NCBI GenBank assembly: GCA_947626755.1
Contig: CANQTP010000028.1
Span: 1-32,784, forward strand
DNA length: 32,784 nt
From: an uncultured Clostridia bacterium
Lineage (GTDB): Bacteria; Bacillota; Clostridia; Oscillospirales; Ruminococcaceae
Reading direction: 5' to 3'
Part shown: one piece after another, positions 1 to 32,784 of the stretch
Numbering within the stretch: the stretch's first letter is position 1
Layout: every line of letters starts with the position of its first letter
The notes under the pieces: model-generated
Databases searched by the model: none
What the model saw: the letters and a program-made list of their open reading frames with translations, nothing else
Told to the model about the DNA's origin: nothing
Made by a program: the position numbers and the translations under genes

Positions 1-2216
1 ATTATCGCAAGGAGTTTTCCCGAAAACAGACGGCGGGAAACGCCTTTGTATTCCTCATAGTCGGTGGAATCGCCGTTGTCAAGTCCCACAAGCCGTCCCG
101 CTCCCGTAACTTCAACAAAAACGCGGTCGTTGGCGTTGGCGACAAAATTCCCGTCCTTGTCGTATGCGGAAATTTCCACAAAAATAAGGTCGGTGCCGTC
201 CGCGGAAAGCTCCGTCTTATCGGGAACAAGCCGCAGTTCCTCGGTATTTCCGAAAGATCTTTGAATATCCCGTGCAATTTCCTTTCCGTTCTCGTCATAG
301 GCAATTGCAAGAAGTTCGCCTTTTTGGTATTTTACAACAGTGTCAAGAGTAAGTTCCCTGCCGTGAATGTGGTCAATGTCCTTTTCGGCAATCTTTTCGC
401 CGTTGAAGAAAAGCGCGACTTTCGGCGCATTGGAAGTTACCCTCACGTCAATGTCCTGTCCTTCTATAAAATCCCAGTAGGGGAAAATATGCACAAAAGG
501 CGAATCCTTATAGTTTGTCCATTCGGCGCGGTAGATGAACGCGCTGTCTTTCGGGAAACCCGCCGTGTCAAACTGTCCGAAATAGCTGTTTTTGGTGGAA
601 TAGGGAGTAGGTTCGCCGATGTAGTCAAAGCCCGTCCAGATAAACTGTCCCGCGCAGAATTCCGCGTCGCGGTCGGGAATAATGCAGGCTTCGGTATTTT
701 TCGCGCCCCAGCCGGTGGAACAGTTTCCAAGCGCGGAACACTGTTCATCATCGTCCGCAAGCACCGTCTGGGACAGCGGAAAATGATATATTCCGCGGCT
801 CTGAATGGTTGAAGCCGTTTCCGATCCGTAAATTTTCCAGTCGGGGTGGGCGGTGTGATGTTCTTCATAAAGCCGTTCCGCATAGTTGTAGCCCGCAACT
901 TTCAGAATATCGGCGCATTTCTGAGCGTTTTCCCACTGCATATAGTTAGAACCGATAGTAACAACGCCGTTTCCGCGGGGATCGTGTCTGCGGACAAGTC
1001 CCATAAGCAGGGAAGTGACTTCCTGTCCCCGTTCGCTTTCGTGGGTGTCGTAGATCTCATTTCCGATGCTCCAGCCGATAAGCGAAGGGTGGTTCCTGTC
1101 GCGGCGGATCCATGAAGCAACGTCCTTTTCTATCCAATCAGGGAAATATCCCGCATAGTCATAGTCGGTCTTATGCTTTTCCCACATATCGAAGCCCTCG
1201 GAAAGAATGAGGAAACCCATTTCGTCCGCAAGTTCCATAAGTTCAACTGCGGGCATATTGTGACTTGTGCGGATAGCGTTTATTCCAATAGTGCGGAGAG
1301 TTTTCAGCTTTCTTTCTATGGCATGGCGGTTCACAGCCGCACCCAGTGCGCCAAGGTCGTGATGTTCGCAGCAGCCGTGGAGTTTGACGTGCCTGCCGTT
1401 GAGGAAAAATCCCTTGTCGGAAGTAAATTCCGCCTTTTTCACGCCGAACCTTGTTTCCGCGCGGTCAACAACTTCCCCGCCGCGGATAAGTTCGCAAACA
1501 CATTTATACAAATGCGGGTCGTCAATATCCCACAAGATCGGGTCGTTTATCTTCAGGACATTGGTATTTACCGAATATTTACAGCCGTCGCGGACAACAG
1601 GCATCTGACTTTTGTCAAAGGCGCAGCAAAGTGAAGTTTTCTCCGCAAGGATCTTTTCTCCGTCCATGATCGCCATATGCAGCGAAAGTTCGCTGACGGG
1701 AATATTCTCGGGGCGTTCGGCTTCAGCAGAGATCGTAACATTACCGTCAATGTCCGAGCTTATGTAAACTCCGTCACTTACAATGTGACACTCGCTGTAT
1801 TCCTTGAAATAAACATTGCGGTAGATCCCCGCGCCCGAATACCATCTTGAATTTGGGCTGCGGTAGTTCACACGGACGGTAATCAGGTTCTCCCCGTCTT
1901 TCAGCAGGTCGGTAATATCAAATTCAAAGGTGGAATAGCCGTATTTCCAATCGCCTGCAAGAGTTCCGTTCACATAGACGCTGCTGTCCATATAAACGCC
2001 TTCAAAGCGCACTGCGGCACGGCAGGAGGGCTTTTTGGAATACTCAAAGGACTTTCTATACCAGCCTGTGAAAGTTTCATACAGATCCTTCACCTGATAT
2101 ATAAGCCGGTCATGTGGAATGTCCACCCGTTTCCAATTTAAATTCTCCGAATACGGAGTTTCAATGGGATTTTTGGAAAATTCCCAGCCGTCATTGAAAA
2201 GTCTTGTAACGCTCAT
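1..2216 (-). CDS. Glycoside hydrolase family 2 beta-galactosidase (3' end outside window)
   Basis: The frame is open from an ATG at 2216 to the window edge, giving 738 visible codons; the C-terminus lies outside. GH2 enzymes cleave beta-galactosides, less often other beta-glycosides. The order seen is an N-terminal sugar-binding jelly roll (about residues 1–180), an immunoglobulin-like domain, a TIM barrel, a DUF4982-like segment and the start of a GH2 C-terminal domain (GRLVGLDNGD). The catalytic pair is visible: acid/base Glu387 in SIGNEIYD and the probable nucleophile Glu466 in YGSETAST. No signal peptide is present, so the enzyme is probably cytoplasmic and acts on imported oligosaccharides. 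A ribosome binding site (AAAGGGCGG) precedes the start. The DUF368 gene ends only 15 nt upstream, so the two are probably cotranscribed. Beta-galactosidase is the most likely activity, but beta-glucuronidase or another GH2 specificity cannot be excluded. Confidence 0.88.
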   Translation of the reverse strand, partial: MSVTRLFNDGWEFSKNPIETPYSENLNWKRVDIPHDRLIYQVKDLYETFTGWYRKSFEYSKKPSCRAAVRFEGVYMDSSVYVNGTLAGDWKYGYSTFEFDITDLLKDGENLITVRVNYRSPNSRWYSGAGIYRNVYFKEYSECHIVSDGVYISSDIDGNVTISAEAERPENIPVSELSLHMAIMDGEKILAEKTSLCCAFDKSQMPVVRDGCKYSVNTNVLKINDPILWDIDDPHLYKCVCELIRGGEVVDRAETRFGVKKAEFTSDKGFFLNGRHVKLHGCCEHHDLGALGAAVNRHAIERKLKTLRTIGINAIRTSHNMPAVELMELADEMGFLILSEGFDMWEKHKTDYDYAGYFPDWIEKDVASWIRRDRNHPSLIGWSIGNEIYDTHESERGQEVTSLLMGLVRRHDPRGNGVVTIGSNYMQWENAQKCADILKVAGYNYAERLYEEHHTAHPDWKIYGSETASTIQSRGIYHFPLSQTVLADDDEQCSALGNCSTGWGAKNTEACIIPDRDAEFCAGQFIWTGFDYIGEPTPYSTKNSYFGQFDTAGFPKDSAFIYRAEWTNYKDSPFVHIFPYWDFIEGQDIDVRVTSNAPKVALFFNGEKIAEKDIDHIHGRELTLDTVVKYQKGELLAIAYDENGKEIARDIQRSFGNTEELRLVPDKTELSADGTDLIFVEISAYDKDGNFVANANDRVFVEVTGAGRLVGLDNGDSTDYEEYKGVSRRLFSGKLLAI

Positions 2217-2231
2217 ATTATCCGCCCTTTC

Positions 2232-3083
2232 TCAATCTTTTTTCAGCTTAGCGGGAAGTTCCGTAAGGAACGGCACAGCCATTCCCACAAGAAGCAGAAC
2301 GATCCCCGCTATTCCCTGCGCGTTGAATTGAAATTCCTGAGGATATATATGGAAAATTGACCCTGCAATTAATCCCAGAATAAGGCAATAAGTACCCTGA
2401 CGGTATTTTTTCAGAACGACATCTATAAGTTTCACCGCGCCGAAAAGTCCTATCACCGCGCCCACGGCAAAAACGGCAAGAACGGGAATATTCAGATTTG
2501 CAACGGCGGAGATTATAGAATCATACGCGCCGAAAATTTTCATCACCATTGAACCGCTTATGCCGGGGATTATCATTGAAGCCGCGCCGATGATCCCCAT
2601 AACTATGTAAAGGCAAGCGTCACCGAAGGTAAGCGAGTCGTCCTCGCTGAAAAGGCTTTTGCCTTCCCCTGCAAACAGCAGGAAGATCATCACTCCCGCG
2701 CCTATAAAAAAAGGTATAAGGTTCACGGGGCGGGCTCTCCCGCCGTCTTTTCGGCATTCGCGGTAGACTGTGGGAACGCTTCCGAGAATGAGTCCCATAA
2801 AGAAAAGCTGTGTGGGAACATAGTAATTTTCAAAAAGGTGTTCCAGAAGCAGCGCGGTAAGGAAAATTCCCGCCGCCATACCTATTCCCACAGGAAGCAG
2901 GAACGGCAGGTTCTTGATAAGTTTTTTGATGTTCGGAACGATAGACGCGATAAGCCTGTCAAAAATTTTTGTAACAACGGCGATGGTTCCGCCGCTTACC
3001 CCGGGGATAGCGTTTCCGATGCCGATAGCCATGCCTTTCAGGACAAGAATTATGGTGTCCTTGGACTTTGCAAAGAAGTTCAT
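2232..3083 (-). CDS. popT: DUF368 polytopic membrane protein, PopT-type undecaprenyl-phosphate transporter
   Basis: The 283-residue protein is almost entirely hydrophobic helices. It has the two half-repeats typical of DUF368: PGVSGGT at about residues 27–33 and PGISGS near residue 173. Members of this family have been identified as transporters that return undecaprenyl phosphate to the inner leaflet for peptidoglycan and teichoic acid synthesis. The start ATG has a GAAAGG site upstream and matches the family N-terminus. Its own promoter lies at 3122–3150, overlapped by a palindrome, and the GH2 gene follows 15 nt downstream. Family assignment is strong; substrate is inferred from the family. 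Confidence 0.85.
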   Translation of the reverse strand: MNFFAKSKDTIILVLKGMAIGIGNAIPGVSGGTIAVVTKIFDRLIASIVPNIKKLIKNLPFLLPVGIGMAAGIFLTALLLEHLFENYYVPTQLFFMGLILGSVPTVYRECRKDGGRARPVNLIPFFIGAGVMIFLLFAGEGKSLFSEDDSLTFGDACLYIVMGIIGAASMIIPGISGSMVMKIFGAYDSIISAVANLNIPVLAVFAVGAVIGLFGAVKLIDVVLKKYRQGTYCLILGLIAGSIFHIYPQEFQFNAQGIAGIVLLLVGMAVPFLTELPAKLKKD

Positions 3084-3121
3084 TTTTGTAATTTCCTTTC
3101 AGATGATATATACTACTTGAA

Positions 3122-3150
3122 ATTATCTCATATTTCGGAGAAAATTTCAA
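3122..3150 (-). promoter_or_regulatory. Promoter of the DUF368–GH2 operon, overlapped by a palindrome
   Basis: On the minus strand a TTGAAA -35 box (3145–3150) and GATAAT -10 box (3122–3127) are separated by exactly 17 bp. A 15-nt inverted repeat with one mismatch (arms 3115–3129 and 3138–3152, core ACTTGAAATT) covers both boxes, as expected of a repressor operator. Confidence 0.7.
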
Positions 3151-3180
3151 GTGCTGCGGCAAATTTTCTCATATCGGAAT

Positions 3181-3216
3181 GAAAAAATTCTCCTGCCGAT
3201 ATTTCCGACAGGAGAA
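3181..3216 (-). terminator. Rho-independent terminator of malQ
   Basis: Read on the minus strand just after the malQ stop, an 8-bp stem TTCTCCTG/CAGGAGAA (extended by CGG/CCG pairs) is followed by a run of six T (3182–3187). Confidence 0.85.
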
Positions 3217-3222
3217 GGAATG

Positions 3223-4758
3223 CTATGCTCTTTTCATTCTGATCCTGATCTTCTTTTTCTCTTTCTTTTCGGGAACACGGAAATAGCGTTCGGCATATTT
3301 GCGGAGCTTCTTTGCAAGTCTGCCGTCAAATTCCCCGTCTTTAAGCCGCCATGCCCAGTTTCCGCCGCCGATAGTCGAGGGAATATTCATTCTTGCTTCG
3401 GATCCCAGACCGAGAATATCCTGCATCTGAACTATTGCCAGTGAGGAAACGCTTGAGTAGATAGTTCTTATCATTCCCCAGTTGATACCCTCTTTCTTTG
3501 TGAGAGCCATATATTTCTTGGCGTTCTTGCGGGTCTTTTTGTCGGAAGATACATACCAGCCCACAGCGGTGTCGTTGTCGTGTGTCCCGATGTACACAAC
3601 GCTGTTTCGCACATAGTTGTGGGGAAGATAGTTGCTGTTTTCCCCGCCGAACGCAAATTCCAGAACGTTCATTCCCGGAAATCCCGAATCTTTCAGCATC
3701 TTTTTAACGTCCGCAGTGAGGAATCCCAGATCTTCAGCCACAAGAGCAACTTTTCCGAGCTTTGCCTTTATGGCGTTAAAAAGCTTCATGGACGGTCCGG
3801 GCAGCCACTCTCCCTCTTCCGCTGTTTCGTTTCCGTATGGGATAGCGTAAAAGCTTTCAAATCCGCGGAAATGGTCAATTCTCGTAAGGTCAAAGAGTTT
3901 TCCCGAATATTCCACGCGGGAGATCCACCATTTATAGCCGTTCTTTTCCATGAGATCCCAGTTATAAAGAGGATTTCCCCAGAGCTGTCCCGTTGGGGAA
4001 AACGCATCGGGCGGGCAGCCTGCAACTTTTATGGGACGTCTGTCCTTGTCCAGCATAAAAAGTTCGGGAGACGCCCAGACGTCGGAGCTGTCCATGGAAA
4101 CATATATGGGCATATCGCCGTAAATTTTTATTCCCTTTGAATTTGCATATTCTTTCAGCGCATAATACTGTTCAAAAAACTTGTATTGAATGAATTTAAC
4201 GCACATTACTTCCTTTTCAAGTTCTTTAGAATAGCGTTTTAACGCTTCGGGCTTGCGTAAGCGAATGTCGTCCTCCCATTCCGTCCACATAACGTCCTTG
4301 AAATGGGCTTTTAGTGCGGTGAAAAGCGCATAGTCATCGAGCCAGAATGCATTTTTCAAGCAGAATCCGCGCAGATCCTTCTTCTGCTGTTCAGAAGCAG
4401 TTTCCCTGAACGCGGCAAACGCCTTTTTCAGCAATAATTTTTTGAAACTGTAAAGCGAAGCATAACTTTCAAATCGCGGCGTTTTCTCGATCACTTTCAG
4501 ATCGTGATCCTCTGCGCTTATAAGTCCCTCGTCAATAAGCGTTTCAAGATCTATAAGCAGAGGATTTCCCGCGTAAGCAGAGTAACTCTGATACGGAGAA
4601 TCTCCGAAGCCCGTCGGTCCTATAGGAAGTATCTGCCAGTATTCCTGACCGCTTTCTACCATGAGATCAACGAAGTTCCTTGCTTCTTTTCCCATTGTAC
4701 CTATGCCGTATTTCCCCGGCAGACTTGAAATGTGAAGTAAAATTCCGCAGCTGTGCAT
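3223..4758 (-). CDS. malQ: 4-alpha-glucanotransferase (amylomaltase), GH77
   Basis: This cytoplasmic enzyme transfers alpha-1,4-glucan segments between maltodextrins, releasing glucose, in maltodextrin and glycogen metabolism. The 511-residue product has the usual GH77 length and all three catalytic acids: nucleophile Asp295 in RIDHFRGF, acid/base Glu342 in VAEDLG and Asp394 in GTHDND. The N-terminal SCGILLHISSLPGKYGIGT is the family signature. I chose the ATG at 4758 because AAAGGA lies 9 nt upstream; an ATG at 4767 directly abuts that site, and more distal ones run into the promoter. The gene has its own promoter (4790–4818) and terminator, so it is monocistronic. Confidence 0.96.
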   Translation of the reverse strand: MHSCGILLHISSLPGKYGIGTMGKEARNFVDLMVESGQEYWQILPIGPTGFGDSPYQSYSAYAGNPLLIDLETLIDEGLISAEDHDLKVIEKTPRFESYASLYSFKKLLLKKAFAAFRETASEQQKKDLRGFCLKNAFWLDDYALFTALKAHFKDVMWTEWEDDIRLRKPEALKRYSKELEKEVMCVKFIQYKFFEQYYALKEYANSKGIKIYGDMPIYVSMDSSDVWASPELFMLDKDRRPIKVAGCPPDAFSPTGQLWGNPLYNWDLMEKNGYKWWISRVEYSGKLFDLTRIDHFRGFESFYAIPYGNETAEEGEWLPGPSMKLFNAIKAKLGKVALVAEDLGFLTADVKKMLKDSGFPGMNVLEFAFGGENSNYLPHNYVRNSVVYIGTHDNDTAVGWYVSSDKKTRKNAKKYMALTKKEGINWGMIRTIYSSVSSLAIVQMQDILGLGSEARMNIPSTIGGGNWAWRLKDGEFDGRLAKKLRKYAERYFRVPEKKEKKKIRIRMKRA

Positions 4759-4789
4759 ATTTATCATTCCTTTGCATATAATTAATAAC

Positions 4790-4818
4790 ATTATACACCA
4801 TGTTTAAGTAAATTTCAA
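4790..4818 (-). promoter_or_regulatory. malQ promoter
   Basis: On the minus strand TTGAAA (4813–4818), a 17-bp spacer and a perfect TATAAT (4790–4795) lie about 30 nt before the malQ start. A second TATAAT on the plus strand (4829–4834) could serve the divergent small gene, but no clear -35 accompanies it. Confidence 0.8.
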
Positions 4819-4848
4819 GCGTTGTGTGTATAATTTATACCGATCCAC

Positions 4849-4928
4849 GATCATAAAGTGTACAAAAAATCAAGCAGAAACCTGCATATATGTGTTTTTG
4901 CGCAGATTTTTGTCTGCACTTTTAATGA
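4849..4928 (+). repeat. Long palindromic leader element, copy A
   Basis: This 80-nt segment folds on itself: outer arms AAAGTG/CACTTT, middle arms ACAAAAAATC/GATTTTTGT, inner arms GCAGAAAC/GTTTTTGC and a self-complementary GCATATATG tip. A closely related 74-nt copy lies at 18376–18449 on the same strand. Differences between the copies keep pairing: an A–U pair in copy B becomes G·U here. Both copies lie in the 5' region of a plus-strand gene, this one about 70 nt before the start of the 37-residue peptide gene. Copy A can also form an alternative hairpin GCAGA-TTTTTG-TCTGC followed by CACTTTT, which could act as a weak terminator. It may be a structured RNA, a protein-binding DNA palindrome or a small non-autonomous repeat. 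Confidence 0.65.
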
Positions 4929-4996
4929 GGGATCAGTATTATCCCCGTTAATTCTTAAAATATACGGAGGAAAAATATTAAGGAGTGTAAAAAACC

Positions 4997-5110
4997 ATGA
5001 GCGAACAGAATCAGAACAAGAACAGCAAGAGCAGCGATCAGAACAGCAAGCAGAACCAGAACAGCAACAAGAGCAACAACAGCAAAAACAGCGATCAGAA
5101 CGACAGATAA
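4997..5110 (+). CDS. Asn/Gln/Ser/Lys-rich 37-residue peptide, unknown
   Basis: A short open frame begins MSEQNQNKNSKS and continues with only polar residues, ending NSDQNDR. It contains no hydrophobic residue apart from the initiator Met, so it should be soluble and disordered. Support for a real gene: a ribosome binding site AAGGAG 11 nt before the ATG (with GGAGG a little further upstream), a strong terminator 16 nt after the stop, and a long structured leader (copy A). The composition recalls short spore- or stress-associated hydrophilic peptides of clostridia, but no family is recognised. A longer overlapping frame starting at 4858 runs through the leader palindrome and is not credible. 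Confidence 0.6.
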   Translation: MSEQNQNKNSKSSDQNSKQNQNSNKSNNSKNSDQNDR

Positions 5111-5125
5111 GTGCGCTTCTGATAA

Positions 5126-5162
5126 AAGCCGCCGTGGAAACTCCTCGGCGGCTTAAATTTTT
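5126..5162 (+). terminator. Terminator of the small peptide gene
   Basis: A 9-bp perfect stem AAGCCGCCG/CGGCGGCTT with an 11-nt loop is followed by AAATTTTT. On the other strand A-runs also precede the stem, so it may additionally stop the converging lipoprotein transcript. Confidence 0.85.
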
Positions 5163-5188
5163 GCAATTCTTAACAAACAGAGAAATTA

Positions 5189-6616
5189 CTATGCAGCCTG
5201 ATCCTCAGTCTCTGCGGGTTCGGAACTCTCCTCAAATACCTTTGAAAAATCTTCGCTTATGTTTTCAATAAGCGTGTCAAGTTCTTCTTCCGTAATGTCG
5301 AGAAATTCCTTTTCCGCGTCAAGATCAAGCATTTCCCCGCCCTTTCTTATTGTAAGAACTGCTTTCGGTGAGTAGGAGATCTCAGCCGCGTCCTCAACAG
5401 CGGAAAGCCTGTCTATCGTCACGGTAACAGAATCTTTGTCGGTAACGATCGTTCCTTCCATCTTTCCCGTAAGTTCTGCTTCGGGGATATTTGCGGTGAC
5501 GGTGTAGTTATCTCCGTTTTTCTCATAAGTTATGACCGCAAGCTGCGTGGTCTCTCCCTCGTCCACCATGGAAATTACCGTTTCGGAGCTGTTTTCTCCG
5601 CGGGTAACGTCTGCATATATATTCCACTCGGCATCTTCAAGATACTCTTCATCTTCGGGATAGTCAACGCTGTACTCAAATGCAAAACTCTGCTTATCGG
5701 AAGCCGCGGGATCTGCTCCGTAAACTATTCCGATATGGAACGCGTCCTTCTCATCATTCTGAGTCAGATTTACATTTATATCTGCTTTCATAAGCATATT
5801 TGACTTGCTGTTTACGGTGTAGACAATGTTCATGGTGCAGTCTTCCATCTCATCGAGCATGGACATCAGATCGCTTTTCTCATCATCTTCCATTTCACCG
5901 TCCGCAGCAGCCTGATCTGTAAGCTGTTCCGCAAGCAGGCGAATATCATCTTTTGTAAGATCGTATGTCAGTATATTTGCGGTTACGGTTTCCCCTGCAA
6001 CGTCCGCATCTGTTTTCTCCTGAACTACAGGCGGGTGCGACTCCATAAAACTATTTATAATATCATGGTAAGCGTCGTTTTCATTGCCTTCGATTGCAGA
6101 ATCTATCTCCGCGGCATATCCGATCAGCATATCATAGTCTTCCTGAGCAAGCGCATATTCCGAGCCTGAATCGGGAGCAAATATCGACCCCGCAAGTTTC
6201 TCCTCAAAAGTGTCCGTAGCAATGCTGTATATATGCGAGCCGGACGCTCCAACCGTTCCTATCTTCAGAAGATCGCCGCTTGCCGACAGAAACACCTGCG
6301 CGGAATTTCCCGCGGTATCTGAAAGCGTATACATCTGGGAAGAAAGGCTGTCCGACTCGTTTAAATATCCCTCTCCGCGGAACTTTATGCCTTTTACCTC
6401 AAACTCTGCCGTAAATGAGCCGTTTTTTGAAGCTTCATTGAGGATCGCGTATTCCTCGGGGAAATTTCCTTTTACCATTGTTTCCATGGTGTTTTCCGAA
6501 GCCGTTGAAATGTATTTCTGCGGCTCCTCTTTCATCATCTCACTGTAATTCGTACAGCCTGACATCAGCAGCGCACCTGCTGCAATAACGGACATTGCTA
6601 AAATTCTGAACTTCAT
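5189..6616 (-). CDS. Secreted lipoprotein of unknown function
   Basis: The 475-residue protein starts with a lipoprotein signal peptide: positive MKFR, a hydrophobic stretch and a lipobox LMSGC with the lipidated Cys21. The mature part is acidic (rich in Asp and Glu) and has alternating beta-strand-like segments, such as those around KDSVTVTIDRLSAV, consistent with a large beta-rich extracytoplasmic domain tethered to the membrane. No enzyme motif is seen. It follows the giant Fn3 gene by 61 nt, with a hairpin between them, so it may be read partly from that promoter. I recognise no named family. Confidence 0.75.
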   Translation of the reverse strand: MKFRILAMSVIAAGALLMSGCTNYSEMMKEEPQKYISTASENTMETMVKGNFPEEYAILNEASKNGSFTAEFEVKGIKFRGEGYLNESDSLSSQMYTLSDTAGNSAQVFLSASGDLLKIGTVGASGSHIYSIATDTFEEKLAGSIFAPDSGSEYALAQEDYDMLIGYAAEIDSAIEGNENDAYHDIINSFMESHPPVVQEKTDADVAGETVTANILTYDLTKDDIRLLAEQLTDQAAADGEMEDDEKSDLMSMLDEMEDCTMNIVYTVNSKSNMLMKADINVNLTQNDEKDAFHIGIVYGADPAASDKQSFAFEYSVDYPEDEEYLEDAEWNIYADVTRGENSSETVISMVDEGETTQLAVITYEKNGDNYTVTANIPEAELTGKMEGTIVTDKDSVTVTIDRLSAVEDAAEISYSPKAVLTIRKGGEMLDLDAEKEFLDITEEELDTLIENISEDFSKVFEESSEPAETEDQAA

Positions 6617-6649
6617 ATCATCTTCTCCTTAAAAATATTTATTCAACAG

Positions 6650-6673
6650 AAAGGACTGCCGAAGCAGTCCTTT
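6650..6673 (-). terminator. Hairpin after the Fn3 gene, probable (partial) terminator
   Basis: A 10-bp perfect stem AAAGGACTGC/GCAGTCCTTT with a TTCG-type tetraloop (minus strand) begins 4 nt after the Fn3 gene stop. The T-run after it is poor (TTTCTGTTG), so termination may be incomplete and allow reading into the lipoprotein gene. Confidence 0.6.
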
Positions 6674-6677
6674 TCGG

Positions 6678-9600
6678 TTATTTAACTATCTTGTCAATGC
6701 TCTTTACACGGTATTTCTTTCTTCCGCCCGAAACAACGCGGAGTTTGTTATTGTTGAGCAGAATGTCGGGAAGTCCCGTAAAGAGCAGCAATCCCGAGTT
6801 GAAATTGCCCGCGAACATACCGTCCGCAACGCCGCCGCCCGAGGAAACATCAGAAATATGATCCTTGTAAATTACTATTGCAAACGGCGAGAAACTTGAA
6901 ACTTCAAACTGAATGCACCATACATTGTCAATATCCAGCACCGCCGCAGGAAGAACTTCCATTCTGCGGTCAGTGGTATTATACCACTCATCTTCCTCAA
7001 CCTCTTCTGTTCCCGCGTCTTCATTGATGTGTATTACCGTTATGTAATCGCGGTAAGCGATAAGCCTGTCGGGGATCGGCATTGTGATGGTAACGCTGTA
7101 GCCGTTGTTGGGTTCCATCTCAATGCGGGTATTTTCCTGATAAATGCTTATGTCAAAAGGATAAACTATAAAGCTTCCGATGCCGTCCGCATAGCCGTTA
7201 AGGATCTCCCTTATCGTTTGAGTGGAAACATCACTGGTAGTGAAGTAAACATCTACCGACTGATCAAAAGCACCGTGATTTGCAGCAGCAGAGATATATT
7301 CTCCGTGGGAAATGCCGTAGGGAGCAGTTCCCTTTATGGTAAGTTCCCTGTCAATATCGTCAAGATTGCCTGCCATGGGGATAGCGTCCACAGGCATTGA
7401 ATATTCGCCGTAAACTCTCTGTCCGCCGACAGTCTTATACGCCGCCACCATATACCTGTAATTCTTGCCGTTTGTAAGACCTCTGTGGAGATACTCCGTC
7501 TCGGAAGTAACGGTTATCGGTTCATATTCCATATTGAAGTCATTATACAGATATACCGCATAGCCTTCCGCACCTGTAACTTCCGACCATTCAAGAAGTA
7601 CCTGACGGTTTCCGGGGGTTGCCGTAAGGTCAACGGCAGCGGTCATGGAAATACCTATCTTCACGCTTATTGACTTTGTAGGCTGGCTGTAAGTTCTGGA
7701 GCCGTTTACGGTTTTGTAGGCAACAACATAATATGTCCATGTATCGCCGTTTATAAGTCCGTTGTGAACATAAGTATTCTTGCTCACATCAAACTGATAC
7801 GGATATGGGATAGATGAAGAAGCCGCATATACTATGTAGCCTTCCGCGCCCTTTGAAGCTGTCCAAGAAAGATTTGCCGTACCGTCAGTCGTAGTGACTG
7901 TGAAATCCTTCGGAGTATCGAGAACATCGCCCACCGTCATGCTGATAACAATGGAAGGTTCACTGTATACTCTTTCGCCGCTTACTGTTTTAAAAGCGAT
8001 CACGCGATACTCGTAAATATCGCCGTTATTGAGTCTTGTATGATTGAATTCAGTGGAAGTAACCTCGATATTATGCAGATCGTTATGATCCGTAAAGGTC
8101 GCCCACTGTTCACCCTGACGTCTGTACTGAAGGATATAACCTTCCGCGCCGTCAACATCTGACCATGAGACCGATATCTGACCGTCCGTGGTAGACGCTT
8201 CCAGATCCTGAGGAATACCAAGTCCCTGACCTACTTTTAAAGTTACGGAATTAGAATCACCGCTCGGGATCTCCTGAGGAGTTTCGTGTGAACTGTCACC
8301 GTCAATATGCTTATACGCAACTACCCAGTATGTATAGCGCTGATCGTTTATAAGATTTGTATGTGTATAAGTCGGATTTGTAAGACCTGCAAAAGATCCG
8401 CTTGTACCATCGGTAAGATTTCTCCAGAAAAGGGTATATGAATCAGCTCCGCTGACTTGATCCCACTTTACCGTTACTGCACCATCGACTGTAGAAGCAG
8501 AAACGTTAAGCGGCTGAGAAAGCGGTACGCCTACAGTAACATTTGCGGGGAAAGACCAGTTGCTGTATGTTTTCTCAAGGATAACACCGTCTACAACAGA
8601 CTGAACATTCTTATACGCTCTGACACGATAAGTGTATCTGTCGTTATTGTAAAGGTAATTATGGGTAAATGTAGTAACATTGCCGAGATTTCTCACCTGA
8701 GTGATGTATTCTTCGGTGCGGCATTCTTTTGGATCGCCGTGCTTATGGCATTCGGTCATAGTTATCTCTATCTCATAACCCTGAGCGCCGGAAACAGGAT
8801 CCCATTTAAGTACAGTCTGACCATCGCCCTTAGTTGGAACTATTGCCACAGGCGGATCAAGGTTGATGTTCAGGCTTGAAGTCTGAAAAGCAACTGTACT
8901 GCTGTATATGGGAGTATTTCCCTTCATAATATAGGAAATTACATAATAGCAATACGTTTGTTTTGAGATTATGTCGGTATCCTCATAGGTAAATGAAGAC
9001 GGATTGTTGAACTGTCCTTTTGAAACGGGTTCATATTCTGCAAAATCTGCTTTATGTGCACCCTTTACAAACATATTGTACAGCCACTCGCCGAACTTTT
9101 CATCTTTCAGATCGGGGGTGTATTCCCGGGCATCTTCAAGACCTATAGGCTTTTCGCCTTTGGTTCTGAAAATATAGACACCGTTATAGATATTTCCGTT
9201 AGGATCACTTTTTACATTTATTGTATTCTTATTTTCTGTGGAACTTGGTTCTACAGTTAAGCTCGGAGCAAGAGGAGCAACATAGAGATGAGCCTCGTGT
9301 CCGCTGTAGACCGAGCCGAATTTTCCATCGCCGTCCGCTTCAACGCTCATACCGCTGCTTGTTATCATGCCTATATTTGAAGTATTATACTTTTTGTTGC
9401 TGCTTCCCCAGACGACTCTGTAAGCTTCAACGAAATACTGATAATGAACGCCGGGTACGATCTCCGTATCGGTAAATGAAGTTTTTGACGGATCCAGATC
9501 TCTTTTATAAAGTTCAAAACTGCCGTTTCCTTCTTTTCTGTAAAGATTATAGCCGTCAGGTTTTGTACCTGCACTGTTTCCGCCCTTCTGCTGTACGGCT

Positions 9601-10571
9601 TCCCATTCTACTATCGCCTGAGAATCATATGTAACATCTTCGCCGTCATTTACCCTGACTGCCGGTATATCAAAAGATGCATCAAAATTCTGGCTGCCGC
9701 CTTCGCGTACATTCTTTTCGTCTGTAACTATTCTGTTTACCTCAAATTTGTCATCTACCATAGCTATATGGGTGTCGCTTTCCACAGTGTCGTCTATTTC
9801 TCCGCCGCTTGTAAGTTTGCCTTCATAACGCCATTCATCAAGATTAGTAATAGGGTTTATTCTTACATTTATGGTTGTTCCTTCTTCGGACACAAGCTCG
9901 TTAGAGCTTATTACCTGCATTCTTGCCGAAGGCTGTTTTATAATTTCATCATAAACGGTTCTTGTGCCGACAGTGTCAGTCATAACGAGTTCTACCTCGA
10001 ATCCTACAAGCTGTCCGATCTTTCCTTCAGGATCATATGTCCAGCTTACACGCACTGCACGGTCGGATATCTCATAAGTTATAACATCTCCTACTTGATA
10101 TGTTTTTACGGTGTCATAGTCTGTTTTCTTAAAGAGATATGTATTTTCGCTGTTGCTGCGCTTTGTATCTATGTAATATTCTACATAAGTATCGGGATCG
10201 CTGCCGGTCTTAACTTTGACAAAATCTGTTATTTCAGCATTTACCGGAATGCTCAGCCCCGGATCCACAGCAGGGACTAACATAAGCAGCATTGAAAATG
10301 CCAGCGCAACAGAAACGAACCGTCCGAAAAGCGGTTTTCTTATGTATATGACATCGTCCTTCTTCGGCGTTTTGTCACGCTCACCAAGACCCTTTATGCC
10401 AAGGAGATTTCCCTCCTTGTCGGAAAGAGCCATATCGGCGCGGCAGGCAATGGCATACCACAATTTTACAAAAAACGCTGCTATCGCGCAGGGGACGTAC
10501 ATCAGAATATTTTTCCGACCCTTTATACGCAGTCTGCGCAGTATTTCCTTTTTAGAATCAAAGTCCAGCAT
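6678..10571 (-). CDS. Giant fibronectin type III repeat protein, membrane anchored or secreted
   Basis: The 1297-residue protein has an unusual N-terminus: a charged segment, a first hydrophobic helix (about 22–44), a basic linker and a second helix (about 84–105) ending in VNAEI, which resembles a delayed signal-peptide cleavage site. About six Fn3-like units follow, one near 300–420 and five in tandem over about 590–1080. Each has a core like VKWDQVSGADSYTLFW and ends YKTVxGxRxYS with a VG linker. The C-terminal 200 residues are non-repetitive with no LPXTG or dockerin. The ATG at 10571 has GGAGG 6 nt upstream; an ATG 57 nt further upstream lacks one. Fn3 arrays usually act as spacers or binding modules on the surface; ligand unknown. 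Confidence 0.85.
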   Translation of the reverse strand: MLDFDSKKEILRRLRIKGRKNILMYVPCAIAAFFVKLWYAIACRADMALSDKEGNLLGIKGLGERDKTPKKDDVIYIRKPLFGRFVSVALAFSMLLMLVPAVDPGLSIPVNAEITDFVKVKTGSDPDTYVEYYIDTKRSNSENTYLFKKTDYDTVKTYQVGDVITYEISDRAVRVSWTYDPEGKIGQLVGFEVELVMTDTVGTRTVYDEIIKQPSARMQVISSNELVSEEGTTINVRINPITNLDEWRYEGKLTSGGEIDDTVESDTHIAMVDDKFEVNRIVTDEKNVREGGSQNFDASFDIPAVRVNDGEDVTYDSQAIVEWEAVQQKGGNSAGTKPDGYNLYRKEGNGSFELYKRDLDPSKTSFTDTEIVPGVHYQYFVEAYRVVWGSSNKKYNTSNIGMITSSGMSVEADGDGKFGSVYSGHEAHLYVAPLAPSLTVEPSSTENKNTINVKSDPNGNIYNGVYIFRTKGEKPIGLEDAREYTPDLKDEKFGEWLYNMFVKGAHKADFAEYEPVSKGQFNNPSSFTYEDTDIISKQTYCYYVISYIMKGNTPIYSSTVAFQTSSLNINLDPPVAIVPTKGDGQTVLKWDPVSGAQGYEIEITMTECHKHGDPKECRTEEYITQVRNLGNVTTFTHNYLYNNDRYTYRVRAYKNVQSVVDGVILEKTYSNWSFPANVTVGVPLSQPLNVSASTVDGAVTVKWDQVSGADSYTLFWRNLTDGTSGSFAGLTNPTYTHTNLINDQRYTYWVVAYKHIDGDSSHETPQEIPSGDSNSVTLKVGQGLGIPQDLEASTTDGQISVSWSDVDGAEGYILQYRRQGEQWATFTDHNDLHNIEVTSTEFNHTRLNNGDIYEYRVIAFKTVSGERVYSEPSIVISMTVGDVLDTPKDFTVTTTDGTANLSWTASKGAEGYIVYAASSSIPYPYQFDVSKNTYVHNGLINGDTWTYYVVAYKTVNGSRTYSQPTKSISVKIGISMTAAVDLTATPGNRQVLLEWSEVTGAEGYAVYLYNDFNMEYEPITVTSETEYLHRGLTNGKNYRYMVAAYKTVGGQRVYGEYSMPVDAIPMAGNLDDIDRELTIKGTAPYGISHGEYISAAANHGAFDQSVDVYFTTSDVSTQTIREILNGYADGIGSFIVYPFDISIYQENTRIEMEPNNGYSVTITMPIPDRLIAYRDYITVIHINEDAGTEEVEEDEWYNTTDRRMEVLPAAVLDIDNVWCIQFEVSSFSPFAIVIYKDHISDVSSGGGVADGMFAGNFNSGLLLFTGLPDILLNNNKLRVVSGGRKKYRVKSIDKIVK

Positions 10572-10640
10572 ATATATCCTCCGAAAATATATTTTCCCGT
10601 AAACGGTATATTTCAGGTCACACTTCACCCATTATTTATT

Positions 10641-10669
10641 ATAATAACATATTTCCGCCCGATTGTAAA
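10641..10669 (-). promoter_or_regulatory. Promoter of the Fn3 gene
   Basis: Minus strand: TTTACA (10664–10669), 17-bp spacer, TATTAT (10641–10646), about 70 nt before the chosen start at 10571. Confidence 0.7.
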
Positions 10670-10748
10670 GGGGTTTTGGCACGACATTCTGCACAAATTT
10701 AAACCGTTTTTCATTCCGATTTGTATAAAAAATTTTCGGGAAACAACA

Positions 10749-10769
10749 GGGACGGATCATCTCCGTCCC
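10749..10769 (-). terminator. Terminator of the pilZ–parA–sfsA operon
   Basis: An 8-bp perfect stem GGGACGGA/TCCGTCCC with a 5-nt loop lies 6 nt after the DUF6472 stop. The following T-run on the minus strand is interrupted (TGTTGTTTCC), so strength is uncertain. Confidence 0.65.
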
Positions 10770-10775
10770 CTGCCG

Positions 10776-10946
10776 TCACTGTTTCCGTGCGATCTCGTAT
10801 TCGTCATTATTGCGGTAATACGGACATTCCTCGATGGTTCCCGTCAGGAACTTCTGCATCTCGTCCTCGTCAAGGCTCACCATGCAGGAGTTAAAGCCGT
10901 ATTCGTCATCGAATACATAGTTTGCACAACTGTCGCATTTTATCAT
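10776..10946 (-). CDS. DUF6472 family small Cys-rich protein
   Basis: This 56-residue protein begins MIKCDSCANYVFDDEY and ends CPYYRNNDEYEIARKQ. The four cysteines (residues 4, 7, 21, 41) suggest a small zinc or metal-binding fold; I recognise the pattern as DUF6472, a family of short clostridial proteins of unknown role. Its ATG overlaps the sfsA stop in an ATGA, so translation is probably coupled to sfsA. It is the last gene of the operon and a terminator follows. Confidence 0.85.
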   Translation of the reverse strand: MIKCDSCANYVFDDEYGFNSCMVSLDEDEMQKFLTGTIEECPYYRNNDEYEIARKQ

Positions 10947-11614
10947 AGCTTTATCTCAACCCCTTTGTTTATTTCCATGCTCACAGGCGTTACTTTGCAG
11001 TCGTATGCAAGGAGCTTAACGCCGCTTTCCGCCGCCTTTCTCAGTGTCTCCCCGAACTGCGGGTGAGTAACATCATTCGGCGTAAAATATCTTACATTTT
11101 CCATTTGTATTACGAACATAATGTAACTTTCAAAACCTTCCGAAAGCGCGCGGATAAGTCCGTTCAGGTGCTTTATCCCCCGCTCCGTAGGCGCGTCCGG
11201 AAACATAACTATGCCGTCATTTTCAAGAGTCACGCCCTTGACTTCAAGCAGGATCTTCCTTCCGCCTTCCTCAATGTAAAAATCGAACCGCGAATCCCCG
11301 TGGGTATACTCGGCGCGGATATTTCCTTCGGGGAAAAGCTTCGGCAGGAACTCTCCCGCCGCTATGTTAGGCGCGTAACTGTCCATATTTATGAGACGTC
11401 CGCCCTTCTGTACAGCCACAAGGTCAAACGCCGTCTTTCTGCTTTGGGAAAGAGAACGTTCCAGATATACCGTGCAGCCTTCCGTAAGAAGCTCTTTGCA
11501 TCGCCCTGTGTTTTTCACATGGCATTTTTCGATCCTGCCGTCAATTTCCGCATATGCCACGAATCTGTTGGGACGCGCAAGAAATTTTCCCTTTACGATA
11601 TTTCCGTAATTCAT
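10943..11614 (-). CDS. sfsA: SfsA family DNA/RNA nuclease
   Basis: The 223-residue product matches SfsA in length and motifs: FLARPNRFVAY near the start, an OB-like N-terminal domain that includes CHVKNTGRCKELL, and a PD-(D/E)XK nuclease core with DSRFDFYIE and LLEVKGVTL. SfsA was first linked to sugar fermentation stimulation and is now viewed as a nucleic-acid-binding nuclease. The ATG at 11614 was chosen because it fits the family N-terminus and overlaps the preceding gene's stop as ATGA. The frame stays open 66 codons further upstream, but that stretch runs inside the preceding gene. A second ATGA links it to DUF6472. Confidence 0.93.
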   Translation of the reverse strand: MNYGNIVKGKFLARPNRFVAYAEIDGRIEKCHVKNTGRCKELLTEGCTVYLERSLSQSRKTAFDLVAVQKGGRLINMDSYAPNIAAGEFLPKLFPEGNIRAEYTHGDSRFDFYIEEGGRKILLEVKGVTLENDGIVMFPDAPTERGIKHLNGLIRALSEGFESYIMFVIQMENVRYFTPNDVTHPQFGETLRKAAESGVKLLAYDCKVTPVSMEINKGVEIKL

Positions 11615-12015
11615 GTTTTTTCGTGCTTTTTGAGACGTCTGCGCTTTATGGCAAGGCGTATCAGTATTGTAAGGATCTCCCTGCGGCTTTTTGCTTTGAT
11701 GGCTTCCGCCTGACGGAGATCGTCCTTGCTGTTTATCCGTATCTTCACCGTAGGAGCTTTTGCCAGTGCGTCCGACATAGCTTCCGCATAGCAGACAGGA
11801 CACCGGCAGCAATGAAATCTTTCCAGCACCTGCGGAAGGAACTCGCTTACAAGCTCGCCCGCAATGTCGATTTCCGTTCCGTCGCTTTTGGGCGGCGTTC
11901 TGGAAGTTATTTTCTCCTCTTTGAAACCGCTGTCAAGTATAGGATTTTTGGCGGTGGTCTTTTTCCCCGTCAGCAGGCGCATAACGGCGTCTGTCTTATT
12001 TGATCTGGGCGGCAT
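11611..12015 (-). CDS. ComFB-like CxxC protein, function unknown
   Basis: The 134-residue basic protein has a central segment LVSEFLPQVLERFHCCRC followed by PVC and an alanine-rich helix ending LAKAPTV. This resembles the late-competence ComFB pattern (a helical stretch, a CxxC pair, then an Ala/Leu-rich helix), but the match is by eye. A lysine/arginine-rich C-terminus (IKRRRLKKHEK) could bind nucleic acid. The second ATG (12015) is preferred because AAAGGG lies 8 nt before it. It follows parA by 27 nt and overlaps sfsA by ATGA. Confidence 0.55.
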   Translation of the reverse strand: MPPRSNKTDAVMRLLTGKKTTAKNPILDSGFKEEKITSRTPPKSDGTEIDIAGELVSEFLPQVLERFHCCRCPVCYAEAMSDALAKAPTVKIRINSKDDLRQAEAIKAKSRREILTILIRLAIKRRRLKKHEKT

Positions 12016-12042
12016 TTGCATATCCCTTTCCGAAAATCAGCA

Positions 12043-12813
12043 TTATTTTACCTTTGCCGCTATCTCGGGGTAAAGAGATTCGGCAAGCCTGATATAGTCC
12101 TTAGCCGCGCGGCAGCCGGGAGAATAGGTGGTTATTACCTCCTGATGGGCGGGAGCTTCCGCCACAGCCACCGAAACGGATATTTTATCTTTCAGCACAA
12201 CGGTGTGGAGCTGTTCGGCAACTATCTCCACCATTTCTTCAACGTCCTTGGCAAGAGCCTGCTTCTTAACATATTTTGTCAGCAGAATGCCGCGTATATT
12301 CAGCTTTTTGTTGTAATATTTCTTGACAGCAAGAATTGTTTCCCGCAGCTGCGCTATCCCCTGCAAAGAAAGTATCTCGGGCGTCATGGGGATTATAAGA
12401 TCGTCCGCCGCGGTATAGGCGTTTATAGTCAGTATCGACAGCGCAGGCGGCGTGTCGATGATGATATAGTCATAGCTTGTCCTGACAGTTTTCAGTATGT
12501 CTTTCAGGATAAATTCCCTGCGCGCGCTGGTAAGTTCAAGCTCACTTCCCGACAGCAGGATATTTGAAGTTATAACATCGCAGATATGCGTGGTCTTTAT
12601 TGCATCGCGGATATTGCATTCGCCTGTCATCACATCGTGAATGGTATGACCCTCGTCCTCCGCTCCCAGAGAAAAGGAAAGATTTCCCTGCGGATCCATA
12701 TCTATTGCAAGGACGCGTTTGCCCCTGCTTCTGAAAATACCTGTAAGAGCGGCACAGGTAGTAGTCTTTCCGACGCCGCCCTTCTGATTAGTAACAACGA
12801 TAACTGTTGCCAT
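12043..12813 (-). CDS. ParA/Soj family ATPase
   Basis: The 256-residue protein is a full-length ParA-type deviant Walker ATPase: KGGVGKTT at residues 11–18, DMDPQGN (A') and IIIDTPPALS (Walker B). Such ATPases form DNA-bound dimers and position chromosomes, plasmids or protein complexes. No ParB gene or parS-like site is next to it, and the neighbours (PilZ protein, ComFB-like, SfsA) are not partition genes, so it may position another cargo or act with a distant Spo0J. It starts 39 nt after the PilZ gene and is probably cotranscribed. Confidence 0.9.
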   Translation of the reverse strand: MATVIVVTNQKGGVGKTTTCAALTGIFRSRGKRVLAIDMDPQGNLSFSLGAEDEGHTIHDVMTGECNIRDAIKTTHICDVITSNILLSGSELELTSARREFILKDILKTVRTSYDYIIIDTPPALSILTINAYTAADDLIIPMTPEILSLQGIAQLRETILAVKKYYNKKLNIRGILLTKYVKKQALAKDVEEMVEIVAEQLHTVVLKDKISVSVAVAEAPAHQEVITTYSPGCRAAKDYIRLAESLYPEIAAKVK

Positions 12814-12852
12814 AAACTTATCTGCTTCCTTGAAAAATATTATATGAACGCA

Positions 12853-13512
12853 TCAGAAGCGCTTCTTTGCCGCTGCTTTGCGGCGTTCTCTGTCCGCGAC
12901 CTGACAGTCGAATATGAACCTTGCAAGTTTTTCTTCCTGTGTGGAATTAACGTTCAGGAAGCGGCAGCCGTAGCCGACGACATTTCCGTTTTCATCGCGC
13001 TGTATGCGCAGCACTTCCGCAAGGAGCTGCATTTCGCCGTCCAGAAAATGGAGCATGACCTGATCCCCGACTTCAAATTCCGACGTGGAGCTGAAAAGCA
13101 CTCCGCCCAGATTGAGGTTGACAAAATGAAGCTCCACAGGATCGTCAAAGGAATACATTTCCTCGCCGCGGATATAGAACGGGGACATTGCATCAAAATC
13201 CACCATGACCTTGAAGCTTCTCCGCCGCTCCTGAAGCATTTCGCCCTCGGAAACGTGGAAGTTGAGCTGATACTCCGTGCAAAGATCCACCTTTGTCCGG
13301 TATCTTACTCTGTCGCCGTTTATATATTCAAAAATAGCTTCTATATTCTCATCTTTGGCAATTACGGGGTAATTGCTGCCCTTGAGCATGACAAGCTCGG
13401 AACCTTTTATCTTGAAAAAATCCTTGGGAAAGTACACCGATTCCGTAGAGATCAGCAATCTGCCCATAGAATTGTATATAAGCACCTTGCTTATCTTATC
13501 CTTATTTATCAT
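12853..13512 (-). CDS. PilZ domain protein with YcgR-like N-terminal domain
   Basis: The 219-residue protein has an N-terminal beta domain (about 1–90) like that of flagellar brake proteins and a PilZ domain from about residue 94. The c-di-GMP signature is altered: canonical RxxxR reads RRSFK (R97…K101), and the usual D/N-x-S-x-x-G reads NLNLGG (132–137) with Asn for Ser. Ligand binding may be weakened or changed. The ATG at 13512 has GGAGG 6 nt upstream; a more distal ATG lacks this. It is the first gene of the five-gene operon, driven by the promoter at 13543–13571. Confidence 0.82.
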   Translation of the reverse strand: MINKDKISKVLIYNSMGRLLISTESVYFPKDFFKIKGSELVMLKGSNYPVIAKDENIEAIFEYINGDRVRYRTKVDLCTEYQLNFHVSEGEMLQERRRSFKVMVDFDAMSPFYIRGEEMYSFDDPVELHFVNLNLGGVLFSSTSEFEVGDQVMLHFLDGEMQLLAEVLRIQRDENGNVVGYGCRFLNVNSTQEEKLARFIFDCQVADRERRKAAAKKRF

Positions 13513-13542
13513 CAGACCCCTCCAACATTCATACTTAATTAT

Positions 13543-13571
13543 ATTATACAAAATTTTCTCACGTTTTGCAA
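13543..13571 (-). promoter_or_regulatory. Promoter of the pilZ–parA–sfsA operon
   Basis: Minus strand: TTGCAA (13566–13571), 17-bp spacer, TATAAT (13543–13548), about 25 nt before the GGAGG of the PilZ gene. It is divergent from the promoter at 13651–13679. Confidence 0.78.
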
Positions 13572-13650
13572 TAGAAATTTTTCATATTGTGAAATTTATT
13601 TCATAATCCGTAATTTTTTTGTGAAATTTACAGTAAATTTAAAATTACTA

Positions 13651-13679
13651 TGTACAATTACTCAAAAAAATGTTATAAT
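13651..13679 (+). promoter_or_regulatory. Promoter of the two-helix membrane protein gene
   Basis: TGTACA (four of six consensus positions), 17-bp spacer and perfect TATAAT lie 35 nt before the start at 13714, in a very AT-rich intergenic region. Confidence 0.6.
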
Positions 13680-13713
13680 TAATATGTATGTCGATAGGAA
13701 AGGCGGGAGAAAA

Positions 13714-14451
13714 ATGCGGAAAATGATACGCGTCAACGAGAAGCGTCTCGCGGCAAAATACAACAGCCGCATATTTCTGGCGTCTCTTCCCGCGCTCAGT
13801 GTTTTAGTGTCGCTGATGGTAATAACGGCAATATTTATAGTATATCTTGATGCGCAAATGCCCCGTGAAATGTACGCGGCGATCGTCTATGCCGCATACG
13901 GAGCGTTCGCATACGGCACAGTAGTGTGCCTTATCGGCTTTTCGGCGGAAAGCATACTCATACGCGCTCATCTCGAGCACACATATATACACATCTCGGG
14001 ATCGGTAATGATAGTTTCGCAGCACAGCCGCAGCGCGTTTTTAGACTGGAAATGGGTGCATTACAAAAAAATGTGGGTCATAAAGCTTTCGGACGTGGAA
14101 AACGTGGAATGTATACGCAATCAGCTTACCATAACAGCAAAAGCGCGGTATTTCCACGAAAATGCCGAATGGCTGAAATACAGCGAAACAGATGAAGGCA
14201 TTGCCTTTGACAGATGGTGGTATGACGAAAACGGCGGCAAGACCGTCAGCACGGTGGAAGTTACGGACTTTTACACATACGGCGAGCGTATAGCGCGGCA
14301 CATCAATCACTGCGCCGAAAAGACCCGCGACAGGGAACAGCGGCGGCAGGCGTTCAGGAATGAAATGCTGGAGATCGCCCGAAATGTAAAGCGTCCAAAA
14401 GGATTGACCGACCGCTATGTTCCCCCCGAAAAGCGGAGAAAGAACAGGTAG
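13714..14451 (+). CDS. Two-helix membrane protein with basic cytoplasmic tail, unknown
   Basis: The 245-residue protein has a short basic N-terminus, two transmembrane helices (about 20–45 and 53–77) and a soluble region with many beta-like segments ([17 protein letters not shown]), resembling a membrane-anchored PH-like or YcxB-type domain. Its last 40 residues are strongly basic ([19 protein letters not shown]). The start follows AAAGGCGGGAG. The frame stays open far upstream, but that is antisense to parA and pilZ and the promoter at 13651 excludes it. A family is not recognised. It is followed by lepA, which has its own promoter. Confidence 0.75.
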
Positions 14452-14459
14452 GGTAATAC

Positions 14460-14488
14460 TTTACAAAACCCTTATAATATGGTATAAT
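14460..14488 (+). promoter_or_regulatory. lepA–hemW promoter
   Basis: TTTACA (14460–14465), 17-bp spacer and TATAAT (14483–14488) lie 30 nt before the lepA TTG start. Confidence 0.8.
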
Positions 14489-14518
14489 GTAGCTATCAGT
14501 TTAAAAGGAAGTGTTAAT

Positions 14519-16327
14519 TTGTCTTACGATCAGGAAAATATCCGCAATTTCTGCATAATCGCACATATAGACCACGGAAAATCCACCCTCGCCGACAGAA
14601 TTCTGGAGCTTACTTCCACAGTTGCAAAGCGCGACATGGAAGAACAGCTTCTTGACAATATGGATATTGAGCGGGAACGCGGCATCACCATAAAAGCAAG
14701 AGCCGTCAGGCTGAATTATAAAGCACAGAACGGCAGGGACTATGTTTTCAACCTTATAGACACCCCCGGTCATGTGGACTTTAACTACGAAGTTTCCCGC
14801 TCCCTTGTCGCCTGTGAAGGCGCAGTGCTTGTGGTGGACGCTTCTCAGGGTATCGAAGCCCAGACCCTTGCAAACACATACCTTGCCATTGAAAACGATC
14901 TGGAAGTAATGCCCGTTATAAATAAGATAGATCTCCCCTCCGCAGACCCGCAAAGAGTCTGCGACGAAATAGAAAGCGTTATCGGCATTCCCGCGGAGGA
15001 CGCTCCGAGAATTTCCGCAAAAACAGGGATCAACGTTGAGTCCGTCCTTGAAAAGATAGTTACCGACATTCCCTGCCCGAAAGGGGATATTTCCAAGCCG
15101 CTGAAAGCGCTTATCTTCGACTGTTTCTACGACAGCTACAAGGGCGTAATTATCTACGTCCGCGTTGTTGACGGCGAAGTAAAGATCGGCGACACTATCC
15201 GCCTTATGGCAACAGGCGCGGAATTTACCGTTACAGAAGCGGGTTACATGGGCGCGGTGGAACTTGTCAACGCGGGTTCTCTGAAAGCGGGAGAAGTCGG
15301 TTACATCACCGCTTCCATAAAGTCCATAGGCGACACAAAGGTCGGCGATACGGTTACCAACGCGGAAAACCCATGCGAAAGCGCGCTTCCCGGATACCGC
15401 GAAGTAAACCCCATGGTTTTCAGCGGGATCTATCCTGCGGACGGCGCGCGTTACGGCGATCTCCGCGACGCTCTGGAAAAATTGCAGCTGAACGACGCGT
15501 CCCTGTCCTTTGAACCCGAAACTTCCGTTGCTCTCGGATTCGGCTTCCGCTGCGGATTCCTCGGACTTCTCCACATGGAAATAATTCAGGAACGCCTTGA
15601 ACGGGAATACGATCTCGACCTTGTGACCACCGCTCCGTCTGTTATTTACAAGGTAAATCTTACCAACGGCGAAACGATATACATTGACAATCCTACAAAT
15701 TACCCCGATCCCGCAAATATCTCCTCTGCGGAAGAACCTATGGTAAAGGCTTCCATACTTTCTCCAAGCGACTATGTGGGGAATATCATGGAACTTTGTC
15801 AGGGCAGACGAGGAATTTTCAAGAATATGACATATCTTGACGAAACGCGGGTGGAACTTCACTATGAACTGCCGCTTAACGAGATAATCTACGACTTTTT
15901 CGACGCGCTCAAATCAAGGACAAAGGGTTACGCGTCCTTTGACTATGAATTTATGGGATATGCTCCCTCAAAGCTTGTGAAGCTTGACATTATGCTTAAC
16001 GGCGAAGTGGTGGACGCGCTTTCCTTTATTGTCCATGCGGACAGCGCATATCCCCGCGCAAGGAAAATTGCCGAAAAGCTGAAAGACAATATTCCCAGAC
16101 AGCTTTTTGAGGTTCCCATTCAGGCTGCCATCGGCGGAAAGATAATCGCCCGCGAGACTGTCAAGGCTATGCGGAAAGATGTTCTTGCAAAGTGCTACGG
16201 CGGCGACATCACCCGAAAGAAAAAGCTGCTCGAAAAGCAGAAAGAGGGCAAGAAGCGTATGCGGAAGCTGGGAACCGTGGAAGTTCCGCAGGAAGCGTTC
16301 ATGGCTGTCCTCAAACTTGACGAATGA
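14519..16327 (+). CDS. lepA: Elongation factor 4 (back-translocating ribosomal GTPase)
   Basis: The 602-residue protein matches LepA along its length: G1 AHIDHGKS (residues 15–22), G3 DTPGHVDF, G4 NKID, EF-Tu-like domain 2, EF-G-like domains, and a basic C-terminal domain ending MAVLKLDE. LepA binds ribosomes and affects translocation and initiation under stress. The start is TTG at 14519: AAAAGGAAG lies upstream and the protein then begins with the family-typical short lead before [16 protein letters not shown]. An in-frame ATG upstream at 14417 lies inside the previous gene. hemW overlaps its stop. Confidence 0.97.
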
Positions 16328-17400
16328 GTCGGGGACTTTATATACACGTTCCTTTCTGCGTAAGGAAATGCCGTTACTGCGATTTCTTTTCGGTAACGGA
16401 TACTTCCCTTGCGGAAAGTTACGTCAGAAGCGTTATAAAAAATATTTCCGCGCTGAAAGAAAGCTTTTCAACGGTGTATTTCGGCGGCGGAACTCCCTCG
16501 CTGCTTTCTGCCGAACAGATAAGCAGCATTCTTTCCGCTGCGGAAATCGAAAGCGGCGCGGAAGTTTCCATGGAAGTCAACCCCGGAACTGCGGGGGAAA
16601 GCTATTTCCGCGAAATAAAAGCTGCGGGGGTAAACCGAATTTCTTTCGGGATACAGTCTTTCAACGACAAGGAACTTGCAGCTCTGGGACGTATCCACAA
16701 GGCTTCCGAAGCGGTATCGGCAGTTCTCTCCGCAAGCAAAGCGGGATTTGAAAACATCAGCGGTGACATTATGCTTGCCGTTCCGTTTCAAACGGAAAAA
16801 TCTCTGCGGGAAACGCTTGAAAAGGCGGTCTCTCTGCCTCTTACACATATTTCTGCGTATCTGCTGAAAGTTGAGGAAGGCACTCCGCTTGCGGAAGATG
16901 AAGAACTGCTGAAAAAATTGCCCTCCGAGGACGAAACTGCGGATATGTATCTTGAAACTGTCGATCTCCTCGGGCAGCACGGTTTTGAACATTATGAAAT
17001 TTCAAATTTTTCCAAAAGCGGCTTTGAATGCCGTCACAATCTGAAATACTGGCACTGCGAGGAATACCGCGGAATAGGCGTTTCCGCCCACGGTTTTGCA
17101 GAGGGCGAACGTTACCGCTGCGGAGATACTATAGAAAGTTTTATAAATTCTCCGCTGCAAAGGAACATTCCCGCAGGAAGGGGCGGAGACCCCGAAGAAC
17201 GAGCCATGCTGGCGTTAAGGCTTACAAAGGAGGGCATACCCGTTACAATGTTCCCGAATCTTGAAAAACGTTCGGAACAGCTTATAAAAAGCGGACTTGC
17301 GCGGCTTGAAAACGGTTTTCTGAAACTTACTCCGAAAGGCTGTCTTGTTTCAAATCAGATCATAATTTACTGCACAGAACAGGACGGCGGGGGAAGATAA
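16324..17400 (+). CDS. hemW: Radical SAM protein HemW (heme chaperone, coproporphyrinogen oxidase-like)
   Basis: The 358-residue protein carries the radical-SAM cluster motif CxxxCxxC at Cys12, Cys16 and Cys19 ([12 protein letters not shown]), then GGGTPSLL and the HemN/HemW-type SFGIQSF and [11 protein letters not shown] stretches. HemW proteins bind and deliver heme rather than oxidise coproporphyrinogen. The ATG overlaps the lepA stop as ATGA, giving a lepA–hemW operon, an arrangement common in Firmicutes. Confidence 0.95.
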
Positions 17401-17453
17401 TTCAGCCGAACGTCCGTTGGCGTGACATATTTTGTCAGCGATAAAAAATGAGA

Positions 17454-17491
17454 GCGGCGCATATTTCACAAAATAGGAAAATATGCGCCGC
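17454..17491. terminator. Convergent-gene hairpin between hemW and the DUF4160 gene
   Basis: A 13-bp perfect inverted repeat (GCGGCGCATATTT and its complement) with a 12-nt loop lies between two converging genes. Neither side has a good T-run, so factor-independent termination is uncertain. Confidence 0.5.
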
Positions 17492-17514
17492 GTTCAGAAG
17501 ATAAATGAATGGGT

Positions 17515-17793
17515 TCAGCAGTAAAAGCGTATTTCTCCAAAACGCTCTTTCCATTTTTTTATTACTTCGTCGCTTCTTGCTTCAATGATTTTAATAATAT
17601 TATTTAAAGTGCGGTTTGGAATATGCGAATCATTATTATCAAGCAAACATTTTCCTGCCGATGTTATCCATATCTTTGTACTATCTGCCTGTGGCTTACC
17701 TTCAGAAATATGAACGTGTACAGGTTCTAACGGGACATTTTCATTTGACCAGAAATATACCCAATACGGACCGATCTTAAAGACCTGCGGCAT
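17515..17793 (-). CDS. DUF4160 domain protein
   Basis: The 92-residue protein begins MPQVFKIGPYWVYFWSNE and has VHVHISEGK, the DUF4160 core. DUF4160 genes are commonly paired with a second small gene and have been listed as toxin–antitoxin-like, without a proven activity. The ATG at 17793 fits the family N-terminus and has GGGGGA upstream; it overlaps the preceding small gene by 17 nt, so the two are probably translated together. Confidence 0.8.
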   Translation of the reverse strand: MPQVFKIGPYWVYFWSNENVPLEPVHVHISEGKPQADSTKIWITSAGKCLLDNNDSHIPNRTLNNIIKIIEARSDEVIKKWKERFGEIRFYC

Positions 17794-18049
17794 TGTTAAA
17801 TCCCCCTGTTTTTGAAAATTCAATAATAAGGTGAGCGGTCGAACGTATTATCTCCAAAAAATTATCTACTTCCGATCTATCAAATCCATAAACCTCTTCA
17901 ATGCTGTAATCCGGCAGATAGCAGGTCATATGATGGAAACAATCTTTTTCATCGGGTTTTTCAATGTAAACTTTTACTTTCCCGTTTTCAAGATAATCGG
18001 AATGAGTGATCTCTGTTTCATCATCAAGAGTTAAAAACGGATACATCAT
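17777..18049 (-). CDS. Small acidic partner of the DUF4160 gene, unknown
   Basis: The 90-residue protein begins MMYPFLTLDDETEITH and ends SKTGGFNNAAGL. It takes the place usually held by a DUF2442 protein next to DUF4160, but I cannot see the DUF2442 pattern. The ATG at 18049 is chosen over 18067 because GGGGA lies 8 nt before it. A consensus promoter (18098–18126) drives the pair. Confidence 0.7.
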   Translation of the reverse strand: MMYPFLTLDDETEITHSDYLENGKVKVYIEKPDEKDCFHHMTCYLPDYSIEEVYGFDRSEVDNFLEIIRSTAHLIIEFSKTGGFNNAAGL

Positions 18050-18097
18050 AATTATTTCCCCTTTCATAAGGTAAATATATTTTGTCTTGTTAAGTCA

Positions 18098-18126
18098 ATT
18101 ATATAACATTCGGAAAACAAAGTCAA
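18098..18126 (-). promoter_or_regulatory. Promoter of the DUF4160 gene pair
   Basis: Minus strand: TTGACT (18121–18126), 17-bp spacer, TATAAT (18098–18103), about 50 nt before the start at 18049. Confidence 0.8.
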
Positions 18127-18128
18127 GA

Positions 18129-18160
18129 AAAACCGTGTACGAAGATCCGCACACGGTTTT
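18129..18160. terminator. Terminator-like hairpin between divergent promoters
   Basis: A 10-bp stem AAAACCGTGT/ACACGGTTTT with a 12-nt loop has T-runs on both strands. No gene reads into it, so it may insulate the divergent promoters at 18098 and 18200. Confidence 0.5.
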
Positions 18161-18199
18161 CGCACTTCCAAAAAAATTGAAAAAAATTTCAAAAAACCC

Positions 18200-18228
18200 T
18201 TGACAAATGAAAATTTATGTGATATTAT
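18200..18228 (+). promoter_or_regulatory. Strong promoter of the clpP-like / VirD4-like operon
   Basis: A perfect TTGACA (18200–18205), 17-bp spacer and TATTAT (18223–18228). Predicted transcription start is near 18235, giving a leader of about 270 nt before the clpP-like ATG. Confidence 0.85.
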
Positions 18229-18254
18229 AGACTTACGCTTTAAGGCGCATTTTT

Positions 18255-18339
18255 GGAATTGGTATATTAAATTGAATATGTAACAGACGGGATAACTGTA
18301 TCTGTTTACAGGTCAATTTAATATGCCAATTCCTTTTTT
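18255..18339 (+). ncRNA. Long stem-loop with U-tract in the clpP-like leader (attenuator or small RNA)
   Basis: A 21-nt arm starting GGAATTGG (18255–18275) pairs with 18313–18333 at 20 of 21 positions as Watson-Crick pairs plus one G·U. A 37-nt loop contains a second short hairpin (CTGTA/TACAG). Six T follow directly at 18334. Together with the promoter at 18200 this would give a discrete RNA of about 105 nt if it terminates, or an attenuator controlling the downstream genes if it does not. The long bubble-containing stem recalls 6S-type shapes, but size and sequence do not support calling it 6S RNA. Confidence 0.6.
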
Positions 18340-18375
18340 GTACCTTGAAAACCGAATATAAGCTTACCGGCAGCC

Positions 18376-18449
18376 GACCATAAAGTGTGCAAAAATCAGG
18401 CAAAACCTGCATATATGCGGTTTTGCACAGATTTTCCGCACTTTAATGA
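18376..18449 (+). repeat. Long palindromic leader element, copy B
   Basis: This 74-nt segment is the counterpart of copy A (4849–4928). Arms AAAGTG/CACTTT, AAAATC/GATTTT and GCAAAACC/GGTTTTGC surround a self-complementary GCATATATGC tip. The inner stem is perfect here and slightly weaker in copy A. It lies 55 nt before the clpP-like start, downstream of the U-tract stem-loop. Confidence 0.65.
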
Positions 18450-18504
18450 TAGATAAGCATAAACACGACCGAAAAAACACAGTAAATGAGAAAGGGTAGA
18501 TGTT

Positions 18505-19086
18505 ATGAACACAGTATCTTACGTTTCCGAGACAGCAAAGGGCTTACAGACCATTCCCGTGGCAAGCACACTGCTTTCCGACAGGAAAATTTTCCTTGAC
18601 GATGAGATAACTCCCGAACTTGCAGTGTCTTTCATTCAGGCGATGATGTTCCTTTCCAAGACAAACGAACCCATAAATATCTACATCAATTCCCCCGGCG
18701 GCGAAGTAAATTCCGGTCTGGCAATTTACGATACGATCCGCGGCTGCAAGAACGAGATAAACATTTACTGCGTCGGCGCAGCTTCAAGCATGGCTGCGGT
18801 GATCCTTGCAGCAGGACAGAAAGGCAGACGGTTCATTCTCCCCCACAGCAAAGTGATGATACACGAAGTTCTGCTGGGGAAAGGCGTTGCAGGCTCTGCA
18901 ACTTCCATTTCCAAGCTGTCAGAATCCATCATGGAGACCCGCGACATTGTCAACGGCATACTCGCCGAACACACGGGAAAGTCCATTGACGAAATAAACG
19001 AAGCAACTTCCTTCGACAATGTGATGAACGCAGAACAAGCCGTTGAGTTCGGCATCTGCGACAGCATAACCAATAGTATCCTCTGA
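18505..19086 (+). CDS. ClpP-type serine peptidase (paralog, accessory context)
   Basis: The 193-residue protein aligns with ClpP throughout. The catalytic triad is intact: Ser95 in GAASSMAA, His120 in KVMIHEV and Asp171 in TSFDNVMNAEQA. The oligomerisation and substrate-binding region INSPGGEVNSG is present. The usual housekeeping partner (clpX) is absent; instead a VirD4/TraG-like ATPase follows 141 nt downstream. AAAGGG lies 8 nt before the ATG. It could be a second ClpP that works with a dedicated unfoldase, or an element-borne peptidase. Prohead proteases share the fold, but the sequence is closer to true ClpP. Confidence 0.88.
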   Translation: MNTVSYVSETAKGLQTIPVASTLLSDRKIFLDDEITPELAVSFIQAMMFLSKTNEPINIYINSPGGEVNSGLAIYDTIRGCKNEINIYCVGAASSMAAVILAAGQKGRRFILPHSKVMIHEVLLGKGVAGSATSISKLSESIMETRDIVNGILAEHTGKSIDEINEATSFDNVMNAEQAVEFGICDSITNSIL

Positions 19087-19123
19087 GAAAAAGTCCATTC
19101 CCGAAACGAAAGGAGAGTTTAAA

Positions 19124-19138
19124 ATGATGAATAATTGA
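19124..19138 (+). CDS. Possible leader mini-ORF (Met-Met-Asn-Asn)
   Basis: AAAGGAG stands 7 nt before ATGATGAATAATTGA, a four-codon frame. Its TGA overlaps a TTG (19135–19137) that opens the frame of the VirD4-like gene, a layout typical of termination–reinitiation. It may be a translational coupling device or the relic of a deleted gene start. Confidence 0.35.
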   Translation: MMNN

Positions 19139-19227
19139 AACGGAACAGACCCGGTAAAGCGTTTCCCCTAACAAACGACGGATCGGATACACAGCCCGTG
19201 AAACCAAAAAACAAGGAGGAATTTTTT

Positions 19228-20562
19228 ATGCTGAACATATACGATATATACGACCTATACGACATATACGACCCCAAAGACGACAGAGAAGCTGAAACTC
19301 AAAAAGACAATGAAAACCGCCAAAAAGCTGCCGAGGATTTCGCAAACGGAAAGCTCGTTATTGCCAAGGACTGCGTTTACAGTCTCAACGACTATGAAAC
19401 CAAACTTAACAATAACGTAATAGTTGTGGGAGGAAGCGGCACAGGCAAGACCCGCACCATCGTTACCCCGAACATTCACGAAGCGGTGGGAAGCTACATC
19501 ATTTCCGACCCGAAAGGAAATCTGCACAAGAAGTACGGCTCTTTCCTGAAAAAGAAAGGCTACAAGATACAGGTGATGGATTTTACCCACCCCGAAAGAT
19601 CCGCTCACTACAACCCCATGTTCCACATCAGAACCAGTCAGGACATTCTGAAAATGGTGTCCCTGATAGTTGATGAGGAAAAAAGCTGCCGCACGGATCC
19701 GTTCTGGGATCAGATGACTATGATCTACCTTGCCGCAATTATAGGGTACATGGTCGAAACCGACTATAAGCCCTTTGATTTCAAGAACATACTCAGCCTT
19801 ATGGCAGAGGGTATGCGTGACGGTGATGACGATTGTGACAGCGAACACAATTCCGCACTTGCAAGAAGATTCAGCGAACTCAGAAGAACCCGCCCCGACA
19901 GCTGGGCCTGCAGTCAGTTTGACAGCGCAAACGCTGCTCCCAACAGGACATACAACACCATACGTGCAACTCTTGCGGCGAAGTTCGCCACCTTTGACAC
20001 CAACGAGGTCAGGACAATGATGAGCGGCAACGACTTTGACTTTTCCGCTCTCGGAAAGGAAAAGACTGCGCTTTTCGTCATAGTCAGCGACACCGACCGC
20101 TCCATGGACAGTCTGGTGAATCTCTTCTTCACACAGGCAATGCAGGAACTCTGCACCTATGCCGACAGCGAATGTCCCGACAGCCGTCTGCCTGTTCCAG
20201 TGCGGTTCATTCTTGACGATTTCGCCACCAACTGCCGCATAGACGGATTCCCGAGAATAATCTCCACCATACGCTCCAGAGGCGTTTCCACAATGCTTAT
20301 GGTGCAGTCCGAAGCGCAGCTTGCGGTGGGCTACGGCGCAGACGGAAACACCATCATTTCCAACTGTGACACCTACGTTTACCTTGGCGGAAATGATGTA
20401 TCCACTGCAATTGCCGTCAGCGAACGCTGCGACCGTTCGTTAAAACAGGTGCTGAATATGCCTGTGGGCAGCTGCTGGGTATTCAGACGGGGTTCACAGC
20501 CCGTTTACACAACTACCACCGATCCCGTAAGGTGTATCGAAGAAATGGAGAAGGCAGGATAA
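19228..20562 (+). CDS. Soluble VirD4/TraG-like ATPase (type IV coupling protein family)
   Basis: The 444-residue protein has Walker A GGSGTGKT (68–75), SDPKGNLHKKYG, Walker B ILDDFATN (D330/D331, where VirD4 proteins usually have DE) and the TraG-type tail MVQSEAQL…ISNCDTYVYLG. It lacks the N-terminal transmembrane helices of coupling proteins and instead begins with a Tyr-Asp repeat (IYDIYDLYDIYD). The ATG at 19228 has AGGAGG 8 nt upstream; the frame is open back to a TTG at 19135, so an extended form is possible. No relaxase or other T4SS gene is in the window. It forms an operon with the ClpP-like gene and ends at the terminator at 20572. Confidence 0.85.
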   Translation: MLNIYDIYDLYDIYDPKDDREAETQKDNENRQKAAEDFANGKLVIAKDCVYSLNDYETKLNNNVIVVGGSGTGKTRTIVTPNIHEAVGSYIISDPKGNLHKKYGSFLKKKGYKIQVMDFTHPERSAHYNPMFHIRTSQDILKMVSLIVDEEKSCRTDPFWDQMTMIYLAAIIGYMVETDYKPFDFKNILSLMAEGMRDGDDDCDSEHNSALARRFSELRRTRPDSWACSQFDSANAAPNRTYNTIRATLAAKFATFDTNEVRTMMSGNDFDFSALGKEKTALFVIVSDTDRSMDSLVNLFFTQAMQELCTYADSECPDSRLPVPVRFILDDFATNCRIDGFPRIISTIRSRGVSTMLMVQSEAQLAVGYGADGNTIISNCDTYVYLGGNDVSTAIAVSERCDRSLKQVLNMPVGSCWVFRRGSQPVYTTTTDPVRCIEEMEKAG

Positions 20563-20571
20563 ACCTGCCCC

Positions 20572-20608
20572 AACCCCTGATTTGGAAACAGATCAGGGGT
20601 TTTCTTTT
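20572..20608. terminator. Bidirectional terminator between convergent genes
   Basis: A 10-bp stem AACCCCTGAT/ATCAGGGGTT with a 10-nt loop is followed by TTCTTTT on the plus strand. It closes the VirD4-like gene, and from the other side lies directly after the LRR protein stop. Confidence 0.85.
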
Positions 20609-21791
20609 ATTCGGCTGTTACGGTGAACGACCTTGAGTGTTTCCCCGAAACATATTCGCCGTCTATGTAGTCAAGCGATGCAAGGATAAACCTGTATTTC
20701 TCCCCGCTTTCAACATCTTCAACAGTACACTGCTCCGTCCGCACGCTCTTGTACTCCTTGTATTTTTCGCTTTCGCTGTCATACATATAAACTCGGTAAC
20801 CGTCCGCGCCGTCCACAGTGTTCCATTTCAGAACGATCTTTCCGCTGCTTTTTGATACATTCACTTTGTCGGGCGCGGGAAGATCCTTTCCCGAAGCGGC
20901 AGCGGCATAATTGCAGTATATGCCGTTATCTTCCGCAAATCTTGCGCCGTCCGTATTCCTTACAGCCGTTATCGTTCCGCCGTTCTGGGTTATTGTTCCG
21001 ACTATTTCGGAGTAATTCCCGTCTTCCTCGTCCCAGACGGAAATATAGAGCTTGCTGTTCCCCGATGCCCTGACATACCGTCCGACACCCGTTTTTGAAG
21101 TGCTGCCGTACATATATCCGAAAACGTGACTTCCGACGATCTCCGCCGATGCGGGTATCTCCAAACTTTCCAGTGCTGAACAATTTACAAAAACGTCATT
21201 GTAAAGCGTTCCCGTGCCTGCGGGAAGGTTTATTGAACTCAACTTTATACATTCCGAAAATGCACAGCCCCCAAGCATATCAAGAGAAGCTTCACTGTCC
21301 GAAAAATCGACCGTTTTCAGCGAGGTGCAGTTTGAAAATGCGTAACTGCCTATCCCGCCGTTTAAATCGGCATTCCCCACGCTGCCGCCGAAAGTGACAG
21401 TTTGCAGCGAAGTGCAGGCAAAGAACGCCGCATCTCCGATGCCGCCTATACTGCCCTTGAAAGTTACGGTCTTTAAGTTCGGACAGAAAGCAAAAGCCTG
21501 CTTGTCCACCCAGTACCAACAGCTTTCGGGGAAGGTAACTCCCGTAATATCCTTATTCCCGAAGAACGCCTTATTCCCTATCCATGTTACTCCGCTCGGG
21601 ATAGTGATGTCTCCGCCGTCTCCCTCGTAGCCTGAAATGTAGCTGTCTCCGTCACTGTCGGTCTTGATTATGAATCCGTCCTCATCGGCGTAAACGGTCA
21701 GTTCCCCGCCGTTATTTTCCGCGGGGAATATGAACATTCCCGCCGCGAAAGCTGCCGCAAGGACAGCTCCGAGAAATTTCCTGAGTTTCAT
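20607..21791 (-). CDS. Secreted BspA-type leucine-rich repeat protein with C-terminal Fn3 domain
   Basis: The 394-residue protein has a signal peptide (KLRKFLGAVLAAAFAAG…), about five LRR_5-type repeats such as AFAFCPNLKTVTFKG and YAFSNCTSLKTVDFSD (about 60–240), and a Fn3 domain at about 300–394 (KIVLKWNTVDGADGYRVYMY). Its Fn3 resembles those of the giant protein at 6678–10571. No cell-wall anchor is seen. The ATG at 21791 follows GGAGG 7 nt upstream; a more distal ATG would place the signal peptide internally. Such proteins usually mediate adhesion or protein binding. It is the last gene of the minus-strand series. Confidence 0.85.
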   Translation of the reverse strand: MKLRKFLGAVLAAAFAAGMFIFPAENNGGELTVYADEDGFIIKTDSDGDSYISGYEGDGGDITIPSGVTWIGNKAFFGNKDITGVTFPESCWYWVDKQAFAFCPNLKTVTFKGSIGGIGDAAFFACTSLQTVTFGGSVGNADLNGGIGSYAFSNCTSLKTVDFSDSEASLDMLGGCAFSECIKLSSINLPAGTGTLYNDVFVNCSALESLEIPASAEIVGSHVFGYMYGSTSKTGVGRYVRASGNSKLYISVWDEEDGNYSEIVGTITQNGGTITAVRNTDGARFAEDNGIYCNYAAAASGKDLPAPDKVNVSKSSGKIVLKWNTVDGADGYRVYMYDSESEKYKEYKSVRTEQCTVEDVESGEKYRFILASLDYIDGEYVSGKHSRSFTVTAE

Positions 21792-21837
21792 ACTTTCCTC
21801 CGCAAATTTAACGCTGAAACGAGAGTTTCCCCGCAAT

Positions 21838-22422
21838 TCAGCCGAGATTTTCAAGAAGCGCTTCCTCTGCCTTTTCAGGCTCGTTTCCCATTATGAAATA
21901 CGCATATGAACCTTCCGTTCCGACTATTGCCGCTCCCGCACGTTCCACATCATCGGGGTAGAAAGCGTCCTGCTCCTGCGCCTTCTTCTTGCGCGCTTCA
22001 AGATCGGCTTTTGCCGAGGAAACATCGTCCGCTTCAATAACTATCATCTCTGTGAGATTTGCGCTCATGGGACACTGCATTACTGCAATATCCTTGTAAT
22101 TTGCATTTTCCGTGTCAAGCAGGAAAAAGTCCGCAATAAAGTCCTTGTCCGTAACGGGCTCCATAACAGGCCATGCAAGTCCTTCAATGGACGTCTGCAC
22201 CGCATCAAGAAGCGGGCTTACTGTCGTTTCTTCACTGTCCGTTGCTTTTCCGCTTTCGGTGTCGGAAACAGTTTCCGTATCATCGGTAACGGCGGGAACG
22301 TCCGAAGCGGTGGTCGCGGCTGTAGTTTCCTGAGTGTCGGAACTGTCGTTTCCGCAGGCGGAAAATCCCGCCGTGCAAATGCTTAAAGCCGCTGCAAGAG
22401 CAGCAATTTTTCTGAATTTCAT
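21838..22422 (-). CDS. DUF4358 lipoprotein
   Basis: The 194-residue lipoprotein has a lipobox FSAC (Cys23), a Thr/Ser/Asp/Glu-rich linker (about 25–65) and a DUF4358 domain, with the recognisable CPMSANLTEMIVIEADD stretch. DUF4358 lipoproteins commonly accompany MBOAT and DHHW genes, as here, and probably assist acylation of an extracellular polymer. It begins 18 nt after the DHHW gene, with GAAAGGAA as ribosome binding site. Confidence 0.85.
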   Translation of the reverse strand: MKFRKIAALAAALSICTAGFSACGNDSSDTQETTAATTASDVPAVTDDTETVSDTESGKATDSEETTVSPLLDAVQTSIEGLAWPVMEPVTDKDFIADFFLLDTENANYKDIAVMQCPMSANLTEMIVIEADDVSSAKADLEARKKKAQEQDAFYPDDVERAGAAIVGTEGSYAYFIMGNEPEKAEEALLENLG

Positions 22423-22440
22423 ATTAAAAATTCCTTTCTT

Positions 22441-24186
22441 TTATTCTGTAATTTCCGTGTTTTCCGTGATCTCCGCCGTTTCCGTGACTGTTTCCGAAGT
22501 TTCGGGAACGGTGGTAGTCTGCGGCGGTTCTGCAGCGGGAACTGTAGTAGTCGTTTCTGCTGCTTTTTCTGTGACTTTGGAAGTCTCCGTTTTCTTTTCT
22601 GCCATTTCGGAAAAAGTTCCTGAAGCGGTTTTCTGCGTTTCCGCTTTTGAAGTAACGGGAGTGGAAGCTGCCGCAGGCGCAACTGTTGTCGTTACCGCGG
22701 GAGTTCTTCCCTGAGTCAGCATTCTTTCGTAATATTTTACCGTTGAACGGGTAGTTGCATGAAAAGTATTGTTTGCAAAAAGCAGGTCGGTTATGCCTTT
22801 TTCTTTGAGATAATCTTCGGCATTGTAGGTGAAGTAACGCATATCCATGATATAGATGTCCTCAAAAGAACCGAACAGGAACTGGGGAAGAGCGTTGCCG
22901 TAGCTGTCCTTGAAAATCGCCAGCCGCCTGCCGTTTCCTGTGGAAGTGTGGATATGTGTTATCTTGGCATCTCCGCCCATGAATGTACAGTAAAGCGAAG
23001 ACTTGCTTTTTGAAAAATCAAGGAAGAAATCCGCATTTATCGGGTCGGACATACCGAGGATAGCGTTTCCGTCTCCGAGAATGTAATTGTAATATGTTAC
23101 CTTGTAGTCGATATTTTTGGGAACATAGTAAACAAAATCTTCGGGATTGTTCTTTATCTCAATGTCCTGCGTGTAGCCGTACATAGTTCCCACATAACCT
23201 TCAACGGTGCGCATATCATACTCTGCGGTGGAAAGTTCGGTAAACGGCACATCTGCCGCTTCCGCAAATGCTCTTGCCGCATAATATGCTCCCAGAGAAG
23301 TCCAGTGATGATCTGTGCGGAAATAGATATTTTCGTTGGTGTGGAGCTGCAAAGCCGAATATGCGTCAACGGAAACAACATCTTCCGAAAGGTGAGAGTA
23401 GATGTTTTCAATATTGTCAAGCTGACTTGCATTATACGGCGAAATGCTTTCGGGACAGTAAAATTCCGACGATGTGGGAACGACCATGCAGTAAACGTTC
23501 ACCTTGTCTCCAAGAGCTTTTTTATACTTTTCTATAACCTGCGCATACGCTTCTCCAACGGAAAAATTCCCGCCGTAAAGCATCAGCGCACGATTTCCCA
23601 CAACTGCAATGCCGTTGTTGAGGATATTCACATTGTCGTCCTCGGGAGGCGGCTCGGTCTCCTCCGTGACATGCGTCGTTTCGGTGACAGGAGCGGCAGT
23701 TTCAACTGCGGAAACATCAGCCGCAGGCGGAGCAGCAGCTTCGGCAGCGGCTGCGGCGGTCACTTCGGTGACAGGCTCGGCTGCCGTTTCTGTAACAGGC
23801 GGTTCGATCTGTATTTCCTCCGCTTCAACTATTGCAACGTTATGGAGCTTTATGTCATTTGAGCGGAATCCCGTAAACTCCTGAAGTCTTGCCGCTGTTA
23901 CCATAAGATCGTCCCGCATGGGAACATTGTCTCTGAAAAACAGGGTAACATCGTCCATAAAGCTGCCGTTCAGGACAGCTCCCACAGTGATCTCGGGGAA
24001 TTTTGCAAGTTTTCTCTGCTCAAGCTGTGATTCATCGCTTCTCGGCATGAAAAGTATTGCGGCAGCCATTGCCGCAAAGAACACCGAAATTACCGCAACA
24101 TACACTATATCCGAATTGCGCTTCTTTTTTCTGTCGGTAGTCTGATACCTTGAAAGCGTTTTCAGCTCCGCCGATCGTTTTTTCAT
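22441..24186 (-). CDS. DHHW/AlgX-like acyltransferase partner, membrane anchored
   Basis: The 581-residue protein has one N-terminal transmembrane helix (about 27–47) and an extracytoplasmic SGNH-like domain. Key residues are the DHHW motif at 292–295 (YFRTDHHWTSLGAYYAAR) and Asp427–Ser428 in FKDSYGN. Such proteins pair with an MBOAT to O-acetylate cell-surface polysaccharide. Two low-complexity blocks are odd: a Thr/Ala/Pro/Glu-rich insertion at about 125–185, which splits the N-terminal part from the catalytic domain, and a Thr/Glu/Ala-rich tail (about 490–581). It starts 20 nt after the MBOAT gene. Confidence 0.88.
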   Translation of the reverse strand: MKKRSAELKTLSRYQTTDRKKKRNSDIVYVAVISVFFAAMAAAILFMPRSDESQLEQRKLAKFPEITVGAVLNGSFMDDVTLFFRDNVPMRDDLMVTAARLQEFTGFRSNDIKLHNVAIVEAEEIQIEPPVTETAAEPVTEVTAAAAAEAAAPPAADVSAVETAAPVTETTHVTEETEPPPEDDNVNILNNGIAVVGNRALMLYGGNFSVGEAYAQVIEKYKKALGDKVNVYCMVVPTSSEFYCPESISPYNASQLDNIENIYSHLSEDVVSVDAYSALQLHTNENIYFRTDHHWTSLGAYYAARAFAEAADVPFTELSTAEYDMRTVEGYVGTMYGYTQDIEIKNNPEDFVYYVPKNIDYKVTYYNYILGDGNAILGMSDPINADFFLDFSKSKSSLYCTFMGGDAKITHIHTSTGNGRRLAIFKDSYGNALPQFLFGSFEDIYIMDMRYFTYNAEDYLKEKGITDLLFANNTFHATTRSTVKYYERMLTQGRTPAVTTTVAPAAASTPVTSKAETQKTASGTFSEMAEKKTETSKVTEKAAETTTTVPAAEPPQTTTVPETSETVTETAEITENTEITE

Positions 24187-24206
24187 CTGCCGATCTGCCT
24201 TTCTGT

Positions 24207-25679
24207 TTAAAATCTGAAATACAGGAACGGATTATTCGTTCCGCTTATCAGTAAAAGTGTGCTTACCGTCAGCAGCAGCACCGAAGCCGCCGCTTTTCCG
24301 AAGGTGAACGCCGCCGCTGCCGCTCCGCTCTTTGCTTTCAGGGAATTTTCATATCCCTTGCGGATCAGCTTTCCTATCGGCAGCGAACATATCACCGCCG
24401 CAATAAGCAGGTAAAGATTTCCTGTAAAAGCGTTCTGTGCCACAATATCGTAAAGCGCATTTCCCGATGCGCCAAAGATAATTTTCACAAATTTGCCCAG
24501 TCTGCCTATATCCTCAAAGTAGAATATTCCCCAGCCAAATACTATTAGTATAATACTGTATATATGAAGAAATACTTTTGGTATTTTATCTGCAATTTTC
24601 AACAAAGTGTATTTTTCAAAAATAATAATAACTCCGAAATAAAGTCCCCAGAGAACGAAATTCCAGCTTGCGCCGTGCCAGAGTCCCGTAAGGAACCATA
24701 CAATCGCAAGATTCAGCGGCTGATGTCGGCGATTTCCGCCCAAGGGGATATAAACGTAATCCCTGAAAAACGAACCCAGCGAAATATGCCATCTCCGCCA
24801 GAATTCCGTTATCGACCTGCTGATGTAAGGGTAATTGAAGTTCTCGTCAAAACGGAAGCCGAAGCACCGTCCCATACCGATAGCCATATCGGAATATCCC
24901 GAAAAGTCAAAATATATCTGAAAGGTGAAGGCTATCAGACCGAGCCACGCGCCCGCCGTGGAAAGTCCGTCAAGATTGCCGTCAAGGAACTGTTCCGAAA
25001 TGACCGAAAGCTGATTTGCCAGAATGACCTTCTTGCCAAGTCCGATAAAGAATCTGAAAGATCCCTCCGAAACGTCCGAAAGGGTAAGATTCCGAAAAAT
25101 TATCTCCTCCGCGATAGTTCCGTAACGGACGATAGGTCCTGCAATAAGCTGCGGGAACATGGAAATATAAAGCAGTATCAGGAACGGATTTTTCTGCGCT
25201 TTCACGTCGCCGCGGTAAACGTCCGCAAGATATGAGATCGACTGGAACGTGTAAAAGCTGATACCCACGGGCGGGATAATATCGGGAACAGGCAGGGAAA
25301 GTCCCAGCAAATTCACCGTTCCTATCAGGAATCCCGAATATTTAAACACACATATCAGCGCGATATTGAATGTAACGCCCGCCGCAAGAGCAGCCTTTGA
25401 AGGCTGCTCCTTCCGTGCGATCAGAAGTCCTGCGGCGTAGTTCACTATCACGCTGAAGATCATCAACAGTATATAGACAGGCTCGCCCCATGCGTAAAAC
25501 AGCAGGGACGCAGCTATCAATACAGCATTTGTCACCGGATTCTCGTTCGCCGAAAACCGTCCGCGGCGGTTCCTGCGGCGGAGTTTTCCGATGAACTTAT
25601 CCGCAAAGCCTGCAAACACGTATAAAATCAGCACCGCAGGCAGAAAAATATACAAGAAAAACAGGTCGGCAAAAATCAT
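24207..25679 (-). CDS. MBOAT family O-acyltransferase (AlgI/DltB-like)
   Basis: The 490-residue multi-pass protein carries the MBOAT signatures WRRWHISLGSFFRDYVYIPLGG and the active-site His in HGASWNFVLWG. It moves acyl groups across the membrane for transfer by the DHHW protein encoded next. The N-terminus MIFADLFFLYIFLP is typical, which supports the chosen ATG, although only AGAG precedes it; a strong AAAGGAG lies about 24 nt upstream, directly at the stop of the SPFH gene. No acyl carrier or polymer gene is nearby, so the modified substrate is unknown. Confidence 0.92.
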   Translation of the reverse strand: MIFADLFFLYIFLPAVLILYVFAGFADKFIGKLRRRNRRGRFSANENPVTNAVLIAASLLFYAWGEPVYILLMIFSVIVNYAAGLLIARKEQPSKAALAAGVTFNIALICVFKYSGFLIGTVNLLGLSLPVPDIIPPVGISFYTFQSISYLADVYRGDVKAQKNPFLILLYISMFPQLIAGPIVRYGTIAEEIIFRNLTLSDVSEGSFRFFIGLGKKVILANQLSVISEQFLDGNLDGLSTAGAWLGLIAFTFQIYFDFSGYSDMAIGMGRCFGFRFDENFNYPYISRSITEFWRRWHISLGSFFRDYVYIPLGGNRRHQPLNLAIVWFLTGLWHGASWNFVLWGLYFGVIIIFEKYTLLKIADKIPKVFLHIYSIILIVFGWGIFYFEDIGRLGKFVKIIFGASGNALYDIVAQNAFTGNLYLLIAAVICSLPIGKLIRKGYENSLKAKSGAAAAAFTFGKAAASVLLLTVSTLLLISGTNNPFLYFRF

Positions 25680-25712
25680 CTCTGTATACGGCTCGCAGGG
25701 AGCGCTCCTTTC

Positions 25713-26621
25713 TTATTCTTCCCCTGTGTCCGTGCTTTCCGCAGCAGGAACGTTACTTCTGTTTACGGGTGCTGTATTGGCGGAAGTTCCGCCGTTCATC
25801 TGTTCAAGCAATTTTGAAAGATCTATCATCATAGTTCCGCCGTCTCCCGAAACTACTGTGGGGAGTTTGCCGTCCCACTTTTCAATATAGTTGCTGATGA
25901 TTATTTCGGGGGTAAGCTGTTCTGATTTCAGCCTGTAAGCTTCCGCTTCGGCTTCCGCCTTGGCAACTGTCTGCTCCGCTTCAACTTTTATCCTCTGCAA
26001 GTCCTGCTCGGCTTTAAGAGCATTCTGCTGAGCAGTCTGTTTGGCTTCGATAGCCGCATTGTACTCGGCTGTGAATTCAAAACCCGTTATATTGAATATC
26101 TGTATATCAATTCCGTAAGAACCTATCTTCTGACGGAGAAGATCCATCATCTGATCGCTGACGTTCTGGCGGTTGGTAATAAGTTCCTCGGCGGTGAATT
26201 TTGCGGTAACGGCTTTGACGCATTCCACAACTGCGGGAGTGATGATCACCGATTCGTAATCCATGCCGATATTCTTATAAACGCTTGCAGAATAGGAATT
26301 CAGTATCTTATAGTTTACCACGATAGTGGAAGTTACGGTCTGCAAGTCCTTTGAAGCAGAGGACGCATCGTTGACTTCCGCTTTTTTTACCCTATTGTCC
26401 ATAAGGACTATCTGCTGAACGAAAGGTATCTTGAAGTGCAGACCTTCGCTCAGCACGCTGTCGGATACCTGTCCGAGAGTGACCACAACGCCGCTGTGTC
26501 CTGCGGTAACTACCGTAAACGAGTTGAGCAGCAGCAGGATAACCACGCCAATGACAATTATCACCGTTACGATCTTTCCCAACGACTTGCCGCCAACATC
26601 GATAACTTTATTTTCTGCCAT
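25713..26621 (-). CDS. SPFH/prohibitin family membrane protein
   Basis: The 302-residue protein has one N-terminal transmembrane helix (about 15–36), an SPFH domain (HSGVVVTLGQV…GLHFKIPFVQQ), and an Ala/Glu/Lys-rich coiled coil at about 190–240. SPFH proteins oligomerise at the membrane and organise microdomains or modulate proteases such as FtsH. The gene lies 29 nt after the small membrane protein gene and may be cotranscribed with it and with the acyltransferase module. Confidence 0.9.
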   Translation of the reverse strand: MAENKVIDVGGKSLGKIVTVIIVIGVVILLLLNSFTVVTAGHSGVVVTLGQVSDSVLSEGLHFKIPFVQQIVLMDNRVKKAEVNDASSASKDLQTVTSTIVVNYKILNSYSASVYKNIGMDYESVIITPAVVECVKAVTAKFTAEELITNRQNVSDQMMDLLRQKIGSYGIDIQIFNITGFEFTAEYNAAIEAKQTAQQNALKAEQDLQRIKVEAEQTVAKAEAEAEAYRLKSEQLTPEIIISNYIEKWDGKLPTVVSGDGGTMMIDLSKLLEQMNGGTSANTAPVNRSNVPAAESTDTGEE

Positions 26622-26650
26622 AAAAATACATTCCTTTCAAGAAACTGCCG

Positions 26651-26896
26651 TTAGAATGCCAGCGTATCGCTGCCTATATCCTCATCATCATCGGAAATAT
26701 CTCCGCCTATATCGTAATGATCCCTGTAGATGCTGTATTCGCTGTCGTTCATTCTGTCTCTGCCGAAAGTCCTTATAAGGGCGATTATCCCTATAACAAG
26801 TGAGATCACCGACATTACCGCCGCAAACACCGCAAGAACTTCGTAAGCTCCTCCTGACCTGTATTCGCAGACTGTGCAGTTATTTGTTTTTTTCAT
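26651..26896 (-). CDS. Small single-pass membrane protein, unknown
   Basis: The 81-residue protein has a CTVC pair near the N-terminus, one transmembrane helix (about 20–43) and an acidic tail with DISDDDEDIGSD. The ATG at 26896 has AAAGGA 9 nt upstream and is preferred over an ATG six codons earlier. It sits between ricT and the SPFH gene and is probably part of the same transcript. No family recognised. Confidence 0.65.
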   Translation of the reverse strand: MKKTNNCTVCEYRSGGAYEVLAVFAAVMSVISLVIGIIALIRTFGRDRMNDSEYSIYRDHYDIGGDISDDDEDIGSDTLAF

Positions 26897-26917
26897 TATC
26901 AACATTCCTTTCAAAAA

Positions 26918-27793
26918 TTATTCTCCTTCAAGACCTTTAAGAGCTTTCAGCTCCTCTTTGTCAAGCTTGTCAAATCTTACTTTTCCGTCCTTTATAACGG
27001 TAACGTCCTCTTTATTGTAGGTTACCGGAGGATCTTCCGATCTTTCCTGCTTTACTTTGAGTTTTCCCGCAAGAAGATCCACTTCCTCAACGTAGCCCAT
27101 GAAATCGGGAGTCTTGACGTATGCACCCACTCTCGGCGTGCTCTTCCATAGATATTCATAGGAATCCTGCTCATATTTCAGGCAGCACATGAGACGTCCG
27201 CAGGTACCCGAAATTTTCGTGGGGTTAAGGGAAAGTCCCTGCTCTTTTGCCATTTTTATGGAAACGGGCTGAAATTCTCCCAGAAAGCCTTTGCAGCAGA
27301 ATTCTCTTCCGCATATCCCCAGACCGCCGAGGATCTTGGATTCGTCCCTGACTCCTATCTGCCTGAGTTCGATCCTCGTCCTGAACACCGATGCAAGATC
27401 CTTTACCAGTTCGCGGAAGTCAACTCTTGTTTCGGCTGTAAAGTAAAACAGCAGTTTGTTGTTGTCGAATGTGCATTCCACGTCCACAAGCTTCATATTC
27501 AGCTTGTGATCGAGGATCTTCTGCTGACAGATCTTGAATGCGTTTTCCTCCTTGACTTTGTTCTGCTCAAGGATCTTCATATCCTGCGGAGTGGTTTTCC
27601 TGATTATGGGTTTCAAAGGCGCGGTGACCTGATCGTCCTCGATCATTCTGTTTGCAATGACGACTTCGCCGCACTCCACGCCTCTTGCCGTTTCGACAAT
27701 GACAAGCGAACCCGTATCCAGCTTTGCCCCTCCGGGGGAAAAATAGTAAACCTTTCCGGCACTTTTGAACCGTACTCCAATTATTTCGGTCAT
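26918..27793 (-). CDS. ricT: PSP1-domain protein RicT (YaaT)
   Basis: The 291-residue protein carries the PSP1 domain with the family cysteine clusters GICGREFCCKGFLGEF and CGRLMCCLKYEQ. In Bacillus subtilis RicT works with RicA and RicF in an Fe-S complex that affects RNase Y maturation, sporulation and competence. Its place directly after holB matches the B. subtilis darA–yaaR–holB–ricT order. AAAGGAACAGG precedes the start. Confidence 0.93.
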   Translation of the reverse strand: MTEIIGVRFKSAGKVYYFSPGGAKLDTGSLVIVETARGVECGEVVIANRMIEDDQVTAPLKPIIRKTTPQDMKILEQNKVKEENAFKICQQKILDHKLNMKLVDVECTFDNNKLLFYFTAETRVDFRELVKDLASVFRTRIELRQIGVRDESKILGGLGICGREFCCKGFLGEFQPVSIKMAKEQGLSLNPTKISGTCGRLMCCLKYEQDSYEYLWKSTPRVGAYVKTPDFMGYVEEVDLLAGKLKVKQERSEDPPVTYNKEDVTVIKDGKVRFDKLDKEELKALKGLEGE

Positions 27794-27846
27794 ATCCTGT
27801 TCCTTTCTATACTAAAAGTAATTTTTACGTTAAAAATTACAAATTG

Positions 27847-28806
27847 TCATTTCATAATAATGCTTACAAGCGACGCTTCTTCAAGTGGAACATTTGCAGT
27901 TCCTCTCAGACGAGCGCAGGACTTGTTTATAGCTTCATGGACGGATTCCGCACGCTTGCGGCTGATCGTCCGCGAAAGCCGCTCCGCTCCCTCGGGATCG
28001 CAGCCTATAAGCGGGATATTTTCAAAACGCATCATGCAGGCGTCACGAATGACTTTATCCGCAAGTTCAAGAACTCTCCGCACTCTCGGACGATCCTCGC
28101 CGATACGGTACAAAGCTTTCAGCAAGCCGTACTCGTTCCCATCGGCAATGGCGGCAATTATCTCCCTGCAATATCCTGCATTTTCCGAAAGTTCCCCGCC
28201 CGAAAGATACTCCTCACAGCAGCCTATGTTCCCGTGGAAACGCTTTACAGCGTCCTCTATCTGCTCAGCAGAATATTTTCCCATATCGGAAAGCGCGGCT
28301 TTGCAGTCCTCTTCCGAAGCTTCGGGAATGCCTATAGTTACCACTCTTGAACGTATAGTAGGCAGGAAAACATTGGCATTTAGCGCTGTAAAAATGAAAC
28401 ACACCGTGTCGGGCGGCTCTTCAATAAGCTTTAACATAAGGTTCTGGGAGTTTTCCTCAATGCTTTCACAATCTGTAAAGATATACACCTTTACATCGCA
28501 GTCATTAGGCGCAATAAACGCATCTCCGCAGACTTCGCGAATGGTCTCGCGGTTGTAGATCTGCTTCTTGCCCGATTTTTCGGGCTTTATAACATCGGGG
28601 TGAGTTCCCGCAAGTATCCTCTTGCAGTTGCGGCACTCTCCGCAGGCGTTCCCGTGTTCGCACATAAGGGTCATGGCAATATAGTCCGCAAAGACTTTCT
28701 TCCCGACGCCCCGTTCCCCCGTAAGCAGAAAAGCATGGGGAAAACGTCCCGTGCGCTTCATGGACTCAATTGCCGCAGCGGGTCTTTCTTTGGAATAAAG
28801 CTTCAT
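27847..28806 (-). CDS. holB: DNA polymerase III delta' subunit
   Basis: The 319-residue AAA+ protein has GERGVGKK (30–37), a zinc module with Cys49, Cys55, Cys58 and Cys61, HPDV, and LIEEPPDTVCFIF with PTIRSR sensor segment, as in clamp-loader delta' proteins. Its ATG overlaps the darA stop as ATGA. An AT-rich palindrome (27818–27840, GTAATTTTTA arms) follows in the gap before ricT. Confidence 0.92.
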   Translation of the reverse strand: MKLYSKERPAAAIESMKRTGRFPHAFLLTGERGVGKKVFADYIAMTLMCEHGNACGECRNCKRILAGTHPDVIKPEKSGKKQIYNRETIREVCGDAFIAPNDCDVKVYIFTDCESIEENSQNLMLKLIEEPPDTVCFIFTALNANVFLPTIRSRVVTIGIPEASEEDCKAALSDMGKYSAEQIEDAVKRFHGNIGCCEEYLSGGELSENAGYCREIIAAIADGNEYGLLKALYRIGEDRPRVRRVLELADKVIRDACMMRFENIPLIGCDPEGAERLSRTISRKRAESVHEAINKSCARLRGTANVPLEEASLVSIIMK

Positions 28807-29129
28807 ACCTTTTCAAAACGCTCCACATCGGTGACAAAGATGGTCGCTCCGCCAACGGAAACTTCCACGGGGAAGCTTGCGCTCTGCATTTCCGCGCCCG
28901 CAAGGATAGTTGCGGGAACATACTGCTTTCTCCGTCTGGAACGCTCCTTAATGATGCCGATGATCTCGTCCACCTTGTCGTCATCGGCGCAGATCATGAA
29001 TGTAGTGTTTCCCGACATAAGGAATCCGCCTGTTGAAGCAAGCTTTGTGGCAAAAAATCCCGATTTTGTAAGAGCCGAGGAAACATCGTGGCTGTCGTCG
29101 TTATTTACAATTGCATATATAAGTTTCAT
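28803..29129 (-). CDS. darA: PII-like cyclic-di-AMP receptor DarA (PstA/YaaQ)
   Basis: The 108-residue protein begins MKLIYAIVNNDDSHDV and has FFATKLASTGGFLMSGNTT, the DarA/PstA signature, so it should be a trimeric PII-like c-di-AMP binder. Its target is unknown in general. The ATG at 29129 fits the family; GGAG lies 8 nt upstream. It overlaps holB by ATGA. Confidence 0.93.
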   Translation of the reverse strand: MKLIYAIVNNDDSHDVSSALTKSGFFATKLASTGGFLMSGNTTFMICADDDKVDEIIGIIKERSRRRKQYVPATILAGAEMQSASFPVEVSVGGATIFVTDVERFEKV

Positions 29130-29187
29130 ACACATCGCTCCGTTCGTCCTTGAAGTACCGGCAGACCGCATGACGGTATGCCTATTC

Positions 29188-30522
29188 TCATTGTACCACA
29201 TTTATCTGAAAAATGCTATAGATTTTTAAAATTTTTATAGTGTTTTCATCAATAACTTCTCCCGGGGTCACCACAGGCACGCAGGGAGGGCATACCGAAA
29301 CGGTCTCGGCGGCGATCTTTCCGAGGGAATCCGTTGTATTTATCCTTACTTTCGGGGAAAAACAGGCTTCCGCTGGAGAAAGGGCGCGCTTTAACGGCAG
29401 AATACGGACATCGGGCGGCTCAAGCCATATCCTCGGCATGGGAATGCTTTCCATAGCGTTGGCAATTCTTTCAAAATCGCTCTCCGTATTCATTGCGGAA
29501 AACATCATAACCGCATGGACGGAGTCGGAATATTCCGCCTCCACTCCCCTTTCGCGGAGACGTTCCGCAAGTTCGTTCCCCGAAAGTCCGCAGGGCAGAG
29601 CATTTACCGTAAGTTTCAGCGGCTCGGTGTCAAGTATTTCATACACTGCGGAAAGCCTTGATTTCAAAGCGTTTACCCGTTTCACCGTTTCGGAAAGGTC
29701 TTTCCCGAAACTTTCCGTAAGATACTTATTGCAAAGGTCAAGACTTTCCAAAATAAGGTAGCTCGGACTTGTGCTGCCGAAAAGTGACATATTCCGCTTA
29801 AGCTCCGCGGCGGAAAAACGTTTCCCCGAATGGAGATACGCTCCGCCTGTCAGTACGGGCAAAGTCTTATGCGCGGAATCACAGCACATATCCGCGCCCA
29901 GCGCAATTGGGTGCAGGTTATTTTCCAAAAACGCAAGATAAGCGCCGTGGGCATTGTCCACCAACAGCGGAATGTCATATTTACGGCAAACCTCGGCTAT
30001 TCCCCGAATATCGGCAATTTTTCCCAAATAGTCGGGAGAAGTGATGAAAACGCAGGCAGGGTGTTTTTTTGAATTGGAAATTATTGCATTTTCCACGACT
30101 TTCGGGGAAATTTCTCCCGAAACAGCCGAACCGCTTGTATATTCGGGGTAAAGCCATATGGGGTCAAGATCCAGCAGCGCACAGGCATTTATCACCGAAC
30201 GGTGAGCGTTCCGCGCGCAGATAAATGAACTTCCCCTGCCGCAAGCCGTGGAAAGCATTGCCTGTATGCAAAGAGTCGAGCCGCCCGCAGAGTAGACCGT
30301 TTCAGCCGTTCCGAAAAGCCGCTTTGCGTTTTCCTCGCTCTGTCTGATAATTCCTTCCGCTTCAAAAAGCGCGTCCGCGCCCGGGATCTCGGTAATATCG
30401 TACAAAAACGCATCGCCGAAGCCGCAATCCGGCAAGGCGTGTCCCTTATGTCCGGGCATATGGACACGGACGGGAGAATTTTTAATATAATTCCTGACAA
30501 AATCGCAGATCGGAGTATTCAT
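29188..30522 (-). CDS. Orn/Lys/Arg decarboxylase family PLP enzyme (YaaO-like)
   Basis: The 444-residue protein has HMPGHKG near the N-terminus, LLVDNAHGAY (Asp189) and the PLP lysine Lys219 in DSAHKTLPVLTGGAYLH. The family decarboxylates basic amino acids, often arginine for polyamine synthesis. It is the short type without the N-terminal wing domain, as B. subtilis YaaO. The tmk gene usual between yaaO and yaaQ/darA is absent; a 58-nt gap leads to darA. Its ATG overlaps the stop of the regulator gene. Confidence 0.9.
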   Translation of the reverse strand: MNTPICDFVRNYIKNSPVRVHMPGHKGHALPDCGFGDAFLYDITEIPGADALFEAEGIIRQSEENAKRLFGTAETVYSAGGSTLCIQAMLSTACGRGSSFICARNAHRSVINACALLDLDPIWLYPEYTSGSAVSGEISPKVVENAIISNSKKHPACVFITSPDYLGKIADIRGIAEVCRKYDIPLLVDNAHGAYLAFLENNLHPIALGADMCCDSAHKTLPVLTGGAYLHSGKRFSAAELKRNMSLFGSTSPSYLILESLDLCNKYLTESFGKDLSETVKRVNALKSRLSAVYEILDTEPLKLTVNALPCGLSGNELAERLRERGVEAEYSDSVHAVMMFSAMNTESDFERIANAMESIPMPRIWLEPPDVRILPLKRALSPAEACFSPKVRINTTDSLGKIAAETVSVCPPCVPVVTPGEVIDENTIKILKIYSIFQINVVQ

Positions 30523-30842
30523 TTGTCCTTTTCCTTCTTTGTATTTATCATGCTGTTTTTCTTTCTGAGAAGTTCCGCAGCGTTTTCCAGAAAACGTATA
30601 TCCTCGGGAGCGAGGTCGGAAACGTCGATCGTCTGCTTTTTATCCTCCAGACCGAGAAGGTAATCGGTGGAAACGTGCAGAGCCTGCGACAATTTTACAA
30701 GTATTTCAGGCGACGGACATCTCAGCGACTGTTCATAATAGCTCACTGCCGCTTTTGAGACCCATAGTCTGTCAGCAAGTTCCTGCTGGGTAAGACCCGC
30801 GCTTTTGCGGAGTTCTTTAAGCATAATTCCAAAGTCAACCAT
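30519..30842 (-). CDS. XRE family helix-turn-helix regulator
   Basis: The 107-residue protein has an HTH_3 domain at about 5–62 (LTQQELADRLWVSKAAVSYYE) and a short helical, lysine-rich tail. The ATG at 30842 has GGAGG 7 nt upstream. It overlaps the decarboxylase gene by ATGA, so it is likely to regulate its own operon. The palindrome TTCTATAGAA lies about 40 nt upstream and could be its operator. A TATAAT at the SD is too close to serve this start. Confidence 0.88.
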   Translation of the reverse strand: MVDFGIMLKELRKSAGLTQQELADRLWVSKAAVSYYEQSLRCPSPEILVKLSQALHVSTDYLLGLEDKKQTIDVSDLAPEDIRFLENAAELLRKKNSMINTKKEKDK

Positions 30843-30922
30843 ATTTATACCTCCATTATAGTACAAGTTTACCAGAATTCTATAGAACATTTTTTAAATT
30901 TTTGATACAAATTTAGTTGACA

Positions 30923-31088
30923 GCAGGCTGAGGCGGGGGAGCCCCCGCGGGCTTATTCAGGCAAAGTTTTGTGATTTTCAACCTAACGTATACCGTGCAT
31001 TAAGTAAAATTAGATCTGCAAAAGCATTGAGAGTTGAGAGCAAGGCTCAGCCTGCTCTCAACTCTCAACTTTCAACTCTCAACTCTCC
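30923..31088 (+). repeat. Left flank of inverted repeat around the Rpn locus
   Basis: This segment matches the reverse complement of 32475–32628 over most of its length. Shared blocks in order are CAGGCTGAG, AGGCAAAGTTTTG, ATTTTCAA, CCGTG, AGTAA, ATCTGCAAAA, TTGAGAG and the repeated CTCAACTCT tract. It contains a perfect 13-bp hairpin (31029–31041 with 31054–31066) and a palindrome GCGGGGGAGCCCCCGC. No gene is visible. Confidence 0.7.
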
Positions 31089-31090
31089 TA

Positions 31091-31119
31091 TTGCATTTTC
31101 CCAAAAACCGTGATATAAT
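31091..31119 (+). promoter_or_regulatory. Promoter of the Rpn nuclease locus
   Basis: TTGCAT (31091–31096), 17-bp spacer and TATAAT (31114–31119), 32 nt before the Rpn start. A 44-bp segment with this promoter (31088–31131) recurs at 32663–32706 with three mismatches. Confidence 0.8.
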
Positions 31120-31151
31120 ATAATTGAAAAAGTATTCAAGAGGTGATTCAG

Positions 31152-31970
31152 ATGGCAAAAGACGAGACAATGTTATCTCCAAAGCTTGATATAGTTTTCA
31201 AAATGCTGTTTGGCAACGAAAATAACAAGGACATTTTAAAGGCTTTTCTTTCGGATATGCTCGACATTCCCGAAAGTGAACTTCATAACATACGCATAAA
31301 GAATCCCGAAATTGAGCCGACAAGTATCAATGAAAAATTCTACAGACTTGACCTGAATCTCGATATAGGCGATCAGCTTGTGAATATCGAAATGCAGGTG
31401 CGTGCGGAAAAATATTACCCTGACAGGACGCTTCTCTATTGGTCGAAACTCTATTCTTCGCAGCTTGAAGAGGGAGAACCGTATAGCAAGCTGTGTCCCT
31501 GCATATCAATAAATATATTGGATTTCGTACTTTTCGGGGAACATGAAGATGTACATTCGGAATTTTCCGTGTGGGACGTGGAACACAACAAAAAACTTTC
31601 CGACAAAATGCAGATACATTTCTTTGAATTGAAAAAAGTAAAAGATGACATAGATAAAAGTAATAGGAAAAATCTTTGGTTACAGTTCATAAAATCCACA
31701 AAGAGGGAGGAGTTTGAGATGTTGAGAACAGCCGAAATGTCAGCTTTAGACAGAGCTATAGACGATCTTTACAACATGAATAATAATGAAAGATTAAAAG
31801 AGCTTGCCCGAATGCGTGAAAAAGCCATGCACGACAAAGCGTCCGAGCTGGAAGAAGCTATTCAAACCGGCAGAGCAGAGGGCAGAGCAGAAGGCAGAGC
31901 AGATTTACTTGCACTAATGGCAGCAGACGGCGTGCCGGAAGAAATTATCAGAAAATATATGCAAATATGA
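31152..31970 (+). CDS. Rpn family PD-(D/E)XK nuclease / putative transposase
   Basis: The 272-residue protein has the Rpn/PDDEXK core: KLDIVFKMLFG near the start, Asp67/Asp71 in RLDLNLDIGD and the E-x-Q pair Glu80–Gln82 in NIEMQVRAEKYYPDR. A C-terminal helical segment has Gly-Arg-Ala-Glu repeats (GRAEGRAEGRA) and ends IIRKYMQI. Such proteins are DNA nucleases tied to recombination and phage defence. A strong internal start lies at Met190. The ATG at 31152 has GAGGTG 6 nt upstream. The gene is bounded by inverted repeats and followed by two free copies of its C-terminal domain. Confidence 0.88.
   Translation: MAKDETMLSPKLDIVFKMLFGNENNKDILKAFLSDMLDIPESELHNIRIKNPEIEPTSINEKFYRLDLNLDIGDQLVNIEMQVRAEKYYPDRTLLYWSKLYSSQLEEGEPYSKLCPCISINILDFVLFGEHEDVHSEFSVWDVEHNKKLSDKMQIHFFELKKVKDDIDKSNRKNLWLQFIKSTKREEFEMLRTAEMSALDRAIDDLYNMNNNERLKELARMREKAMHDKASELEEAIQTGRAEGRAEGRADLLALMAADGVPEEIIRKYMQI
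31719..31970 (+). CDS. Predicted internal product of the Rpn gene: C-terminal domain, possible intragenic antitoxin
   Basis: Within the Rpn gene, GGAGG (31706–31710) stands 8 nt before an in-frame ATG at 31719, which would give an 83-residue product equal to residues 190–272. The same SD-ATG block (GAGGAGTTTGAGATG) starts both downstream paralogs, where it must be the true start. In enterobacterial Rpn proteins a short C-terminal product from an internal start neutralises the nuclease; the same is inferred here, not shown. Confidence 0.55.
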   Translation: MLRTAEMSALDRAIDDLYNMNNNERLKELARMREKAMHDKASELEEAIQTGRAEGRAEGRADLLALMAADGVPEEIIRKYMQI

Positions 31971-31980
31971 GGAGTTTGAG

Positions 31981-32232
31981 ATGTTGAGAACAGCCGAAAT
32001 GTCAGCGTTAGACAGAGCTATAGATGATCTTTATAATATGAATAATAATGAAAAATTAAAAGAGCTTGCCCGAATGCGTGAAAAAGCCATGCACGACAAA
32101 GCGTCCGAGCTTGAAGAAGCTATTCAAACCGGCGAAGCAAAAAAGGAAGCCGAAATGCTTGACAAAATGAAAAAATTCGGCTTATCCGATGAGGATATAA
32201 AGAAAATTTTCAATATAAAGCTACGAAAATGA
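31981..32232 (+). CDS. Free-standing Rpn C-terminal domain, copy 2 (possible antitoxin)
   Basis: The 83-residue protein repeats the start of the Rpn tail (MLRTAEMSALDRAIDDLYNM) with one Arg-to-Lys change in its first 50 residues, then has a different ending (GEAKKEAEMLDKMKKFGLSD…IKLRK). AGGAG lies 6 nt before the ATG, and the upstream stop overlaps the SD. It has no nuclease core. Confidence 0.7.
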   Translation: MLRTAEMSALDRAIDDLYNMNNNEKLKELARMREKAMHDKASELEEAIQTGEAKKEAEMLDKMKKFGLSDEDIKKIFNIKLRK

Positions 32233-32242
32233 GGAGTTTGAG

Positions 32243-32482
32243 ATGTTGAAAGAATCCGGAATGTCTGAATTAAACAAAGCCATAAACAATTTATATGACA
32301 TGAATAATAATGAAAGATTGAAAGAACTTGCCCGTATGCGAGAAAAAGCCATGCACGACAAAGCGTCCGAGCTTGAAGAAGCTATTCAAACCGGCAGAGC
32401 AGAAGGCAGAGCAGATTTACTTGCACTAATGGCAGCAGACGGCGTGCCGGAAGAAATTATCAGAAAATATATGCAGAGTTGA
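32243..32482 (+). CDS. Free-standing Rpn C-terminal domain, copy 3 (possible antitoxin)
   Basis: The 79-residue protein has a diverged start (MLKESGMSELNKAINNLYDM) but then matches the Rpn tail (ERLKELARMREKAMHDK…) and ends IIRKYMQS like the full-length protein. The same GAGGAGTTTGAG precedes its ATG, overlapping the stop of copy 2. The nuclease core is absent. Confidence 0.7.
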   Translation: MLKESGMSELNKAINNLYDMNNNERLKELARMREKAMHDKASELEEAIQTGRAEGRADLLALMAADGVPEEIIRKYMQS

Positions 32483-32628
32483 GAGTTAAGAGTTGAGAGT
32501 TGAGATATTGCAGTAACGTTTATATCTTGGCTCTCAACTTTTTGCAGATTTAATCTTACTTTATCTCACGGCAGGCAATAATTTGAAAATTTCAAAACTT
32601 TGCCTGAAAGCGTGCAGGCTCAGCCTGC
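32475..32628 (-). repeat. Right flank of inverted repeat around the Rpn locus
   Basis: Read in reverse complement it aligns with 30923–31088 in the block order given there. It starts inside the last codons of copy 3 and ends beside the terminator at 32629. Apart from this repeat, the intergenic stretch holds no gene. Confidence 0.7.
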
Positions 32629-32651
32629 CCCCGCCGAAGGCGGGGATTTTT
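32629..32651 (+). terminator. Terminator of the Rpn locus
   Basis: A 7-bp stem CCCCGCC/GGCGGGG with a GAA loop is followed by ATTTTT. Confidence 0.8.
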
Positions 32652-32665
32652 GCAGCAGGTTTCTA

Positions 32666-32694
32666 TTGCATTTTCCCGAAAACTGTGTTATAAT
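32666..32694 (+). promoter_or_regulatory. Duplicated Rpn-type promoter
   Basis: TTGCAT (32666–32671), 17-bp spacer and TATAAT (32689–32694) lie inside a 44-bp segment 41/44 identical to the Rpn promoter segment at 31088–31131. It faces the right edge of the window. Confidence 0.75.
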
Positions 32695-32737
32695 ATAATT
32701 GAAAAAACAGGTAAAAACAAAAGAAAAAGCAAGTGAG

Positions 32738-32784
32738 ATGACCAAAAAGGCACAGCAAAACAGACCTCAGCCGAAAAAAGCTGA
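32738..32784 (+). CDS. Start of a Lys/Gln-rich protein gene (partial)
   Basis: An ATG at 32738, about 40 nt after the duplicated promoter, opens a frame MTKKAQQNRPQPKKA that runs off the window edge after 15 codons. The ribosome binding site is weak (GTGAG close to the ATG, AAAG further up). Too little is visible to assign a product. Confidence 0.4.
   Translation, partial: MTKKAQQNRPQPKKA

What the first reader, a model, noticed from the sequence alone, without database searches (positions are those of the whole stretch)
31152..32482. Rpn nuclease with intragenic start and two free-standing copies of its C-terminal domain
Seen: a strong SD (GGAGG) and in-frame ATG inside the Rpn gene at 31719, and two downstream genes that start with the same GAGGAGTTTGAGATG block and encode only that tail domain. 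Known: in enterobacteria the short C-terminal product of Rpn genes is an intragenic antitoxin. Inferred: here the antitoxin has been duplicated outside the gene, giving a toxin plus three antitoxin variants. Mosaic divergence among copies suggests evolution of specificity, perhaps against related Rpn proteins elsewhere in the genome.
Basis: partly seen in the sequence, partly recalled or inferred. Interest (0 to 1): 0.82.

Follow-up and report, generated by a model that had tools for sequence, protein, structure and literature searches.

The report
Nuclease with swappable spare tail genes
A bacterial toxin-antitoxin gene whose tail doubles as its own antidote is followed by two extra genes for differently built tails; these look like interchangeable cassettes rather than spare copies of the same antidote, which would let the bacterium change toxin and antidote in one step.

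Summary
An Rpn (PD-(D/E)XK) nuclease gene (31152-31970) has a strong in-frame internal start (31719), followed by two tail-only genes (31981-32232, 32243-32482), each with its SD overlapping the previous stop. Intragenic RpnS antitoxins and separate downstream rpnS genes are already published (Zhong et al. 2023, E. coli). What is not in the text I read is how nuclease and tail-only genes relate. Each tail is core + 4-residue repeats + cap. Tail-only genes rarely keep their parent's repeat number: 2 of 16 parsable pairs equal in this lineage, 0 of 10 distinct rpnE/ypaA pairs and 0 of 5 rpnC pairs in E. coli. Zhong et al. showed for RpnC that one extra repeat abolishes neutralisation, so the window tails are probably not extra antitoxins for this nuclease. 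Caps move between divergent Rpn families (60 of 60 nt identical in three pairs). Six of 7 fetched one-gene E. coli rpnE alleles carry the ypaA cap; one is an exact crossover product of the K-12 locus. Best reading: tail-only genes are alternative antitoxin cassettes that recombine into the nuclease, changing toxin and antitoxin together. Translation, toxicity and neutralisation are untested here.

The parts
31091..31119 (+). promoter of the nuclease gene: TTGCAT, 17-nt spacer, TATAAT, inside a motif found only at Rpn genes
   Evidence: sequence; CGTGNTATAATATAATTGA has 16 exact copies in the genome, all upstream of A- or B-type Rpn reading frames (some of them broken), control 0 (frames)
31152..31970 (+). 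RpnL, full-length Rpn nuclease, 272 aa; D13, D67, E80-x-Q82 and R92 invariant among 44 aligned sequences
   Evidence: PF12784 E 3.2e-54, TIGR01784 E 2.3e-43, invariant columns
31704..31721 (+). internal Shine-Dalgarno AGGGAGGAG and start codon ATG 31719
   Evidence: sequence; SD plus ATG conserved at this site across Rpn clusters
31719..31970 (+). intragenic RpnS-type product, 83 aa: core 51 aa, 16-residue linker, cap AADGVPEEIIRKYMQI
   Evidence: profile of relatives has RpnA-S (7TH0) as top PDB match, E 0.034
31968..31983 (+). stop/SD/start overlap TGAGGAGTTTGAGATG of the first tail-only gene
31981..32232 (+). tail-only gene 1 (T2), 83 aa: same core, 12-residue linker, different cap KKFGLSDEDIKKIFNIKLRK
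   Evidence: core has 2 synonymous and 0 nonsynonymous differences from its nearest nuclease core
32230..32245 (+). stop/SD/start overlap TGAGGAGTTTGAGATG of the second tail-only gene
32243..32482 (+). tail-only gene 2 (T3), 79 aa: diverged core, 12-residue linker, cap AADGVPEEIIRKYMQS; 60 of 60 nt around the cap identical to a nuclease of another Rpn family (contig C168)
32629..32645 (+). possible intrinsic terminator behind the array (7-bp G+C stem then T-rich)
   Evidence: consensus scan only, 2 found against 1.4 expected in shuffles

Best explanation
The locus is an Rpn toxin-antitoxin gene (nuclease RpnL; antitoxin RpnS made from the internal start in the same gene) carrying an operon-like array of two alternative, free-standing RpnS cassettes. 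Every tail is modular: a family-specific helical core, a ruler of 4-residue repeats, and an exchangeable C-terminal cap. Ruler and cap set which RpnL an RpnS can pair with (shown by others for repeat number in RpnC; inferred here for caps). The free-standing window tails are off-register for their own nuclease, so they most likely do not neutralise it; they are antitoxins of other or future tail types. Homologous recombination between tail units (by deletion within the array, or between loci) moves a cassette into the nuclease gene. Because the toxin's tail and its intragenic antitoxin are the same DNA, one event changes both and keeps them matched, and the free-standing copy supplies the fitting antitoxin at the moment of the switch. 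Shown by sequence: modularity, mismatch, cap exchange, and one exact crossover product in E. coli. Inferred: that the proteins are made here, that they neutralise, and that switching is selected (for example by phage).
For: Internal start selected at the DNA level. Tail-only genes under purifying selection: pooled dN/dS 0.115 over A-family core pairs that include a tail-only gene (pairs not independent). The 34 parsed tails of this genome keep one linker phase per family (two of the six families have one member each). Parent and tail-only linker lengths equal in 2 of 16 parsable pairs, of 21 pairs in all; 0 of 10 distinct E. coli rpnE/ypaA pairs from 15 genomes; 0 of 5 rpnC pairs. Caps shared between families whose heads are 44% identical in DNA (one pair measured): over 60 nt at the cap T3 and B-type C168 60/60, A C63 and B C168 60/60, A C142 and B C97 60/60, and, 1 kb or more from contig ends, A C161 and B C75 97%. 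C14 tail-only gene identical over 276 of 276 nt to the tail of the C73 nuclease, heads differing at 45 of 567 nt. L085: a B-type nuclease followed by an A-type tail gene. E. coli: 6 of 7 one-gene rpnE alleles (5 of 6 distinct proteins) carry the ypaA cap; the tail of L173 (an E. coli B derivative) is a 98-nt prefix of the K-12 rpnE tail plus a 116-nt suffix of K-12 ypaA covering all 174 nt without mismatch; L174 and L177 nuclease tails are aa-identical to the free tail of L167.
Against: Equal linker lengths are no rarer than random pairing gives (2 observed, 1.97 expected; rpnE 0 observed, 0.60 expected), so mismatch shows that matching is not kept, not that it is avoided; slippage in hypermutable repeats could produce it. 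One of the two equal pairs, L074, also has its parent's cap, and several tail-only genes (C14, L060, C14:18k) keep the parent's cap with another repeat number. In E. coli rpnC the free caps are close to the parent's, and three of five free linkers leave the 4-residue phase (lengths 22, 18, 20, 22, 16). Only 2 of 9 tail-only genes parsed in this genome have a same-family nuclease with equal linker length and cap class (read), and neither is a window tail. Two of 21 tail-only ORFs (L066, L070) leave the frame inside the repeats and remnants lie behind the C63, C4 and C138 nucleases, so some tails are decaying. The C73/C14 identity (318-nt exact match) and the three 60/60 cap pairs involve copies near contig ends, where misassembly is possible. 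Of the 7 one-gene E. coli alleles only L173 is fully covered by a fetched two-gene allele; the others by 69 of 225 to 166 of 174 nt, and the L173 head differs from K-12 at 9 of 729 nt. The repeat-number rule was tested by Zhong et al. only for RpnC, in another Pfam family. Tail-only genes were not found behind 24 Rpn frames of the phylum sample or 9 complete ones of the order sample, so they are not a general feature.
Confidence: 0.57

Rival explanations
1. One reading: T2 and T3 are extra antitoxins for the same nuclease, raising the antitoxin dose.
For: Same core in T2, same operon-like arrangement, T3 shares the parent's cap; YpaA/RpnES protein is made in E. coli (Zhong et al.); in L074 the tail-only gene has the parent's linker length and cap.
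Against: Linker lengths differ from the parent (16 against 12 and 12) and T2 has another cap; a one-repeat difference abolishes neutralisation in RpnC; mismatch also holds in E. coli rpnE and rpnC.
Confidence: 0.18
2. Immunity only: the free-standing tails protect against Rpn nucleases of sibling loci, other strains or incoming DNA, without serving as recombination donors.
For: C14 tail-only gene matches the C73 nuclease tail exactly; C168 tail-only gene matches the B-type C6 nuclease in length and cap class; the E. coli L167 free tail equals the L174 nuclease tail in aa.
Against: No partner for the window tails among the nucleases parsed here. A YpaA query matched 612 plasmid records, 607 of them under 60% identity; of the five closer ones, all E. 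coli, four are over 1 Mb and one of 365 kb was not inspected. The crossover product shows that exchange does happen.
Confidence: 0.15
3. Neutral debris: tandem duplication of a repeat-rich 3' end with no function, kept briefly and lost.
For: Remnants and frame-broken tails; restricted to a few lineages; many dispersed repeats around Rpn loci.
Against: Exact stop-SD-start overlap at 10 sites; cores under purifying selection; recurrence in four Rpn families of this genome and in two E. coli loci.
Confidence: 0.1

Closest known systems
E. coli rpnE-ypaA (free-standing RpnES) and rpnC with downstream rpnCS (Zhong et al. 2023, PMC10327210)
   Same: Rpn nuclease with internal start, followed by a separate gene for a tail; tails built from 4-residue repeats and a C-terminal cap.
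   Different: Here two tail-only genes in tandem with stop-SD overlap, in a Clostridia lineage with four Rpn families carrying such genes, and caps exchanged between families. The mismatch in repeat number between parent and free tail, present in E. coli too, is not mentioned in the preprint text.
Clostridioides difficile Rpn (Zhong et al. 2023)
   Same: Gram-positive Rpn gene whose internal start was shown, in E. coli, to give an RpnS.
   Different: No free-standing tail genes described for it in the text read.
Orphan immunity and toxin-tip cassettes of CDI/Rhs polymorphic toxins; HsdS subunit shuffling (both recalled, not from a call)
   Same: Works alike: alternative specificity modules stored next to the gene and recombined into it.
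   Different: No homology claimed; here toxin tail and antitoxin are one and the same DNA.

Membership tests
Rpn toxin-antitoxin family (RpnL/RpnS) | PD-(D/E)XK nuclease domain of the Rpn/YhgA-like group with catalytic residues | tested here: met
   PF12784 and TIGR01784 far above cut-off; D67, E80, Q82, R92 invariant; the spacing Q82 to R92 equals that of Q84 and R94, residues mutated in an E. coli Rpn protein by Kingston et al. (passages only) and invariant in RpnE/RpnC; profile match to RpnE/RpnC prob 79, E 1.6e-5
Rpn toxin-antitoxin family (RpnL/RpnS) | internal translation start giving a C-terminal RpnS | tested here: met
   At sequence level only: SD plus ATG at the homologous site; translation itself not testable
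Rpn toxin-antitoxin family (RpnL/RpnS) | C-terminal tail with variable number of 4-residue repeats | tested here: met
   A-family linkers of 8 to 36 residues, all multiples of 4, 14 of 14
Rpn toxin-antitoxin family (RpnL/RpnS) | RpnS folds as a dimeric three-helix bundle | tested here: inconclusive
   7TH0 (RpnA-S) is the top PDB match of the profile, but E 0.034; structure prediction never ran, queue full in 15 attempts
Rpn toxin-antitoxin family (RpnL/RpnS) | RpnL toxic, RpnS neutralises; phage defence | not testable with these tools
   needs expression and plaque assays
Free-standing RpnS with DUF4351 (PF14261) | match to PF14261 | tested here: not met
   no PF14261 match for the nuclease or any of the three tails at E up to 1
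Transposon / insertion sequence | defined ends with terminal inverted repeats shared by copies | tested here: inconclusive
   inverted repeats flank the window copy but resemble dispersed short repeats, and flanks differ among 7 A-type copies; no inverted repeat of 20 nt or more flanks the nuclease in two other loci

The most novel reading that the evidence does not exclude
Rpn loci are a diversity-generating toxin-antitoxin system: arrays of free-standing tails are a store of ready antitoxins and recombination donors, and one crossover changes toxin pairing specificity together with its antitoxin, also between distantly related Rpn families, so that new toxin specificities arise without self-killing.
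Probability: 0.35. Interest if true: 0.82.

Novelty: new variant of a known kind. Interest (0 to 1): 0.6.

Why it matters
How a toxin-antitoxin pair can change specificity without killing its host is an open question. Here the toxin's tail and its antitoxin are the same DNA, and tail-only genes with other repeat numbers and caps lie next to it. That gives a simple route for a safe one-step switch, and it is directly testable in E. coli K-12 and B, whose rpnE loci look like the before and after states of such an event. It also corrects the reading of ypaA as merely a second copy of RpnES: it differs from the RpnE tail in repeat number and cap in all 15 two-gene genomes and in L180.

Tried and rejected
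Transposon reading: flanking inverted repeats look like dispersed repeats and flanks differ among copies; dropped. Phage-borne tail-only decoys: no relative of the window nuclease in viral contigs (4 pattern matches, none confirmed); a YpaA query against 50,697 phage records gave 8 records, best 62.3%; the window nuclease gave 6 records, 43.4% or less. I did not inspect these records for free-standing tails. Known defence model: PADLOC gave only a weak GajA match to T2 (E 0.0051). PHROGs: the nuclease matches phrog_3300 'transposase' (E 5.4e-20). Structure: 15 attempts, all answered 'machine is busy', so no fold or dimer model exists. Active avoidance of matching linker lengths: not supported, observed is close to expected. 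Partner nuclease for window T2 or T3 in this genome: none among those parsed; some Rpn frames are cut by contig ends. Literature searches behind the novelty statement. Seen of the papers: Zhong et al. preprint, whole main text with legends; Kingston et al. 2017, passages; EcoSal Plus review PMC12707154, passages; the rest as listings. The published PNAS version was not held and Zhong et al.'s SI was not readable here, so the mismatch may be shown there.

Full report
WHAT IS THERE. The window ends in an Rpn nuclease gene, 31152-31970, 272 aa, followed by two small genes, 31981-32232 and 32243-32482. The nuclease matches PF12784 (E 3.2e-54) and TIGR01784 (E 2.3e-43). D13, D67, E80, Q82, R92 and W176 are invariant in 44 aligned sequences. 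The small genes repeat the nuclease's last 83 codons in a 3 x 262 nt direct repeat. Each is entered through TGAGGAGTTTGAGATG, where the stop of the preceding gene overlaps the SD.

IS THE INTERNAL START REAL. I collected 76 distinct Rpn reading frames of 100 aa or more with a complete 3' end from the window's genome, relatives in its genus, named Clostridia MAGs (isolate names 'Lapin', which suggests rabbit) and a phylum sample. Among the 64 of at least 230 aa, 35 clusters at 75% identity, 24 clusters have a 5-nt SD plus ATG within +-10 codons of the homologous site, against 6 such hits in 7592 other codons. At 40% identity, with the window family removed, it is 7 of 11 genes against 1 in 2389 codons, p 2.8e-7. 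The amino acids at the site differ between families (EEFEM, GGWNM, WEVLAM, TEGDLM), so the DNA signal rather than the protein is conserved. This agrees with the internal starts shown by Zhong et al. for five E. coli genes and one C. difficile gene.

ARE THE TAIL-ONLY GENES REAL. The exact block TGAGGARTTYGANATG occurs 10 times in the genome, behind an Rpn reading frame or at the head of a tail ORF; the one at C138 heads only a remnant (context). Nineteen of the 76 frames have at least one downstream tail-like ORF; seven of the nineteen are in this genome, in four Rpn families, and two loci (window and C14) have two. None was found behind 24 frames of the phylum sample, 21 of them 230 aa or more, or behind 9 complete frames of the order sample (12 frames found, 3 run off). 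Cores are under purifying selection: T2 has 2 synonymous and 0 nonsynonymous differences from its nearest nuclease core, and pooled dN/dS is 0.115 (pairs not independent). Not all are healthy: L066 and L070 tails leave the frame inside the repeats, L092 and L093 tails lack linker and cap, and remnants lie behind the C63, C4 and C138 nucleases.

HOW THE TAILS ARE BUILT. Each tail is a family-specific core, a linker of 4-residue repeats and a cap. In 34 parsed tails of this genome the linker length keeps one phase per family: A 14 of 14, B 14 of 14, C 2, D 2, and two families with one member each. Window nuclease: linker 16, cap AADGVPEEIIRKYMQI. T2: linker 12, cap KKFGLSDEDIKKIFNIKLRK. T3: linker 12, cap AADGVPEEIIRKYMQS.

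MISMATCH WITH THE PARENT. Of 21 parent/tail-only pairs in this lineage 16 could be parsed on both sides; 2 have equal linker lengths. L074 has the same length and cap with a different linker sequence, so it may well neutralise its parent; L068 has the same length with another linker and cap. The five left out are L066 and L070 (frame lost), the C1 tail (not parsed), and L092 and L093 (no linker). In E. coli K-12, ypaA has one 4-residue repeat more than the rpnE tail. In 15 genomes that I chose for variety (14 of the 60 listed hits, plus K-12) there are 10 distinct rpnE/ypaA linker pairs and none is equal; the parent cap is always of the LTDADIPN kind and the free cap always of the SEADLAANNH kind. 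One of the 15, L160, is annotated as a pseudogene; its pair recurs in the intact L168. A sixteenth two-gene genome, L180, has 42 against 14. For rpnC, 5 of 5 pairs differ in length (24/22, 28/18, 12/20, 36/22, 32/16); there the free caps stay close to the parent's, three of five free linkers leave the 4-residue phase, and in L182 the nuclease is split by IS1. Chance pairing would give a similar number of equal pairs (1.97 of 16; 0.60 of 10), so the result is that matching is not maintained. Zhong et al. report that only RpnCS with the same repeat number blocks RpnCL (Fig. 4D legend). Applied here, an inference, T2 and T3 should not neutralise the window nuclease.

EXCHANGE. One A and one B nuclease compared share 44% DNA identity in head and in core, yet over 60 nt at the cap three cross-family pairs are identical, including T3 with a B-type nuclease, and a pair 1 kb or more from contig ends (A C161, B C75) is 97% identical. 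A tail-only gene at C14 equals the C73 nuclease tail over 276 nt while the heads differ at 45 of 567 nt; this lies near a contig end and could be misassembly. In L085 a B-type nuclease is followed by an A-type tail gene. In E. coli, 60 rows spread evenly over 5,371 matching genomes fall into 34 two-gene and 26 one-gene rows by listed features. Of 7 one-gene alleles fetched, 6 (5 distinct proteins) carry the ypaA cap on the RpnE head and one (L179) another cap. The tail of an E. coli B derivative (L173) is the K-12 rpnE tail joined to the K-12 ypaA end, 98-nt prefix and 116-nt suffix covering 174 nt without mismatch, with identical downstream sequence over 40 nt; its head differs from K-12 at 9 of 729 nt. 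The other six are not fully covered by any fetched two-gene allele (69 of 225 to 166 of 174 nt). The simplest account of L173 is a deletion between the two tail units.

MODEL. One recombination between tail units replaces the nuclease's tail and its intragenic antitoxin together, and the free-standing copy provides the antitoxin for the new type beforehand. The steps shown are sequence-level; neutralisation and selection are inferred. For the window tails themselves no matching nuclease was found among those parsed; only 2 of 9 parsed tail-only genes in this genome have a same-family nuclease of equal linker length and cap class. That weakens a pure immunity reading and is why confidence stays moderate.

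KNOWN AND NEW. Rpn toxin-antitoxin systems, intragenic RpnS, separate downstream rpnS genes, repeat-number variation, and fusion or loss of rpnS are in Zhong et al. (preprint main text read in full; SI not read; PNAS version not held). I found no statement there that free-standing tails are mismatched to their parents, that caps move between Rpn families, or that one-gene alleles carry the free cap, and the searches listed no other paper on the subject that I recognised. Family membership is well supported by sequence; the RpnS fold is only suggested, 7TH0 being the top PDB match at E 0.034; structure prediction could not be run.

Noticed in passing
window 31109-31127 and 15 other places in the genome: The motif CGTGNTATAATATAATTGA has 16 exact copies in the genome, all just upstream of Rpn frames of two divergent families, with none in the control: a promoter module that seems private to Rpn genes.
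   Followed up: partly
window 32663-32784: A 93% copy of the Rpn promoter lies behind the tail array, before sequence running off the contig; that sequence holds a 28-nt repeat found at the ends of several other contigs.
   Followed up: partly
window 32009-32037: A near-consensus promoter-like site (TAGACA-17-TATAAT, 11 of 12) lies inside T2 and could drive T3; unit 1 has TACAAC at the corresponding place. Six such sites were found against 4.0 expected in shuffles.
   Followed up: no
window 31020-31087 and 32475-32545: Dispersed short repeats (GAGAGTT heptamers and others) surround this and other Rpn loci in both orientations.
   Followed up: no
L092 3888 onward, L093 3840 onward: Two other Clostridia MAGs have a downstream tail-like ORF that lacks the repeat linker and cap altogether.
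   Followed up: no
contig C40 15141-15458 (L055): A differently built Rpn-like tail carries the same kind of repeats and a related cap (80% DNA identity at best), so cap sharing may reach beyond the A and B families.
   Followed up: no
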